Below are positions 1 through 64,000 of a DNA stretch of 64,000 nucleotides, piece after piece (the stretch's first letter is position 1; every line of letters starts with the position of its first letter). The notes under the pieces are model-generated. The model saw only the letters and a program-made list of their open reading frames with translations, did not search any database and was not told where the DNA came from. This stretch comes from Variovorax sp. (lineage in GTDB: Bacteria; Pseudomonadota; Gammaproteobacteria; Burkholderiales; Burkholderiaceae_C). Where the stretch lies: the NCBI GenBank assembly GCA_004210915.1, contig SEGS01000004.1, positions 1 through 64,000 of the forward strand. The letters run 5' to 3'. Made by a program: the position numbers and the translations under genes.

Positions 1-21
1 GGTGGCGGCGGTGGCGGCGGC

Positions 22-222
22 TCAGGCGGCGCCGCCACCACCACCGACGGTTTCACCACCGCCATTGCCAGTGCCGCCGGGAATGCCGCCGCCACCGCCC
101 ACACCACCGAACGAGGCTCCGGCGCGTCCGCTGGACGAGCAGCCGCTGAGCGTGGCCAGCGCAGCGACCACCGCAGTGGCGCACAAGAGCGAGTTGAGTT
201 TTGATTTCCGATTGGCTTTCAT
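22..222 (-). CDS. small glycine-rich lipoprotein, hypothetical
   Basis: A 66-residue protein with a lipoprotein signal: a basic start (MKANRKSK), a hydrophobic stretch, and the lipobox LSGC at about residues 24-27. The mature part is almost only Gly, Ser, Ala and Thr, with poly-Gly runs. The start at 222 is chosen because GGAG lies 5 bases upstream of the ATG; the reading frame stays open further upstream but without such a site. It is probably anchored in the outer membrane. No function can be assigned. The same DNA also reads as a proline-rich frame on the other strand, which is a low-complexity shadow. Confidence 0.6.
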   Translation of the reverse strand: MKANRKSKLNSLLCATAVVAALATLSGCSSSGRAGASFGGVGGGGGIPGGTGNGGGETVGGGGGAA

Positions 223-470
223 CACGTCTCCAACAAAGGATTGGTTTCGAATCCGCCAGGCGCTTGAGGAAATCACGCCCCACGGGAGGATGTGTTTGCC
301 ACCTGCCAAGTGGCGATCACGAAACCTTTCTAAACACGTTTTTGACGTTTTGATGCAAGGCGAGAGGCACTTTCGTTGCGTGCCCGCCTAAAAAATCCGT
401 GATATATCGCACATTTCTGAGGTCTTTTGTGTCTATGTAATCGAAAAGAATTAACCAATGTGCTTGCGTT
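223..470. other. AT-richer intergenic region, likely promoter of the lipoprotein
   Basis: About 250 bases between the lipoprotein start and the stop of the lyase-like gene. It is clearly more AT-rich than its surroundings, especially at 390-455. It probably holds the lipoprotein promoter. I could not place a convincing -35/-10 pair, and I see no gene or terminator hairpin. Confidence 0.4.
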
Positions 471-2108
471 TCAGGGCTTGCGGGCCAACGCCATAAAGGC
501 GCGATTCAGCGACGCTTCCGCTTCGATCAGTTGGGACCGCCGCGCCTTGACCCATGCCTGATCGCGCGCCAGCGATGCACTGGATGCCGCCAGCATCCGG
601 CGCACCTCCGCAGGTTGGGGTCCTCCCGTTCCGGTGCGAGTGCGAACCATGGTCACGGGCGACAGCGTGGCGCGGAAGGTGGCCTCATCCAGCGGTAGTG
701 CCGCCTGCTCCGTCTGGTACTTCTGTCCGGCCTCGGCATAGATGCGCTGCGCTTGCGCGTACGGAAAGTCCTTGGGCCGCAGGTTCTGGCTGCGCGCGTA
801 CACCACGATCTCCGACGCGAAATGGTGACCGACGCGGAACGGCACGCCGTGCAAGCGCTGCAGTGTTTCGGCCAGCTCCATCGAAGTGATCCAGTCGGAC
901 TCTAGTTCCTCCAGCGCGCGTGCCGGGTCAATCTGGAGAGCGCCCAGCACGCCATCGAGCTGCTGCAGCATCTCGACGCCCAGCACGAAGGTCTTGGCGC
1001 CCGCGGCGCTGGCCGTGTTCTTGTAGTCGATCATGCCCGGCGTCACGTTGTGCGCGCGCAGCGTCACCGCCTGCGCCGAAGCCACCACGTCGGTGGCCTT
1101 GGCCCGCGTGTTCTGGATCACGCCGGGATTCGCTTTCTGCGGCATGGCGCTGCTGGTGTAGGTATTGCTGGCGCCCAGCAGCATCCAGGGGCGGGTCTGG
1201 TGGTACTGCACATGCACGTCCTGCAGGAAGGCGCCGACCCGGATGGCGGTAGAGCTCGCGATGGCCGTGGCCTCCAGCGGAATGTCGTAGGTGCTGATCT
1301 GGCCCGCGTCCAGGGAGTTGACGACCACACCGTCAAAGCCGAGAAGCGCAGCGAGGCGTTCGCGGTTGACCGACCAGCTGGAGTTGGACAGTACCGCGGT
1401 GCCCATAGGGCTGAGGTTCAGCCGCGCGTAGGCCTCGCGAATGCGCGTGGCATCGCGCTCGAAGGAGTCGGCGAAGGCCAGCAGGTAGTGCGCGTAGCTG
1501 ATTGGCATGGCCTGCACGCCGTTGGTGTACGCGGGCACGTAGGTGTCCACGTGCTTGCCGGCCAGATCGATCAGCCGCTTGCGCACGGCATCCAGCGCAT
1601 CGGCATAGTCCAGCACTTCCAGTCGCAGCTGCGCGGCGTTCAGCGTCGAATGGATGTCCTGCCGGCTGCGGCCGGTGTGGATCAGCGTGCCTTCGGGACC
1701 GACCTGGTCGGTGATGATCTTCTCGACCTGCAGCACGTCGGTGGGCCGCTTGCCGCCGGGCTGGGCGGCTTGGTCGATGGAGTGGCTGACGCCGCGGGCA
1801 ATGCGCCCGGCCCGCGGCGCGGGAATGATGCCCTGCTCGGCATGCACCACGGTTGACGCCATGTTGATGCGGCCGAACCAATAGAAGACGTCCTGCTGCT
1901 TCGCGAGGGCACTCGTTGCCTCGCCCTTCACTGTGCCCTGAATGCGGGCAACCTGTGCCTGGCATTCCTGGGTCGTGCGGCAGGCGGTGTCGAGGGTATC
2001 GGCGGCTCTCGCGGCGCCGATGCACGCCAGCAGGCTGGCGGTGAGCATGAACGAGGTGGGCAGGCGCAACGCGCCAGAGGGCCGCGCGGCCGAGTTGAAG
2101 GCTTTCAT
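471..2108 (-). CDS. exported argininosuccinate-lyase-like protein
   Basis: A 545-residue member of the fumarase/aspartase/argininosuccinate lyase superfamily. Two family signatures are visible: TGRSRQD at about residues 145-151, and SSAMPQKANP at about 319-328, which carries the serine used as catalytic base in this family. Unlike housekeeping ArgH it begins with a signal peptide, with probable cleavage after ARA near residue 36, so it should act in the periplasm. The start at 2108 has GGAG upstream and gives a clean signal sequence. The family's TH-L-Q-x-A-Q-P motif reads TNGVQAMP at about 195-202, so by eye the conserved His is Asn. It is divergent from a LysR-Bug gene pair, which suggests a carboxylate substrate rather than arginine synthesis. 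Confidence 0.75.
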   Translation of the reverse strand: MKAFNSAARPSGALRLPTSFMLTASLLACIGAARAADTLDTACRTTQECQAQVARIQGTVKGEATSALAKQQDVFYWFGRINMASTVVHAEQGIIPAPRAGRIARGVSHSIDQAAQPGGKRPTDVLQVEKIITDQVGPEGTLIHTGRSRQDIHSTLNAAQLRLEVLDYADALDAVRKRLIDLAGKHVDTYVPAYTNGVQAMPISYAHYLLAFADSFERDATRIREAYARLNLSPMGTAVLSNSSWSVNRERLAALLGFDGVVVNSLDAGQISTYDIPLEATAIASSTAIRVGAFLQDVHVQYHQTRPWMLLGASNTYTSSAMPQKANPGVIQNTRAKATDVVASAQAVTLRAHNVTPGMIDYKNTASAAGAKTFVLGVEMLQQLDGVLGALQIDPARALEELESDWITSMELAETLQRLHGVPFRVGHHFASEIVVYARSQNLRPKDFPYAQAQRIYAEAGQKYQTEQAALPLDEATFRATLSPVTMVRTRTGTGGPQPAEVRRMLAASSASLARDQAWVKARRSQLIEAEASLNRAFMALARKP

Positions 2109-2154
2109 GAATCTGTCTCCGGTGTGTGTACGCTCCGGCCGACTTGGCACAGGG

Positions 2155-2272
2155 AGCTATTGGTTTTTCAGATGGAGATCAGATGGCTCCATCGTCGGAG
2201 GGTGAGTTTTAGGGCTGCGAGCAGCAGCGTCAAATTCATTTATCCTGATCTGTATTCAACAAACCAATAGCT
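2155..2272. promoter_or_regulatory. perfect 12-bp inverted repeat spanning a divergent promoter
   Basis: AGCTATTGGTTT at 2155-2166 is repeated exactly inverted as AAACCAATAGCT at 2261-2272. The arms are 94 bases apart, and the right arm ends 4 bases before the LysR start. The pair brackets the whole control region between the lyase-like gene and the LysR gene. A looped operator for the LysR protein is an inference. Confidence 0.5.
2171..2193. promoter_or_regulatory. candidate LysR operator, 7-bp inverted repeat
   Basis: GATGGAG at 2171-2177 and CTCCATC at 2187-2193 are perfect inverted arms with a 9-base spacer. They lie inside the divergent promoter region between the lyase-like gene and the LysR gene. 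The size and position suit a LysR-type binding site. Confidence 0.4.
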
Positions 2273-2276
2273 TGCC

Positions 2277-3212
2277 GTGTCCCCTGACCGCCTTTTCGCC
2301 CGCCTTGTCGGGCGCGCACGAATCAAGCACTTGCAGTTGGTGGTCGATATCGCCGAGTTGCAAAGCCTGCAGAAGGCGGCATCGGCGTTGGGTTTGAGTC
2401 AGCCAGCCGCCACGCAGGCGTTGGCGGAATTCGAGTCTGTCCTGGGCGCGCCGTTGTTCGAGCGTCACGCCCGTGGCATGCGGCCTTCGGCGCTGGGCGT
2501 CGCGCTGCTGCCCCTGGTTCGGAACGCCCTGCGGCAGATGCAAGCTTGCGCCCACACGGTGGTGGCGTTGCGGGGCGACGCGCGCGGGCTGGTGCGCATC
2601 GGCGCCATTGCTGCAGCCATCGCCGGTTGGTTGACGTCTGCGCTGCCGCCCTTTGCTGTCGCGCATCCGGACATCGCGCTCGACATCCAGGAGTTCACGG
2701 CTGACGACATCCTCGGCTTTATCGAGAACGACAGGGTTGATCTGCTGCTGTGCCGGGAGCCGGCTTCCCTGCCCGACAGTCACGTGTTTATGCCCGTGCT
2801 CGATGATCGCTTCGTGGTCGTGGCGCGTGCGGGCCACCCGCTCGCGGCGCTGGACGCCGTGCCCGATCGGTTGCTGGCCGCGCACACCTGGCTCACGCCT
2901 CCGCTGACAGGCATCGCGCCGCGTGAGTTCGCGGAACTGTTTGCGCGGCTGGGCGGAACGCCGTCAACATGCCAGATGTCCACACGCTCGGTGCTTCTGG
3001 CGGACGCCCTCATGAGTCGCAGCGACATGTTGGCGCTCACGCCTTTCAACCTGATCCGGCCTTTGGTCGAGCAGGGGCGCATCGTCGTCATTCGCACGCG
3101 TGCGGTGTCGCTGGCACCGCTGGGTATCCTGGTGCGCCGGGAAACCACACTGCAGGCTTCCTCGGCCGTTGCGCGAACGATTCAAGGACTTCGGGAATGG
3201 GCGCCGGTGTAA
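2277..3212 (+). CDS. LysR-family transcriptional regulator
   Basis: 311 residues, the usual LysR length. An N-terminal winged helix-turn-helix (about residues 18-75, with LQKAASALGLSQPAATQAL) is followed by a LysR substrate-binding domain. The start is GTG with no strong ribosome site; an inverted-repeat arm lies immediately upstream, so autoregulation is plausible. It is divergent from the exported lyase-like gene, and its last bases overlap the start of the Bug receptor. It therefore most likely controls both, with the effector being the lyase's substrate or product. Confidence 0.85.
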   Translation: MSPDRLFARLVGRARIKHLQLVVDIAELQSLQKAASALGLSQPAATQALAEFESVLGAPLFERHARGMRPSALGVALLPLVRNALRQMQACAHTVVALRGDARGLVRIGAIAAAIAGWLTSALPPFAVAHPDIALDIQEFTADDILGFIENDRVDLLLCREPASLPDSHVFMPVLDDRFVVVARAGHPLAALDAVPDRLLAAHTWLTPPLTGIAPREFAELFARLGGTPSTCQMSTRSVLLADALMSRSDMLALTPFNLIRPLVEQGRIVVIRTRAVSLAPLGILVRRETTLQASSAVARTIQGLREWAPV

Positions 3213-4213
3213 CGAACCCGGTGCCTCCGCAAGAAAAGTGCAGCAGCCGCCGGTCGTTTCTGCTCACCCTCGGCGCATCCGGCGTGGCCCGCATGGGCCC
3301 GGTGTACGCGGAACTTGCTTTTCCACAGCGCCCCCTGACCCTCGTCGTTCCCTACGCGGCAGGTGGCGAGGCCGACGTCACGGCGCGCCGCATGGCCGTC
3401 GCGTTGGCACGGCAGCTGGCACAGCCGGTGATCGTGGAGAACATGGCCGGCGCGTCGGGTGGCTTGGCGGCGCGACGGGTGCTGCGGGCCAAAGCGGATG
3501 GCTACACCTTGATGTTCGGTACGACCAGCGATCTGGTGGTTGCGCCTGCGGTGAACCCGCAACTGGGCTACCAGAGCTCCGATTTCTCTTTGATCGCGAT
3601 GTACGGCCATGCGCCCATGGCGCTGGTGGTGCGCGTCGGCCTCGGCGTGCAGAGCATCGACGCCTTCATCGACGAAGCGCGGCGTCAGCCGGGGCGACTC
3701 TCCATGGGCGCAACGGGTCGACAGTCGTTCCAGGCGCTGGCGGCGCAGAGTCTCGCTCGAGCGGCTGGCGTTCAACTGCTGCATGTGCCCTATCAGAAGG
3801 GGACCCAGTTGATGCATGACCTGTCGAGCGGGCGCATCGATGCCGTGGTGGTGCCCCTGCCCGCGGCCCTCCACCAGGCCCGGCAATGGGGGCACATCGT
3901 GGTGGGCACGCTGTCGAATGCACGGAGCCTGGCCAGCCCTGACACGCCCACGGTCAACGAAGGAAGGTCGCTCAAAGGTGTTGTGTCCGAGATCTGGGCT
4001 GGCCTGGTCGCGCCCGCAGGTCTGGCGCAAGAGGTAATGGCATCGCTGCATCGCGCTGTGCAGGCGCTGCTGGTCGATCCTGCATTTCACGTGCTGAGGA
4101 TGCGGCTGGCCGATGTGCCTGCCCCGCCGATGTCGGCGGCGGAATTCGCTCGGTTCGTGCAGGCTGAGGAATCCCGCATGCGTGACATCGTGCGTCAGTT
4201 GCCGCTGGCGTAG
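3197..4213 (+). CDS. TctC/Bug-family solute receptor with Tat-type signal
   Basis: 338 residues of the tripartite tricarboxylate transporter receptor family, periplasmic proteins that bind small carboxylates. Family features include PLTLVVPYAAGGEADVTAR after the signal, then LLHVPYQKGTQ and an SGRIDAVV segment. The signal has a twin-arginine motif, SSRRSFLLTLG with RR at 18-19, rather than the usual Sec signal. The start at 3197 overlaps the LysR stop by 16 bases, so translation is probably coupled. No TctA or TctB membrane subunits lie nearby, so it is an orphan receptor serving a transporter elsewhere or a sensing role. Confidence 0.85.
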   Translation: MGAGVTNPVPPQEKCSSRRSFLLTLGASGVARMGPVYAELAFPQRPLTLVVPYAAGGEADVTARRMAVALARQLAQPVIVENMAGASGGLAARRVLRAKADGYTLMFGTTSDLVVAPAVNPQLGYQSSDFSLIAMYGHAPMALVVRVGLGVQSIDAFIDEARRQPGRLSMGATGRQSFQALAAQSLARAAGVQLLHVPYQKGTQLMHDLSSGRIDAVVVPLPAALHQARQWGHIVVGTLSNARSLASPDTPTVNEGRSLKGVVSEIWAGLVAPAGLAQEVMASLHRAVQALLVDPAFHVLRMRLADVPAPPMSAAEFARFVQAEESRMRDIVRQLPLA

Positions 4214-4228
4214 AACCCAACCGACCCG

Positions 4229-5026
4229 ATGCCCGACGCACTCATTTCTGCTGCGCCCCGCCGACGCGGATCGCGCTGGGTGCGTTGGGCTCTGGCGTTC
4301 TTGTGCCTGCTTGCGTTGCTGATGCTCGGCCCGCTGGGCGTCCTGGCATTCGGCAACCTGGACCTGAACACGCCATGGCACATGACGCGTCGCGAGAGCA
4401 CCGGGCAGGCGCACGACCCGTCCGTCGAGCGCGGAGCGGTTGTGCAGGTCTATGGCGCGCGGATCGTGCGATGGCGCGGCGCCTTCGGCATCCATCCGTG
4501 GATCGCGGTCAAGCGGGCCGGGGCCGAGCGGTACACCACGTATGACATCGTCGGCTGGCGTGCCCGCCGCGGCGGGGATGCGATGGTCAGCAACGAGGTG
4601 GAAGCACCGGACATGCTCTGGTACGGCGCCCATCCGCAACTGCTGGCCGACCACCGGGGTCCGCAGGCCGAAGCCATGATCGACGCGATCGAATCGGCCG
4701 TGGCGGCTTACCCGTGGCGCGGGTCGTACCGCCTTTGGCCCGGCCCCAACAGCAATACCTTCGTGGCCTGGGTGGCCCGGCAGGTGCCTGCGCTGCGGCT
4801 GGATCTGCCCCCCACGGCCATCGGCAAGGACTATCTGGGCTTGACCACGTTCAGTGCCCCTGCGCCCAGCGGCACGGGGTGGCAGCTGTCGCTGGCGGGG
4901 CTTGCGGGCGTCACGGTGGCCCGCGACGAGGGTCTGGAACTGAACCTGCTGGGCCTCGGCTTCGACGTCGACGATCGGGCCCTTCGGCTGCCGGGGTTCG
5001 GCCGGCTGCCAGAGCGCGCGCGATGA
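4229..5026 (+). CDS. DUF3750 family protein
   Basis: 265 residues. A basic N-terminus is followed by one membrane segment (about 19-42); the rest should face the periplasm. The motif WPGPNSNTF and the nearby YPWRGSYRLW resemble the DUF3750 family, whose function is unknown. The spacing after the Bug receptor stop is 15 bases, so it could be co-transcribed, although it has no obvious link to carboxylate uptake. Family assignment is from memory of the motif. Confidence 0.65.
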   Translation: MPDALISAAPRRRGSRWVRWALAFLCLLALLMLGPLGVLAFGNLDLNTPWHMTRRESTGQAHDPSVERGAVVQVYGARIVRWRGAFGIHPWIAVKRAGAERYTTYDIVGWRARRGGDAMVSNEVEAPDMLWYGAHPQLLADHRGPQAEAMIDAIESAVAAYPWRGSYRLWPGPNSNTFVAWVARQVPALRLDLPPTAIGKDYLGLTTFSAPAPSGTGWQLSLAGLAGVTVARDEGLELNLLGLGFDVDDRALRLPGFGRLPERAR

Positions 5027-5114
5027 TCAGCTGGTAGCAGGACCGCGCGTCAGAGAGCGCCCGTCGGCGGACAAGCGACGATCAATTTCAAGTGTGCCGC
5101 CGTGCCGGACCCAC

Positions 5115-5453
5115 TCATTTCTTCGGAGGTGGCGCCTGATCGGTTTGCGTCGTGCTGTTTTTCGAGCCATCACCCGGATGGCGCCCGCTCAAGCCACCGG
5201 TGGTGCCAACGCCAGGCGTGCGTGCATTGCCGGAGCGCGCTATCGGGTTGTCCGGATTGGTGGCGGCCTCCGCCGGCCGGTCCTGCCTTGCGCCTGTGTC
5301 GCGGCCGCGGCTTGCCGGCTTCTTCTCTGCTTGCCCCGCCGTCGACGGCGCAGCGGATCCTTTCGGGTTGCCGCTGGGCTGTGCATGCGCGATGAACGAC
5401 GCCGTCAGCACGGAAGCACCAAGGGCCAAAGAGAAAGCGCGTTTGAATGTCAT
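5115..5453 (-). CDS. small secreted protein, hypothetical
   Basis: 112 residues. A clear Sec signal (MTFKRAFSLALGASVL, cleavage after AHA near residue 24) precedes a hydrophilic, Pro/Gly/Ser-rich, probably disordered tail ending in APPPKK. The start at 5453 is chosen because GAGGAG lies about 6 bases upstream; the longer open frame has no signal. I recognise no domain. Confidence 0.65.
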   Translation of the reverse strand: MTFKRAFSLALGASVLTASFIAHAQPSGNPKGSAAPSTAGQAEKKPASRGRDTGARQDRPAEAATNPDNPIARSGNARTPGVGTTGGLSGRHPGDGSKNSTTQTDQAPPPKK

Positions 5454-5569
5454 GGGAAGACTCCTCGTTTCGATCAAGACATTCAAATTAATTGGCAGGC
5501 CGCGCCGCGGGGTAGGTGGATCACTTGCACGAGAGTACGACCCGGCCGCCGCGCACCTCTGCTCGCAAC

Positions 5570-6424
5570 TCAGAAGCGCATCTTGGCGGCGAGCACCGGT
5601 CCCTGGAACTTCACGCGCAGACCTCGGACACCCTCGTCCTCGCGCTTGAGGTCGACATCCGTCACGGCATAGGCCAGCGACACCCCGAGATTGCGAACGG
5701 GGAACCACTCGGCACCGATGCTGGCGTTGTAGATGCTGCCGCGGACGCCGCTGCCCCCGCTCTTGCGGATGCCGGACGCATCGGCGAACAGGCGAAGGTC
5801 CGGAGAAATCGCGTGGCGAATGCCGACCTCGAGCATCGGGGCCACTGCGTCGTCGCGGTCCTGACGGCTGAAGTTGCCGTTGTAGCCAATGAAGCCGGCG
5901 CCTGCGAGGCCTACGTTGGCGGCCGCGAACGCGTTGGTCTCGAGCGCCACCCGGTAGTAGCCAATGCCCGCGCCGATGCCGAAGACCGTGTTGCCGGTTC
6001 CGAACCAGTAGCGGTACCCGAGGCGCGCCACGTCCAGATCGAAGGCAGCGCTGACGCCGATGGCCGTGCTCGCGCCGAAGGGGACGGCGTTGTAGGTCCC
6101 CACGTTCGAGCTGGCATAGCCCTGGCTGTAGCGGAACGCATCGAACGAAATGCCGTGGTTGTCGCCGAGCAAAAACTCACCGCTGATGCGCGGCATGGTC
6201 TTGCGCTCGCCGTCGATGTCGCCCAGATGGACCGAGCCGGTCGAGCCGCCCACTGTGGCCCCGAGCTCGGGTTTTGCACTGAACGCGCCGACGGACAGGC
6301 TGAAGCGGTCGAGTGCGGGCGACATCTGCTGGGCGTGCGCAGGCGCGGCGGCGTAAGACGTCAGGCCGGCGACGGCGGTGAGCAATGTGAAGCGGCGGAA
6401 GTTCAGGGCGGGCGAAAGAATCAT
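5570..6424 (-). CDS. outer-membrane beta-barrel-like protein
   Basis: 284 residues. The signal peptide ends at AHAQ near residue 32. The mature part has alternating polar/aromatic strands typical of an 8-12-strand outer-membrane barrel, such as FSLSVGAFSAK, ARLGYRYWFGTG and VSLAYAVTDVDLKRE, and ends in Phe (AAKMRF), the usual outer-membrane signal for barrel assembly. The start at 6424 is the ATG that gives the signal peptide. Substrate and role are unknown. Confidence 0.65.
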   Translation of the reverse strand: MILSPALNFRRFTLLTAVAGLTSYAAAPAHAQQMSPALDRFSLSVGAFSAKPELGATVGGSTGSVHLGDIDGERKTMPRISGEFLLGDNHGISFDAFRYSQGYASSNVGTYNAVPFGASTAIGVSAAFDLDVARLGYRYWFGTGNTVFGIGAGIGYYRVALETNAFAAANVGLAGAGFIGYNGNFSRQDRDDAVAPMLEVGIRHAISPDLRLFADASGIRKSGGSGVRGSIYNASIGAEWFPVRNLGVSLAYAVTDVDLKREDEGVRGLRVKFQGPVLAAKMRF

Positions 6425-6468
6425 GGCCTTTGGTCGAATGAAGATGTGAGGGATCGATGACGGAGACG

Positions 6469-6490
6469 CATCGCATCGACATCGCATCGA
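6469..6490. repeat. 11-bp tandem repeat, two copies
   Basis: CATCGCATCGA occurs twice head to tail (6469-6479 and 6480-6490), in the leader of the barrel protein gene and upstream of the DUF4256 gene. The 11-base period places both copies on nearly the same DNA face, but simple slippage is an equally good explanation. Confidence 0.5.
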
Positions 6491-6598
6491 CGACGTGTCG
6501 AGACACAATTGAGTCACATTCGAAGGCGGTTGCCGGTAGGACGTTGCCGCACTCAGAATGTCGGCGCAGGCAGTGGCCAATGATTGGAAGGACAACGC

Positions 6599-7144
6599 AT
6601 GAAGCCAGCACAACACCAGAAGCTGATCGACACGCTGCAATTGCGGTTCACTGAGAACCGGGCAAGGCATCCCGCCGCCGCATGGGATCACGTTCTAGCG
6701 CGCCTGCAGCGCAGTGCGGCGAAGCTCGACGCCTTGAACGCGATGGAGCAAAGCGGCGGCGAGCCCGACGTCGTCGGCGCGGCGGGCGACGAGGGCGCTT
6801 TCATGTTTTTCGATTGCGCCACCGAGAGCCCCCAGGGGCGCCGAAGTCTTTGCTACGACGGGGAAGCGCTGCGCTCGCGCAAGGAGAACAAGCCGGCGGG
6901 CAGCGCGGTCGAGCTCGCCGTGACCATGGGCATTTCGCTGTTGACCGAGGCGCAGTACCACCAGCTCCAGACCGTGGGCGAGTTCGACCTGAAAACGTCG
7001 AGTTGGCTGGCCACGCCGGCCGAGCTTCGCCAGCGCGGCGGAGCGCTGTTCGGCGACCGGCGCTACGACCGGGTCTTCGTGTATCACAACGGCGTGCAGT
7101 CGTACTACGCCGCGCGCGGGTTCCGAGGCGCGCTGAAGGTCTGA
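6599..7144 (+). CDS. DUF4256 family protein
   Basis: 181 residues, cytoplasmic, no signal. Features recalled from the DUF4256 family are visible: LQLRFTENRARHP near the start, EGAFMFFDCATESP in the middle and DRVFVYHNGVQSYYAARGFRG at the end. Function is unknown. The start at 6599 has AAGGA upstream. It is divergent from the barrel-protein gene and convergent with the CMD gene. Confidence 0.7.
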   Translation: MKPAQHQKLIDTLQLRFTENRARHPAAAWDHVLARLQRSAAKLDALNAMEQSGGEPDVVGAAGDEGAFMFFDCATESPQGRRSLCYDGEALRSRKENKPAGSAVELAVTMGISLLTEAQYHQLQTVGEFDLKTSSWLATPAELRQRGGALFGDRRYDRVFVYHNGVQSYYAARGFRGALKV

Positions 7145-7186
7145 GGCGGCGGTGGCAGGCGCTTTCGCGGGGCGCCGGGTGTCAGC

Positions 7187-7209
7187 CCGGGCAGCCTTGC
7201 TGCGCCCGG
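7187..7209. terminator. hairpin between convergent genes
   Basis: CCGGGC-AGC pairs with GCT-GC-GCCCGG across a short loop, with a two-base bulge. It sits directly between the stops of the DUF4256 gene and the CMD gene. There is no clear T-run, so it is a weak terminator candidate. Confidence 0.3.
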
Positions 7210-8004
7210 CTAGCGCATGCCTTCCGAAGGTGCGGTCGGCCGGCTCGCCAGGTGGCGCGCAAGCGCCCCCGTCGCGCGCGCAGCGGCTTCCGCATCGACG
7301 CGGTCGGACAGCACTTGGGTCACCTGATTCAGCTGGCCGCCCGTCAGGCCCACGTTCATGCTGATGGCCATGTGCGATTGCAGTTGCGAGTCCGCGCCTT
7401 TCAGCGCCGAGAGCATGCCGACCGTGGCGAGCTCGCGACTCTGCCAGTCGAAGTTGTCGCGCTCGAAGATGTCTCCGAAAAGGTGGGTCTTCAGATATTC
7501 ATCCGCAGCAGGCGCGAAGTCGAAGAGCGCACCTTTCACCGGGCTCCCGACGAGCTTCGTCTGGTTGGCCGTGCCGGCCGCCAGCAGCGCGTCGCCTCTT
7601 GGAATCGCGCGCGTGGGGGCGCGTCCTTCTGCATCCTGCTTGCCGCGCTGCTTGCGCGCCTCGACCACCTTCATCAGCTCGCCCAACGCGTTCAGGCTGC
7701 GGGGGAAACCGGCGTAGGCATACAACTGGGTCAGGACTTCCTTGGCCTCATTGATTGTCAGACCGGCGTCGAGTCCCTGCTCCAGCGCCGGGCCCAGGCG
7801 TGCCATGTCGCCGGCCGCTCCATGGGCTGCGATCGGAACGATGGCCTGCTGCCGGATCGACAAGGTTTCCGAGGGAAGCTGTGCCTGGGCCCGAGCAGTG
7901 GCAACGGGCGTCGTCGAGGTGGCGTTGCCCCAACTGGCGGCCAGCGCGAGTACCAGGCCGGCCGCGACACGCCCGTGCCGCTCAACGTGCTGTGTATTGC
8001 TCAT
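7210..8004 (-). CDS. exported carboxymuconolactone decarboxylase family protein
   Basis: 264 residues with a signal peptide and two tandem CMD/AhpD-like helical domains (about 60-125 and 170-255). Motifs include [23 protein letters not shown] and [24 protein letters not shown]. It lacks the CxxC pair of true AhpD peroxidases, so a decarboxylase-like or other role is likelier. The ATG at 8004 is preferred over a GTG three bases earlier. It overlaps the end of the cupin gene by 23 bases, so the two are coupled and probably act on the same compound in the periplasm. Confidence 0.75.
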
Positions 8005-8470
8005 CACTGACCTTCTCCATCCATTCCACGTTCTTGCCGTCGAGCGTGCCCGTGACCGCCAGGTGGGTCATGCCGGTTGTCGGCGAGGCGCCGTGCCAGT
8101 GCTTCACGCCCGGTGGGCACCACACGACGTCGCCCGGACGGAATTCCTGGACGGGCTTGCCCCATTGCTGGGTGCGGCCCACGCCCGACACGATGACCAA
8201 TTGCTGGCCCGCAGGGTGGGTGTGCCATGCCGAGCGCGCGCCAGGCTCAAAGGTGACGTGGGCACCCGACGTGTTGATGTGCTGGTTCGCGCTCCAAACC
8301 GGGTCCACGCGCACGCGACCGGTGAAGAACGCGTCGGGGCCGGCAGCAGACGGCTGCGCGCCCGCCCGGGTGATCTGCATGTCCGCGCCAGCCGCGGATG
8401 CCTGAGCCCCCGCAGCCATGGGCTGGGCGATCACCAGGCACGTGAGGATCGGGGATAGATAGCGACGCAA
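7982..8470 (-). CDS. exported cupin-domain protein
   Basis: 162 residues. A signal peptide ([23 protein letters not shown]) leads into one cupin barrel. Metal-site motifs: [10 protein letters not shown] (HxH, with Gln where the family often has Glu) and [10 protein letters not shown]. The start is inferred as TTG at 8470, because AGGAG lies 9 bases upstream and a proper signal peptide follows; longer frames give no signal. It is the first gene of a cupin-CMD pair, a pairing seen in many soil bacteria. It is divergent from a LysR gene that probably controls it. Confidence 0.7.
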
Positions 8471-8610
8471 GGTTCGGAACTCCTGGTGGGTGGATTGAAC
8501 GGGAGACGGGGATGTACCGAGTGGCGTCCCGCGTCTGGAACCACAAGTGGCTCTGCATGCAAAGAACTTTATGGCCGAGGCCTTTGGATGAGAAGACGGC
8601 AAAATCGGCA

Positions 8611-8622
8611 TGCACATGTGCA
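8611..8622. promoter_or_regulatory. perfect 12-bp palindrome upstream of a LysR gene
   Basis: TGCACATGTGCA is self-complementary and ends 12 bases before the LysR start. A related TGCATGCA lies at 8554-8561. Both fall in the divergent cupin/LysR control region and are candidate operators. Confidence 0.4.
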
Positions 8623-8634
8623 AATGATTCACCA

Positions 8635-9558
8635 ATGGCCAAAGAGAACCTGAACGACCTGCAAGCCTTCGTGGTGGTCGCGCGCGAGCGCAGCTTCACA
8701 CGTGCGGCGGCGCAGATGGGTATCTCGCGCTCGGCGTTGAGCCACGCGATGCTGGCGCTCGAAGCCCGGCTGGGCGTTCGCCTGCTCACGCGCACGACGC
8801 GAAGCGTCTCCACCACCGAAGCCGGTGCGCGGCTGCTCGACACCGTGGCGCCACGCCTGCAGGAGATCGAAGCAGAGCTCGGGCAGCTCAGCGCCATGCG
8901 CGACACGCCTGCCGGCACCGTGCGCATCACCGCACATGACCATGCCATCAACGCCGTGCTTTGGCCGCGCCTGCTGCCCCTGCTGCAGAAGTACCCTGAC
9001 ATCCGGATCGAGTTCAGCGTCGACTACGCCTTCACCGACATCGCATCTCAGCGCTTCGATGCGGGGGTGCGTGTCGGCGACCGCGTCGACAAGGACATGG
9101 TCGCCGTGCGCATCGCGCCGGACATGCGCATGGCGGTGGCCGCTTCGCCTGCCTACCTGGAGGGCCGGCCAGTGCCCAAAAAGCCCCAGGACCTGACCAC
9201 GCACCAGTGTGTGAACCTGCGGCTGCCAACCCGCGGCAATCTGTATGCGTGGGACTTCCAGAAAGGCAGGAAAGCCCTCAACGTGAAGGTGGATGGCCAG
9301 ACCGTGTTCAACAGCACGATGCTGATGCTGCAGGCGGCCATCGACGGCATGGGCTTCGCCTACGTGCCCTTCGACGTCATGCGGCCGCACATCGATGCCG
9401 GCAGGCTGGTTCCGGTGCTGGAAGACTGGTGGCCGACCTTTCCGGGCTATCACCTCTACTACGCGAACCGGCGCCAGATCGCGCCGGCTTTGGCGCTGGT
9501 GGTCGAGGCGTTGCGCTACCGCGCGCCCGAGCGGGCTAAGGCTGGCGCGACGCGCTGA
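8635..9558 (+). CDS. LysR-family regulator of the cupin/CMD pair (inferred)
   Basis: 307 residues: an N-terminal HTH ([19 protein letters not shown], about 21-39) and a LysR effector domain of the group that includes DmlR-like regulators ([29 protein letters not shown]). The start at 8635 gives the standard LysR N-terminus. It is divergent from the exported cupin/CMD genes. Its last 23 bases overlap the 3' end of an oppositely oriented paralogous LysR gene. Confidence 0.85.
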
Positions 9559-10441
9559 AGCGCAGGGCTTTCACCACCAGGGAGAAGGCCGGCGAGGGCT
9601 GCCGTTTGCTCGGGTAGTAAAGGTGGTAGCCCGCGAACTTCGGGCACCAGTCCTGCAGCACACGCACCAGCCCACCCGATTCGATGTGCTGCATCACTTC
9701 ATCCTCCGGTAGCAGCGTGATGCCCATGCCGGCCAGTGCCGCGTCCACCTGCGGCGGCGCGGTGTTGAAGATCAGCGGCCCGTCCACGCGCACGTTGACC
9801 TTGCGGCCGCGCTTCTCGAAGTCCCACACGTAGAGGCCGCCCGAGGTCGGCATGCGCTGGTTGATGCAGGCGTGCTGCGTGAGGTCGGCAGGCGTCTTCG
9901 GCGCGGGGTGCGCTGCAAAGTAGCCGGGCGAGGCCACCACAGCCATCTGCAGCGGCGGGCCGATGGGCACGGCGATCATGTCGTTGTCGATGGTGTTGCC
10001 CATGCGCACGCCGGCGTCGAATCGGTCGGCCACGATGTCGCGAAAGCCGTAGTTCATGTCGAACTCGAGCTTGATGTCGGGGTACTCGTGCAGCAACGGC
10101 ATCAGCTTGGGGAGCAGCACCGTGTGCATCACATGGTCGCCGCAGGTGATGCGCACGGTGCCCCCTGGCTTGTCGCGCAGCGCGGTCAGCGCTTCCAGTT
10201 CCGCTTCGATCTCCTCGAAACGGTGCCCGATCGCCTTCATGAGCCGCTCCCCGGCCGATGTAGGCGCCACGCTGCGCGTCGTTCGCGTGAGGAGGCGGAT
10301 CTGCAGGCCTTCTTCCAGTCCGCGGATGGCCTGGCTGAGCGCCGACTGCGTCACGCCCAGCGTGCCCGCGGCCTTCGTGAAACTGCCTTCGCGGGCCACC
10401 GTCACGAAAGCCAGCAGGTCGTTGAGGTTGCGTCGTGGCAT
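9536..10441 (-). CDS. LysR-family regulator, paralog of its convergent neighbour
   Basis: 301 residues: HTH (FTKAAGTLGVTQSALSQAI) and a LysR effector domain. It matches the protein at 8635-9558 along its whole length (shared [29 protein letters not shown] and GYHLYY), so the two genes are paralogs facing each other. The start at 10441 has GGAG 6 bases upstream; 18 extra residues are possible in frame. It is divergent from the MFS exporter and probably regulates it. Confidence 0.85.
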   Translation of the reverse strand: MPRRNLNDLLAFVTVAREGSFTKAAGTLGVTQSALSQAIRGLEEGLQIRLLTRTTRSVAPTSAGERLMKAIGHRFEEIEAELEALTALRDKPGGTVRITCGDHVMHTVLLPKLMPLLHEYPDIKLEFDMNYGFRDIVADRFDAGVRMGNTIDNDMIAVPIGPPLQMAVVASPGYFAAHPAPKTPADLTQHACINQRMPTSGGLYVWDFEKRGRKVNVRVDGPLIFNTAPPQVDAALAGMGITLLPEDEVMQHIESGGLVRVLQDWCPKFAGYHLYYPSKRQPSPAFSLVVKALRFSASRQP

Positions 10442-10465
10442 GGCGGTCTCCGCAGGCGCGGACTG

Positions 10466-10496
10466 ATTAGAGATGGTAATAAATGTATTAAGCATT
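10466..10496. promoter_or_regulatory. two adjacent 15-bp LysR-type boxes
   Basis: ATTAGAGATGGTAAT at 10466-10480 is an ATTA-N7-TAAT inverted repeat that fits the LysR T-N11-A rule. AATGTATTAAGCATT at 10482-10496 is AATG-N7-CATT. They are offset by 16 bases in the AT-rich divergent region between the LysR gene and the MFS gene, as expected for adjacent LysR tetramer sites. Confidence 0.45.
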
Positions 10497-10606
10497 GATT
10501 ACCTAGTCAATTCCCGGACCGATCGGCAAACTTCGTGGCAGTTCCCAGCAACCTGCCCACTGCCCATGAAGACTTTCCACATTCCCTGCGGCCGGGTCTG
10601 CGCCAC

Positions 10607-11827
10607 ATGACTGCACAGACCTTCGACGCCGGCGCCGTGCATGCCAGCGCCCCGGCCGACCCGGCGCAGCCCGCGCATTGGGGCGGCGTGTTCGCCATGA
10701 CGCTGTGCGTTTTCGCCCTGATCGCGTCGGAGTTCATGCCCGTCAGCCTGCTGACCCCGCTGGCGCGCGACCTCCGGGTGACCGAGGGCCTGGCGGGACA
10801 GGGCATCGCCATTTCGGGTGTGTTCGCGGTGCTCACGAGCCTGTGCATCGCAACCCTTGCGGCACGGGTTGACCGCAAGCGCCTGTTGCTGGCGCTCACG
10901 GCCATGATGGGCCTGTCCGGCGTCATCGTCGCGGTGGCGCCGAACTATTTGACTTACATGGCCGGACGGGCGTTGATCGGTATTGTCGTGGGCGGCTTCT
11001 GGTCGATGTCGGCCGCCACCGCGATGCAGCTCGTGCCTGCGTCCCAAGTGCCCCGCGCCCTGGCGATCTTCAATGGCGGCAACGCGCTGGCGACCGTGGT
11101 GGCGGCGCCGCTGGGCAGCTACCTCGCGTCCTTCGTGGGCTGGCGCGGAGCCTTCTTCGCGCTGGTGCCGGTTGCGGCCGCGGCCTTCGCCTGGCAGTGG
11201 TTCAGCTTGCCGGCCCTGCCGGCGCGGCCACGCGCCAAGGGCACGCGCAACGTGTTTCAACTGCTGCAGCGCCGGCAGGTGCGGCTCGGCATGCTGGCCG
11301 TGGGCATGTTCTTCATGGGGCAGTTCGCGTTGTTCACCTACCTGCGGCCGTTCCTGGAAACCGTGACGGGGGTCGAGGCCGCAACGCTGTCGCTCGTGCT
11401 GCTGGCCATCGGCGCGGCCGGCTTCGTGGGCACCATGCTGATCGGCCGGTTCCTGAAGCTCGGCTTCTACGGAGCGCTCACCGTCATCCCTGTGCTGATG
11501 GCCGCCATCGCCGTGGCGCTGATCGCCATGGGGGGCTCTTTGTCTGCCACAACGGTGCTGCTGGGCTTGTGGGGTCTGGTCGCCACCGCTGCGCCGGTCG
11601 GCTGGTGGCTGTGGGTGGCGCGCACGCTGCCACAGGACGCCGAAGCCGGCGGCGGGCTCATGGTGGCGGTGGTGCAACTGGCCATCGCTGCAGGCTCCAC
11701 GGCGGGCGGCCTGCTGTTCGACCGCAGCGGCTACCGCGGCACCTTTGCGTTCAGCGCCGGCCTGTTGCTGGTCGGCGCCTTTCTCGTAGTCCTCACATCG
11801 CGCGCAGCGCAGGCTGAATCGACATGA
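10607..11827 (+). CDS. MFS exporter, DHA1-type
   Basis: About 406 residues with 12 predicted membrane segments. It resembles the AraJ/NepI-like drug or nucleoside exporters of the DHA1 group: the first segment FALIASEFMPVSLL is typical, and a loop reads ARVDRKRLL. The start is uncertain; 10607 (MTAQTF) gives a sensible short N-terminus, while a GTG at 10535 would add 24 residues. Substrate unknown. It is divergent from a LysR gene and shares an ATGA overlap with the cyclophilin-like gene. Confidence 0.8.
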   Translation: MTAQTFDAGAVHASAPADPAQPAHWGGVFAMTLCVFALIASEFMPVSLLTPLARDLRVTEGLAGQGIAISGVFAVLTSLCIATLAARVDRKRLLLALTAMMGLSGVIVAVAPNYLTYMAGRALIGIVVGGFWSMSAATAMQLVPASQVPRALAIFNGGNALATVVAAPLGSYLASFVGWRGAFFALVPVAAAAFAWQWFSLPALPARPRAKGTRNVFQLLQRRQVRLGMLAVGMFFMGQFALFTYLRPFLETVTGVEAATLSLVLLAIGAAGFVGTMLIGRFLKLGFYGALTVIPVLMAAIAVALIAMGGSLSATTVLLGLWGLVATAAPVGWWLWVARTLPQDAEAGGGLMVAVVQLAIAAGSTAGGLLFDRSGYRGTFAFSAGLLLVGAFLVVLTSRAAQAEST

Positions 11828-12336
11828 CACACCACGATTCCTTTTTGCCCGTGCCCGTGCCCGCTGCACGGGGTCGCCGCCGGGGCCTGCAATGGGCGGC
11901 GGGGCTGCTGGGCCTGCTCATGCTCGCCAGCAGCCATGCGGGCGAGAAGTCGGCTGCCGGTGCGCCCCAGGGCCTAGCGAAGGCGTCCCGCATCTGGATA
12001 ACGGTAGGCGAACGCCGCTTCGCCGTGACCCTGGCTGACACCGAGGCAGCGCGCGCGTTCGCCGCGCGCCTGCCGCTGGCACTGCACATGACCGATCTCA
12101 ACGCCAACGAGAAGAAGTTCGACCTGCCCGATGCGCTGCCCAGCAACCCGAGCCGGCCGGGCACCATCCGCAACGGTGACCTCATGCTGTGGGGCGCCAA
12201 CACCGTGGTGGTGTTCTATCTGACCTTCGATTCGCCGTATGCGTACACGCGCCTCGGTTGGGTGGACGACCCGAACGGCCTGGCGCAGGTGCTCGGCAAG
12301 GGCAGCGTGCAGGTTGGGTTCATGGCTCGGCACTGA
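11824..12336 (+). CDS. exported cyclophilin-like fold protein
   Basis: 170 residues. A basic N-terminus and hydrophobic segment (about 22-39) form a signal peptide ending near SHA. The mature domain has the cyclophilin-like (DUF369-type) pattern: WITVGERRFAVTLADTEAARAF, LPLALHMTDLNANEKKFDLP, GDLMLW and VVVFYLTFDSPYAYTRLGWV. Function is not established. The start overlaps the MFS stop (ATGA), so the two are translationally coupled. A second, unexported relative lies at 16448-16843, after the aldehyde oxidoreductase genes. Confidence 0.75.
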   Translation: MTHHDSFLPVPVPAARGRRRGLQWAAGLLGLLMLASSHAGEKSAAGAPQGLAKASRIWITVGERRFAVTLADTEAARAFAARLPLALHMTDLNANEKKFDLPDALPSNPSRPGTIRNGDLMLWGANTVVVFYLTFDSPYAYTRLGWVDDPNGLAQVLGKGSVQVGFMARH

Positions 12337-12444
12337 TGAGCAGAACTAATAGGCCCTTTAAGCATTCTTCAGCTTGTCGGCCTGGCGCGCATTTGCCAGA
12401 GTCAGGTTCGGCCCCACGCATTCACATACACAAGGACACCGTCC

Positions 12445-13266
12445 ATGCCCCACGAAATCGACAAGGACCTGCCGGCCCAGCTGAGCGCCGATGAGGCCGC
12501 GCTGCTGGCGCAGATGCCCGCGCTGCACGACGTCGGAACCTCCCGCCGCAGTTTCATGATGCAGACCGGCGGCGGTGGCATCGGGCTCTTCGCGGCCAAC
12601 CTGCTGGCCACCGAGTCGGCGCTGGCGCAGATGGCCCCGGAGCCTGGCGCGCTGTCCGCATCCCTGCCGGCGCAGAACGTTGTGGCGGTCAACTTCCGGG
12701 TCAACGGCACGCCGCAGACGCTGGCGATCGATTCCCGCGTCGTCCTGCTCGACGCGTTGCGGGAGCGCTTGGCGCTGACAGGCTCCAAGAAGGGGTGCGA
12801 TCAGGGCCAGTGCGGCGCCTGCACGGTGCTGGTCGACGGGCAGCGCGTACTCTCCTGTCTGACGCTCGCAGCCACGCTCGAGGGACGCGAGGTCACGACC
12901 ATCGAAGGCCTGGCGAAAGGCGACCAGTTGCATCCCATGCAGGCCGCCTTCATCAGGCACGATGGCTTTCAGTGCGGCTACTGCACCTCGGGCCAGATCT
13001 GCTCGGCCGTCGGCATGCTGGGCGAGGCACAGCGGGGCCAGGTCAGCCACGTGACCGGTGACGTGGGCAAGACCACCACCCGCCTGACCGATGATGAGAT
13101 CAAGGAACGCATGAGCGGCAACATCTGCCGCTGCGGCGCCTACCCGGGGATCGTCGCGGCGATCCAGGAGGTGCACTCGGGCCGCCAGGCCGCGCAGACC
13201 TGGGGCTTCGCCACAGAAACCCAACTGGCATCTGCACGCAAGGAGGACGGCCATGCGACCGTTTGA
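12445..13266 (+). CDS. paoA: aldehyde oxidoreductase, iron-sulfur subunit PaoA-type
   Basis: 273 residues. The N-terminus carries a twin-arginine signal (SRRSFMM, RR at 34-35), so the complex is exported folded, as for E. coli PaoABC. It binds two [2Fe-2S] clusters: a plant-type set (about C118, C123, C126, C138) and a C-terminal set (C177, C180, C228, C230 in CGYC and CRCG). It relays electrons from the molybdenum site. AAGGA precedes the start. The 108-base gap before it probably holds its promoter. It overlaps paoB by 14 bases. Confidence 0.9.
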   Translation: MPHEIDKDLPAQLSADEAALLAQMPALHDVGTSRRSFMMQTGGGGIGLFAANLLATESALAQMAPEPGALSASLPAQNVVAVNFRVNGTPQTLAIDSRVVLLDALRERLALTGSKKGCDQGQCGACTVLVDGQRVLSCLTLAATLEGREVTTIEGLAKGDQLHPMQAAFIRHDGFQCGYCTSGQICSAVGMLGEAQRGQVSHVTGDVGKTTTRLTDDEIKERMSGNICRCGAYPGIVAAIQEVHSGRQAAQTWGFATETQLASARKEDGHATV

Positions 13267-14245
13267 GTACGTCCGCGCGGCCGATGCCGCCTCTGCCACC
13301 GCCGCCATGGCGGCCACACCGCAAGCCCGATACCTGGCGGGCGGCAGCAACCTGCTGGACCTCATGAAAGAGGATGTCGAGCGGCCGACGCGCCTGGTCG
13401 ACATCACCCGCCTGCCGCTGAAGGGCATCCAGCGCACGCGCGCGGGCCTGTCCATCGGTGCGCTGGCCACCAACACCGACACGGCCAATCACCCACTGGT
13501 GCGGGAGCACTATCCGCTGCTCACGCAGGCCATCGTTGCGGGCGCCAGCGGCCAGCTGCGCAACATGGCCACCAACGGCGGGAATCTGTTGCAGCGCACG
13601 CGTTGCAACTACTTCTACGACACGGCGATGCCCTGCAACAAACGCGAGCCCGGCAGTGGCTGCGGGGCGCGCGAGGGCCTCAACAAGACCAGCGCCATCC
13701 TGGGCTGGAGCGATGCCTGTGTGGCCACCTATCCGGGCGACATGGCAACGGCGCTCTGCGCGCTCGATGCCAGGGTCCGCGTGCGCTCACCGGACGGGCG
13801 CGAGCGGCACATCGCCATCACCGACTTCCACCGCCTGCCCGGCGACACGCCACAGCGCGACAACAACCTCGCGCAGGGCGAGCTGATCGTTGCCATCGAA
13901 TTGCCGGTGCCCGCAGGCGACTTCGCGCGGCATTCGCACTATCTCAAGGTGCGTGATCGTGCCTCGTACGCATTTGCGATGGTGTCGGTGGCCGCTGCAC
14001 TCGTCATGGACGGCAGCACGGTTCGGCAGGCGCGGGTGGTGCTGGGCAGCGTGGCCCACAAGCCGTGGCGCAGCGCCGAGGCCGAAGCCGTGCTGGTGGG
14101 TCAGCGCGCCGACGAGGCCGTCTTCCAGCGCGCGGCGCAGGCAGCGCTGCGCGACGCGCGACCTCTCGCGCACAACGCCTACAAGGTGGAACTGGGTCAA
14201 CGTGCCGTCGTGCGGGCGCTGATGCGCGCCGCGCGGCTGGCTTGA
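13253..14245 (+). CDS. paoB: aldehyde oxidoreductase, FAD subunit PaoB-type
   Basis: 330 residues of the CO-dehydrogenase/xanthine-dehydrogenase FAD-binding family (ARYLAGGSNLLDLMK near residue 30, ATNGGNLLQRTRC near 107-118). A cysteine-rich insertion (C118, C128, C137 around NYFYDTAMPCNK) matches the extra [4Fe-4S] site known in E. coli PaoB. It passes electrons on from PaoA. The start lies inside the end of paoA, indicating coupling. Confidence 0.9.
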   Translation: MRPFEYVRAADAASATAAMAATPQARYLAGGSNLLDLMKEDVERPTRLVDITRLPLKGIQRTRAGLSIGALATNTDTANHPLVREHYPLLTQAIVAGASGQLRNMATNGGNLLQRTRCNYFYDTAMPCNKREPGSGCGAREGLNKTSAILGWSDACVATYPGDMATALCALDARVRVRSPDGRERHIAITDFHRLPGDTPQRDNNLAQGELIVAIELPVPAGDFARHSHYLKVRDRASYAFAMVSVAAALVMDGSTVRQARVVLGSVAHKPWRSAEAEAVLVGQRADEAVFQRAAQAALRDARPLAHNAYKVELGQRAVVRALMRAARLA

Positions 14246-14258
14246 GAAAGAGAACGTC

Positions 14259-16451
14259 ATGGCACGCTATCTAGGCAAGGAAACGACCCGGGTCGACGGG
14301 CTCGCCAAGGTCACCGGCAAGGCGAAGTACACGGCCGAATTCCAGATCCCGAACGTGAGCTACGGCTTCATCGTGCTCAGCACGATTGCCAAAGGCCGCA
14401 TCGCGGCCATCGACACGCGCGGGGCCGAACAGGCCGGCGGTGTGATCCGCGTGTTCACGCACCTGAACGCGGGCAAGCTCGGCCCGGCACCTGTGGCCGG
14501 CGCAGCGCCTGCGTGGTCGTGGCCGCTGCAGTCGGACCGCGTGTTTTTCAACGGCCAGCCGATCGCGCTGGTGGTGGCCGAGAGTTACGAACAGGCCCGG
14601 CACGCCTCGCGGCTGGTGAAGGTGCGCTACGAGACTGAAGCGCACAACACCGACTTCGCCGCCGCGCAGGGCCGGGCGCTGCCCGACCCGGACACGGCCA
14701 AGGGAAAACCGCGCGGCAACCCGGTGGCCGCCATGCAGGCAGCGACCGTCAAGGTCGAGGCCGAGTACCGCATCCCGATCAACCACCACAACCCGATCGA
14801 GCCGCATGCGGCCATCGCGTTCTGGCAGGGCGATCAGCTCACGATCTTCGACAAGACCCAGAACGTCTACGGCGTGCAGGAACACCTGGCCCAGGCCCTG
14901 GGCGTGCCGGCCGCCAACATCCGCGTGGTGTCGCCCTTCGTCGGCGGTGCCTTCGGCGCATCGCTCAAGCCGAACTACTACCCGTCGCTGACCGCGATGG
15001 CGGCGCGCGAGCTCAAGCGCCCGGTCAAGGTGGTCTTCACGCGCGCCCAGATGTTCACGGGGCATGGCTACCGGCCCTACACGGTGCAGAAGATTGCGCT
15101 GGGCGCCGATCGCAACGGCAAGCTGTCGGCCATGGTGCACGAGGCGTTCCACAACACCTCGTCCTTCGAGGCGTTCTCGGATGCCACCACCAGCTTCACG
15201 CGCCAGGTCTATGCCTGCCCCAACCTGCATGCACCCTTGAAGGTGGCAGCCATCGACCTGGCCACGCCCACCTGGATGCGTGCACCTGGCGCGGTCAGCG
15301 GCATGTTCGCGCTCGAAAGCGCGATGGATGAACTGTCGTACGCGCTCAAGATCGACCCGATGGAACTGCGCCTCGTCAACTACGCCGAGGTCGACCCTGA
15401 AAGCGGCAAGCCGTTCTCCAGCAAGGCGCTGCGCGAGTGCTACCGGCTCGGCGCCGAAAAATTTGGCTGGAAGAGCCGCAGACCCGAGCCGCGTTCCATG
15501 CGCGATGGCCGCCTGCTCGTGGGATGGGGCATGGCATCGAGCGTGTGGGGCGCGATGCAGATGCCGGCCAGCGCGCGCATCAGCTTCCGGGCCGACGGCA
15601 CGGCCACGGTGACCAGCGCAACCAGCGACATCGGGCCCGGCACGTACACCGTGATGACCATGATCGCCGCCGAGTTCCTGGGGCTGCGGCTGGACCAGGT
15701 GCGTTTCGAGTTGGGCGATACGCGCCAGCCCAAGGCGCCGGCGCAGGGCGGATCGTGGACGACGTCGAGCGTGGGCTCGGCCGTGCGCGGCGCAGCGCTG
15801 ACCATAGTCGCCAGATTGCTGGCGCTGGCAAATCAGGATGCCGCGTCGCCGCTGGCGGGTGTGGAAGCGGCCGACGTCGAGATGCTCGACGGCCAGCTGC
15901 GCAGCAAGCGCGATCCGTCACGCGCGGTCGCCATCGCCGACCTCATGCGACGCACTGGCACCGATGAGATCGTCGAGACCTACGACTCGACGCCTTCGCC
16001 CGAGCGCGCGAAATACGCGTCGCTTGCGCACGGGGCCCAGTTCGTCGAGGTGAAGGTCGATCCCGATCTGGGCACGGTGAAGGTCACGCGCGTGATCGAA
16101 GTCACGGCCTGCGGCAAGATCCTCAATCCGCTGGCGTCGCACAGCCAGGAGATCGGCGGCGTGGTGTGGGGTATCGGCATGGCGCTCGAAGAAGCGACCG
16201 AAGTCGATCACCGCTACGGCCGCATCATGAACGCCAACCTGCAGCACTACCACCTGCCGGTGAACGCCGACATTCACGCCATCGAAACCATCTTCGTCGA
16301 GGAGGACGACACCATCGTCAACCCGCTCGGCGTCAAGGGCATGGGCGAACTCGGCATGGTGGGAATTCCGGCCGCCATCGCCAATGCGGTCTATCACGCG
16401 ACCGGCAAGCGCGTGCGGGACCTGCCGATCACGCCCGACAAGCTGCTGTGA
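14259..16451 (+). CDS. paoC: aldehyde oxidoreductase, molybdenum-binding subunit PaoC-type
   Basis: 730 residues, xanthine-oxidase family large subunit holding the molybdopterin cofactor. The N-terminal part contains LAKVTGKAKYTAEF. The middle has FVGGAFGASLKPNYYP. The catalytic Glu is visible in GMGELGMVG near residue 697. It oxidises aldehydes to acids, in the periplasm by association with Tat-exported PaoA. No paoD/xdhC-type cofactor chaperone gene follows. Its stop overlaps the start of a cyclophilin-like gene (GTGA). Confidence 0.9.
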   Translation: MARYLGKETTRVDGLAKVTGKAKYTAEFQIPNVSYGFIVLSTIAKGRIAAIDTRGAEQAGGVIRVFTHLNAGKLGPAPVAGAAPAWSWPLQSDRVFFNGQPIALVVAESYEQARHASRLVKVRYETEAHNTDFAAAQGRALPDPDTAKGKPRGNPVAAMQAATVKVEAEYRIPINHHNPIEPHAAIAFWQGDQLTIFDKTQNVYGVQEHLAQALGVPAANIRVVSPFVGGAFGASLKPNYYPSLTAMAARELKRPVKVVFTRAQMFTGHGYRPYTVQKIALGADRNGKLSAMVHEAFHNTSSFEAFSDATTSFTRQVYACPNLHAPLKVAAIDLATPTWMRAPGAVSGMFALESAMDELSYALKIDPMELRLVNYAEVDPESGKPFSSKALRECYRLGAEKFGWKSRRPEPRSMRDGRLLVGWGMASSVWGAMQMPASARISFRADGTATVTSATSDIGPGTYTVMTMIAAEFLGLRLDQVRFELGDTRQPKAPAQGGSWTTSSVGSAVRGAALTIVARLLALANQDAASPLAGVEAADVEMLDGQLRSKRDPSRAVAIADLMRRTGTDEIVETYDSTPSPERAKYASLAHGAQFVEVKVDPDLGTVKVTRVIEVTACGKILNPLASHSQEIGGVVWGIGMALEEATEVDHRYGRIMNANLQHYHLPVNADIHAIETIFVEEDDTIVNPLGVKGMGELGMVGIPAAIANAVYHATGKRVRDLPITPDKLL

Positions 16452-16843
16452 CGTCAGTCGGCATTGTTTCGGTCAGGCTGCTGTTCGAATCGGACGGCGT
16501 CGTGGTGGCCAGCGGGACGCTGGACGCCCACCGCAGCGCGGCCGATTTTGCGGAGATGCTTCCGCTGGAACTGGCGTTCGACGATTACGCGTCGACGGAG
16601 AAGATTGCCGTTCTTCCGCGCGCATTGATGATCGAAGACGCGCCGACCGCGTACACCCCGGTGGCGGGCGACATCTGCTTTTACGCGCCCTGGGGCAATC
16701 TCGCCGTCTTCTATGAAGACGGCGAGCATTCGGTAGGTCTGGTGAGGCTCGGCCGGCTTGAAAGCGGAATGGATGTCTTCAAGCGCACGGGCATGCAGAG
16801 GCTCATGCTCTTGCGAGAAGGGCCGGCGGCAGGGCCCGATTGA
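16448..16843 (+). CDS. cyclophilin-like fold protein, coupled to paoC
   Basis: 131 residues, no signal peptide. The cyclophilin-like pattern is clear: VRLLFESDGVVVASG, SAADFAEMLPLELAFDDYASTEKIAVLP, GDICFYAPWGNLAVFY. It starts with GTG overlapping the paoC stop by four bases, occupying the place of paoD in E. coli. A cofactor-insertion or protective role is a guess from position only. Its last 41 bases overlap the end of the convergent glycoside hydrolase gene. Confidence 0.7.
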   Translation: MTSVGIVSVRLLFESDGVVVASGTLDAHRSAADFAEMLPLELAFDDYASTEKIAVLPRALMIEDAPTAYTPVAGDICFYAPWGNLAVFYEDGEHSVGLVRLGRLESGMDVFKRTGMQRLMLLREGPAAGPD

Positions 16844-18017
16844 CGGCGTTCGCTTCGAGCGCCCGCCGCGCGAGCAGGAAGGTCGCCGCATTCCAGCTCT
16901 GGCCCGCCATCCCCATCGGCGCCAGCGTCTGGCCGTGGAACCACTCGGTGAAGCGCCAGTCGTGCGCGGCATTGGCTTCGGCCAGGCGGGCGAGGGCGGC
17001 CCACGCCTTGTCGTGCTGGCCGACCTGCGCCAGCGCCATCACCCAGTAGCCGCCGACGAAGGGCCAGATGCCGCCGTTGTGGTACTGGTGCACGAGGTTC
17101 TGCTGGTGCCGTTCCATGTAAGCGCGCCACAGCCTGTGCTGTTGGGTGAAAGGGTGCAGCACGACGCGCACGGGCCAGGGCGCGTCGGCGTGCGCCTCGT
17201 CGATGGTTTGCACGATGCGCTGCGCCATCGCAGCATCGGCCAGCCCGCTCTGAATGGCGAGCACGTTGCCGAACACGTCGCCCTCGTCGCCCACGAACGA
17301 GAGATTGACGAAGCTCAGATACAGGCCCGGGTTGCGGCGGCCGCGCCTTGCGTAGTGCCGCAGCAGGCGCGCGCGGTGGTATTCGGGCAGGTCCTCCTGG
17401 AACGGGTTGAACAGGTGGTTGAAGTGATGCTGCGTCGCATCGGCGTGGGCGAGCGCGTAGCGCTGCTTGACGTCGAACCACAGCGCGTTGGTGTAGAGCA
17501 CATAGCCCGAGCGCGGCATGATGTCGGCCCAGTCGCTGGCCTCGTTCTGCTGCAGCAGGCGAAAGTGCTGGTGCTCCTGCGCCAGCAGCCAGCCGATGGC
17601 CAGATCGACTTCGCGTTGCCAGTGGGTGGCCCCGACGTTTCCATGCTGGCGCACATGGTCGACTGCGATCAGCCACCACAGCGTCGCGTCGATGCAGCCG
17701 AGGTACCAGAAGTCTGCGTCCTTGCCTTCGGGGTCGACGTACTTCGGGATCTGTCCGTTGGCGGCTTGCTGTGCCGCCAGCGCGTTCAGGCTGTCGACCG
17801 CTCCGCGCTCCAGCGCCGGCACGCCGCTGCCGCACATCGCCATCACGCAGATGGCCGCATCGCGCCCGAAGATGCGTGTGTAGCGCCTGGCCACCGCAGC
17901 TTCGGTGCGGCTGGCCGCCAGGATGCCGTGCGGCGTGAGGTTGTCTTCGAGCAGGCGGAGCGAGGCCTGCGCGCAGGCGTCGATGCGGGCGAGGGTGTCG
18001 GGGTCGAGATGGGTCAT
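16803..18017 (-). CDS. glycoside hydrolase (amylo-1,6-glucosidase/GH63-like six-hairpin fold)
   Basis: 404 residues, cytoplasmic. An alpha/alpha toroid pattern of the glucoamylase-like superfamily is visible: RIFGRDAAICVMAM, GKDADFWYLGCIDATLWW, LVHQYHNGGIWPFVGGYWV and FTEWFHGQTLAPMGMAGQSWNAA. It is related to glycogen-debranching C-terminal domains and plant-type invertases; the exact sugar cannot be read from sequence. The start at 18017 (MTHLD) is the first ATG giving a compact N-terminus. It has no sugar-metabolism neighbours. Confidence 0.65.
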   Translation of the reverse strand: MTHLDPDTLARIDACAQASLRLLEDNLTPHGILAASRTEAAVARRYTRIFGRDAAICVMAMCGSGVPALERGAVDSLNALAAQQAANGQIPKYVDPEGKDADFWYLGCIDATLWWLIAVDHVRQHGNVGATHWQREVDLAIGWLLAQEHQHFRLLQQNEASDWADIMPRSGYVLYTNALWFDVKQRYALAHADATQHHFNHLFNPFQEDLPEYHRARLLRHYARRGRRNPGLYLSFVNLSFVGDEGDVFGNVLAIQSGLADAAMAQRIVQTIDEAHADAPWPVRVVLHPFTQQHRLWRAYMERHQQNLVHQYHNGGIWPFVGGYWVMALAQVGQHDKAWAALARLAEANAAHDWRFTEWFHGQTLAPMGMAGQSWNAATFLLARRALEANAVNRALPPALLARA

Positions 18018-18144
18018 GGTGCGTCGGTCGGCGCCGGCGGGCGCGCTGCGCGCTATTTTCATGGCAGGCGCAGCGACATCCGTCCGCCGGCAGGCGGGAA
18101 GACCCCGCATCGGCAGGGTTGGGCGTTGGGAGGAAAATTGCGCC

Positions 18145-18819
18145 ATGACCACCTCACTCCACATCGATTTCGTGTCCGACGTGTCCTGCCCATGGTGCGC
18201 CGTCGGCCTCGGCGCGCTCGAGACCGCGCTGAAGAACATTGCGCCCGACATCCAAGCCGAGCTGCGCTTCCAGCCCTTCGAGCTGAACCCGCAGATGCCG
18301 AAGGAAGGCCAGGACACCTTCGAGCACCTGAACGAAAAATACGGCTCCACGCGCGAGCAGCAGGCGCAGATGCGCGACGTGATCCGCGCGCGCGGCGCCG
18401 AGGTGGGCTTCGCGTTCAGTCCCGAAGGGCGACCACGCATCTACAACACCTTCGATGCGCACCGCCTGCTGCATTGGGCCGAGCTGGAAGACGTGGCCAA
18501 GCAGGTGGCGCTGAAGAAGTCGCTGCTCAAGGCGTACTTCACCGACGGGCAGAACCCGTCCGACCCCGAGGTGCTGGTGGCGCTGGCCGCCGCGGCGGGG
18601 CTCGATGCGGCGCGTGCGCGCGAGATCCTGGCGGGCGACGACTACGCGGCGGAAACGCGCGAGCGCGAGCGCATGTACACCGACGCCGGCATCCGCTCGG
18701 TGCCCGCGATCATCATCAACAACGAGCACCTGATCTCGGGCGGCCAACCGGTCGAGGTCTTCGAGCGCGCGCTGCGCCAGATCGCCGGTGCGGCGCCGCA
18801 ACAGGTCGTCACCGCATGA
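18145..18819 (+). CDS. DsbA-family oxidoreductase, FrnE-like
   Basis: 224 residues with no signal peptide, so cytoplasmic. A thioredoxin-fold active site SCPWC lies at about residues 14-18, with the cis-Pro region at RSVPAIIINN near 188. This is the FrnE/2-hydroxychromene-2-carboxylate isomerase-like branch of DsbA proteins. GGAGG lies upstream of the start. The stop overlaps the next start (ATGA), placing it in an operon with nitronate monooxygenase and the esterase. Confidence 0.85.
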   Translation: MTTSLHIDFVSDVSCPWCAVGLGALETALKNIAPDIQAELRFQPFELNPQMPKEGQDTFEHLNEKYGSTREQQAQMRDVIRARGAEVGFAFSPEGRPRIYNTFDAHRLLHWAELEDVAKQVALKKSLLKAYFTDGQNPSDPEVLVALAAAAGLDAARAREILAGDDYAAETRERERMYTDAGIRSVPAIIINNEHLISGGQPVEVFERALRQIAGAAPQQVVTA

Positions 18820-19865
18820 CAGCGTTGCAAGCGCTGCTGGGCACGCGGCTGCCGCTGATTCAGGCGCCGATGGCCGGTGTGCAGGGCAGTGCGCTGGCCA
18901 TCGCGGTCAGCAATGCCGGTGGCCTCGGCTCGTTGCCGTGCGCGATGCTCACGGCCGACACGATCCGCAGCGAGCTTGCCGCCATCCGCGCCGGCACCAA
19001 CGGCCCGTACAACGTCAACTTCTTTTGCCACACGCCGCCCGCGCCGGATGCCGTGCGCGATGCGGCGTGGCGCGACGCGCTGACGCCGTTCTACCGCGCC
19101 TTCGACATCGACCCGACCAGCGTGGGCGCCGGGCCGGGCCGCCACCCGTTCGATGCGGCCGCGGCGGAGGTGCTGGCCGCATTCAAGCCGCCCGTCGTGA
19201 GCTTCCATTTCGGACTGCCCTCGACCGACCTGCTCGCGCAGGTGCGCGGCTGGGGCGCAAAGGTGCTGGCGTCGGCCACGACGCTGGACGAGGCGCTGTG
19301 GCTCGAAGCGAATGGCGCGGACGCGGTCATCGCCCAGGGCCTTGAAGCCGGCGGCCACCGCGGCCATTTCCTGTCGCACGACCTCACGCGGCAACTCGGC
19401 ACTTTCGCGCTGTTGCCGCAGCTGGTGAAGGCGCTCCGCGTGCCCGTGGTTGCGGCGGGCGGCATCGCCGATGCCGAAGGGGTCGCGGCGGCGATGGCGC
19501 TGGGCGCGGCTGGCGTCCAGGTCGGCACCGCGTATTTGCTGTGCCCGGAAGCGACCACGTCGAAGCTGCATCGTGCTGCGCTACAGAGCGACGATGCGCG
19601 GCACACCGCGTTGACCAATCTCTTCACCGGGCGGCCGGCGCGCGGCATCGTCAACCGCGTGATGCGCGAGCTTGGGCCCATCGGCGCGGCTGCACCCGAG
19701 TTCCCGCTCGCCACTTCGGGCATCGCGCCGCTGCGCGCGAAGGCCGAGGCGCAGGGCCTCACCGATTTCACACCGCTGTGGTCGGGCCAGAACGCGACGG
19801 GCTGCCGCGCGGTGCCGGCTGCCGAACTCACCCAGGCGCTGGCCGCCGGCTTCAAGGAACACTGA
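18816..19865 (+). CDS. nitronate monooxygenase, FMN-dependent
   Basis: 349 residues of the 2-nitropropane dioxygenase family (TIM barrel binding FMN). Motifs: LIQAPMAGVQG at the start, NVNFFCHTPP, the class I signature GLEAGGHRGHF near 168-178, and PVVAAGGIADAEGVAAAMALGAAGVQVGTAY. It oxidises alkyl nitronates such as propionate-3-nitronate. The start is fixed by the four-base overlap with the preceding gene. Confidence 0.88.
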   Translation: MTALQALLGTRLPLIQAPMAGVQGSALAIAVSNAGGLGSLPCAMLTADTIRSELAAIRAGTNGPYNVNFFCHTPPAPDAVRDAAWRDALTPFYRAFDIDPTSVGAGPGRHPFDAAAAEVLAAFKPPVVSFHFGLPSTDLLAQVRGWGAKVLASATTLDEALWLEANGADAVIAQGLEAGGHRGHFLSHDLTRQLGTFALLPQLVKALRVPVVAAGGIADAEGVAAAMALGAAGVQVGTAYLLCPEATTSKLHRAALQSDDARHTALTNLFTGRPARGIVNRVMRELGPIGAAAPEFPLATSGIAPLRAKAEAQGLTDFTPLWSGQNATGCRAVPAAELTQALAAGFKEH

Positions 19866-19869
19866 CGTC

Positions 19870-20559
19870 ATGAACCCCACCGAAACCTCTCACGCGCCCG
19901 AACTTCAACTCCCGCTCGAGTTCCTCGCGCATCCGGCCAGCGATGCGTCGGCCGAACCCTGGTTGCTGGTGCTGATGCACGGCGTGGGCAGTCACGAGGG
20001 CGACCTGTTCGGCCTGGCGCATCTGATGCCGCCGCAGTTCCATGTGGTGAGCTTGCGGGCCCCCAACGTGATGGCGCCCGGCGCCTACTCGTGGTTCGAT
20101 TTCCAGGTCGCCGCCGATGGCCATCGCACCATCAACGAAACACAGGAGCGCGAGAGCCGCTTCCTGGTCGGTGAGCTGGTGTCGTCGATCGGCGAGCAAC
20201 TCGGCGTGCCGCCGGCGCGCACGGTCGTCGGCGGCTTCAGCCAGGGCGGGATCATGTCGCTCTCGCTGTTGTTGACGCAGCCGGAAAAGCTGCGCGCGGC
20301 GATGGTCTGGCACAGCCGCTTGCTGCCGCAGGTCGAAGCGCAGGTGGCGCCGCGCGAGGCCTTCGAAGGCAAGGCGCTGTGGGTGAGCCACGGCACGGAC
20401 GACAACGTGATTCCGCTGGCCGCCGCCGAGTACGCGCGCGAGGTGGCGGGCGCGCTGCCGATCGCGATGGCAGGCGGCGACTTCCCCGGCGCACACGAGA
20501 TCCGGCCCGCCGAGCTGCAGCAGAGCGTGGCCTGGCTGAATTCGCTCACGGCCGGTTGA
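19870..20559 (+). CDS. alpha/beta hydrolase, carboxylesterase/phospholipase type
   Basis: 229 residues. It has the short alpha/beta-hydrolase fold of YpfH-like carboxylesterases: oxyanion region MHGVGSHEGDLF, nucleophile elbow GFSQGG near residue 121, Asp in HGTDDNVIP, and His in GAHEI. No signal, so cytoplasmic. It begins 4 bases after the nitronate monooxygenase stop and belongs to that operon. Substrate unknown. Confidence 0.83.
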   Translation: MNPTETSHAPELQLPLEFLAHPASDASAEPWLLVLMHGVGSHEGDLFGLAHLMPPQFHVVSLRAPNVMAPGAYSWFDFQVAADGHRTINETQERESRFLVGELVSSIGEQLGVPPARTVVGGFSQGGIMSLSLLLTQPEKLRAAMVWHSRLLPQVEAQVAPREAFEGKALWVSHGTDDNVIPLAAAEYAREVAGALPIAMAGGDFPGAHEIRPAELQQSVAWLNSLTAG

Positions 20560-20667
20560 GGCCCGCGGCACAGCGCCTCTTCGCTACAAGGCAGCCGGCG
20601 CTTTCTGTTTCCACCCCGTTCACAGGGCGTTACGTGCCAGCGCCGCCACGTGGTTTCCAATGGCCGG

Positions 20668-21552
20668 ATGTCCACGCCGTCCCGCGACCCCACTGAGTTC
20701 CGACCCCGCAACGAATCATCGACCTGGATCGTCATTACGCTGCTCGTGGTGTTGATCGCCGCGGGCGTGGCATGGTGGCGCTGGCAAAAGCCACAGCCGG
20801 TGCCCGCGCCGCCGCCGGTGGCCAGCGGCCCGCAACCGGACAGCGCCGAACCCGATGCGCCGGCCGCAGCGAGCGGACCGCAGAACCCGATCGACGCCTT
20901 GGCCGAACCCGATGCGGTGTTGCCGCCCCTCGCAGAGGCCGACGCGGTCGTCGCCCAACTGCTGGCGGAACTGCTAGGCCAGAAGCCGGTGGCGAACTTC
21001 CTGCAGGTCGACGGTTTTGTCCGCCGCGCAGTGGCGACGGTGGACAACCTCCCGCGCTCGCTGGCGCCGTCGCGCGCATGGCCGGTGCAGCCGACGCCCC
21101 AGCGCTTCACCGTCGACGGAACGGGTGACGCGCTCTCCATCGCGCCCGACAACGCGGCGCGCTACACGGCCTTCGTGCTGTTCGTCGAGTCGGTCGATGT
21201 GGAGAGTGCGGTCACACTTTATGCGCGCATCTATCCGCTGTTCCAGCAGGCCTACGAAGAGTTGGGCTATCCCGGCCGCTACTTCAACGACCGTCTGGTG
21301 GCGGTGCTCGACCACCTGCTGGCAACGCCCGAGCCCGCGGGGCCGTTGCGCGTGAAGCTGACGGAGGTGAAGGGCGATGTGGCGTCGACGCGGCCCTGGG
21401 TGCGCTACGAATTCGTGGATCCGTCGCTCGAGCGGCTGTCGTCCGGGCAGAAAACGCTGGTGCGCATGGGGCCCGTGAACCAGCGGCGGTTGAAGGCGCG
21501 GCTCGCCGAAATCCGCAGCCAGGTGGCGACCGGAAGCATGGCGAAGCGATAG
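20668..21552 (+). CDS. DUF3014 family membrane-anchored protein
   Basis: 294 residues. A single N-terminal membrane segment (about 19-38), a Pro/Ala-rich linker, then a globular DUF3014-like domain: NFLQVDGFVRRAVATVDNL, RFTVDGTG, RYTAFVLFVESVD and YARIYPLFQQAYEELGYPG. The C-terminal domain is probably periplasmic. Function unknown. The start at 20668 is preferred because it gives a short N-terminus before the membrane segment. Confidence 0.78.
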   Translation: MSTPSRDPTEFRPRNESSTWIVITLLVVLIAAGVAWWRWQKPQPVPAPPPVASGPQPDSAEPDAPAAASGPQNPIDALAEPDAVLPPLAEADAVVAQLLAELLGQKPVANFLQVDGFVRRAVATVDNLPRSLAPSRAWPVQPTPQRFTVDGTGDALSIAPDNAARYTAFVLFVESVDVESAVTLYARIYPLFQQAYEELGYPGRYFNDRLVAVLDHLLATPEPAGPLRVKLTEVKGDVASTRPWVRYEFVDPSLERLSSGQKTLVRMGPVNQRRLKARLAEIRSQVATGSMAKR

Positions 21553-21563
21553 CAGAATGCGGC

Positions 21564-22838
21564 ATGGATTCCGCCCAACCCGCAGCCCCTGACGCACCTG
21601 CCGGACCGGCTGTCGGCGATGACGCGTTCGCCCACGCCCGAACCCATTTCATCGAAGGCCTGGCCGCACTCGAGGTCGGCCGCGTCGAGGATGCGGAGCA
21701 CTCTTTTGTCGCGTCGCTGACGCATGTGCCTGGCCACATCTCGACGCTGATCAACCTTGCGGCCACGCGGCTGGCGCTTGGTCGGCCCGAGGGCGCGATC
21801 GAGGCCGCGGCGCAGGTGCTCGCGGCCGAGCCCGACAACGCCGAAGCCTGGTTCCATCACGCGACGGCACTTGGCCAACTCGGCCGCCATGCTGAAGCGC
21901 TGGCGGGCTGGGACGCGGCGCTCAAAGCCGGCGGCCCGGCCGGCCCAATCTGGCTGCGGCACGGGCAGACCCTGCAGGCGCTCGATCGGCCACTGCCGGC
22001 GCTCGCGTCCTACGACCGCGCGGTCGAGGCCGATCCCACGCTGGTCCAGGCTTGGACCAACCGCGGCAACATCCTGCGCGAGATGCATCGCCTGGGCGAA
22101 GCGGCCGAGGCTTTTCGCGAGGCGCTGGCGCAGGGCGGCGATCCCGACCTGCACGGTTATTACCTTGCCTCGCTGGGTGCGCATGTGGCGCCCTCCGCCG
22201 CACCGGCAGCGTATGTCCAGACGCTGTTCGACGACTACGCCGCGCAGTTCGATGCGCACCTGGTCGGCACGCTCCACTACAGCGCGCACCTCACGCTGAC
22301 CGAGCCGCTCGGCACGCTGGGCCGCGTGCCTTACGCCTCGGCGCTCGACCTGGGTTGCGGCACCGGCCTGTGCGGGCCACGGGTCAAGCGCATCGCGCGC
22401 CGGCTCGACGGTGTCGATTTGTCGGCCGGCATGCTGGCCCGCGCCGACGCGCTGGGCGTGTACGACACGCTGACGCAGGCCGACATCGTCGCGCACCTGA
22501 CCGCCCTGGCGGAAACTTCGGCGCGGCACGACCTCGTGCTGGCGGCCGACCTGTTCATCTACATCGGCGACCTGGCGCCAGTGTTCGCAGGCGTGCGCCG
22601 CGTGATCGCGCCGCGCGGCGTGTTCTGCTTTTCGGCGGAACTGGCCGACAACGACAAGCAGGACTTCCAGTTGCTCAACAGCTTGCGCTTTGCGCACTCC
22701 GAGCGCTACCTGCATGCGCTGGCTGCGCGCCATGGCTTCGAGGTGCTGCGGGCCGATCAGGCGCCGATCCGCGAGGAGCAGCGCATGTCGATCCCCGGCA
22801 TCTTCATGTACCTGACGCCCTTGGGCACCGCGGACTGA
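21564..22838 (+). CDS. TPR-repeat protein with SAM-dependent methyltransferase domain
   Basis: 424 residues. The first half (about 25-205) has tandem tetratricopeptide repeats, for example AEAWFHHATALGQLGRHAEALAGWDAAL. The second half is a class I methyltransferase, with motif I DLGCGTGLCG near residue 259. The methyl acceptor is unknown; TPR-fused methyltransferases of this sort often modify proteins. It follows DUF3014 by 11 bases and converges on gcvP. Confidence 0.83.
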   Translation: MDSAQPAAPDAPAGPAVGDDAFAHARTHFIEGLAALEVGRVEDAEHSFVASLTHVPGHISTLINLAATRLALGRPEGAIEAAAQVLAAEPDNAEAWFHHATALGQLGRHAEALAGWDAALKAGGPAGPIWLRHGQTLQALDRPLPALASYDRAVEADPTLVQAWTNRGNILREMHRLGEAAEAFREALAQGGDPDLHGYYLASLGAHVAPSAAPAAYVQTLFDDYAAQFDAHLVGTLHYSAHLTLTEPLGTLGRVPYASALDLGCGTGLCGPRVKRIARRLDGVDLSAGMLARADALGVYDTLTQADIVAHLTALAETSARHDLVLAADLFIYIGDLAPVFAGVRRVIAPRGVFCFSAELADNDKQDFQLLNSLRFAHSERYLHALAARHGFEVLRADQAPIREEQRMSIPGIFMYLTPLGTAD

Positions 22839-22877
22839 TGCGGCGGCGCGGCGCTGGCTTTTCGAGTCCAGTTCCGC

Positions 22878-25778
<2,901 letters not shown>

Positions 25779-25810
25779 GGCGGCAGGGGCTCGGCTCGGG
25801 CAGGTGGAGA

Positions 25811-26185
25811 TCAGGATTCGGCAGCGAACTTGTCGTAGTCGGCCGCGTCGAGCAGCGCTTCAATTTGCGCCGGCTCGCTCAGCTTGACCTTGAAGAACCA
25901 GCCCGCGGCCAGCGGGTCGCTGTTGGCCAGCGACGGATCGGCGCGCAGCGCCTCGTTCACTTCGGTGATCTCGCCCGACACGGGCATGAACACATCGGCC
26001 GCAGCCTTGACCGACTCGACCACGCCGGCAACTTCACCCTGCGCAAAGGTCGCGCCGACGGCCGGCAGGTCGACGAACACCACATCGCCCAGCGCATCCT
26101 GCGCATGGACGGTGATGCCGACGGTGGCGGCATCGCTGCCGGTGGACTGGACCCACTCGTGGTCCCGGGTGTACTTGATGGTCAT
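25811..26185 (-). CDS. gcvH: glycine cleavage system H protein
   Basis: 124 residues, standard size. It carries the lipoyl group between P, T and L proteins. The lipoylated lysine is K60 in [10 protein letters not shown]. The start at 26185 (MTIKYT) has GAGGAG upstream, which excludes the six-residue longer frame. It lies between gcvT and gcvP in one operon. Confidence 0.95.
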
Positions 26186-26229
26186 GGAAAGCTCCTCAAA
26201 CAAATGAATGGGGTGGATGTCGAACGCGT

Positions 26230-27438
26230 TCAGCCTCTGAAGTATCGGGTCGGGACGAAAGGCATCGCCGTGACTTCCATGGGCACCGGCTTGCCGCGCA
26301 CGATCGCCTGCAGCCGCGTGCCGGGGGCCGAGAAGGCCATGGCCACGTAGCCCATCGCGATCGGGCGGTCGGCCGTGGGACCGAGCAGGCCGCTCGTGAC
26401 CTGGCCGATGGCCTGGCCCTCGAAGGATTCGAGCAGCGTGCCGTCGCGCACGGGGATGCGCTCCAGCGCCACCAGGCCAACGCGCTTGCGCGTCAGCGTG
26501 GTGTGGTCATCGAGGTCGCCGGCCGCTGCCAACTGCGCCAGTACCTTGCCGGCGCCCGGGAAGCCGCCCGCGCGCGCCCCGCCGGCGCGGCGCACCTTCT
26601 GCATCGCCCAGTTCAGCGCCGCTTCGACGGGCGTGGTCGTCTCGTCGATGTCTTGGCCGTAGAGACACAGGCCGGCTTCCAGCCGCAAGGAATTGCGCGC
26701 GCCCAGGCCGACGGGTTGCACCTCCGGCTGCGCGAGCAGCAGGCGGGCCAGCGCCTCGGCGTCGCCGGCCTTCACCGAAATCTCAAAGCCGTCTTCGCCG
26801 GTGTAGCCGCTGCGGGTGACGAAAGCAGGAATGCCACCGATCTGCACCGCGCCGCCCGTCATGAAGACGAAGCGCTCGACGCCCGGCGACAGCCGCGCGA
26901 GCGTGGCGGCGGCCTGTGGGCCCTGCAGCGCGAGCAGCGCGTGGTCGGGCATGGGCTGCACGTCGCAGCGCGCGCCGATGTGCGCCTGGATGTGTGCCAG
27001 GTCGGCCACCTTGCAGGCGCCGTTGACGATCACGAAGAGCGAGCCATGGCCCTCGTTGAAGAACATCAGGTCGTCAAGGATGCCGCCGGCGTCGTTCAGC
27101 AGCAGGCCGTAGCGCTGCTTGCCAGGCGCCAGGTCGATGACGTCGACCGGCATCAGCGTCTCGAGGGCAGCGGCAGCGTCGGGACCGACCAGGCGCAGCT
27201 GACCCATGTGCGAAATGTCGAACAGGCCAGCGGCCGTGCGGGTGTGCCTGTGCTCGGCCATCAACCCGGCCGGGTACTGCACCGGCATGGCGTAGCTCGC
27301 GAAGGGCACCATGCGTGCGCCGAGCTCGACGTGCAGGTCGTACAGCGGGGTCTTTTGCAGCGGCGTGTCGGAAGCGGCGGAAGCAGCGGCCATGGGGCTT
27401 TTTCGGTCAGGGGCAGTCGAATCCATGACGCAAGTCAT
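26230..27438 (-). CDS. gcvT: glycine cleavage system aminomethyltransferase, T protein
   Basis: 402 residues as given. It transfers the methylene group from GcvH to tetrahydrofolate and releases ammonia. Family motifs: GLFDISHMGQ, GGILDDLMFF, RSGYTGEDGFEI and GLGARNSLRLEAGLCLYG. The start at 27438 is chosen because AGGGG sits 7 bases upstream, directly after the riboswitch. Later ATGs at 27426 and 27393 are possible and would remove 4 or 15 residues that are not conserved in the family. Confidence 0.93.
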   Translation of the reverse strand: MTCVMDSTAPDRKSPMAAASAASDTPLQKTPLYDLHVELGARMVPFASYAMPVQYPAGLMAEHRHTRTAAGLFDISHMGQLRLVGPDAAAALETLMPVDVIDLAPGKQRYGLLLNDAGGILDDLMFFNEGHGSLFVIVNGACKVADLAHIQAHIGARCDVQPMPDHALLALQGPQAAATLARLSPGVERFVFMTGGAVQIGGIPAFVTRSGYTGEDGFEISVKAGDAEALARLLLAQPEVQPVGLGARNSLRLEAGLCLYGQDIDETTTPVEAALNWAMQKVRRAGGARAGGFPGAGKVLAQLAAAGDLDDHTTLTRKRVGLVALERIPVRDGTLLESFEGQAIGQVTSGLLGPTADRPIAMGYVAMAFSAPGTRLQAIVRGKPVPMEVTAMPFVPTRYFRG

Positions 27439-27448
27439 GGGCCACCCC

Positions 27449-27560
27449 TGCTGTCCCTGGTACCTGAGAGATTCGCCCCACGATCGGGGTTTGCTCCTTC
27501 GGCGGACCCGCGCCGCGCGGTCCCCTCGACTTTCGTGCGTTGGCGGGGCGCTCTCCTGAC
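27449..27560 (-). promoter_or_regulatory. glycine riboswitch controlling gcvTHP
   Basis: On the minus strand the leader shows the glycine aptamer consensus in order: GGAGAGCG near 27556, GCCGAAGGAGCAA near 27490-27502, and GAATCTCTCAGGTACCAGGGACAG ending near 27451. I see one aptamer, not the tandem pair. It ends next to the AGGGG ribosome site of gcvT, so control of translation start is more likely than termination. Glycine binding normally switches gcv genes on. Confidence 0.9.
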
Positions 27561-27603
27561 CCGGGCGAGTGTACGAGATTCGATCGCCAGCCGCGCTGCA
27601 GGA

Positions 27604-28116
27604 TCAGTGCAGATCGAGCGGCAGCAGCTTGTCCAGCCGCTCGCGCACCGAGGCTGCGCGCTCGGCGCCCGCGGCCTGCTCGATCGCCAACAGCATGCGC
27701 TGCGCGACCGCCAGCATCGAGGCGCGATCGCGCGACGCGCGCAGGGCGTCGCGCAACTCGCTGGCCGCCGCCGGATCGCGCCGCGCGAACATGCGCTCGC
27801 ACAGGTCGAACAGGAACATGCGTGCCGAGGCGAGGGAGCGCTGGCCGTCGAAGCGGTCTGCGGCGACGGGCGCCGGCGGGAGGACGTCCGCCGCCGGCGC
27901 GACAGTGATCGGGGTTGCCGGAAATGCCAGATAGCCGGTGGTCACGAGGTTCTGCGCGATGCGCCGGGCCTCGTCCCGGTCGGCGAACAGCGGAACAAAG
28001 TCGGTCATGCTTCGCTGGCCGTCGGCCATCAGCAGCAGCGCGCGCTCGCGCTGTGTCAGCGTGCGGCGGCCGGGGCGCAGTTCGTCGAAGGCCTTGTCGG
28101 TTTTGCTGAAGAACAT
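27604..28116 (-). CDS. hypothetical cytoplasmic protein
   Basis: 170 residues beginning MFFSKTDKAFDELRPG. The N-terminal part (LTQRERALLLMADGQRSMTDFVPLF, then DEARRIAQNLVTTGYL) looks like a winged-helix domain; an alanine-rich linker and a helical C-terminal part follow. I do not recognise a family. The start at 28116 lacks a strong ribosome site, and 24 more residues are open upstream. It stands between the gcv leader and the TRAP genes. Confidence 0.55.
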   Translation of the reverse strand: MFFSKTDKAFDELRPGRRTLTQRERALLLMADGQRSMTDFVPLFADRDEARRIAQNLVTTGYLAFPATPITVAPAADVLPPAPVAADRFDGQRSLASARMFLFDLCERMFARRDPAAASELRDALRASRDRASMLAVAQRMLLAIEQAAGAERAASVRERLDKLLPLDLH

Positions 28117-28195
28117 GGGATGCAGGCGAATGAAAGGCTCGCCAGCATCGGGTCGGGGCGTGACAGCGGCATGAAGGCCGCCGCACACCCCGGCA

Positions 28196-29473
28196 CTACC
28201 TCGCGTAGACGAGGTCCCGCAGCGCGAGCGATATCCAGGGCACGTAGGTGATCACCATCAGGCAGCCGAGAATGACGAGCACGAACGGAATCAGGTGGCC
28301 GACGATCCGGTCGAGCGAGATGCGCGCCACGGTGCAGGCCGCGAACAGGTTCACGCCGAAGGGCGGGGTGATCATGCCGAGCGCGAGGTTGACCACCATG
28401 ATCAGCCCGAAGTGCACCGGGTCGATCCCGAAGTGCATCGCCACCGGCGCCAGGATCGGCGCCAGCACGATGATGGCCGCGCTAGTCTCGATGAACATGC
28501 CGATGATGAAGAGCGCGGCGTTCACGCCCAGCAGGAACATCGCGGGCGACTTCAGCACTTCCTGCAGCCAGTGGCCGATCGCATCCGGCACACCCGCGCG
28601 CGTCAGAAGGAACGCGAAGAGGCCGGCATTGGCGATGATGAACATGATCACCGCCGACGACAGGACCGACTTGCGCAGGATCGTGTAGAGGTCAGCCAGC
28701 TTGATTTCGCGGTAGATCACCACGCCGACGATGAGCGCGTAGAGCACTGCCACCGCCGAGGCCTCCGTCGGCGTGAAGATGCCCCCATAGATGCCGCCGA
28801 GGATGATCACGGGCATCAACAATGCCCAGCCGGCTTGCCACAGTGCGCGCCCGAAGGGCAGGCGGCCGTCGCCATCGTTCTTGCCCCAGCCCTTCCACTT
28901 GCAGAACGCCCAGACGAACAGCATCAATGACAGGCTGATGAGGATGCCAGGGCCGAAACCGGCGATGAACAACTCGCCGATCGACACTTCGGCGCTTACG
29001 CCGTACAGGATCAACGGGATCGACGGCGGGATGATCACCCCGAGCTCGGCGCTGGTCGCCTGCAGAGCCGCGGCATAGCTGGTGGGATAGCCGTGCTTGA
29101 TCAGCGCGGGAATCAGGATGGCGCCGATCGCGAAGGTGGTGGCCACCGAAGAGCCCGAAACGGCGGCGAAGATCATGCAGGTGAGCACGCACGTCATCGG
29201 CAGCCCACCCTGCACACCGCCGACGATGCTCTTGGCAAATTCCACGAGCCGGCGGGAAATGCCGCCCGTTTCCATCAGGTTGCCCGCCAGGATGAAGAAC
29301 GGAATGGCCGCGAGCGGAAACTTGTTGATCGAGTTGAACATCTCCTTGGCGGAGATGAGCATGTTGGCGTTCGACACCTGCAGCCCGAGGATCGATGCCA
29401 GGCCGATCGACACGGCCACGGAAACCGACAGTGCGAAGCACAGCACCATCGTCAGGATCATGATCGGGGTCAT
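28196..29473 (-). CDS. TRAP transporter large permease, DctM type
   Basis: 425 residues, strongly hydrophobic, about 12 membrane segments. DctM features: FPLAAIPFFILAGNLMETGGISRRL, AAVSGSSVATTFAIG, IPPSIPLILYG and GMITPPFGVNLF. It is the sodium-coupled transport subunit working with DctQ and a periplasmic DctP receptor. The start at 29473 overlaps the DctQ stop by four bases. Confidence 0.92.
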   Translation of the reverse strand: MTPIMILTMVLCFALSVSVAVSIGLASILGLQVSNANMLISAKEMFNSINKFPLAAIPFFILAGNLMETGGISRRLVEFAKSIVGGVQGGLPMTCVLTCMIFAAVSGSSVATTFAIGAILIPALIKHGYPTSYAAALQATSAELGVIIPPSIPLILYGVSAEVSIGELFIAGFGPGILISLSLMLFVWAFCKWKGWGKNDGDGRLPFGRALWQAGWALLMPVIILGGIYGGIFTPTEASAVAVLYALIVGVVIYREIKLADLYTILRKSVLSSAVIMFIIANAGLFAFLLTRAGVPDAIGHWLQEVLKSPAMFLLGVNAALFIIGMFIETSAAIIVLAPILAPVAMHFGIDPVHFGLIMVVNLALGMITPPFGVNLFAACTVARISLDRIVGHLIPFVLVILGCLMVITYVPWISLALRDLVYAR

Positions 29474-29964
29474 TGCGCGGTCTCCAGTTCGAGCCGCTTC
29501 GGGTCGAGGTAATTGCCAAGGATGCCGAACAGGCTGAAGACGGCGCCCACCGGCAACGCGAGATAGGCCCAGACCATCGAGATGCTTTCCAGGCCGGCCA
29601 TCGACTGCACGCGCCCACGCATTGCGTAGTCCCACCCGTACCAGAGAATGACCAGCATCAAGGCCAGCGCAGCGACGCTGACGACCGCATCGAGGATGCG
29701 CCGGACGCGCGGCGAGCTCCAACGGTAGAGCACATCGACACTGACCATCGCGCCCTGCCGGAAGGCCATCGGAATACCGAGGAACACCATCCAGATCAGG
29801 CTCACGCGGATCAGGATCTCGCTCCATTCAGCCGGCTGTTCGAGCACGAAGCGCATGATGATCTGGAACACGCCGAGCGCCGACGCGACGACCAGCATCA
29901 GGCAGGCCGTCACCATCGAGGCCCAGGTGGTCCATCGCTCGATGCCAAGGAATTTGTCTTTCAT
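29470..29964 (-). CDS. TRAP transporter small permease, DctQ type
   Basis: 164 residues with four membrane segments. The typical FQIIMRFVLEQPAEWSEILIRV and MAFRQGAMVSVDVL patterns are present. It is the scaffold partner of DctM. It is separated from dctP by 82 bases containing two hairpins and overlaps dctM by ATGA. Confidence 0.9.
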   Translation of the reverse strand: MKDKFLGIERWTTWASMVTACLMLVVASALGVFQIIMRFVLEQPAEWSEILIRVSLIWMVFLGIPMAFRQGAMVSVDVLYRWSSPRVRRILDAVVSVAALALMLVILWYGWDYAMRGRVQSMAGLESISMVWAYLALPVGAVFSLFGILGNYLDPKRLELETAQ

Positions 29965-29987
29965 CGGAATCCGTGAAGTTGCAAATG

Positions 29988-30040
29988 AAAACGCCCGTCA
30001 GGACAGGCTGAACGGGCGCGGGGTGCTACAGGACTGTAGC
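29988..30040 (-). terminator. tandem hairpins between dctP and dctQ (attenuator)
   Basis: Reading the minus strand after dctP, a perfect 6-bp stem with a 4-base loop comes first (GCTACA/TGTAGC, 30025-30040). A second hairpin follows (CGCCCGT/ACGGGCG, 29992-30018, extendable by CAG/CTG) and runs into TTTT at 29988-29991. This is a partial terminator or mRNA-stabilising element that would leave more receptor than membrane subunits. Confidence 0.7.
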
Positions 30041-30046
30041 CGCGGG

Positions 30047-31018
30047 TCACTTGTAGTTGCGGATCTTGTCCAGGTTGGCCTTGCCGAACTGCTTCTCGAA
30101 ATCGGCATTCACGGGCGCCAGCATGGCCACGAACTTGGCCTTGTCGACGTTGTCGATCACAGTCATGCCCTGGGCGCGGAGTTCCTTCACGCCGTTGGCG
30201 TCGTCCTGGTCCACGCGGTCGCGGTTGGCCTTGGTGGCCACCTTGGCCGCTTCGAGGAATGCCGTCTTGTCGGCCGCGCTGAGCTTGTCGAACGAAGCCT
30301 TGTTCATCACGAAGATGCAAGGCGAGTAGACGTGGCCGGTCAGCGAGAGGTGTTTCTGCACCTGCGAGAACTTCGCCGACATGATGACCGGCAACGGGTT
30401 CTCCTGGCCATCGACGGTGCCCTGCTGCAGCGCCGTGAAGACTTCAGGGAAAGCCATTGGAGTCGTGACGATGCCCAGGCCCTTGTAGGCCGCGATGTGC
30501 ACCGGATTTTCCATGGTGCGCATCTTCAGGCCCTTCAGATCTTCCGGGCCCTTCACGTCGCGCTTGCTGTTGGTCATGTGACGGAAGCCGTTCTCGGCCC
30601 AGGCCAGCGCCTTGAATCCCTTGGCGTCGAACTTGCCCAGCAGGTCCTGGCCGATCGGGCCGTCGAGGACGGCGCGTGCGTGTGCCTTGTCGCGGAACAG
30701 GAAGGGCACATCGAGAATCTTGGTTTCCGGCACGAAGTTCGGCACCGGGCCGGTCGACGAGAAGGCCAGTTCCTGCGTGCCGAGTTGCACCGCCTCGATC
30801 GACTCCCGCTCGCCGCCCAGCGAGCCGTTGTAGAAGGTCTCGATCTTGTAGCGGTTGTTGGTGCGCGCAGCGACTTCCTTGGCGAAGGTGTCGATGGCCA
30901 CGCCTTGGTGCGAATTCTGGGCGGTCGAAATGCTGATCTTCATGGCGGTTTGCGCGAAGGCGGCGCAAGCCATGCCCATGCCCAGAACCAGGCCAGCGGC
31001 CAGTCGGTTCAATTTCAT
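30047..31018 (-). CDS. TRAP transporter solute receptor, DctP type
   Basis: 323 residues. A signal peptide (cleavage after AFAQ near residue 23) precedes a DctP receptor domain: YNGSLGGERESIEAVQLGTQEL, VLDVPFLF-type segment KILDVPFLFRDKAHA, and MRTMENPVHIAAYKGLG, which includes the conserved Arg that binds the ligand carboxylate. The ligand is probably a small organic acid. GGAGAC precedes the start. It is the first gene of dctP-dctQ-dctM. Confidence 0.92.
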   Translation of the reverse strand: MKLNRLAAGLVLGMGMACAAFAQTAMKISISTAQNSHQGVAIDTFAKEVAARTNNRYKIETFYNGSLGGERESIEAVQLGTQELAFSSTGPVPNFVPETKILDVPFLFRDKAHARAVLDGPIGQDLLGKFDAKGFKALAWAENGFRHMTNSKRDVKGPEDLKGLKMRTMENPVHIAAYKGLGIVTTPMAFPEVFTALQQGTVDGQENPLPVIMSAKFSQVQKHLSLTGHVYSPCIFVMNKASFDKLSAADKTAFLEAAKVATKANRDRVDQDDANGVKELRAQGMTVIDNVDKAKFVAMLAPVNADFEKQFGKANLDKIRNYK

Positions 31019-31170
31019 TTGGAAGTCTCCTCGGGTGAACAGGTCGCGGCAGGACCGCGGGGAACCGTGGACTATGCCGCAATCGCGTACCTCCAGGTGT
31101 CGGGAGTTTCACGGACGCAGGCGCGAATCAGGTCGCAAAACGCGTGGGGGCGGTATCGCACAATTTACGC

Positions 31171-32232
31171 ATGCCCATGCTGCCTCCCGATCTGCTCGCC
31201 ACCTTGCAATTGCCTGTGCTGCAGGACGCCGACCTCGACACCCAGGCCAGCTTCTTCAAGCGGCCTGAGGTCCGCGGGCTTTACTTTCAGGTGGTGGAGG
31301 GCTCGGCAAAGGACGAGGTGCTGCGGGCCGCCGTCGCGCACTTCGGCGACCTCCATCCGCACCGAGCCGCCTTGCTGGCGGTGTTCTGCGGCGCGCTGGT
31401 CGAGAACGGCGCCGATCCGCAGCTGCTATTCGACGCTGTTCGGCAGCTGGCCGGGCGCCTGCTGACGTCGTTGGCGCCTTACTGCGCGGCGCAACCGCAC
31501 GAACCGGACGAGGACGACGATGAACCGCAGGACGAAGACGAGCTCGCCGCCTGGCAGGCCGCTGAAGCGGCGCTCGCGGCGCTGTCGCCGCCGGCGCGTT
31601 TCGAGGTCGAAGCGCGCCAACGCGCGGTCGACCTGCTGGTGCTGCCGCTCATGACCATGGTGGTGCGCGATGTGCGCAACCACCACTCGCTGTTGGCAGA
31701 CGAAAGCCTGCTCGCGCACGTCGAGGCGATGTATGCCAACGACTCGCTGCCCTTCGAGGCCTTGCACTTCCTGCGCGCCGCAGCCCAGCTGTCGTACGAG
31801 GACGAACTGGTGGTCCTGCTGCCGGCCTCGCGCGCGGGCATGGTCGTGCGCGCTCAGGGCATCAACAACAACTTCCACGCCTTCACCCTGCTGCAGGACC
31901 TGATGGAAACGCACGCCCAAGCGCTGGGCATCCGGCAGCCGCCGCGCACGCGCCGCGACGGCGACAGCGATGCCGCCTCGTTCCTCTGGCTGCAGGCGAC
32001 GGCCTTCGCCAAGGGCGAGCTGGTGGACCGCGCGGCGTGTTCCTGGGGAGAAGGCACGCTGCGCGAGAACGCGCGCAGGCAAGGCCGGCTGGTGCTCGTC
32101 GCGCTGGAGACGGACGACAAGCCCGCCCGCGGCTGGAACGGGTTCACCCACGTGCTGCACGCCGAGCAGAACCCGCAGGTGACGCTGGTGCACTTCCTCA
32201 GGCCTGACGAGGTCGACGCGTACCTCGCCTGA
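31171..32232 (+). CDS. uncharacterised acidic protein
   Basis: 353 residues, no signal or membrane segment. The N-terminal part is helical. A very acidic linker sits at about 115-130 (Glu/Asp-rich, DEDDDEPQDEDE), then a helical region, and a C-terminal domain with VVRAQGINNNFHAFTLLQDLMETHAQ and ends HFLRPDEVDAYLA. I do not recognise a family. The start at 31171 is a choice among nearby ATGs with no strong ribosome site. It is divergent from dctP and convergent with ETF-QO. Confidence 0.65.
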   Translation: MPMLPPDLLATLQLPVLQDADLDTQASFFKRPEVRGLYFQVVEGSAKDEVLRAAVAHFGDLHPHRAALLAVFCGALVENGADPQLLFDAVRQLAGRLLTSLAPYCAAQPHEPDEDDDEPQDEDELAAWQAAEAALAALSPPARFEVEARQRAVDLLVLPLMTMVVRDVRNHHSLLADESLLAHVEAMYANDSLPFEALHFLRAAAQLSYEDELVVLLPASRAGMVVRAQGINNNFHAFTLLQDLMETHAQALGIRQPPRTRRDGDSDAASFLWLQATAFAKGELVDRAACSWGEGTLRENARRQGRLVLVALETDDKPARGWNGFTHVLHAEQNPQVTLVHFLRPDEVDAYLA

Positions 32233-32244
32233 AGTGCCATGAGA

Positions 32245-32266
32245 AAAGCCCTCCGAAGAGGGCTTT
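32245..32266. terminator. bidirectional rho-independent terminator
   Basis: AAAGCCCTC (32245-32253), loop CGAA, GAGGGCTTT (32258-32266): a perfect 9-bp stem with A-rich and T-rich flanks. It lies between the stops of two convergent genes, so it can serve both strands. Confidence 0.8.
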
Positions 32267-32295
32267 CCAGGGCGTCGCTCGCGGATGCGGGCGTC

Positions 32296-33993
32296 TTACA
32301 TGCCCCCGTAGTTCGGTCCGCCGCCGCCTTCGGGCGTGACCCACACGATGTTCTGGGTCGGATCCTTGATGTCGCAGGTCTTGCAGTGCACGCAGTTCTG
32401 CGCGTTGATCTGCAGGCGCTGCCGGCCGCTGTCGCCATCGGGCACGAACTCGTACACCCCCGCCGGGCAGTAGCGCTGCTCGGGGCCGTCGTACTCGGGC
32501 AGGTTGATGGTGGTCGGCACCGCGCTGTCCTTCAGCGTCAGGTGTGCCGGCTGCTGCTCTTCATGGTTCGTGTTGCTGATGAAGACGCTCGAGAGCCGAT
32601 CAAAAGTCAGCTTGCCATCGGGCTTGGGGTAGGCGATCTTCTTGCATTCCGAAGCACGCTTCAGGCGCGCGTGGTCGGGCTCGGTGCGATGGATGGTCCA
32701 GGGGATGTGGCCGCGCAGCACGAACTGCTCGATGCCGGTCATCAGCGTGCCGACCGTCAGGCCCTTCTTGAACCACTGCTTGAAATTGCGCGCCTTGTGC
32801 AGTTCCTCGTGCAGCCAGCTCTTCTCGAAGGCGGCGGGGTAGGCGGTCAGTTCGTCCTGCGCGCGGCCTTCGCCGATCGCATCGAAGGCCGCTTCGGCCG
32901 CCAGCATGCCGGTCTTGATGGCCGCATGGCTGCCCTTGATGCGGCTCGCGTTCAGGTAGCCAGCCTCGCAACCGACCAGCACGCCGCCCGGGAACACCGT
33001 CTTCGGCAGTGACAGCAAGCCGCCGGCCGTGATTGCGCGGGCGCCGTAGCTCAGGCGCTTCGCGGGCTTCAAACCCTTGTCCTGACCTTCGAGGTACCAG
33101 CGGATGTTGGGATGCGTCTTGAAGCGCTGGAACTCCTCGAACGGGCTCATGTGCGGGTTCTGGTAGTCGAGGCCGACCACGTAGCCGATGATGAGCTGGT
33201 TGTTTTCCGCGTGGTACACGAAGGAGCCGCCGTAGGTGTCGCCTGGCAGCGGCCAGCCGGCCGTGTGCACCGCGAGGCCGGGCTGGTGCCGGGCCGGATC
33301 GATCTCCCAGAGCTCCTTGATGCCGATGCCGTAGCTCTGCGGGTCCTTGCCCTCGGCGAGCTTGTACTTGGCGATCAGCTGGCGGCCCAAGTGGCCGCGC
33401 GAGCCTTCGGCGAAGACCGTGTACTTGCCGTGCAGTTCCATGCCGAGCTGGAAGTTCTCGGTCGGCTCGCCGTCCTTGCCCACGCCCATGTTGCCGGTCG
33501 CGACGCCGCGCACCTTGCCGTCTTCGGTGTAGAGCACCTCCGCCGCCGGGAAGCCCGGGAAGATCTCGACGCCCAGCGCCTCGGCCTGCTGCGCGAGCCA
33601 GCGCGTGACGTTGCCCAGGCTGACGATGTAGTTGCCTTCGTTGTGGAAGTTGTGCGGCAACAGGAAGTTCGGCGTCCGCGTGCCGCCGGTTTCGCTCAGC
33701 AGCAGGAAAGCGTCTTCGGTGACGGGCTGGTTGAGCGGCGCACCGAGCTCCTTCCAGTTCGGGATCAGTTCGGTCAGCGCGCGCGGGTCCATGATCGCGC
33801 CCGACAGGATGTGCGCGCCGGGCTCCGAACCCTTCTCGAGCACGACGACCGAAATTTCCTTTTCATTCTGTTCGGCCAGTTGCTTCAGGCGGATGGCCGT
33901 TGCGAGGCCCGCCGGCCCGCCGCCCACCACGACCACGTCGTACTCCATGGCTTCGCGAGGGCCGAACTGGGCGATGATTTCGTCGTGGGTCAT
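32296..33993 (-). CDS. etfQO: electron-transfer flavoprotein-ubiquinone oxidoreductase
   Basis: 565 residues. It takes electrons from reduced ETF, fed by acyl-CoA dehydrogenases, and passes them to ubiquinone at the inner membrane. FAD motif VVVGGGPAGLATAIRL is near residue 20. The C-terminal [4Fe-4S] ferredoxin-like part has CVHCKTCDIKDPTQNIVWV. GFEAGYLN-type segment VGCEAGYLNASRIKGSH is present. The start at 33993 (MTHDEI) gives the family length. It complements the acyl-CoA dehydrogenase of the valine operon. Confidence 0.95.
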   Translation of the reverse strand: MTHDEIIAQFGPREAMEYDVVVVGGGPAGLATAIRLKQLAEQNEKEISVVVLEKGSEPGAHILSGAIMDPRALTELIPNWKELGAPLNQPVTEDAFLLLSETGGTRTPNFLLPHNFHNEGNYIVSLGNVTRWLAQQAEALGVEIFPGFPAAEVLYTEDGKVRGVATGNMGVGKDGEPTENFQLGMELHGKYTVFAEGSRGHLGRQLIAKYKLAEGKDPQSYGIGIKELWEIDPARHQPGLAVHTAGWPLPGDTYGGSFVYHAENNQLIIGYVVGLDYQNPHMSPFEEFQRFKTHPNIRWYLEGQDKGLKPAKRLSYGARAITAGGLLSLPKTVFPGGVLVGCEAGYLNASRIKGSHAAIKTGMLAAEAAFDAIGEGRAQDELTAYPAAFEKSWLHEELHKARNFKQWFKKGLTVGTLMTGIEQFVLRGHIPWTIHRTEPDHARLKRASECKKIAYPKPDGKLTFDRLSSVFISNTNHEEQQPAHLTLKDSAVPTTINLPEYDGPEQRYCPAGVYEFVPDGDSGRQRLQINAQNCVHCKTCDIKDPTQNIVWVTPEGGGGPNYGGM

Positions 33994-34088
33994 GGGTCGG
34001 GTCGATATGATTTGAAGAGACTGGCACCGGGGGGATGCGGGGCATTTTATGCGGCGTGTCCACCCGTGGACGTCAGCCTTTGGCGCCA

Positions 34089-34118
34089 CCTTCGGCGTCG
34101 CCTTCGGCGTCGCCTTCG
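34089..34118. repeat. 12-bp tandem repeat, two and a half copies
   Basis: CCTTCGGCGTCG occurs at 34089-34100 and 34101-34112, followed by a partial copy CCTTCG. It lies between ETF-QO and the DMT exporter gene, just upstream of the likely ribosome site of the exporter. Confidence 0.55.
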
Positions 34119-34140
34119 CGACGCTGTATCAGGAATTTTC

Positions 34141-35129
34141 ATGACACACCGCAGCGAAATCACGCGGCCTCTGGCCCTGCCCGCGTCGACGCGCGGGACC
34201 TCCGGGTTCGGCGTCTGACGCGCCATCACGCGCTCATCGGCATCGCAGCCGGTCTGGCGGCCGGCGCGTTGTGGGGGCTGGTTTTTGTCGCGCCGCGCAT
34301 GGTGGGCAACTTCGGCATGGTCGACATCGCTGCCTCCCGCTTCGCGGTCTTCGGCGCGGTGGCCGGGCTCGCACTGTTCACGCGCCCTGCGGCGACGCGC
34401 TGGCCAACGCTGCGGCAGGCTGCTGCGGCGCTCGGGCTCAGCGTGCTGGGCTTCACTGGCTACTACGTGTTTCTCGCCTTCGCCATCGTCGCGGCCGGTA
34501 CCGAAGTGCCCAGCCTGATCATCGGCACGATCCCGGTCTGGATGATGCTGTTGGGCCGACCCGCGGGCCTGCGCATGACGGCGCTGCTGCCCGGCCTGGC
34601 GCTGACCGCCCTCGGCATCGGGCTCATGGTGGCCGGCGCCTGGCCGGACAGCGCGGATGGCGGGCAGGGCGCAGCGCTCTATGGCCGTGGGCTGCTGCTG
34701 GCGCTCGTCGCAATGGCGAGCTGGACGGCCTACGGCCTGCTCAACGCCGCATGGTTGCGGCGGCACACGGAGATCGATGCCACCGATTGGGCCAACTGGC
34801 TCGGCGTTGCCACCGGCTTGGGGGGCCTCCTGATCTGGCTGGCCGGCGGGTCGAGCGTCGAGACGATGCGCGTCCAGTCCAACGTCGGCCTCTTCGTGCT
34901 CCTGGCGCTGGCTGGCGGCGTGGGTTCGTCGTGGCTGGCCACCGTGCTCTGGAACGTGGCGAGCCAGCGGCTGCCGGCCAGCCTGTGCGGCCAGCTGATC
35001 GTGAGCGAAACGTTGTTCGCCCTTTTCTATTCTTTTCTGTGGGACGGCCGCTGGCCCCGCACCATCGAGCTCGTCGCCGCCGCGCTGTTCGTGCTCGGCA
35101 TCCTCGCATCCATCAAGGCGCACCGATGA
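34141..35129 (+). CDS. EamA/DMT-family exporter, apparent N-terminal frameshift
   Basis: A ten-segment drug/metabolite transporter of the EamA type; the membrane domain runs from about 34220 (ALIGIAAGLAAGALWGL) to 35129. The best start is the ATG at 34141 (MTHRSEITRPLALPASTR), with AGGAA 8 bases upstream, but that frame stops at 34216-34218. The transporter frame is open further upstream yet has no good start there: an ATG at 34035 with no Shine-Dalgarno, or a rare CTG at 34214. A single-base shift near 34195-34215 would join the two. Either a sequencing error, a real lesion, or an unusual start. It overlaps the thioesterase gene by four bases. Confidence 0.6.
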
Positions 35130-35548
35130 GAATCGACATCCCCGAGAAGAAGAAACTGGTCTACGAAATGATCATCCCGATCCGCTGGGGCGACATGGAC
35201 GCGATGGGCCACCTCAACAACGGCAGCTACTTCCGCTATCTCGAAACCGCGCGCATCGACTGGTTCCAGTCGCTGGGCCTCGACCCCTCGCCCGCGGGCG
35301 AGGGCATGGTCATCGTCAACGCCTTCTGCAACTTCTACAAGCAGCTCGAATACCCGGGCGGTGTCTTGATGAAGATGTATGCCAGCGACCCCGCGCGCAC
35401 CACCTTCGAGACTTGGGGCACGATGGCGCGCGCCGATGCGCCAGAGGTGATCTGCGCGGCCGGTGGTGCCACCACGATCTGGGTCGATTTCCCGAAACAG
35501 AAAGCGCTGCCCCTGCCTGAGTGGCTGCGCCAGATCGTCAGCGACTGA
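35126..35548 (+). CDS. acyl-CoA thioesterase, 4-hydroxybenzoyl-CoA thioesterase type
   Basis: 140 residues with a single hotdog domain. The catalytic motif RWGDMDAMGHLNNGSYFRYLE (first Asp as nucleophile/base in this family) is near residues 20-40. It hydrolyses an acyl-CoA; the acyl group is not readable. It starts in the ATGA overlap with the exporter gene and is probably co-translated. Confidence 0.87.
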   Translation: MRIDIPEKKKLVYEMIIPIRWGDMDAMGHLNNGSYFRYLETARIDWFQSLGLDPSPAGEGMVIVNAFCNFYKQLEYPGGVLMKMYASDPARTTFETWGTMARADAPEVICAAGGATTIWVDFPKQKALPLPEWLRQIVSD

Positions 35549-35560
35549 GCTGGCGGCTGG

Positions 35561-36901
35561 TCATTTCAGAGGCCGCAGCACGATGCGCGCCTCGAAGCCC
35601 GAGGCTGCACCGGCAGGCGGCGAGCCCAGCACAAGCTGGGCGTCGTGCTTGGCCACGATGGTCGCCACGATCGACAGGCCCAGACCGTAACCTGCGCGCT
35701 CGGCGCTGTGCCGCACATGGCGCAGCTGGAGGGTGCGCAGTTCGACGTCGTTCACGCCGGGGCCGAAATCGCGCACCACCAGCTCGCCCGCGGTCGTCAC
35801 CTCGAGCTGCACCCGCGCCGTGCCTCCGTAGGACAGCGCGTTCTCGATCAGGTTGCGCAACGCGATGGCCAGCGCGTCGAAGTCGCCCAGCGTGCGGGGC
35901 GCTGCGCCGGATTCGGGCACCTCGAGGTCGAGCCGGCCCATCGCGCGGGCGTCTTGCCAGAACTCTTGCGCGACCGTCGCGGCCAGTTGCACGAGGTCGA
36001 CCTCGGCACGCGCGAGCGAGGCGCCCGACTCGGCCCGCGACAGCTGCAGCAATTTCTCGGCGCGGTGGCTCAGCGATTGCAAGGCCGCCAGTGCGCCTTC
36101 CACGTCGCCGCGCCGCAATCCGTGGTCGAGCGCCGTCTGCAGATGCAGCCGCGCCGCCGCGAGCGGGGTGCGCAACTCGTGCGCGGCATTGGCCGCCAGC
36201 GCGCGTTCCACATCGAGCGATTGCGACAGCCGCTCGAGCAACCGGTTCACATGGTCGCCCACCAGCGCCAGCTCGGCTGGCAGGCCGGGCAGCGGGATGG
36301 GCCGCAGGTCGGTGCCGCTGCGCTCGCCGATCTCGCTGCCCAGTTGCTGCAGCGGTTGCAATTGCTGGCGCGCGATGCGCGACAGCAGCAGCGCCAGCAA
36401 GGGCAGCATCGCGCCCATCAGAAGCAGCAGGCCGAACAGCGTGCGGTTGAGCGCGTCGCGCCGCTCGCTCATCGGATCGGCCACCTGAAGGAAGAGGTCG
36501 CGCGTCGGGTGGCGCACCGTATAGATGCGCCAGGCGTCCAGGTTGGTGAAACCGGGCGCCACCGGCACATCGAAGGTGTCGGGCGGCGTTTCCGCCGATT
36601 GCAGCCACACGCGCGCATGGCCGTCGACCACCTGGTAGACCACCGCCGCATCGCGGAACAGCGGTGTCGGCGCGATCAGCGGCCGCATCACCCGCGCTTC
36701 ATCCCGGCGACTGTCGATCTCCTCGACGGCCAGGTCGAACATGCGGTGCGACAGCTCGACGAGTTCGTTGTCGAAGTTGTGGTTGATCTCGCGATCGACG
36801 TACCAGGCGACGGCCAGCACGCTGACGAGCCAGACGCCGCCGATCCACACGACCAGCGTGCGCGTCAGGCGGCCGGCCAGGGTGCGGGGCTCGGGCATCA
36901 T
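35561..36901 (-). CDS. sensor histidine kinase, QseC/PmrB type
   Basis: 446 residues. Two membrane segments (about 14-34 and 160-182) flank a periplasmic sensor region. A HAMP-like linker follows, then the dimerisation domain with the phospho-His in AAHELRTPLAAARL, and an ATPase domain with NLIENALSYGG, DFGPGV and GYGLGLSIV. It is coupled to the response regulator by ATGA overlap. Divergent PAP2 phosphatase and eptA suggest it senses envelope stress such as cationic peptides or metals. Confidence 0.9.
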   Translation of the reverse strand: MMPEPRTLAGRLTRTLVVWIGGVWLVSVLAVAWYVDREINHNFDNELVELSHRMFDLAVEEIDSRRDEARVMRPLIAPTPLFRDAAVVYQVVDGHARVWLQSAETPPDTFDVPVAPGFTNLDAWRIYTVRHPTRDLFLQVADPMSERRDALNRTLFGLLLLMGAMLPLLALLLSRIARQQLQPLQQLGSEIGERSGTDLRPIPLPGLPAELALVGDHVNRLLERLSQSLDVERALAANAAHELRTPLAAARLHLQTALDHGLRRGDVEGALAALQSLSHRAEKLLQLSRAESGASLARAEVDLVQLAATVAQEFWQDARAMGRLDLEVPESGAAPRTLGDFDALAIALRNLIENALSYGGTARVQLEVTTAGELVVRDFGPGVNDVELRTLQLRHVRHSAERAGYGLGLSIVATIVAKHDAQLVLGSPPAGAASGFEARIVLRPLK

Positions 36902-37569
36902 TCTTCGTCGAAGGACACGGCAAGCCGGTACCCCAGGCCGCGCAAGGTCTGGATGTGCGTGCGACCGAGCTTGCGGCGCAAGCGGCTGATGAACACCTCG
37001 AGCGTGTTGCTGTCGGTCTCGTCGTCGAAGCCGTACAGCGCGTCCTGCAGGCTTTCGCGCGTGTGGATGCGGTCGGGGCGCGTGGCCATCACGCGCAGCA
37101 GCGCCCACTCCTTTTGCGTGAGCGTGACCGGCGCGCCGTTCTTGCTTACCAGGTCGCGCGACAGGTCGATTGCCACCGCGCCGAGCTGCAGCACCGGCGC
37201 GTTACCCGCGCTGCGCCGGCGCTCCACGGCCCGCAGGCGCGCCAGCAACTCGCCGGGGTCGTACGGCTTGGTCAGGTAGTCGTCGGCACCGGCGTCCAGG
37301 CCGCGGATGCGGTCGGTCACCTGGTCACGGGCCGTGAGCACGATGACGATCGGGCGTTCCTTCAGGTTGCGAATCGCGGGCAGCAGCGCGAGGCCGTCGC
37401 CGTCGCCCAGGTGCAGGTCGAGCAAGACGGCTGCGTACTGGGCCGAAAGCAGGGCACCGCGCGCGGCAGCCAGGCTCGGCACATCGTCGACCACGAAAGC
37501 CTTGGCGCGCAGGTAACTGCAGACAGCCTCCGACAGGGCCACGTCATCTTCGACCAGCAGTACGCGCAC
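36898..37569 (-). CDS. OmpR-family response regulator, QseB/PmrA type
   Basis: 223 residues. The receiver domain has the acidic pair VEDD, phospho-acceptor Asp in LLDLHLGDGDGL (about residue 51) and the Lys in YLTKPYDPGELL. The C-terminal winged helix has TLTQKEWALL and the recognition region NTLEVFISRLRRKLG. The start is GTG at 37569 (VRVLLVEDD), with AGAGGG upstream; longer frames add non-family residues. It is divergent from the PAP2 gene, with operator-like repeats between. Confidence 0.92.
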   Translation of the reverse strand: MRVLLVEDDVALSEAVCSYLRAKAFVVDDVPSLAAARGALLSAQYAAVLLDLHLGDGDGLALLPAIRNLKERPIVIVLTARDQVTDRIRGLDAGADDYLTKPYDPGELLARLRAVERRRSAGNAPVLQLGAVAIDLSRDLVSKNGAPVTLTQKEWALLRVMATRPDRIHTRESLQDALYGFDDETDSNTLEVFISRLRRKLGRTHIQTLRGLGYRLAVSFDEE

Positions 37570-37587
37570 GCGACCCTCTTCTTTGGA

Positions 37588-37601
37588 ATTCCTGAAGGAA
37601 T
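37588..37601. promoter_or_regulatory. 14-bp palindrome in the response-regulator promoter
   Basis: ATTCCT-GA-AGGAAT is a perfect inverted repeat 18 bases upstream of the response-regulator start. It contains a minus-strand copy of the TTCAG half-site seen at 37622, so it may serve autoregulation. Confidence 0.4.
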
Positions 37602-37621
37602 GCAGTCTATCGGCGCAGGCC

Positions 37622-37637
37622 TTCAGATGGCGTTCAG
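37622..37637 (+). promoter_or_regulatory. candidate PmrA/QseB-type box
   Basis: Two direct TTCAG copies start at 37622 and 37633, an 11-base period, as in known PmrA and QseB sites made of two direct half-sites one helical turn apart. It lies 27 bases upstream of the PAP2 gene. Confidence 0.45.
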
Positions 37638-37663
37638 GTCGCGCGCGCAAGCTCGCCGCATCC

Positions 37664-38392
37664 ATGGAACGTCCCGCTCTTCATGGTCTTCGCGGCCCGA
37701 TCGCGGCCACCCTCCTTTCGCTGCTCTGCGTGCTGGCGTGGGACGCGAGCGGCCTGGACCTGGCGGCGGCGCAGTGGCTCGGAACGCCCGGCGGATTCCG
37801 CTGGCGCCACGACCCCGCACTGGTGCTCTGGATGCACGAGGTTCCGCGCTTCGCGAGCTGGCTGCTGATCGCGCTCCTCGTCGTTGCGGTCCGGTGGCCG
37901 GTCGGGTTCTTGCGGCAGGTCGACCGCGCAGGGCGCGTGCAACTGGCGCTCACCGTGGTGGGATCGGTGCTTGTCGTGTCGTTCATCAAGACCCATAGCG
38001 CCACCAGCTGCCCGTGGGACCTGCAGGCCTTCGGCGGCGTGGCGCGGCACGTGTCGCACTGGACCTGGGGCATCGGGGACGGCGGACCGGGCAAGTGCTT
38101 CCCGGCCGGACACGCCTCGGCCGCGTTCGCGTACCTCGGTGGCTGGTTCGTCTTGCGTCGGACAGCCCCGCGCATCGCGCGCCGCTGGCTCGCGGTGGCG
38201 CTGGCGGCCGGCCTGGTATTGGGCCTGGGGCAACAAGTTCGCGGCGCGCACTACATGAGCCACACGCTCTGGACGGCGTGGATCTGCTGGAGCATCGGTT
38301 GGCTGGTCGACGGCATGGCAGCGCTGGTGCGTGCCCGTGCGCGCGTGCCCGAACGCCTGAAGCCTGGCGCTGTGCCCGCACAACCAAGCTGA
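37664..38392 (+). CDS. PAP2-family membrane phosphatase, lipid A type
   Basis: 242 residues with about six membrane segments. Phosphatase motifs: KTHSATSCPWDL (a variant of motif 1 with CPWD), PAGHASA with the phospho-enzyme His region (motif 2), and RGAHYMSHTLW (motif 3). Its place next to eptA and a PmrAB-like pair suggests removal of a phosphate from lipid A or a related lipid at the inner membrane. The specific substrate is inferred from context. Confidence 0.8.
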   Translation: MERPALHGLRGPIAATLLSLLCVLAWDASGLDLAAAQWLGTPGGFRWRHDPALVLWMHEVPRFASWLLIALLVVAVRWPVGFLRQVDRAGRVQLALTVVGSVLVVSFIKTHSATSCPWDLQAFGGVARHVSHWTWGIGDGGPGKCFPAGHASAAFAYLGGWFVLRRTAPRIARRWLAVALAAGLVLGLGQQVRGAHYMSHTLWTAWICWSIGWLVDGMAALVRARARVPERLKPGAVPAQPS

Positions 38393-38411
38393 ACCAACCC
38401 TGAGCGGGACG

Positions 38412-38427
38412 TTCAGGCTGGGCTCAC
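38412..38427 (+). promoter_or_regulatory. second PmrA/QseB-type half-site pair upstream of eptA
   Basis: TTCAG at 38412 is followed one 11-base period later by the imperfect copy CTCAC at 38423, starting 38 bases before eptA. The sequence GTTCAGG is shared with the box at 37632-37638. Confidence 0.35.
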
Positions 38428-38449
38428 GCCCACTGCCTACCGTCGCTGG

Positions 38450-40201
38450 ATGCTTCGTTCACTGGCCCGCTCCCCCGCCGACGCTCTCGACACAGCCCGC
38501 CAGTCCTCGCGATCCAATGCGCCGGTCGCGCCACTCTGGCTGGCACGCCTGGAAGCCTGGGCGGCGCAGCCGCGACCGATGCACAACGCGGTGCTGTGGC
38601 TCAGCGCGTACCTCGCACTCGCCGCCAACTGGCCACTGTGGATTGAGCTCGCGCGGATCGGCGGCGCGCCAAGCGTCTATCTGCGCAGCATCGGTGTGAT
38701 GGCGCTGCTGTTGATGGCGGGCACGGTCGCGTTGCTGTCGCTCATCGCCGGCGCACGGTGGTCCAAAGCGCTGTGGTTCGCTGTCGTGCTGCTGGCCGCG
38801 GTGGTGCAGCACTACATGCTGGCCTATCGGATCGTGCTGGACCCGAGCATGCTGGCCAATGCCAGCCAGACCGACGCGCACGAGGTGGCCGACCTGTTGA
38901 GCGGGCGCCTGCTGCTTCATGTGCTGCTGGTGGCCGCGCCCGCGGGCTGGTGGCTCTGGCATGTGCGCATCGTGCGCGCCAGCTGGTGGACCGCCATCTG
39001 GCGCCAGCTGGCGCTGTGTCTGGCAGCCCTGGCGGTGGCCGCAGGCGGCGCGATCGCAACGAGCCGCGATCTCGCCCCGTTGATGCGCAACCACGTGCAC
39101 CTGCGCTACATGCTGAACCCGCTCGCGCCGCTGTACTCGGGTGCTACGGTGGCGCTGCGTCCCCTGTTCAAGCGCAGCCGACGGTTGATTCCGATGACGG
39201 GTGGCGCCGCACTGGGTGCGAGCTACGCGGCGCAAGGCAAGCCGCCGCTGTTCGTGATCGTCGTCGGCGAGACCGCGCGCGCCGATCACTTCGCACTCAA
39301 TGGCTATGCGCGCGACACCACGCCCGAGCTTGCGCAGCGGCAGGTGTTGAGCTACCGCAACGTGCACTCCTGCGGCACCAACACGCTGGCCTCGGTGCCT
39401 TGCATGTTCTCGCCGCTCGGCAAGGTGGCCTTCGAGGCGCGCAAGGACGAGTACGAAAATCTGCTCGACGTTTTGCAAGCCTCGGGCCTGGCGGTGCTCT
39501 GGATCGAAAACCAGTCCGGCTGCAAGGATGTCTGCAACCGCGTGCCCCATGCCTTCGCGGTCGACGGCCTGGCGCCCGAGGTGAAGGCCGCTTTGTGCGA
39601 TGGCGACGAATGCCTCGATCAGGCCTTGCTCAGCGGCCTGGACGCACGGCTCGCGGCGCTGCCGGCCGAACGCCGCGCGAAGGGCGTGGTGCTCGTGATG
39701 CACCAGATGGGCAGCCATGGCCCAGCCTACTACAAGCGTTCTGCGCCCGATTCGAAGCCGTTCGTGCCCGAGTGCCGGAGCAACGCGCTCGCCGAATGCG
39801 GCCATGCCGCACTGTTGAACGGCTACGACAACTCGATCCGCAACACCGATCGCGTGCTGGCCAGAACGATCGACTGGCTGAAAGCGAACTCGGGGACCTA
39901 CGACACCGCAATGCTCTACCAGAGCGATCACGGTGAGTCACTGGGCGAGTACGGCCTGTTCCTGCACGGCTTGCCGTATGGCATTGCACCCGAGGTGCAA
40001 AAACACGTTCCGTTGGTCGCGTGGTTCAGTGACGGCATGCAAAAGCGCGAGCGGCTGTCGACGCAATGCCTGCAGGGCGACCTCGACCAGCCCTACTCAC
40101 ACGACAACCTGTATCACACGGCACTGGGCGTGATGGACGTGCGGTCGCCCAGCTACAAGGCGGGGCTCGACATGTTTGCGCATTGCCGCGCAGCGGGCTG
40201 A
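38450..40201 (+). CDS. eptA: lipid A phosphoethanolamine transferase
   Basis: 583 residues. Five membrane segments occupy about residues 45-235; the periplasmic sulfatase-fold domain follows. The zinc/nucleophile site is clear: Glu274 in VVGETARADH and Thr312 in SCGTNTLASVPCMFS, matching the E246/T285 pair of MCR-1. QSDHGESLGEYGLFLHG supplies the remaining metal ligands. It adds phosphoethanolamine to lipid A, lowering its negative charge and the action of polymyxin. It follows the PAP2 gene and is likely under the adjacent two-component system. Confidence 0.93.
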   Translation: MLRSLARSPADALDTARQSSRSNAPVAPLWLARLEAWAAQPRPMHNAVLWLSAYLALAANWPLWIELARIGGAPSVYLRSIGVMALLLMAGTVALLSLIAGARWSKALWFAVVLLAAVVQHYMLAYRIVLDPSMLANASQTDAHEVADLLSGRLLLHVLLVAAPAGWWLWHVRIVRASWWTAIWRQLALCLAALAVAAGGAIATSRDLAPLMRNHVHLRYMLNPLAPLYSGATVALRPLFKRSRRLIPMTGGAALGASYAAQGKPPLFVIVVGETARADHFALNGYARDTTPELAQRQVLSYRNVHSCGTNTLASVPCMFSPLGKVAFEARKDEYENLLDVLQASGLAVLWIENQSGCKDVCNRVPHAFAVDGLAPEVKAALCDGDECLDQALLSGLDARLAALPAERRAKGVVLVMHQMGSHGPAYYKRSAPDSKPFVPECRSNALAECGHAALLNGYDNSIRNTDRVLARTIDWLKANSGTYDTAMLYQSDHGESLGEYGLFLHGLPYGIAPEVQKHVPLVAWFSDGMQKRERLSTQCLQGDLDQPYSHDNLYHTALGVMDVRSPSYKAGLDMFAHCRAAG

Positions 40202-40239
40202 CCGCGCGGCAGCGGCACCGCGCCACCCCGGGGGAGCGC

Positions 40240-41217
40240 TCAGTTCGCGGTGATCTTGCGTTCGCGCACGATGGCGCTCCACTTGGCGTCTTCCTTCTTC
40301 ATGAAGGCCGTCAGTTCGGCGCGCGTGGTGGGTTGCGGCGTCAGGCCGTGCTTCTCCAGCGCGTCCTTCACGCTGCCGTCGTTGAGGACCTTCACGATCT
40401 CTGCATTCCAGCGATCGAGCAGCGCGGTCGGCGTCTTGCCTGGCGCGACGAAGGCATACCAGTTCAGCGCCTCGAAGCCCGGATAGCCCGACTCCGCGAC
40501 GGTCGGGATGTTCGGCATGTAGGCCGGCCGCTGCAATCCCGTGGTGGCGAGCGGCACGAGCTTGCCGGCCTCGACGTGCGGCAGCGCCGTGGGCGGTGCA
40601 GAGAAGTAGGAGGCGATGCGCTCGCCCAGCAGGTCCTGCAGCGCGGGCGCGCCGCCTTTGTAGGGCACATGCACCATGTCAATGCCCGCGCGCTGGTTGA
40701 AGAGCTCACCCGCCAGGTGCGAGGCCGAACCGGCGCCGGTCGACGCGTAGTCCACGCTTCCCGGCTTCTTCTTTTCGAGGGCCACGAACTCGGCCAGGTT
40801 TTTGACACCCAGGGCCTTGTGGGCCACCAGCACGTTCGGGAAGTTGACGCCGCCCGACACCGCAGCCAGGTCCTTGAACGGGTCGTACGGCACTTTCATG
40901 ATGTGCGGCGCGATGGTCAGCGGCCCGATGGAACCGAACAGCAGCACCGTCCCGTCGGGCGCCGCGTTGGCGACGAACTGGTGCGCGATGTTGCCGCCCG
41001 CGCCGCCCTTGTTGTCGACCACGACCGACTGGCCGATGTTCTCGCCCAGCTTCTTGGCGATCAGCCGCGCGGCCGCGTCGGCGGCGCCGCCCGCTGCAAA
41101 GCCGACCACGAGGGTCACCGGCTTCTTCGGTGGAAAGTCTTGCGCATGCAGGCTTCCACCCATCAGCAGCGCCGTGGTGGCGAGCGCGGTGGCGCGCAGC
41201 AGTTGTCGTTTGTTCAT
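40240..41217 (-). CDS. TctC/Bug-family solute receptor, tcu-linked
   Basis: 325 residues. A Sec signal (cleavage after LHAQ near residue 26) precedes a Bug receptor: KPVTLVVGFAAGGAADAAAR, DMVHVPYKGGAPALQDLLGERI and ESGYPGFEALNWYAFVAP. GGAG precedes the start. It lies 23 bases after tcuB, taking the place of the TcuC permease of Salmonella. The ligand is probably tricarballylate, citrate or a relative. No TctA/TctB genes are in the window. Confidence 0.9.
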   Translation of the reverse strand: MNKRQLLRATALATTALLMGGSLHAQDFPPKKPVTLVVGFAAGGAADAAARLIAKKLGENIGQSVVVDNKGGAGGNIAHQFVANAAPDGTVLLFGSIGPLTIAPHIMKVPYDPFKDLAAVSGGVNFPNVLVAHKALGVKNLAEFVALEKKKPGSVDYASTGAGSASHLAGELFNQRAGIDMVHVPYKGGAPALQDLLGERIASYFSAPPTALPHVEAGKLVPLATTGLQRPAYMPNIPTVAESGYPGFEALNWYAFVAPGKTPTALLDRWNAEIVKVLNDGSVKDALEKHGLTPQPTTRAELTAFMKKEDAKWSAIVRERKITAN

Positions 41218-41240
41218 CGGGAGGCTCCTTGGTTTGTGAA

Positions 41241-42425
41241 TCAGTCGTTGCCCAACCCGATCGGGTTGGGCTGGCGCTTCTCCACGGCGTGGCGCAGCAG
41301 CGCCGCCGTGCGGAAGATGCCGTGGGCGAACTTGCCGTAGGGCAGGGTGGCGAAAAGGGCCATCACCGCGCCCAGGTGCAGGCACAGCGTCAGCGCGAGC
41401 GCGGGTGTGCCACGCGCCAGCCACAAGGCCAGCCCGCTGGCGCTCGTCAGGAACAGGAGCGCGATGAAGCCGCGGTCCATCGGCTTTTGAGCCGCGTCCC
41501 CGTGTTCCGGATGGCGGCGCAGGTTCAGCCGCCACAGCCCTGCCGTGCCCACCATCAGGCTGACGCCGCCGACCACGCCCAGCAGCTTGGGCAGGCTGGG
41601 CAGTTCGTAAGGCGCGACCCAGCCGAAGACATAGTGGTAGAGCGTCGCCACGCTGGTGGCGGCAAAGCACAACATGAAGCCGTAGAAGGTCAGATGGTGG
41701 TAGCGGCGGCGGGCCAATGTGTAGGCGTCGTCGTCGTTGTGGCAACCCTCGCCGTGGCCGCCGTCCAGGTACTTCAGGCGCAACACGGCGTCGGCAGCCT
41801 CGGCCGTGGCCGGCGTCGTCAGCGCCGCGCCGCTGGTGGCGGGCGTCACCTCGCGCCAGAAACGGCGCACACCGAGCGCCAGCGCCAGCGTCGCAAAGAG
41901 GAACACCGGCGCGAAGAGTCCGACCAGCAGGTTGTGCGGAAAGATGGCATAGAAGCCACCGGTGGGGGACGCGCGCCACAGCGCCGCAATCCCCTGACCC
42001 TGCAGCACCACGGCGAGCACCAGGAACAGCGCCAACCCGCCCGCGAGCGCGAGTGCCAGCGTGAGGCCGTTGTGCTGGTACAGCGCGCCCAGCGCGGGCG
42101 GCCAGGCGTAGTCGGCATAGGTCTGGCCGCGGACCTGCGCCATGGCCTGCGGAACGTTGACCGCGAACTCGTGCGGCGGCGCGTACTGGCAGGCGTGCAG
42201 GCAGGCGCCGCAGTTGTGGCACAGGTTGGCCAGGAAGTGGATGTCGGCCTTGCCGAACTCCAGACGGCGCGTCATCGCCGGGAACACGGCGCAGAAGCCT
42301 TCGCAATAGCGGCAGGCGTTGCAGATCTGCATCTGGCGCGCGACCTCGGTCTCGGGCGCGCTGAGCACGATCGCGCCGTTGGCCAGCGCGCGGGCGTCGC
42401 GGGTGAGGGCTTCAAGCGCTTGCAT
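41241..42425 (-). CDS. tcuB: tricarballylate utilisation protein TcuB
   Basis: 394 residues. The N-terminal part holds two ferredoxin-like cysteine clusters ([11 protein letters not shown] near 35-45 and [12 protein letters not shown] near 69-80). The C-terminal part has about six membrane segments with histidines suited to heme ([20 protein letters not shown]). In Salmonella TcuB reoxidises the flavin of TcuA and passes electrons to the membrane pool. The start overlaps the tcuA end by 14 bases. Confidence 0.9.
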
Positions 42426-43845
42426 GCTGCTTTCCTTGTGCGGTGGGAATGGATCGGGGGCCGCGGGCCGCGGCGGCAGCGGCGTTGGTGCCGGCGATGC
42501 GCCCGAAGGCCGTGCCGATGGACATGCCGACGCCGGCCGTGTAGCCCTTGCCCAGCACGTTGCCGGCCATCATTTCGCCGGCCACGAAGAGGTTGTCGCT
42601 GGGGCGGCCTTCGAAGCGCACGGCCGCCGTGTCGTCGGTCAAAAGGCCCAGGTAGGTGAAGGTCACGCCGGGCTTGAGCGCGTAGCCATAGAACGGCGGC
42701 TTCGCGATCGGCCGCGCCCAGTGCGTTTTGGCCGGCTGCACGCCCTCGGTGTGGCAATCGTCCAGCGCGGTGTGGTCGAAGCTGCCGACGCGGCAGGCCG
42801 CGTTGTAGGCGTCCAGTGTCTGCATGAAGGTCTCGACCGGCAAGCCGAGCTGCTGCGCCAGGTCGGGCAGGGTGTTCGCGCGCACGCCGGGAAACACCGG
42901 CGGCATGAAGCGGCCGATGGCCTGGCTGTCGATGATGGAGTAGCCGACTTGCCCCGGCTGCTGCGCGACCAGCCGGCCCCAGATCGCATAGCGCTTGGGC
43001 CAGAAGTCCTCGCCCTCGTCGTAGAAGCGCTCACCCTCGCGGTTGACCACCACGCCCAGCGACACGCAGTCAATGCGCGTGCAGATGCCGCCGTCGTACA
43101 GCGGTGCGCGCGCGTCGATGGCCACCATGTGCGCCTGGGTCGCGTCGCCGATGCGTTCAGCGCCGTGGTCATCGAGCAGGTGGCGCAGCAGCACGCCCTG
43201 GTTGAACTTTGTGCCGCGGATCAGGAAATTGTCCGAAGGCCATTCACCGCGCGCGTTCTGGCCCCAAGCTTCGCGCAGCCACTCGCGGTTGGACTCGAAG
43301 CCGCCGGCCGCCAGCACGCAGGCCTTGGCCTCAATGCGCTCGCCGTGGCAATGCGCGGCGACGAAGCGCCCGTCTTCCATCTCGATGCGGTCCACCGGCG
43401 ACTCGTAGCGCACTTGCACACCCAGCCGCTCGGCACTGCGGAAATAGGCGTTCACCAGCGCCTTGCCGCCGCCCATGAAAAAAGCGTTGGTGCGCGCCAC
43501 GTGCAGCGCGCCCGACAGCGGCGGCTGGAAGTGCACGCCGTGGCTGCGCATCCAGTCGCGGCAGTTCGACGAGGCGCGGATCACGAGACGCGCCAGGTGC
43601 TCGTTGGTCAGGCCGCCGGTCACCTTCAGCAGGTCCTGCCAGTATTCCTCTTCAGGGTAGGCCTCGACCAGCACGTCCTGCGGTGCGTCGTGCATGCAGC
43701 GCAGGTTGCGGGTGTGGGTGGAGTTGCCGCCGCGCCAGGCGCGCGGTGAAGCTTCGAGCAGCAGCACGCTGGCGCCGGCTTCGCGCGCCATCAGCGCGGC
43801 GCACAGCGCGGCATTGCCGCCGCCGATGACCAGAACATCGATCAC
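42412..43845 (-). CDS. tcuA: FAD-dependent tricarballylate dehydrogenase TcuA
   Basis: 477 residues of the fumarate reductase/succinate dehydrogenase flavoprotein family. FAD motif [15 protein letters not shown] at the N-terminus, a [11 protein letters not shown] segment near 45, and [34 protein letters not shown] at the end. It oxidises tricarballylate to cis-aconitate, which enters the citric acid cycle. The GTG start at 43845 has GGAG 7 bases upstream. Confidence 0.9.
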
Positions 43846-43860
43846 GTGGGGTCTCCTTGT

Positions 43861-43896
43861 GGGGTGGCCGCACTGTGAACGAGCGCGCGCCACCCC
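43861..43896 (-). terminator. possible hairpin between tcuR and tcuA
   Basis: GGGGTGG (43861-43867) and CCACCCC (43890-43896) form perfect 7-bp arms around 22 bases. It lies between the tcuR stop and the tcuA start and lacks a T-run. It could be an attenuator or merely an operator. Confidence 0.3.
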
Positions 43897-43922
43897 GAAA
43901 GGCGGCCCCGCGCAACGGGTCT

Positions 43923-44855
43923 TCAGTTTTCGAGAAGGCGGGCGCCGGCCCACCGGCCGGCCTCGACCAGGGCGCGCACGGTGTCGGCCATCACAACCCG
44001 CGTGGCCAGCGCGGCCGGCGAGAGTTCGTCGTCCGAAAGGCTCACGAGCAGGTTGCGGCGGCCCACCTTCGCGTCGGCGATCTGACTGCGCACCAGGCCG
44101 TCGCCGGCCAGCCGGGCGATCGCGGCGCCGGGCTGGATCGTGGCGCCTTCGCCGGCGCGCACCGCGTCCATCAACAGGGCGAGACCATCGATCTCGGCCA
44201 CGACCCGGGGCTGGACGCCGGCGCCGGCGCCGGCGAAGGCGGCCTCCAGCGTGCGGCGAAGCCCGTGCCGCGCGCTGGGGAGGATCAGCGGCACATCGGC
44301 CAGCTGCGCCAGGCCGACTTCGACGCCGCGGGGCCACAGGTCAGGCCCGGGTGCGGCAATGGCGAACAGCTTCTCGTCCAGCAGCGGCAGCACGCTGCTG
44401 CGCATCGGCTGGCCGCTCTCGAACAGCACCGCCAGGTCGAGCTGACGCGCCTGCAGCATGCCTGCCAGATGACCGGACAGCGACTCGACCAGGTGCAACC
44501 GCACGTCCGGATACCGCGCGCGCATCGCCTGCATCAGCGGCACGCCCAGCACCGAGGCCGTGGTCGGCGGCAGGCCGACGCTGACATGGCCCGACAGCCG
44601 CGCCTGCTGCGCCGCGCGCATGGCCTCGTCGGCGTGGCGCAGCGTGAGTTGCGCCTGGTGCAGGAAGGCCACGCCGGCGTCGGTGGGCGTGACGCCGGTG
44701 GAACTGCGCTGCAGCAGCCGCGTGCTGAGTTCGCCTTCGAGCCGGCTGATCTGCTGGCTCAGTGCCGAGGTCACCACGCCCAGTTCGAGCGCGGCGCGGC
44801 CCATGCTGCCGAGCTCGCAGACCTTCACGAAGTAGCGCAGCTGGCGCAGTTCCAC
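43923..44855 (-). CDS. tcuR: LysR-family regulator of tcu genes
   Basis: 310 residues: HTH (MGRAALELGVVTSALSQQISRLE near 17-39) and a LysR/Nac-Cbl-like effector domain. It lies directly upstream of tcuA in the same direction, as in other tcu loci, where TcuR activates tcuABC with tricarballylate as inducer. The GTG start at 44855 (VELRQLRYF) gives the standard LysR N-terminus; an in-frame ATG at 44897 lies inside the preceding gene. It follows the ModA-like gene by 4 bases. Confidence 0.82.
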   Translation of the reverse strand: MELRQLRYFVKVCELGSMGRAALELGVVTSALSQQISRLEGELSTRLLQRSSTGVTPTDAGVAFLHQAQLTLRHADEAMRAAQQARLSGHVSVGLPPTTASVLGVPLMQAMRARYPDVRLHLVESLSGHLAGMLQARQLDLAVLFESGQPMRSSVLPLLDEKLFAIAAPGPDLWPRGVEVGLAQLADVPLILPSARHGLRRTLEAAFAGAGAGVQPRVVAEIDGLALLMDAVRAGEGATIQPGAAIARLAGDGLVRSQIADAKVGRRNLLVSLSDDELSPAALATRVVMADTVRALVEAGRWAGARLLEN

Positions 44856-44859
44856 GCGC

Positions 44860-45672
44860 TCAGTTCCTGGTGATCGGTTCCAGCCCGGTCCTGGCAATCG
44901 TCGGCGCGGCCGCCGCGGAACCGAGGTAGCGGATCAGTTCGCGCGCCGCCTCGGGCTGCTTGGCACCCGCCGCAACGCCGGCCGAGAACACCGTCACGCG
45001 CTGCACCTCGGCCGGCAGCGGGCCGATGTAGTCGATGCCCTCGATGGGCAGCAGCTCGCTGACCTGCTGCAGGCCCAGCGCCGCGTCGCCACGCGCGACA
45101 ACGGTGCCCACGCGCTCCGAGAGGATGCGACGGCTCTTCGGCTTGACCTCTGCCTCGATGCCGAGCTTCTTGAGCAGCTCGGTCTCGTAGTAGGTGCCGC
45201 TGGCACTGGCGGAATACGCGATCGACGGCGCGGCCAGCAGCGTGCGCTTGAGCGCGTCGACGGTGCCGATGTCGGGCCGCGGCGCTCCCTTCTTCACCGC
45301 GAAGCCGATGGCCGAGCGCACCAGGTCGACCTGGCTGCCGGCGACGACCTTGCCGTCCTTCACCAATGCGTCCAGCGCCGAGCGCGCGAGGATCACGACA
45401 TCGGCCGGCTCGCCGCGGCCCAGCCGGCTCGGAATGGAATCGCTCGCCGCACCCATGGAGGCACCGTAGGCCGTCTTGACGCTGTGGCCGGTGCGCTTCT
45501 CGAAGTCGGGTCGAAGGTCGTTGTAGGCGGCGGTGAAGCCGCCCGACGTCATCACATGGACCTCGGTGCCAGTGGGTTTGACGCCCGGCGCGAGGCTGCC
45601 GCATCCGGCCAGTGCGAGTGCGGCCGCCAGCAACGCGGTGCGGCGGGTGAGGGCGAATGGACGAGGGGTCAT
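44860..45672 (-). CDS. ModA-like substrate-binding lipoprotein, orphan
   Basis: 270 residues. The signal ends in a lipobox (LALAGCG near 20-26), so it is membrane-anchored. The domain resembles molybdate-type type 2 periplasmic binding proteins: GGFTAAYNDLRPDFEKRTGHSV, GEPADVVILARSALDALVKDG and SASGTYYETELLKKLGIEAEVK. No ABC permease or ATPase gene is adjacent, so the ligand is uncertain; related orphan proteins bind small organic acids. AAGGAG precedes the start. It is packed against tcuR. Confidence 0.8.
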   Translation of the reverse strand: MTPRPFALTRRTALLAAALALAGCGSLAPGVKPTGTEVHVMTSGGFTAAYNDLRPDFEKRTGHSVKTAYGASMGAASDSIPSRLGRGEPADVVILARSALDALVKDGKVVAGSQVDLVRSAIGFAVKKGAPRPDIGTVDALKRTLLAAPSIAYSASASGTYYETELLKKLGIEAEVKPKSRRILSERVGTVVARGDAALGLQQVSELLPIEGIDYIGPLPAEVQRVTVFSAGVAAGAKQPEAARELIRYLGSAAAAPTIARTGLEPITRN

Positions 45673-45701
45673 GCAGGTCTCCTTGCTGGTTCCAGGCGAT
45701 G

Positions 45702-45725
45702 TTTCAGGTGGACGTTCAGGTGGAC
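45702..45725. repeat. 12-bp tandem duplication carrying a stop codon
   Basis: TTCAGGTGGACG occurs twice head to tail. On the minus strand it reads ACG TCC ACC TGA twice, so the stop codon of the peroxidase-like gene and the three preceding codons are duplicated in frame, giving a double stop. Confidence 0.65.
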
Positions 45726-46306
45726 GTTTTCGGTGGGCGCGGCACACGCCCCATCAGGAAGAACTCGGTGTTCGGCTGCATGCCGCTGAAGCTGGCCATG
45801 CGGTTGCTCAGGCCGAAGAACGCCGTGATGGCCGCGATGTCCCAGATGTCCTCGTCGTCGAAGCCGTGGGCGTGCAGCGGCGGAAAGTCGCGCTCGTCGA
45901 TCTCGTGCGAACGGTCGCAGACCTTCATTGCGAAGTCGAGCATCGCGCGCTGGCGCGGCGTGATGTCGGCCTTGCGGTAGTTCACGGCCACCTGGTCGGC
46001 CACCAGCGGTTTTTTCTCGTAGATGCGCAATAGCGCGCCGTGCGCCACCACGCAGTAGAGGCACTGGTTGCGGGCGCTGGTGGTGGTCACGATCATCTCG
46101 CGGTCGCCTTTGGTCAGCGAGCCTTCTTCCTTCAGCATCAGTGCGTCGTGGTAAGCGAAGAAGGCGCGCCACTCGGCGGGTCGACGTGCAAGGCCGAGGA
46201 AGACGTTCGGCACGAAGCCCGCCTTGGCCTGCACCTCGAGGATCGTCGTGCGGATGTCTTCAGGCAGGTCGGCGAGTTCGGCCAGCGGATAGCGGTCGGG
46301 GGTCAT
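45716..46306 (-). CDS. AhpD/CMD-family peroxidase-related protein
   Basis: 196 residues, cytoplasmic. It has the all-helical AhpD-like fold with the redox pair and base in SARNQCLYCVVAHG (CxxC near 82-85). It fits the 'uncharacterised peroxidase-related' CMD subfamily: VPNVFLGLARRPAEWRAFFAYHDAL at the start, DEDIWDIAAITAFFGLSNRMA at the end. GGAGA precedes the start. It sits between eutC and the ModA-like gene in one direction. Confidence 0.87.
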   Translation of the reverse strand: MTPDRYPLAELADLPEDIRTTILEVQAKAGFVPNVFLGLARRPAEWRAFFAYHDALMLKEEGSLTKGDREMIVTTTSARNQCLYCVVAHGALLRIYEKKPLVADQVAVNYRKADITPRQRAMLDFAMKVCDRSHEIDERDFPPLHAHGFDDEDIWDIAAITAFFGLSNRMASFSGMQPNTEFFLMGRVPRPPKTST

Positions 46307-46347
46307 GCGTGTTGTCTCCTTTTGGTCGGGAGACTAGCGCAAGTCCG

Positions 46348-47154
46348 CTAGCGCAGCATCGGGGGCGCCGCGCCGCCGGACTCGAGCACCGCCAGGTCGC
46401 TCTCGTCCTTGAGGTCCACGCCGGTGAGCCCGCGCCGCTCGGCCTCGCGCATCAGCCAGGCCAGCTTGAAGGCGGCGAGCGCATAGCTCAGGCCCTCGGG
46501 CCGCACGTTGGAGATGCAGTTGCGCTCGGCGTCGTGGCGGCCGGGCCGTGGCGCGTGGGTGATGTAGACGCCCAGGCTGTCGGGCGAACTCAGGCCCGGC
46601 CGCTCGCCGATCAGGATGACCGACAGCGGGGCGCGGTAGATCGCACCCACCTCATCGGCCACCGCCACGCGCGCCTGTGTGACGACGGTGACCGGCGCGC
46701 AGCGCGTGCCTGGCGACAGGTGCGGCCGGAGCGCCGCGAGCAGCGGGACCGCATGGCGCGCCACCGCCAGCGACGACAGGCCGTCGCCGATCACGAAGCA
46801 CACATCGACGGCGGGCGGGCGGCTCGGCGCCGCTGCCGCCCTGCGCAAGCGATCGGCCGAGGCTTCGTCGAGTTGCCGTCCGAGATCGGGCCGGCGCAGG
46901 TAGGTGGTGCGGTTGGGCGCACGGCTGGCCGCGTGCGCGACCTCCCAACTGTCCGCGCACAGCGCGGCCTCGAGTGCCGCTATGTCGAGCGCGGCGTGGA
47001 TCGCATCACGCGCCATCGCATGGGCCCAGCCGAAGCGCAGGGTTTCATCGGTCGGCATGCCGGCGCCGGCGCGGCCGAGCGCGAGCCGCGCAGGGGTGGC
47101 CGCGCGCCACGCGTGCCAGAGGCTGGGCTCGACGAAGTCGCCGTTGTCGTTCAT
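46348..47154 (-). CDS. eutC: ethanolamine ammonia-lyase, small subunit
   Basis: 268 residues. With EutB it forms the adenosylcobalamin-dependent enzyme that converts ethanolamine to acetaldehyde and ammonia. Family segments: VVTQARVAVADEVGAIYRAPLSVILIGERPGLSSPDSLGVYITHAPRPG-like region (about 160-205) and RNCISNVRPEGL. The start overlaps the eutB stop by four bases. No microcompartment genes are present. Confidence 0.94.
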   Translation of the reverse strand: MNDNGDFVEPSLWHAWRAATPARLALGRAGAGMPTDETLRFGWAHAMARDAIHAALDIAALEAALCADSWEVAHAASRAPNRTTYLRRPDLGRQLDEASADRLRRAAAAPSRPPAVDVCFVIGDGLSSLAVARHAVPLLAALRPHLSPGTRCAPVTVVTQARVAVADEVGAIYRAPLSVILIGERPGLSSPDSLGVYITHAPRPGRHDAERNCISNVRPEGLSYALAAFKLAWLMREAERRGLTGVDLKDESDLAVLESGGAAPPMLR

Positions 47155-48551
47155 GCGGAAGTACCCAGTGCCGCCAGCGCACCCATGTCGGCCAGCAGCC
47201 GGTTGGCAGAAGGCGGCGCCAGTCGGCCTGCGGCGTCGGTGATCTGCATGCGCTGCAGCCAGGCCTCGAACTCCGGCGCGCGCTTCAGGCCAAGCGTGTC
47301 GCGCAGGAACAGCGCGTCGTGGAACGAGGTGCTCTGGTAGTTGAGCATCACGTCGTCCGCGCCCGGCACGCCCATGATGAAGTTGACGCCGGCCGTGCCC
47401 AGCAGCACCAGCAGGGTGTCCATGTCGTCCTGGTCGGCCTCGGCATGGTTGGTGTAGCAGATGTCGCAGCCGATCGGCAGGCCGAGCAGCTTGCCGCAGA
47501 AGTGGTCTTCGAGCCCGGCGCGGATGATCTGCTTGCCGTCGTACAGGTACTCGGGGCCGATGAAGCCGACCACGGTGTTGATGAGGAAGGGCCGATAGCG
47601 CCGCGCGAGCGCATAGGCGCGCGCCTCGCAGGTCTGCTGGTCCACGCCGAAGTTCGCGTTGGCCGACAGCGCGCTGCCCTGGCCGGTCTCGAAATACATC
47701 ACGTTGTCGCCGACCGTGCCACGCGCAAGCGACAGCGCGGCGGCGTGCGCTTCGTCGAACAACTCGATCGTGACGCCGAACGACAGGTTGGCCTTCTCGG
47801 TGCCGGCGATCGACTGGAACACCAGGTCGACCGGCGCGCCGGCTTCAGCCAGCTTCAGCGTGTTCGTCACGTGGGTGAGCACACAGCTCTGTGTCGGGAC
47901 CTCGAAACGCCCGATCACCTCGTCGAGCATGTGCAGCAGCTTGCCGAGCACGGGCATGCTGTCGGACGCCGGGTTCAGGCCGATCACCGCATCGCCGGCG
48001 CCCATGAGCAGGCCGTCCAGCGTGGAAGCGGCCACACCGCGCAGATCGTCGGTCGGGTGGTTGGGCTGCAGGCGCACCGACAGATGGCCCGGCAGCCCGA
48101 CGGTGTTGCGAAAGCGCGTGACCACGCTGCACTTCTTCGCGACGCTCACCAGGTCCTGGTTGCGCATGAGTTTCGACACGGCGGCCGCCATCTCGGGCGT
48201 GACGCCGGGCGCGAGCGCGGCGAGCGTCGCCACGGTCGCGTGGTCCGACAGGAGCCAGTTGCGGAAGTCACCCACCGTCAGGTGCGCCACCGGCGCGAAC
48301 GCTGCGGCATCGTGGCCGTCGACGATCAGGCGCGTGATGCTGTCGCTCTCGTAGGGGATCAGCGCCTCGTTCAGGAACTGCCGCAGCGGCGTTTCGGCCA
48401 GCACGTGGCGCGCCGCCATGCGCTGTTGCGCCGTCCCGGCACCGATGCCGGCCAGGTAGTCGCCCGAGCGCGCGGGGCTCGCGCAGGCCATCACCTGCCG
48501 GAGGTCGTCGAAGACGAAGCGCTGCGAGTCGATCGTGGTGCGGTAGAGCAT
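47151..48551 (-). CDS. eutB: ethanolamine ammonia-lyase, large subunit
   Basis: 466 residues, normal length. A TIM-barrel catalytic subunit binding adenosylcobalamin and ethanolamine. Family segments include IGLNPASDS near 175, QSIAGTEKANLSFG near 240 and DICYTNHAEADQDDMD near 360. The start at 48551 (MLYRTTID) is the family start. It is divergent from FKBP. No permease, EutA reactivase or cobalamin riboswitch was seen nearby. Confidence 0.95.
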   Translation of the reverse strand: MLYRTTIDSQRFVFDDLRQVMACASPARSGDYLAGIGAGTAQQRMAARHVLAETPLRQFLNEALIPYESDSITRLIVDGHDAAAFAPVAHLTVGDFRNWLLSDHATVATLAALAPGVTPEMAAAVSKLMRNQDLVSVAKKCSVVTRFRNTVGLPGHLSVRLQPNHPTDDLRGVAASTLDGLLMGAGDAVIGLNPASDSMPVLGKLLHMLDEVIGRFEVPTQSCVLTHVTNTLKLAEAGAPVDLVFQSIAGTEKANLSFGVTIELFDEAHAAALSLARGTVGDNVMYFETGQGSALSANANFGVDQQTCEARAYALARRYRPFLINTVVGFIGPEYLYDGKQIIRAGLEDHFCGKLLGLPIGCDICYTNHAEADQDDMDTLLVLLGTAGVNFIMGVPGADDVMLNYQSTSFHDALFLRDTLGLKRAPEFEAWLQRMQITDAAGRLAPPSANRLLADMGALAALGTSA

Positions 48552-48668
48552 CGGGTGATGGGCAGGATCGGCCCCATGGTGACAGTGGCGACCGCTGCAA
48601 GCAAGCGGCGTACCGCGCGCTCTGCGCTGGCGATAATCGGGGCCATTGCATCCATCGAGGACCCTGTC

Positions 48669-49079
48669 GTGAAATCTGTTCTTTGCGCCATCGCGCTGTT
48701 GCTGGGCGCGTTGCCTGCCGCCCATGCCCAGGCCAAGCCCGTCACAACCGCGAGCGGCCTGGTCTACGAGTCGCTCAAGGAGGGCACCGGCGCGCCGCCC
48801 AAGGCGACCGACGTGGTCCGCGTGCATTACCGCGGCACCTTCCCTGAGACCGGGAAGGAATTCGACAGTTCCCACAAGCGCGGCGAGCCGACGGAGTTCC
48901 CGCTCAACGCGGTGATCCCGTGCTGGACCGAAGGCGTGCAGAAGATGAAGCCGGGCGGCAAGGCGAAGCTGAGCTGCCCGCCGGCGATCGCCTACGGCCC
49001 GCGCGGCGCGGGCGGGGTGATTCCGCCCAACGCCACGCTCAACTTCGAGATCGAACTGATCTCCGTCAGCGGGCGCTGA
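48669..49079 (+). CDS. exported FKBP-type peptidyl-prolyl isomerase
   Basis: 136 residues. A signal peptide (cleavage after AHAQ near residue 20) is followed by one FKBP domain: VRVHYRGTFPETGKEFDSS, FPLNAVIPCWTEGVQKMKPGGKAKLSCP and the IPPNATLNFEIELI end. It should assist folding in the periplasm. The GTG start has GAGGA upstream. Confidence 0.9.
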   Translation: MKSVLCAIALLLGALPAAHAQAKPVTTASGLVYESLKEGTGAPPKATDVVRVHYRGTFPETGKEFDSSHKRGEPTEFPLNAVIPCWTEGVQKMKPGGKAKLSCPPAIAYGPRGAGGVIPPNATLNFEIELISVSGR

Positions 49080-49147
49080 TCCGCGCGGCAGACCGCGACG
49101 CGGCGCTCGGACCTCCCGCCGCGCCGCGCGCCCCAGGCAGCCGACCG

Positions 49148-49789
49148 ATGCGCGATCTGTTCGAAGCCCAGGAGCCCGCGCTGCTGCCGCTCGCGCCGGG
49201 CGCCGCCCTGTTGCGCGGCCTGGCCGCCGATGCCGCCATCGCGCTGCTGGCCGGCGTGCAGCAAGTCACCGCGCAATCGCCTTGGCGCCATCTGCAGACG
49301 CCGGGCGGCTTGCGCATGTCGGTGGGCATGACCAATTGCGGCGCGCTCGGCTGGGTCAGCGATCGCGCCGGCTACCGCTACGAGGCCCTCGACCCGTTGA
49401 CCGGTCAGCCCTGGCCCGCGATGCCCGCGTCCTTTGTGGCGCTTGCCCAGACCGCGGCGCAGGCGGCCGGCTACGACGGCTTCGCACCCGACGCCTGTCT
49501 CATCAACCGCTACGCGCCCGGCACCCGGCTGTCCCTGCACCAGGATCGCGATGAGCGCGATCTGCGCGCGCCCATCGTTTCCGTCTCGCTGGGATTGCCG
49601 GCCGTGTTTCTGTTCGGCGGGCCTCAGCGCGCCGACAAGGCGCTGCGGCTGCCGCTGGTGCATGGCGATGTGGTGGTGTGGGGCGGGCCTTCGCGGCTGC
49701 ACCACCATGGCGTGTTGCCCGTGGCCGCAGGCGAGCATCCGTTGACCGGCGCGTGCCGGATCAACCTCACGTTTCGTTGGGCGGGTTGA
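49148..49789 (+). CDS. alkB: alpha-ketoglutarate-dependent dioxygenase AlkB
   Basis: 213 residues, the size of E. coli AlkB. It repairs alkylated bases (1-methyladenine, 3-methylcytosine) by oxidative demethylation. Iron ligands are in SLHQDRDE (HxD near 132-134) and the His in RLHHHGV near 186; 2-oxoglutarate Arg in CRINLTFR at the end. NRYAPGTRLSLHQD is typical. It lies 68 bases after FKBP. Confidence 0.92.
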   Translation: MRDLFEAQEPALLPLAPGAALLRGLAADAAIALLAGVQQVTAQSPWRHLQTPGGLRMSVGMTNCGALGWVSDRAGYRYEALDPLTGQPWPAMPASFVALAQTAAQAAGYDGFAPDACLINRYAPGTRLSLHQDRDERDLRAPIVSVSLGLPAVFLFGGPQRADKALRLPLVHGDVVVWGGPSRLHHHGVLPVAAGEHPLTGACRINLTFRWAG

Positions 49790-49798
49790 GCGTCGGAC

Positions 49799-51394
49799 TC
49801 AACCCGGCTGGTACTGGTAGAGCCAGGTTTCCGTCAGCGTCTGCTCGCCGTTCTTCAGGAAGAGACGCATGTCGACCGGCTCCGCCCCTTCACTCGTGAA
49901 GTCGAACTGCGCGCGCCAGTGGCCCGGCACGCCGTTGGGCACCGCTTCCGCGAAGACGTACGAGAACTTGCCGCGCGATGCCGTGAGCACGAGCTCGGGC
50001 TTGACGCCGAAGGGCAGGGTGGTGAGCGGCGTGCCGATGAACTCGACCATGAACTTGCGCACGCCCGCCGGGCGCGGCTGACCGGGCTGGCCGCCGCGCC
50101 CCAGCCGCGTCGCGACGCAGTGCGCGAGCGGCGACGGGAAGGGTTCACGGTCGGTCCAGTGCAGCCGGTACTTGAGGTCGTAGCTGCTGCCGGCCTTTGC
50201 GGGCGCCTTGGGCACCCAGAAGGCGACGGTGTTGTCGTGGATCTCGTCGTCGGTCGGAATCTCGATGAGTTCGACCGCGCCTTCGCCCCAGTCGCCCAGC
50301 GGCTCGACCCAGAGGCTGGGCCGCTTCTCGTAGAAGACGCCGTCCTGGTAGTTGTCGAACGCGCGGTCGCGTTGCAGCAGGCCGAAGCCGCGCGGCTTGG
50401 TGTCGGCGAAGGACGAGGCGCGCGTCTGCGTCGGGTTGTTCAGCGGGCGCCAGATGCGTTCGCCGGCGCCGTTCCAGATCGCCAGGCCATCGGAGTCGTG
50501 CACCTCGGGCCGCCAGTCAACCGCGGTGGGCTTGATCGTCTCGGAGTACCAGTACATCGAGGTCAGCGGCACCAGGCCGAGACGCGCCACATCGCGGCGC
50601 AGGTAGATCCGGCTGTCGATGTCCATCACCACCGCCTTGCCGCGCTGCATCACGAACTTGTAGGCGCCGGTCACGCTCGGCCCTTCGAGCAGGGCGTACA
50701 CCGTCATGGACGAACTGCCGTCGGCCGGCGGTTCGAAATAGAAGCGGGTGAACGACGGGAATTCCTCGGGCTTGTCCGGCACCGCCACGTCGAGCGCGAT
50801 GCCGCGCGCGGACAGGCCGTACTGGTACAGCTCGCCGATGGCGCGGAAGTACGACGCACCGAGAAAGGCGACCCAGTCGTTGTTTTCCCAGGGCAACTTC
50901 TTCTGGTCGCCCAGCCGGCTTTCCTGCAGCCGGAAGCCCGCGAAGCCGGCGCCATCGGGCAGCTGGCGCGCCGGGCTGTCCGCCGGCATCGTGAAGTACT
51001 CGGCGTCGTAGAGGATCTCGCGCGCGAAGCCGTCGCCACCCGCGCGTTCGAGCACGTGCATGTGCACCGGCGTCTGGAAGAAACGGCCCAGGTGGAAGAA
51101 GGTGACCGGGAACGGGCCAGGCCCGTCGCGGAACAGCGCGTTGGCGGTGCCGAATTTGATCTTGCCGTGGGCGTCGTAGTCGATGCGCTCGAGCACCTCG
51201 GGCGCGAGCGGCTTCTCGGCGACCCAGGGGCGCCCGGCGAGCGTTTGTGCGCGCGCGATCAGGCGCTCGAACGAGAAGGGGGCGGGTTGGCTGAGCTTGA
51301 GGCCATTGGCGGCCATTGCTTCGGGCGACAAGCCCAGGGACGCCAGCGCCAACGAGGTGCTGCCAGCGGCAAGAAAGGAGCGACGATCAAGCAT
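49799..51394 (-). CDS. opgD: periplasmic glucan biosynthesis protein, OpgD/MdoD type
   Basis: 531 residues. It begins with a twin-arginine signal (MLDRRSFLAAGSTSLALASLG), the trait that separates OpgD from Sec-exported OpgG. The two-domain MdoG family body includes FPVTFFHLGRFFQTPVHMHV, GDQKKLPWENNDWVAFLGASYFRA and RAFDNYQDGVFYEKRPSLWVEP. It acts on osmoregulated periplasmic glucans, shaping the backbone. The glucosyltransferase opgH is not in the window. Confidence 0.92.
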   Translation of the reverse strand: MLDRRSFLAAGSTSLALASLGLSPEAMAANGLKLSQPAPFSFERLIARAQTLAGRPWVAEKPLAPEVLERIDYDAHGKIKFGTANALFRDGPGPFPVTFFHLGRFFQTPVHMHVLERAGGDGFAREILYDAEYFTMPADSPARQLPDGAGFAGFRLQESRLGDQKKLPWENNDWVAFLGASYFRAIGELYQYGLSARGIALDVAVPDKPEEFPSFTRFYFEPPADGSSSMTVYALLEGPSVTGAYKFVMQRGKAVVMDIDSRIYLRRDVARLGLVPLTSMYWYSETIKPTAVDWRPEVHDSDGLAIWNGAGERIWRPLNNPTQTRASSFADTKPRGFGLLQRDRAFDNYQDGVFYEKRPSLWVEPLGDWGEGAVELIEIPTDDEIHDNTVAFWVPKAPAKAGSSYDLKYRLHWTDREPFPSPLAHCVATRLGRGGQPGQPRPAGVRKFMVEFIGTPLTTLPFGVKPELVLTASRGKFSYVFAEAVPNGVPGHWRAQFDFTSEGAEPVDMRLFLKNGEQTLTETWLYQYQPG

Positions 51395-51544
51395 GTTCTT
51401 CTTGGTGGTTGCGGGACAGGGGAAAAGCGAAACGCTGAGTGCGGAGCGCGACGTCAGCCTGGAGGGCCTCGCGAGGCTGGCACCGACGAGGCGAAGGCCG
51501 TGGCACGCGGGGCGACTGCGGCGGCGGCTGTATCAGGGTTCATC

Positions 51545-52225
51545 CTAGTGCAATTGCGCGGGCGCATTTTGTGATTGTTGGTAACGGCGGACCAGCACGG
51601 CGCCGGCCACGCACAGCGCCAGCCAGGCACTGCCCGATGCCGCGCCCGCGATCACATCACTGGCGAAGTGCACGCGCAGCAGCACCCGGCTCGAAGCCAC
51701 GGTCGCGACGATGAGGATCGACGCCAGCACTGCAGGCCGGTGCCACCGCGGGGGCGCCAGCCGGCAAACCAGGAAGGCCAGCATGCCGTAGGTGACGAGC
51801 GCACCCGAGGTATGCCCGCTCGGAAAACTGTAGCCGCTGGCGCTCATGGCGTCCTCGTAGGCGGGCCTCGCGCGCCCGAACAGGCCCTTCAAGGCCCGAT
51901 TGAGCAAGCCATTTCCGCCCACCGCGGCCACCCAGGTCCACATCCACAGGCGTTCTCCGCGCGACCACAGCAGCACGGCGACCGCGATGCACCACGCGGC
52001 CAGCACGAGCGGGTCGGCCAGGTGCGTGAGGGTGCCGGCCACTTGCACCCAGCCGGCCGGCACGTGGGCCGCGACCGCATCGCTCAGGGCGTGGTCGGCT
52101 TGCACCAGCGCGCTGCCGCCACCGCGCTGGCTGGCCGCCACGGCGAAGAGCGCGATGGCGCCGAGCACGATGGCGCCGGCGCAGATCGCCACCGCGGCGG
52201 TCGCGGACATCGTTGGCCGATTCAT
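51545..52225 (-). CDS. PAP2-family membrane phosphatase
   Basis: 226 residues with about five membrane segments. Canonical PAP2 motifs: KGLFGRARP (motif 1), PSGHTSG (motif 2) and SRVLLRVHFASDV (motif 3). It probably removes phosphate from phosphatidic acid, undecaprenyl diphosphate or a related lipid. The start overlaps the phosphoesterase stop by four bases; it is the third gene of a lipid-kinase operon. Confidence 0.87.
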   Translation of the reverse strand: MNRPTMSATAAVAICAGAIVLGAIALFAVAASQRGGGSALVQADHALSDAVAAHVPAGWVQVAGTLTHLADPLVLAAWCIAVAVLLWSRGERLWMWTWVAAVGGNGLLNRALKGLFGRARPAYEDAMSASGYSFPSGHTSGALVTYGMLAFLVCRLAPPRWHRPAVLASILIVATVASSRVLLRVHFASDVIAGAASGSAWLALCVAGAVLVRRYQQSQNAPAQLH

Positions 52226-53064
52226 GCGCGTGCAGGTGCGCGCGCTGCTTCGGCCGAGAGCGCCAACGTGTGGATTTCGGCGCACTCGAACTCGCCCGAA
52301 CTTCGAGCGAAATCCCAGCGTTCGACGGTGCATTGCCGCCCTTGTGACGGCGCATCACGGCGAATCAGGTTGACCGAATTCGCCTGGCCGGCCCGCACGC
52401 GTGACGACAGCGCCGTGCCGGCCTGCACGCACCACAGCGCGCGCGGCAAGGTGCCATCGACGCTTTGCAGCGGCAACACGAAGGGCAGGTGGATGTGACC
52501 GCCAAGCACCAGGTCCGCGCCGGCTTCGGCCCAGCGACGCACCGCGGCCTCGCGGCCGCGCAAAAGGTCGTGTGCGTCTTTCTCACGCGTCACGGCCACG
52601 GGCTGATGGACGACGACGATGCGCAGCTTCGACGCGTCACCGGCCGAGCGTTGCAGCTGCTGCGCCACCTGCTCGATCTGCTCGGCCGACACTTCACCAT
52701 CGGTGTGGCGGTACCAGCGCGTGGTGTTCACGCCGATCACGGCCCAGCCCGCGGTTTCGATCGTCGGCTCCAGCGCATCGCCGAAGGCCGCGCGGTGGCG
52801 GGCATACGGCGCGAAAAGGCGCATCCAGAACGCGTAAAGCGGTACGTCGTGGTTGCCGGGAATCACCAACCGGTGCGGGATCGCCAGACGATCGACGAAA
52901 CGCCGCGCGGCATTGAACTGCGCGCGCGTGGCGCGTTGCGTGATGTCGCCCGAGAGCACCAGCAATTCGGGCCGCTGGGCCTCGACGAAACGGGCGAGGG
53001 CCTCGACCACCGGCGGCTGTTCGGTGCCGAAATGCGGATCGGATATCTGCAGCAATCCGCTCAT
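52222..53064 (-). CDS. metallophosphoesterase
   Basis: 280 residues, calcineurin-like fold. All metal-site blocks are visible: SDPHFG near 8-13, GDITQ near 39, GNHD near 70 and GGHIHLP near 193. No signal, so cytoplasmic. It is close to the CpdA-like branch; substrate unknown, but the operon points to phospholipid or sugar-phosphate turnover. Both ends show four-base overlaps with neighbours. Confidence 0.87.
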   Translation of the reverse strand: MSGLLQISDPHFGTEQPPVVEALARFVEAQRPELLVLSGDITQRATRAQFNAARRFVDRLAIPHRLVIPGNHDVPLYAFWMRLFAPYARHRAAFGDALEPTIETAGWAVIGVNTTRWYRHTDGEVSAEQIEQVAQQLQRSAGDASKLRIVVVHQPVAVTREKDAHDLLRGREAAVRRWAEAGADLVLGGHIHLPFVLPLQSVDGTLPRALWCVQAGTALSSRVRAGQANSVNLIRRDAPSQGRQCTVERWDFARSSGEFECAEIHTLALSAEAARAPARA

Positions 53065-54029
53065 CGGCGCGCTTCCTCCGCAACCGCCGATCCCGGCGGT
53101 GGTTTGAGCAGCCAGAGCGGTTCGGGCGCCACGCGAAAGGTCAAGGGCATCTGCATCCACTGGATCTCGCCATCGGCCGCCACCTTAACCCGGCGGTCCG
53201 GGCGGCCACGCGCCGGCTTCACGGTGATGGACTTGAAGGTGATGCTCAGGATGTTGGCCGCTTCGCCGAGGCGTCCGAAGGCGCCGCGCACCATCAGCCA
53301 GAGCATGGCGCGCGCGCGGATCGGTTTCAGCGCGATGGCCGCCAGTTCGCCTTCTTCCACCGCCTCCGCCTGCGGCATGCCGATCTGCTCGAGCTGGAGC
53401 GCGTTGTTGCCCACGAAGAGCGTGGGTGTGCGGATATTGCGTTCTTCGCCGCGCCAGCCGATGCGCAGATCCCAGTGCTTGTCGCCGCGCGCGATGGTCT
53501 TGAGCGCCGCGGCCACTGCCACCCAGCGGCTGCGGCCGTACTGCGCCTTGAAGCCCTCGCGGTCTTCCAGCAGCTTGGCATACAGGCCGAGGCTCGCGTT
53601 GACCAGGAACACCCGCTCGTTCACCAGGCCGACTTGGACCGCTTGCGGTTGCGCGTTCAGCAGCACATCGAGTGCTTCGGCCGTGTCCGAAGGGATGCCA
53701 TGCGTACGGCTGAAATAGTTGAAGGTGCCTTGCGGCAGCACGCCGAAGACACAGCCACTGCCCAGCGCCGCTTGGGCCACCGCGTTGATGGTGCCGTCGC
53801 CGCCGGCCGCCACCAGTGCACCTTGCGCGGCCTGCGCGCCTGCGAGCGCTTCGCGCACGCGCTTGCCGATCTGCGAGGGGTCATCGGCGACGAACAGGTG
53901 GTGCTCGCGGCCCGCTGCAGCGCAACCCTCGGCGATGACGCGGCGCGCCTCTTCGGCATTGCCTTTGCCGGAGCCGAGATTGAAGACGATGAAAAGCGGG
54001 GGCGTGGAAGGGTGCGGCGTGGGGGTCAT
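53061..54029 (-). CDS. diacylglycerol kinase family (YegS-like) lipid kinase
   Basis: 322 residues. Nucleotide site GGDGTINAVAQAAL near residue 75, after a FIVFNLGSGKG start; then GVLPQGTFNYFSRTHGIP, and the C-terminal lobe FVGNNALQLEQIG. It phosphorylates a lipid such as diacylglycerol. It leads a three-gene operon: kinase, phosphoesterase, PAP2 phosphatase, each overlapping the next by four bases, suggesting a lipid phosphorylation cycle. Confidence 0.88.
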   Translation of the reverse strand: MTPTPHPSTPPLFIVFNLGSGKGNAEEARRVIAEGCAAAGREHHLFVADDPSQIGKRVREALAGAQAAQGALVAAGGDGTINAVAQAALGSGCVFGVLPQGTFNYFSRTHGIPSDTAEALDVLLNAQPQAVQVGLVNERVFLVNASLGLYAKLLEDREGFKAQYGRSRWVAVAAALKTIARGDKHWDLRIGWRGEERNIRTPTLFVGNNALQLEQIGMPQAEAVEEGELAAIALKPIRARAMLWLMVRGAFGRLGEAANILSITFKSITVKPARGRPDRRVKVAADGEIQWMQMPLTFRVAPEPLWLLKPPPGSAVAEEARR

Positions 54030-54133
54030 GTCGGTGCGTGACCGGAGTCGACGCGTGCACAAAGCGACGACGTTAACGGCGCGGGCCAGTCGAGCGCTAT
54101 CGGCCACGCCCGGAAAGCCGTGTAGTCGCCAGG

Positions 54134-54712
54134 CTATCCGGCCATCATCTTCTGCACGAGCTCGGCGGTGGTCGACGCGGTGTACTTGCGCATCAGGCGG
54201 GCGCGGTGCAATTCGACCGTTCGATGGCTGATGTCGAGCGCGCGCCCGATCTGCTTGGAGGTCAGCCCCTGCATCACGTGGGCCGCCACCTCGCGCTCGC
54301 GCGGCGTGAGCTCGGCGGTAACCGAGCGGCGTGAGCCCAGGTCCTCGAAGGTCCAGATGCCGGCCTCGTGCGGCGCCGCGCGGTTCAGCGCGCGTCCGGT
54401 GACATGGCACCAGAAGGTCTCGCCACGCAAAGGGCCGTCGAGCCGCTTCATCATGCGGTTGTCGGCATAGCGCCCGCTGGTGTTGAGAATCGGCTCCATG
54501 CGCTTGCCGATGCGCTCGAACTCCGCCACGCTCGGATACAGCAGGCGGAACGACTGCCCGACCAAGACCTCGCGCGCGGCGCCGAACATCTCGCACAGCC
54601 GCACATTGCAATCAACCATGGTGCGGTGGCGCGACAGCACCATGCCCACGGGTGCATGCTCGAAGGCAAGGCGGTAGTCGATTGCCTCGGCGGGTGTCTG
54701 GGGTGTCTCCAT
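54134..54712 (-). CDS. PAS-domain LuxR-family regulator of scoAB (inferred)
   Basis: 192 residues. An N-terminal PAS domain (about 12-120: LAFEHAPVGMVLS, MVDCNVRLCEMFG) is followed by a LuxR helix-turn-helix (TAELTPREREVAAHVMQGLTSKQIGRAL, about 132-160). No receiver domain, so it likely senses a small ligand or redox state directly. It is divergent from scoAB, with a perfect 22-bp palindrome between, its likely binding site. Confidence 0.85.
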   Translation of the reverse strand: METPQTPAEAIDYRLAFEHAPVGMVLSRHRTMVDCNVRLCEMFGAAREVLVGQSFRLLYPSVAEFERIGKRMEPILNTSGRYADNRMMKRLDGPLRGETFWCHVTGRALNRAAPHEAGIWTFEDLGSRRSVTAELTPREREVAAHVMQGLTSKQIGRALDISHRTVELHRARLMRKYTASTTAELVQKMMAG

Positions 54713-54720
54713 TACGGATT

Positions 54721-54742
54721 ACTACGTACAGGGGTACGTAGT
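54721..54742. promoter_or_regulatory. perfect 22-bp palindromic operator between regulator and scoAB
   Basis: ACTACGTAC-AGGG-GTACGTAGT: two perfect 9-bp inverted arms with a 4-base spacer. It begins 8 bases from the LuxR-type gene start and ends 35 bases before scoA. Dimer symmetry and position suit a LuxR-type operator controlling both directions. Confidence 0.75.
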
Positions 54743-54777
54743 ATCGTGCGAGGCTCTCATTCACCCAGCGAGGAATC

Positions 54778-55593
54778 ATGGCGAACAAGATCTACCCCTC
54801 CGCGGACGCGGCGCTCAAGGGCGTCGTGGCCGACGGCCAGACGCTCGCGGTCGGCGGCTTCGGCCTCTGCGGCATTCCCGAGGCGCTGATCGATGCGCTG
54901 CACGATTCGGGCGTGACCAATCTCACCTGCATCTCGAACAACGCAGGCGTCGATGGCTTCGGCCTCGGCAAGCTCCTTGGCACGCGCCAGATCAAGAAGA
55001 TGGTTGCGAGCTACGTGGGCGAGAACAAGGAGTTCGAGCGTCAATATCTGGCCGGCGAACTCGAGCTCGAATTCACACCACAGGGCACGCTGGCCGAAAA
55101 GCTGCGCGCCGGTGGCGCCGGCATTCCGGCCTTCTTCACCAAGACCGGGGTCGGCACGCAAGTCGCCGAAGGCAAGGAACTGCGCGAGTTCGATGGCGAG
55201 ACCTACGTGATGGAGCGCTCGCTGGTGCCCGACGTGGCGCTGGTCAAGGCCGACGTGGCCGACAAGTCGGGCAACCTGCGCTTTCGCCTGACGGCACGCA
55301 ACTTCAACCCGGCTGCTGCGATGGCCGGCAAGGTCTGCATCGTCGAAGTCGAGAAGATCGTCGAAGTGGGCGAACTCGCGCCCGACGACATCCACCTCCC
55401 GGGCATCTACGTGCACCGCATCGTGCTCAACGCCACGCCCGAAAAGCGCATCGAGAAGCGCACGGTGACGGCCGCGGCACCGGTCGACGTGGCCGCGGCC
55501 AAGGTCGAGGCGCAAGCCGTGATCGCGCAGGCTGCTGCCATCGATGAAATTCCCGTACCGACCGTGCCTGCCGGCAAGAAAGAAGGAGTCTGA
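54778..55593 (+). CDS. scoA: 3-oxoacid CoA-transferase, subunit A
   Basis: 271 residues. The SCOT alpha subunit pattern is clear: [18 protein letters not shown] near 24-41, [44 protein letters not shown]. With subunit B it moves CoA from succinyl-CoA to acetoacetate. It is about 35 residues longer than usual, with an Ala/Val-rich C-terminal tail from about 235. GAGGA precedes the start. Confidence 0.93.
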
Positions 55594-55594
55594 G

Positions 55595-56233
55595 ATGCCC
55601 TGGACCCAGGATCAAATGGCCGCGCGCGCGGCGGACGAACTCGAAGACGGTTTCTATGTGAACCTCGGCATCGGCATCCCGACGCTGGTGGCCAACTTCG
55701 TTGGCGAGAAGGAAGTCTGGCTGCAGAGCGAGAACGGCATGCTCGGCATCGGCCCGTTCCCGACCGAAGACCAGGTCGACGCCGACCTGATCAACGCCGG
55801 CAAGCAGACCGTGACCACGCTGCCCGGCAGCGCGATCTTCGGCAGCCACGACAGCTTCGCGATGATCCGCGGCGGCAAGATCAACCTCTCGATCCTTGGC
55901 GCGATGCAGGTCAGCGCGAAGGGCGACCTCGCCAACTGGATGATCCCCGGCAAGATGGTCAAGGGCATGGGCGGCGCGATGGACCTGGTGGCGGGCGTCA
56001 AGCGCGTGATCATCCTCATGGAACACGTCGCGAAGAAGAAGGACGGCACCGAAGACCTGAAGATCCTCGAGGCCTGCACGCTGCCGCTGACGGGCGTGGG
56101 CGTGGTCGACCGGATCATCACCGACCTGGCCGTGATGGACGTGACGCCCGAGGGCCTCAAGGTCGTTGAACTGGCCCCGGGCGTGAGCTTCGATGCACTG
56201 CAAGCCAAAACCGGCGCGAAGCTGATCGCGTAA
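55595..56233 (+). CDS. scoB: 3-oxoacid CoA-transferase, subunit B
   Basis: 212 residues. The catalytic Glu is in [13 protein letters not shown] near residue 45-56; further family segments are [28 protein letters not shown] and [20 protein letters not shown]. It completes the enzyme for ketone-body and acetoacetate use. It starts one base after the scoA stop, with AAGGAG upstream. Confidence 0.95.
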
Positions 56234-56389
56234 TGCGGTGAGGCCCCGACGCCGCATCGATCGGCGCGGCGGCGCCCGGCCGGCGGGCGCTCTGCGATAG
56301 GGGCCGGATGGCGTCGATGGCAGCACACCGAAAGATGTGAATTGGCGCCCGTTTGCGGATTATTCCTCGTCTGTGCTCTGAGGTACGCA

Positions 56390-56408
56390 TGTAAACTTTA
56401 GGTTTACA
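56390..56408. promoter_or_regulatory. 19-bp palindrome upstream of the small membrane protein
   Basis: TGTAAAC-TTTAG-GTTTACA: perfect 7-bp inverted arms with a 5-base spacer, in an AT-rich part of the 211-base region after scoB. It ends 36 bases before the next gene. It looks like a dimeric regulator site; the regulator is not identifiable here. Confidence 0.6.
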
Positions 56409-56444
56409 GGTTTCCACAGACACTTTGAACAGGGAGGCGACCGA

Positions 56445-56792
56445 TTGGATACGTTGATTTCGAGCTGGATTCTGGCCTGCGTGGTGCTGACGGCGGTGGC
56501 TGTCGGCGTCGCGATGTACCTGCGCCGCCGGCGACCGGTTCAACCCTTTCGTCCGCTGCGCGAAACTGCGACGGTCGCGCTGGTACGCCGACGCCGCGAG
56601 TTGACCTCGCAGTTGCGCGAGCTGGCGGGTGATGAAAGTGCCGATCTCGTCAAGGGCGAAGCCCGTCGACGCAAGGGCAGCACCCTGGACATCGACGTGC
56701 TCGAAGCCGCCGTCGCACGCGCCGAGCGCAATTCGGCATTGGCCGAGCTGCCCCCCACGGATGCAGCCCCGCTGGCCGGGAGCGCCCGCTAG
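56445..56792 (+). CDS. small single-pass membrane protein, hypothetical
   Basis: 115 residues. One membrane segment (about 5-27) followed by an Arg-rich cytoplasmic part with two amphipathic helices (ALVRRRRELTSQLRELAGDE, and LDIDVLEAAVARAERNSAL). No family recognised. The start is TTG at 56445, supported by GGAGG 8 bases upstream. It stands alone between scoB and a LysR gene, behind a palindrome. Confidence 0.6.
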   Translation: MDTLISSWILACVVLTAVAVGVAMYLRRRRPVQPFRPLRETATVALVRRRRELTSQLRELAGDESADLVKGEARRRKGSTLDIDVLEAAVARAERNSALAELPPTDAAPLAGSAR

Positions 56793-56795
56793 CCG

Positions 56796-57698
56796 CTAGC
56801 GCAAGTTCGGCAGCAGCACTGCCTGCTGGGCCGAAGCGGTGTCTTTCAGGAAGGTCCAGACCGCCTGCATGCGCGCCAGATGCTTGGTCTCCGCCGGCAT
56901 CGACATCCAGAAAGTCCGCGTGAGTTGGGTCTGCGGCTGCTCCGGCAGCACGCGCAGCAAGGTCTTGTCACGCTCCGCAACGAAAGCAGGCAGCACGGCG
57001 ATGCCCGCACCTGCCGCCGTGGCCTCGTACTGGGCCAACACGCTGGTGCTGCGCAGCGCAAAGGCGTCGGGCTTGTGCAACTCGTCGAGGTACTGCAACT
57101 CCTTGCTGAACAGCAGGTCGTCGACATAGCTGATGAAGGTGTGGCCGCGAAGGTCCTCCCGTGTCCGGATTGGTGCGTGTCGGGCGAGGTAACGCTTCGA
57201 CGCATAGAGCCGCAACGTGTAGTCGGTGAGCTTGCTGACCACCACAGCCCCGCGCGCCGGCCGCTCGAGCGAAATCACGATGTCCGCCTCGCGGCGTGAC
57301 AGGTGCACCAGCCGCGGCAGCGCCAGGAGGTCGATCATCAGGCGCGGGTGCTGGCCGGCAAAGAGGGCCAGCCGCGGCGCCAGCACGACGGTACCGAAGC
57401 CCTCGGTCGCGCCGATGCGCACCAGGCCCGACAGCCCTTGCTCCGACGCCGGCGCCGTGCTCTCGACGGCCAGGAACGCGGCCTCCATCGCCTCCACCTG
57501 CGGTTGCAGCCGGCGGCCGGCCTCGGTCAGCCGGTGCCCATCGGCCTCGCGCGAAAACAGCGGGGTGCCGACCTGCTTTTCGAGGGCCTGAATGCGCCGC
57601 GCCACTGTGGTGTGATCGACCGCCAGCCGGCGCGCTGCGCTCTGCAGCGTGCCCGAGCGCGCAAGCTCCAGAAAGTAGCGCAGGTTGTCCCAGTCCAT
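56796..57698 (-). CDS. LysR-family regulator of the valine operon (inferred)
   Basis: 300 residues: HTH ([23 protein letters not shown] near 17-39) and a LysR effector domain. The HTH belongs to the group with [10 protein letters not shown]. The start at 57698 (MDWDNLRYF) is an ATG; a TTG three codons earlier is possible. It is divergent from mmsA, so it probably responds to a valine-pathway intermediate. Confidence 0.85.
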
Positions 57699-57728
57699 GG
57701 TTTGCAATTATGCAGATCGACGGTGCAG

Positions 57729-57751
57729 ATTTGTCTATTGCCAATGCAAAT
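57729..57751. promoter_or_regulatory. candidate LysR operator upstream of mmsA
   Basis: ATTTG (57729-57733) and CAAAT (57747-57751) flank a nested ATTG-C-CAAT palindrome (57737-57745). Several TGCAA-type words lie around it. It is within the AT-rich divergent region between the LysR gene and mmsA. Confidence 0.35.
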
Positions 57752-57822
57752 ATGCAAAGCTACGATGCCCGGCTGCGCTTTCGTTGCGACACATCCCGAA
57801 CACATCCCAAGGAGACAAATTC

Positions 57823-59346
57823 ATGGACGCCACCACCTCGCCGACCACCCAGGTCGCCACCGTCAAGCTGCTCATCGGCGGCAAGTTCATCGAGTCCACC
57901 ACCACCGAGTGGCGCGATGTCGTCAACCCGGCCACGCAGGAAGTGCTGGCCCGCGTGCCCTTCGCAACCGCGGCCGAAGTCGATGCCGCCGTGGCCTCGG
58001 GCAAGGAAGCCTTCAAGACCTGGCGCAAGACGCCCATCGGCGCGCGCGCGCGCATCTTCCTCAAGTACCAGCAACTGATCCGCGAGAACATGGCCGAGTT
58101 GGCCGCGATCCTCACGGCCGAGCAGGGCAAGACCCTGCCGGACGCCGAAGGTGACGTGTTCCGCGGCCTCGAAGTGGTCGAGCATGCTGCGGCCATCGGC
58201 AACCTGCAGCTCGGCGAACTGGCCAACAACGTGGCCAACGGTGTCGACACCTACACGCTGCTGCAGCCGCTGGGCGTGTGTGCCGGCATCACGCCATTCA
58301 ACTTCCCCGCGATGATCCCGCTGTGGATGTTCCCGATGGCCATCGTCACGGGCAACACCTTCGTGCTGAAGCCCTCCGAGCAGGACCCGATGGTCACGAT
58401 GCGCCTGTGCGAACTGGCGCTCGAAGCCGGTATCCCGGCGGGCGTGCTGAATGTCATTCACGGCGGCGAGTCGGTCGTCAACGCGATCTGCGATCACAAG
58501 GACATCAAGGCGATCAGCTTCGTGGGCTCGACCAAGGTCGGCACGCACGTCTACAACCGCGCGATCCCGACCGGCAAGCGGGTGCAGTGCATGATGGGTG
58601 CGAAGAACCACGCGATCGTGATGCCCGACGCCAACAAGGAGCAAACGCTGAACGCGCTGGCCGGCGCGAGCTTCGGTGCCGCAGGCCAGCGCTGCATGGC
58701 AGTTTCGGTCGCAGTGCTTGTCGGTGACGCGCAGAAGTGGGTGCCCGACCTCGTGGCGAAGGCGCAGACGCTGAAGATCGGCGCCGGCACCGACAAGGGC
58801 GTGGACGTGGGCCCGCTGGTCTCGTGCGCCGCATATGACCGCGTCAATCACCTCATCGAACGCGGCGTGGCTGATGGCGCGACGCTGGCGCTCGACGGCC
58901 GCAAGCCGACCGTGCCTGGCTACGAGAAGGGCAACTTCGTCGGCCCGACGGTGTTCGCCGACGTCAAGCCCGGCATGACGATCTATGACCAGGAAATCTT
59001 CGGCCCCGTGCTGTGCCTCGCCAACGCAGCCACCATCGACGAAGCCATCGAACTGATCAACAGCAACCCGAACGGCAACGGCACGGCGATCTTCACGCAG
59101 TCGGGCGCGGCGGCGCGCAAGTTCCAGGAAGACATCGACGTCGGTCAGGTCGGCATCAACGTGCCGATCCCGGTGCCGGTGCCGATGTTCTCGTTCACCG
59201 GTTCGCGCGCATCGAAGCTCGGCGACCTCGGCCCCTACGGCAAGCAGGTCATCATGTTCTACACGCAGACCAAGACGATCACGGCGCGCTGGTTCGACGA
59301 CAGCACCGTGAGCCAGGGCGTCAACACCACGATCAGCCTGAAGTGA
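57823..59346 (+). CDS. mmsA: methylmalonate-semialdehyde dehydrogenase (CoA-acylating)
   Basis: 507 residues of the aldehyde dehydrogenase superfamily. It converts methylmalonate semialdehyde to propionyl-CoA in valine breakdown. Visible: the N-terminal [30 protein letters not shown] near 160, [16 protein letters not shown] near 233, and the catalytic Cys in [11 protein letters not shown] near 290. AAGGAG precedes the start. It is the first gene of the operon. Confidence 0.94.
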
Positions 59347-59741
59347 GGACGACTGGGCGCGTCGCGGCGCGGGCCGCGGCGATGATGGCGATGTGCCTCG
59401 CCGTCGTCGCGCACGCGGCCGGCGATGCCGGGCCGAGCGACTGCAAGCCGGACGGCAACCAGCAGGAGATGAACGCGTGCGCGGCGGACGACTTTCGCGC
59501 GGCGGACGCGGCGTTGAACATCCGCTACAGCGAGGTCATGGACTCGCTGGCGCCGCCGGTGCGCATCGCGCTGCGCGCGGAGCAGCGGACCTGGCTCAAG
59601 GGCCGCGACCCGGCTTGCAAGCGCGAGGCGAAAGCCAGCGAAGGCGGATCCATCTGGCCCCTCATCTACAACGCTTGCCTGGCCAAGTCGAACCGTCAAC
59701 GAACGGCCGAGCTCGAAGCCTGGAAAGGTCGGCAGCGATGA
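59343..59741 (+). CDS. LprI/DUF1311-like secreted protein
   Basis: 132 residues. A signal peptide (ending near AHAAG, residue 27) leads into a DUF1311/LprI domain: [30 protein letters not shown], then [20 protein letters not shown], with paired Cys for disulfides. Some family members inhibit lysozyme. GTG start overlaps the mmsA stop by four bases, and its stop overlaps the acyl-CoA dehydrogenase start, so it is fully embedded in the valine operon. Confidence 0.83.
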
Positions 59742-60892
59742 ATTTCGAACTGTCCGAAGAACAGAACGCGTTCGCGCAGACCGCGCGCGACTTCGCCGTG
59801 AGCGAGTTCGCACCGCACGCGGGGCAATGGGACGCTGAGGCGATCTTCCCGCGCGAGGCGATTGCCAAGGCCGGCGAACTCGGCTTCTGCGGCCTCTATG
59901 CGCCCGAAAGCATCGAAGGCCTGGCACTGCCGCGGCTCGATGCCACACTGGTTTTCGAGGAGATGGCCGCGGTCGACCCGTCGACCACCGCCTTCATCAC
60001 CATCCACAACATGGCGACCTGGATGCTCGGCACCTGGGGCACCGAGGCGGTTCGCCAGCGCTGGGGCGCGGACCTCACGAGCGGGCGCAAGCTGGCCTCG
60101 TACTGCCTGACCGAACCCGGCGCGGGGTCGGACGCGGGTTCACTCAAGACGCGGGCTGAATTGCAAGGGACGGAGTACGTCATCCACGGCAACAAGGCCT
60201 TCATTTCGGGCGCGGGGTCGACCGACGTGTTGGTGCTGATGGCGCGCACCGGTGGTGGCGGCGCGGGCGGCATCTCGGCCTTCGCGCTGCCGGCCGATGC
60301 GCCCGGCATCAGCTACGGCAAGAAGGAACACAAGATGGGCTGGAACAGCCAGCCCACGCGCACCATCAACTTCGACAACGTGCGCATTCCCGCCGACCAT
60401 CTGCTGGGCAGTGAAGGTGAGGGCTTCCGCATCGCCATGAAGGGGCTCGACGGCGGGCGCATCAACATCGCGACCTGCTCGGTCGGCGCGGCGCAGGGCG
60501 CGCTGGACGCCGCGCGGCGCTACCTGCACGAGCGGCAGCAGTTCGGCAAGCCGCTGGCTGCCAACCAGGCGCTGCAGTTCAAGCTGGCCGACATGGCGAC
60601 CGAGCTCGTCGCTGCGCGCCAGATGGTGCGCATGGCAGCAAGCAAGCTCGATGCCGCGCACCCCGACGCCAGCACCTACTGCGCGATGGCTAAGCGCTTC
60701 GCGACCGACGTGGGCTTCAACGTCTGCAACGACGCGCTGCAACTGCACGGCGGCTACGGCTACCTGAGCGAATTCCCGCTGGAGCGGCTGGTGCGCGACA
60801 CGCGCGTGCACCAGATCCTCGAAGGCACCAACGAAATCATGCGCGTGATCGTGGCGCGCAAACTGTTAGACGGCGAAAGCGATATCCGATGA
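59738..60892 (+). CDS. acyl-CoA dehydrogenase, isobutyryl-CoA dehydrogenase type
   Basis: 384 residues. FAD-dependent dehydrogenase: SYCLTEPGAGSDAGSLKTRA near 119-138, FISGAGSTDVLVLMART, and the catalytic Glu in ILEGTNEIMRVIVAR near 366. In this operon it most likely converts isobutyryl-CoA to methacrylyl-CoA, passing electrons to ETF. Overlaps both neighbours by four bases. Confidence 0.9.
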   Translation: MNFELSEEQNAFAQTARDFAVSEFAPHAGQWDAEAIFPREAIAKAGELGFCGLYAPESIEGLALPRLDATLVFEEMAAVDPSTTAFITIHNMATWMLGTWGTEAVRQRWGADLTSGRKLASYCLTEPGAGSDAGSLKTRAELQGTEYVIHGNKAFISGAGSTDVLVLMARTGGGGAGGISAFALPADAPGISYGKKEHKMGWNSQPTRTINFDNVRIPADHLLGSEGEGFRIAMKGLDGGRINIATCSVGAAQGALDAARRYLHERQQFGKPLAANQALQFKLADMATELVAARQMVRMAASKLDAAHPDASTYCAMAKRFATDVGFNVCNDALQLHGGYGYLSEFPLERLVRDTRVHQILEGTNEIMRVIVARKLLDGESDIR

Positions 60893-62007
60893 GCAACGAT
60901 GTGGTTTTGTTCGATGAAATCAAAACAGCCGGCGGCCAGCGCTTCGGCGTGGCGACGCTCAATGCGCCCACGTCGCTCAACGCGCTGTCGGTCGACATGG
61001 TGCGGCTGCTCACGCCGAAGCTGCGCGAGTGGGCGGCCGATGCCAACATCGTCGGCGTGTGGATGGACGCGGCCGGCGAGAAGGCCTTCTGTGCGGGGGG
61101 TGACCTGCGCCAGCTTTATCAAACGTTGCTCGACTGCGGCCCCGCGCGCAATGAATACGCCGAGCGCTTCTTCGGCGAGGAGTACGAGCTCGACGACCTG
61201 ATCCACAACTTTCCGAAGCCCTTCCTTTGCTGGGGCCACGGCATCGTGATGGGCGGCGGCATCGGCCTGATGGCGGGCGCCTCGCACCGCGTGGTCACGC
61301 CGCAGAGCCGCCTCGCGATGCCCGAGATCAACATCGGTCTGTACCCCGACGTCGGCGGCAGCTGGTTCCTGCGCCGCATGCCGGGGCGCGTCGGCCTGTT
61401 CCTCGCGCTCACGGCCGCGAACTTCAACGCCAGCGATGCGATCTTCGGCGGCTTGGCCGATGTGCTCGTGCCGCAAGAGAAGAAGCAACAGGTGCTGGAC
61501 GCCATCGCGTCGACGACGTGGACCGGTGGCAACGCCAGGGCCGACCGCGCCGAGCTCTCGCGCATCCTCGCCAGAGCGGGGCAGGGCGCCGAGCCGCCCG
61601 CTTCGAAGGTGAGAGCGCATTTCGACGCGATCAACGCACTCATGGCGGGCGACGACCTGCTCGATATCGCGAAACGCCTGCGCGCGCTGCAGACCGAGGA
61701 CGCGTGGCTGCAGACCGCCGCCGCGAATTTCATGAAGGGCGCGCCGAGCTCGGCCGCGCTGAGCTTCGAACTCTGGCAGCGCGTGCCGCGCATGTCGCTG
61801 GCCGAAGTGTTCAGGCTCGAATACTGGGCCTCGCTCGGCTTTTGCGCGCACAAGGATTTCGCCGAGGGCATTCGCGCGGTGCTGATCGACAAGGACCGCA
61901 AGCCGAAGTGGAACCCCGCGACGCTCGAAGAGATCACGCCGGCCTTCATCGAAGACCACCTGCGCCCGCGCGGCGAGATGGCGCCCGAACTCATCGCGCT
62001 GCGCTGA
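60889..62007 (+). CDS. 3-hydroxyisobutyryl-CoA hydrolase (enoyl-CoA hydratase family)
   Basis: 372 residues, crotonase fold, with the longer C-terminal part of HIBYL-CoA hydrolases. Oxyanion segments: KAFCAGGDLRQLY near 65-77 and GHGIVMGGGIGLMAGASHRVV near 115-135. The active site pair lies in MPEINIGLYPDVGGSWFL near 143-160. It releases 3-hydroxyisobutyrate from its CoA ester. ATGA overlap with the dehydrogenase. Confidence 0.88.
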   Translation: MSNDVVLFDEIKTAGGQRFGVATLNAPTSLNALSVDMVRLLTPKLREWAADANIVGVWMDAAGEKAFCAGGDLRQLYQTLLDCGPARNEYAERFFGEEYELDDLIHNFPKPFLCWGHGIVMGGGIGLMAGASHRVVTPQSRLAMPEINIGLYPDVGGSWFLRRMPGRVGLFLALTAANFNASDAIFGGLADVLVPQEKKQQVLDAIASTTWTGGNARADRAELSRILARAGQGAEPPASKVRAHFDAINALMAGDDLLDIAKRLRALQTEDAWLQTAAANFMKGAPSSAALSFELWQRVPRMSLAEVFRLEYWASLGFCAHKDFAEGIRAVLIDKDRKPKWNPATLEEITPAFIEDHLRPRGEMAPELIALR

Positions 62008-62045
62008 GCGCGTTCACATCCACAACGACAACGGAGACAGACGAC

Positions 62046-62930
62046 ATGAAGATCGCATTCATCGGCCTCGGCAACATGGGCGGCCCGATGGCCATGAACC
62101 TGCAGAAAGCCGGCCACACGCTGTCAGCCTTCGACCTCTCGGCCGAGGCCTGCAAGAAATTCGCTGCCGAGGGTCTGCCGATCGCAACATCGGCCGCGGC
62201 CACGGTGGAAGGCGCCGAGGTCGTCATCAGCATGCTGCCGGCGAGTGCGCATGTAGAGGGCCTCTACCTCGGCCATGACGGGTTGCTCGAGAGAATCGCC
62301 CCCGGCACGCTGGTGATCGACAGCAGCACCATCGCTGCCGCGACCTCGCGCAAGGTGGCCGAAGCCGCTGCCAAGCGCGGCATCGCGGTGATCGACGCAC
62401 CGGTGTCGGGGGGCACGGGCGGCGCCATGGCCGGCACGCTGACCTTCATGGTCGGCGGCAGCGAGGCCGACCTCGAGCTTGCGCGCCCGGTGCTCGAGAA
62501 AATGGGCGCCAACATCTTTCATGCAGGCGACGCCGGTGCGGGCCAGACCGCGAAGATCTGCAACAACATGCTGCTCGGCATCCTGATGATCGGCACCTCG
62601 GAAGCGCTCGCGCTCGGCGTTGCCAACGGGCTCGATCCAAAAGTGCTGTCGGAGATCATGCGGCGCAGCTCGGGTGGCAACTGGGCACTCGAAAAGTACA
62701 ACCCGATGCCGGGCGTGATGGAGACCGCGCCGGCCTCGAAGAACTACGCGGGTGGCTTCGGCACCGACCTGATGCTCAAGGACCTGGGCCTTGCGCAGGA
62801 GAACGCCGCGGCCGTGCGCGCCTCGACGCCGCTCGGCGGCATGGCACGCAATCTGTACGCCGCGCACAGCCTCGCCGGCCACGGCGCACTCGATTTCTCC
62901 AGTGTTCTCAAGGTGTTCCAGAAATCCTGA
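62046..62930 (+). CDS. mmsB: 3-hydroxyisobutyrate dehydrogenase
   Basis: 294 residues. NAD-binding motif IGLGNMGGPMAMNLQKAGH at the N-terminus; substrate motif DAPVSGGTGGAMAGTLTFMVGG near 119-140; catalytic Lys in GQTAKICNNMLLG near 170. It oxidises 3-hydroxyisobutyrate to methylmalonate semialdehyde, the MmsA substrate, closing the pathway. It starts 38 bases after the hydrolase gene. Confidence 0.95.
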   Translation: MKIAFIGLGNMGGPMAMNLQKAGHTLSAFDLSAEACKKFAAEGLPIATSAAATVEGAEVVISMLPASAHVEGLYLGHDGLLERIAPGTLVIDSSTIAAATSRKVAEAAAKRGIAVIDAPVSGGTGGAMAGTLTFMVGGSEADLELARPVLEKMGANIFHAGDAGAGQTAKICNNMLLGILMIGTSEALALGVANGLDPKVLSEIMRRSSGGNWALEKYNPMPGVMETAPASKNYAGGFGTDLMLKDLGLAQENAAAVRASTPLGGMARNLYAAHSLAGHGALDFSSVLKVFQKS

Positions 62931-62956
62931 GTCGCAGTGGTTCGGTGGCTGCTTGC

Positions 62957-62980
62957 GCCCGCCTCACTGGGGCTGCGGGC
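62957..62980. terminator. possible hairpin after mmsB
   Basis: GCCCGC (62957-62962) and GCGGGC (62975-62980) form a 6-bp stem with a 12-base loop between the convergent mmsB and methionine synthase stops. No T-run follows, so it is weak. Confidence 0.3.
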
Positions 62981-63007
62981 ATTCGGGCCTGAAGGACCCA
63001 CGCTGAG

Positions 63008-64000
63008 TCAGCCGTAGCGCGTGCGCGCCAGCGCCGCGCCCTTCGCCAGCGCATCGAGCTTTTTCAACGCGATCGCGCGGTCCATCGGCGCGAGGCCGCA
63101 GTTGGTGCAGGGCAAAAGCCGCGCCTTGGGCACGTACTGCAGCGCAGCGCCGATGGTGTCGGCCACCTGCTCGGGCGTCTCGACCGTGTCGCTCGCCACG
63201 TCGATCACGCCGACCATCACATCCTTGCCTTCGAGCAGCGCCATCAGGTGCGGCGGCACATGCGAGTGGAAGCACTCGAGGCTCACCTGGTCGATGCTGC
63301 TCTTCGCGAGCGCGGGGAACACCGTCTCGTACTGGCGCCATTCCTCACCCAGTGTTTCTTTCCAGTCGGTGTTGGCCTTGATGCCGTAGCCGTAGCAGAT
63401 GTGCACGGCGGTTGTGCAAGTGAGGCCCTGCGCAGCACGCTCCAGGGCCTTCACGCCCCAATCGGCGGCGTCCTGCATGTAGACGTTGAAGGCCGGCTCG
63501 TCGAACTGGACGATGTCGACACCGTCGGCTTGCAGCGCCAGCGCTTCCTGGTTCAGCAATTCGGCAAAAGCCATCGCCATCTTCACGCGATCGCCGTAGA
63601 ACTGGTCGGCCACGGTGTCGACGATGGTCATCGGACCTGGCAGGGTGAACTTGATCTTGCGGTCGGTGTGGGCGCGCAGGAGGCGCGCTTCGGTCGCGTG
63701 CACGCGGTCCTTGAGCTTCAGCGCCGAGACCACCTGCGGCACCATCGCGTCGTAGCGGTTGTTGCGGATGCCCATCTTCACCTTGTGCTCGAAGTCGATG
63801 CCTTCGACCTGTTCGAGAAAGCCGTGCACGAAGTGCTGGCGCGACTGCTCGCCGTCGCCGATGACATCAAGGCCTGCGTCTTCCTGCGCCTTGATCCACA
63901 GCAGCGTGGCATCGGCCTTGGCTTGCGCGAGCGCATCGCCCTCGGCCTGCCATTGCGGCCAGAGCTTGTTGGTTTCGGAAAGCCAGGCGGGCTTGGGGAG
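63008..64000 (-). CDS. cobalamin-independent methionine synthase, short form (partial)
   Basis: The last 330 residues are present; the N-terminus lies beyond the right edge. The protein is a MetE C-terminal-type barrel without the long N-terminal half. Zinc-site residues are visible in AVHICYGYG (His and Cys) and LPCTNCGLAPM (Cys). The FTLPGPMTIVDTV and QFDEPAFNVYM segments are typical. It transfers a methyl group to homocysteine; the short form often uses a donor other than methyltetrahydrofolate-triglutamate. It is convergent with mmsB. Confidence 0.88.
   Translation of the reverse strand, partial: LPKPAWLSETNKLWPQWQAEGDALAQAKADATLLWIKAQEDAGLDVIGDGEQSRQHFVHGFLEQVEGIDFEHKVKMGIRNNRYDAMVPQVVSALKLKDRVHATEARLLRAHTDRKIKFTLPGPMTIVDTVADQFYGDRVKMAMAFAELLNQEALALQADGVDIVQFDEPAFNVYMQDAADWGVKALERAAQGLTCTTAVHICYGYGIKANTDWKETLGEEWRQYETVFPALAKSSIDQVSLECFHSHVPPHLMALLEGKDVMVGVIDVASDTVETPEQVADTIGAALQYVPKARLLPCTNCGLAPMDRAIALKKLDALAKGAALARTRYG

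Follow-up and report, generated by a model that had tools for sequence, protein, structure and literature searches.

P0001, encoded near the start of a 64,000-nucleotide stretch of a Variovorax sp. contig (hereafter, the window), is a protein of the argininosuccinate lyase (ASL) superfamily that appears to be periplasmic, a location suggested by an N-terminal signal and by cysteine depletion. ASL-family enzymes are generally regarded as cytoplasmic. P0001 belongs to a widespread enzyme group and is probably a lyase that frees fumarate from a substituted succinate outside the inner membrane, the fumarate then being imported.

The lyase gene and its product

The open reading frame covers positions 471-2150 on the minus strand, and an ATG at position 2108 gives P0001, a protein of 545 residues with the following features.

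471..2108, minus strand (stop codon 471-473; coding 474-2108): P0001, putatively exported ASL-superfamily protein (sequence, Pfam, structure match)
2004..2108, minus strand: predicted signal peptide, residues 1-35, with an ARA cleavage motif (sequence, heuristic, family conservation)
1962..1982, minus strand: Cys43-x5-Cys49, the only two cysteines of mature P0001 (sequence)
1656..1673, minus strand: GRSRQD motif, residues 146-151 (alignment)
1521..1523, minus strand: Asn196, where ArgH has the loop His (alignment)
1125..1157, minus strand: TSSAMPQKANP signature loop (alignment)
1020..1052, minus strand: HNVTPGMIDYK loop, subfamily-specific (alignment)

P0001 belongs to the ASL superfamily by its Pfam domains, Lyase_1 (5e-25) and ASL_C2 (3.9e-8), both of which score above the curated cut-off, and by the signature loop, whose Ser pair, Lys, and Asn are kept in 72/72 of the proteins described below. 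The AF2 model (pLDDT 80.3, pTM 0.82) has EDDS lyase as its best structural match (E 4.7e-24, 26% identity), which is the nearest solved structure by sequence as well as by fold, an enzyme that an earlier note on this DNA had placed in the ASL family. The N-terminus, MKAFNSAARPSGALRLPTSFMLTASLLACIGAARA followed by AD after the presumed cleavage point, combines a charged n-region, a hydrophobic core, and an AxA site, as judged from the sequence and a heuristic. The exported ASL-family protein proposed in the earlier note is therefore real in having both Pfam domains over cut-off and an N-terminal signal.

A putatively exported clade and its cytoplasmic sister

In a tree that includes five ArgH proteins (an earlier tree retained one after dereplication), P0001 groups with proteins from Burkholderiales, Pseudomonas, and other lineages in a clade that counts 57 members after dereplication and has an ultrafast bootstrap of 100. 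The same value supports the 72 proteins formed by this clade and its sister clade of 15, the latter having a support of 93; L020 and L021 were excluded from the 72 because both branch outside. Members of the clade and its cytoplasmic sister were found in 33/300 sampled genomes of the order and in 14/81 genomes of the genus. P0001 has a paralog encoded on G000:C102.

Signal peptides were predicted with two self-made heuristics, a strict one that demands a net positive charge and a loose one that permits zero charge and non-ATG starts. The strict heuristic is positive in 76/81 set A loci (the window and 80 retained relatives), and the signal of P0001 is therefore not attributable to chance; it misses L044, L058, L060, L103, and L107, and the called start of at least L107 looks internal. 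Among the dereplicated clade members, 51 of 57 have a predicted signal peptide (50 by the loose heuristic and L123 by eye), so that conservation in homologs, on which the claim of export had been made to depend, is found, and the predicted signal is a family trait of this clade. In the sister clade, the loose heuristic is positive in 1/15 proteins, L140, whose match lies upstream of the likely start and was set aside. A twin-arginine (RR, Tat) pattern was found in none of the 81 set A lyase proteins.

The distribution of cysteines parallels that of the signal. Core cysteines are absent in 48/51 signal-bearing members, three others keeping one or two, and are present in all six signal-less members, in 15/15 sister proteins, and in 17/17 ArgH stretches. 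A pair like Cys43-x5-Cys49 occurs in 36 of the 51 signal-bearing dereplicated members.

Genomic neighbourhoods and the divergent LysR and TctC genes

The search for neighbour families took in every stop-to-stop ORF, because the gene-caller neighbour lists retain miscalled frames at GC-rich loci; ORF ends overstate upstream closeness (e.g., L186 at -1365). A DctA-like SDF symporter gene is present in 31/81 set A loci, each of which is one of the 40 from Pseudomonas/Stutzerimonas, with a match of 320.9 bits that lies under the DctA cut-off of 513, and a co-oriented OprD porin gene precedes the lyase by less than 100 bp in 24/81. In set B, DcuC is found at -33 to +20 bp in 6/40 loci, which are precisely those of the six signal-less members, while TctC lies within 1.8 kb of the lyase in 8/81 set A loci and in 10/15 sister-clade loci. 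A carboxylate context, in the form of DctA-like, DcuC, TctC, or TRAP receptor genes, thus recurs beside members, and the first three point to fumarate; the counts are not independent, since the Pseudomonas loci and several sister-clade loci share ancestry. None of the scanned carriers was found at many Burkholderiales loci of set A, and no SDF gene lies next to the window lyase, the only one in the genome being on another contig.

On the other side of the window lyase lie the following features.

2109..2276, no strand: intergenic region between divergent genes, presumed to hold LysR-controlled promoters (layout)
2277..3212, plus strand: LysR-type regulator (HTH_1 and LysR_substrate)
3197..4213, plus strand: TctC/Bug solute-binding protein (PF03401)
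3245..3262, plus strand: SRRSFL twin-arginine motif of the Bug protein (motif)

The layout is as the earlier note had described it, with the LysR gene divergent from the lyase gene and overlapping the TctC gene by 16 bases. The top NCBIfam model of the LysR protein is PcaQ (121.7 bits, under its cut-off of 303.8), and the Bug protein matches PF03401 at 2e-50 (172.3 bits against a cut-off of 27). The Bug protein carries SSRRSFLLTL ahead of a hydrophobic stretch, a sequence that contains S-R-R-x-F-L and makes it a predicted Tat substrate. Such a signal had been called unusual for a Bug protein; it is ordinary here, because of the 50 TctC genes of the genome about half, 26 after two of 28 RR patterns were discounted by eye, carry the motif.

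We infer that the lyase and the Bug protein share one pathway, in which the substrate or product is presumably both sensed by the divergent LysR protein, which would control the lyase, and captured by the Bug protein. With somewhat less than an even chance, the window genes are instead partly chance neighbours, LysR controlling the lyase and the Bug protein belonging to another pathway or being an orphan. The genome holds 50 TctC genes against six TctA genes, and at nine Acidovorax loci a LysR gene adjoins the lyase with no TctC gene seen, as would be expected of chance neighbours; against this, five of six same-genus loci with a close P0001 relative have TctC no more than about 1.5 kb away (the window, L039, L040, L116, and L258, the last by eye; L041 is the exception), and the sister-clade count given above also runs against it. 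Conserved linkage of the three genes, a further expectation of the earlier note, is not supported: carboxylate-type genes recur beside members, but among the examined loci the divergent LysR–TctC layout is found elsewhere only in both Variovorax sp. UMC13 copies (L039 and L040), so that a widely conserved three-gene unit is excluded. At L116 TctC lies on the opposite side, at L258 it is adjacent and that LysR gene is absent, and L041 has neither.

Active-site residues and proposed function

The position of the ArgH catalytic-loop His, which we take to be His162 in delta-2 crystallin, is occupied by Asn in 57/57 clade members and by His in 15/15 sisters. The H162N variant of duck delta-2 crystallin is reportedly inactive. 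Ser319, Ser320, Lys325, Asn327, Thr195, and His144 are invariant in 72/72 proteins, as are H353, N354, G358, M359, and D361 of the HNVTPGMIDYK loop; Gln150 is likewise found in 72/72, where EDDS lyase and the single ArgH of the alignment have Asn, and Arg149 is replaced by Ser in 14 of the 72.

In the reading that we favour, P0001 would be secreted to the periplasm and fold there as an ASL-type lyase, cleaving a substituted succinate into fumarate and a leaving group. The substrate would most likely be an N-(1,2-dicarboxyethyl) amine, and an S- or O-succinyl compound may also serve. The substrate would enter, in some lines, through porins encoded upstream, and the fumarate would be taken up by a C4-dicarboxylate carrier: in pseudomonads the DctA-like symporter encoded beside the lyase, in the secondarily cytoplasmic relatives DcuC, and elsewhere carriers encoded at other sites. 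The fold and the retained fumarate-side residues, the clade support, the predicted export, and the C4-carrier neighbours argue for this reading; the change of the loop His to Asn, the DctA-like score under cut-off, the window without an adjacent SDF gene, the few set A loci with TctC, and the three signal-bearing members that keep core cysteines argue against it.

An exported aminopolycarboxylate lyase, acting on EDDS- or iminodisuccinate-like compounds with the Bug protein binding the chelator, is unlikely. Such a substrate had been suggested in the earlier note, and it would suit a protein whose closest solved structure is EDDS lyase and in which the equivalents of R112 and N288 are retained. 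At the residue level the suggestion fares badly: N113, Q159, D290, and Y320, which lie near the substrate in EDDS lyase in the part of the account available (PMC12363623), correspond to Q150, N196, G329, and M359 in P0001, and these replacements also exclude EDDS lyase proper. EDDS lyase, moreover, branches outside the 72-member clade, and no chelator-oxidation genes were recognised in the neighbour lists, which were inspected by eye and may contain miscalls. Among the literature searched, as far as the available parts of the sources go, the EDDS pocket is addressed only by PMC12363623.

The leaving group might also be a thiol. S-(2-succino) lyase activity is known, and an enzyme of this type, releasing fumarate and a thiol for sulfur scavenging, would fit the cysteine-synthase gene at most 0.2 kb upstream in 4/81 set A loci, all from Advenella, and the Sox-like gene set seen by eye 3' of the lyase in L060; sulfur-related neighbours are nonetheless limited to these few loci, and we hold the probability of this reading to be low. 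It is quite improbable that the members are periplasmic pseudoenzymes in which the His-to-Asn change, found in 57/57 members and on the same branch as export, ended catalysis and left an ASL fold that binds a carboxylate without cleaving it, as the other signature residues listed above are invariant (Arg149 aside), C4-acid carriers stand beside many members, and EDDS lyase, in the part of the account available, is active with Gln at the loop-His position (PMC12363623).

Evolutionary reading

For the history of the subfamily, we see about an even chance that a single move from cytoplasm to periplasm, followed by some returns, and extracytoplasmic fumarate harvesting hold jointly. The loop His and the core cysteines would have been lost on the branch of the move, and the lines that moved back would have lost the signal and regained cysteines, with DcuC alongside. 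Porin, periplasmic lyase, and C4-dicarboxylate carrier would together form a harvesting system for a common environmental substituted succinate, within a subfamily probably hidden in databases as argininosuccinate lyase. If this is true, the genomes counted above carry members of this group (sister clade included), the identity of the substrate would reveal a nutrient opened outside the inner membrane, and the clade would be a natural experiment in which a change of compartment, with matching cysteine and catalytic-loop changes, has been reversed in some lines.

Comparison with known systems

In the available parts of the literature on exported argininosuccinate lyase, its substrates, and the Pseudomonas gene set, only PMC11533796 bears on export. 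The part of this study available describes three "argininosuccinate lyases" of Achromobacter xylosoxidans, UniProt A0A0D6FWL1, A0A0D6I447, and A0A0D6IQY6, for which it predicts Tat export and lists periplasmic expression on the basis of LC-MS/MS; it assigns them no specific function and reports cytosolic contamination of all samples (PMC11533796). These proteins are likened to P0001 by description, and they differ in their predicted Tat export from the set A proteins, 0/81 of which have an RR pattern.

Of the NCBIfam models listed for P0001, none is matched at or above its curated family cut-off. XcbC of coenzyme M synthesis (165.9 bits) and PRK06705 (158.1 bits) are ASL-superfamily relatives at a comparable distance that lie far under their cut-offs of 575 and 883, respectively. 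Like ArgH, P0001 has the Lyase_1 and ASL_C2 domains and the signature loop, but it scores 195.9 bits against the ArgH model TIGR00838, below the equivalog cut-off of 279.5; this shortfall and the separate clade exclude a plain ArgH duplicate. Unlike ArgH, P0001 has a predicted signal peptide and cysteine depletion that point to a non-cytoplasmic location, Asn196 at the loop-His position, and Gln in place of the Asn of GRSRND. With EDDS lyase of Chelativorans sp. BNC1 (PDB 6g3d, 6g3e, 6g3i, and others), P0001 shares the ASL-superfamily fold at about 26% identity; the residues near the EDDS substrate are replaced, whereas equivalents of Ser280, Ser281, Lys286, Asn288, Thr158, and Arg112 are present in P0001.

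Subfamily, Locus, and Distribution

P0001, the window's signal-bearing member of the argininosuccinate lyase (ASL) superfamily, almost certainly represents a real and widespread subfamily of that superfamily, predicted from sequence to be exported. Its gene lies on contig C94 of a 4.16 Mb assembly of 139 contigs, and the locus comprises:

474-2108, minus strand: P0001, 545 aa, with Lyase_1 and ASL_C2 domain matches
2277-3212, divergent from P0001: LysR regulator (domain match)
3197-4213: TctC/Bug receptor, overlapping the LysR gene by 16 bases

A DUF3750 protein (PF12570, 172.7 bits) is encoded directly 3' of the Bug gene, at 4229-5026. Farther along, two adjoining minus-strand ORFs (7210-8635), carboxymuconolactone-decarboxylase-like and cupin by eye, each have a hydrophobic N-terminus and resemble exported forms of usually cytoplasmic enzymes; a LysR-like gene (about 8635-9558) adjoins the pair.

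Two samples of loci were compared: set A, consisting of the window and the best 80 of 123 relatives from one contig scan (81 loci), and set B, consisting of 40 further stretches from other relatives and the window's own genome, in which L184 and L185 duplicate L040 and L039. The closest named relatives among those best 80 of 123 are Variovorax. After dereplication at 90%, a maximum-likelihood tree placed P0001 in a clade of 57 proteins (ultrafast bootstrap 100) with a sister clade of 15 (93), the 72 being joined at 100; EDDS lyase, ArgH, and the relatives L020 and L021 fall outside. Contig C102 of the own genome carries a paralog of P0001 that also bears a signal (44% identity by alignment A1, 47% in a separate comparison). 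With the A1 profile at E 1e-110, and with sister-clade proteins included, members were found in 33/300 genomes of the order, 4/299 of the phylum, and 14/81 of the genus; at E 1e-150, they occurred in 15/117 genomes from the genus to which G442 belongs, related to the window's genome at phylum level only. L259, from that genus, has a signal-like N-terminus by eye. This exported relative (G442:C52) adjoins homospermidine-synthase-, RidA-, and ornithine-decarboxylase-like genes, and an MgtC-like gene lies near it and in Advenella loci (all by eye).

A search of a library of open-licence papers found none that deals with an exported ASL in its own right. PMC11533796 lists three Achromobacter xylosoxidans argininosuccinate lyases among putative Tat substrates of the periplasmic fraction, and its authors report cytosolic contamination.

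Export and Cysteine Depletion

The earlier note's recognition of an exported ASL-family protein extends to its homologs: our own signal-peptide heuristic found a signal in 76/81 set A loci and in 51 of the 57 clade members, 50 of them called by the script and one by eye. Of the 15 sister proteins, one was positive by script, L140, where the match falls upstream of the likely start. Cysteine depletion is a mark of the compartment that is independent of the signal. Counted from residue 75 onward, core cysteines number zero in 48 of the 51 signal-bearing members (1, 2, and 2 in the remaining three), 3-6 in the six signal-less members, and 1-7 in all 15 sister proteins; ArgH stretches of 17 relatives contain 2-6. 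P0001 retains only Cys43 and Cys49, a pair present in 36/51 signal-bearing members that may form a disulfide.

Because the six signal-less members occupy up to three positions in the tree, export has probably been lost secondarily. DcuC, found in 6/40 set B loci at -33 to +20 bp, adjoins all six of them (L161, L169, L170, and L171 themselves; L132 and L136 as the genes of L164 and L168).

Neighbouring Genes

LysR lies within the examined flanks of 58/81 set A loci. An SDF/DctA-like symporter occurs in 31/81, convergent and within 0.8 kb of the lyase, with every case falling among the 40 loci whose titles name Pseudomonas or Stutzerimonas. In 24/81, an OprD porin gene in the same orientation precedes the lyase by <100 bp. 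Representatives score 222 bits (SDF) and 495 bits (OprD); against the DctA model, the symporter reaches 320.9 bits, under the cut-off of 513. Since the genes around the Pseudomonas set vary from locus to locus (secDF-type, SCO1-type, and porin/TonB-type genes by eye), the set looks like a unit. Many of the Burkholderiales loci in set A show none of the carriers that were scanned for. Cysteine synthase occurs in 5/81 set A loci; in four of them (Advenella L098, L106, L112, and L113), the gene has the orientation of the exported lyase and lies 52-164 bp upstream of it, that of L098 matching TIGR01139 above cut-off. In set B, a porin gene lies 6-28 bp upstream of the lyase in L165-L167, and a TRAP receptor adjoins L151. 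Flavocytochrome-type genes occur in 3/40 set B loci. In L159 and L163, from genomes that measure 2.2-2.5 Mb, flavocytochrome c type genes (TIGR01813 above cut-off) lie close to exported relatives, an arrangement that would be compatible with fumarate respiration.

LysR-TctC is divergent from the lyase in the window, L039, and L040, whereas L116 has the divergent LysR with TctC about 1.3-1.5 kb off on the other side, past a second LysR; in L258 (69% identical), the gene immediately upstream of the lyase is TctC-like by eye; L041 (= L257) has neither found beside it; and in nine loci titled Acidovorax, LysR adjoins the lyase with no TctC seen. Only 8/81 set A loci have TctC at a distance of 1.8 kb or less, against 10/15 sister-clade loci (L172-L183, L186-L188); it occurs within the examined stretches of 18/40 set B loci, within 1.8 kb in 15 of the 18. 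With 50 TctC genes in the own 4.16 Mb genome, chance alone would place one within that distance of about 7% of genes, an estimate for this genome only. Two distant loci, L060 (3577-5447) and L116 (9096-10930), share a further feature close to the exported lyase: a TctC gene with an alpha/beta-hydrolase-like gene (by eye) after it.

The Tat signal of the Bug protein, previously considered unusual, turns out to be ordinary here: RR-x-hydrophobic occurs in 28 of the 50 TctC N-termini of the own genome (26 judged plausible), and there are six TctA genes versus 50 TctC, so both the motif and orphan status are common. Among TctC partners of the lyase, the motif is by eye present in L040 and L116 and absent in L087 and L258, and thus is not general. 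The chances that the Bug protein acts in the same pathway as the lyase are about even.

Active Site and Comparison with EDDS Lyase

P0001-type proteins are predicted, with fair probability, to be fumarate-releasing lyases. His144, Arg147, Ser148, Thr195, Ser319, Ser320, Lys325, and Asn327 are present in 72/72 aligned proteins, and the fumarate side of the active site is, by alignment, intact. In 57/57 clade members, Asn stands in place of the catalytic-loop His of ArgH (His162 in delta-2 crystallin); 15/15 sisters have His. In a 14-member subclade of the 72, including L006 and the own-genome paralog, Arg149 is replaced by Ser and Gln199 by Ala, which suggests a second substrate class.

An AF2 model of P0001 built on the 18-row alignment A1 (pLDDT 80.3, pTM 0.82) retrieved EDDS lyase entries at ranks 1-4 in a Foldseek search of the PDB (E 4.7e-24 to 1.3e-23), followed by E. 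coli ASL (E 1.9e-19). EDDS lyase is active with Gln159 at the loop-His position, where P0001 has Asn196. The substrate-near residues of EDDS lyase named in PMC12363623, R112, N113, Q159, N288, D290, and Y320, correspond to R149, Q150, N196, N327, G329, and M359 of P0001. The replacement of N113, Q159, D290, and Y320 argues against the EDDS-like substrate suggested earlier and, in an alignment of about 26% identity, points to a leaving group that is probably neither ethylenediamine-like nor arginine.
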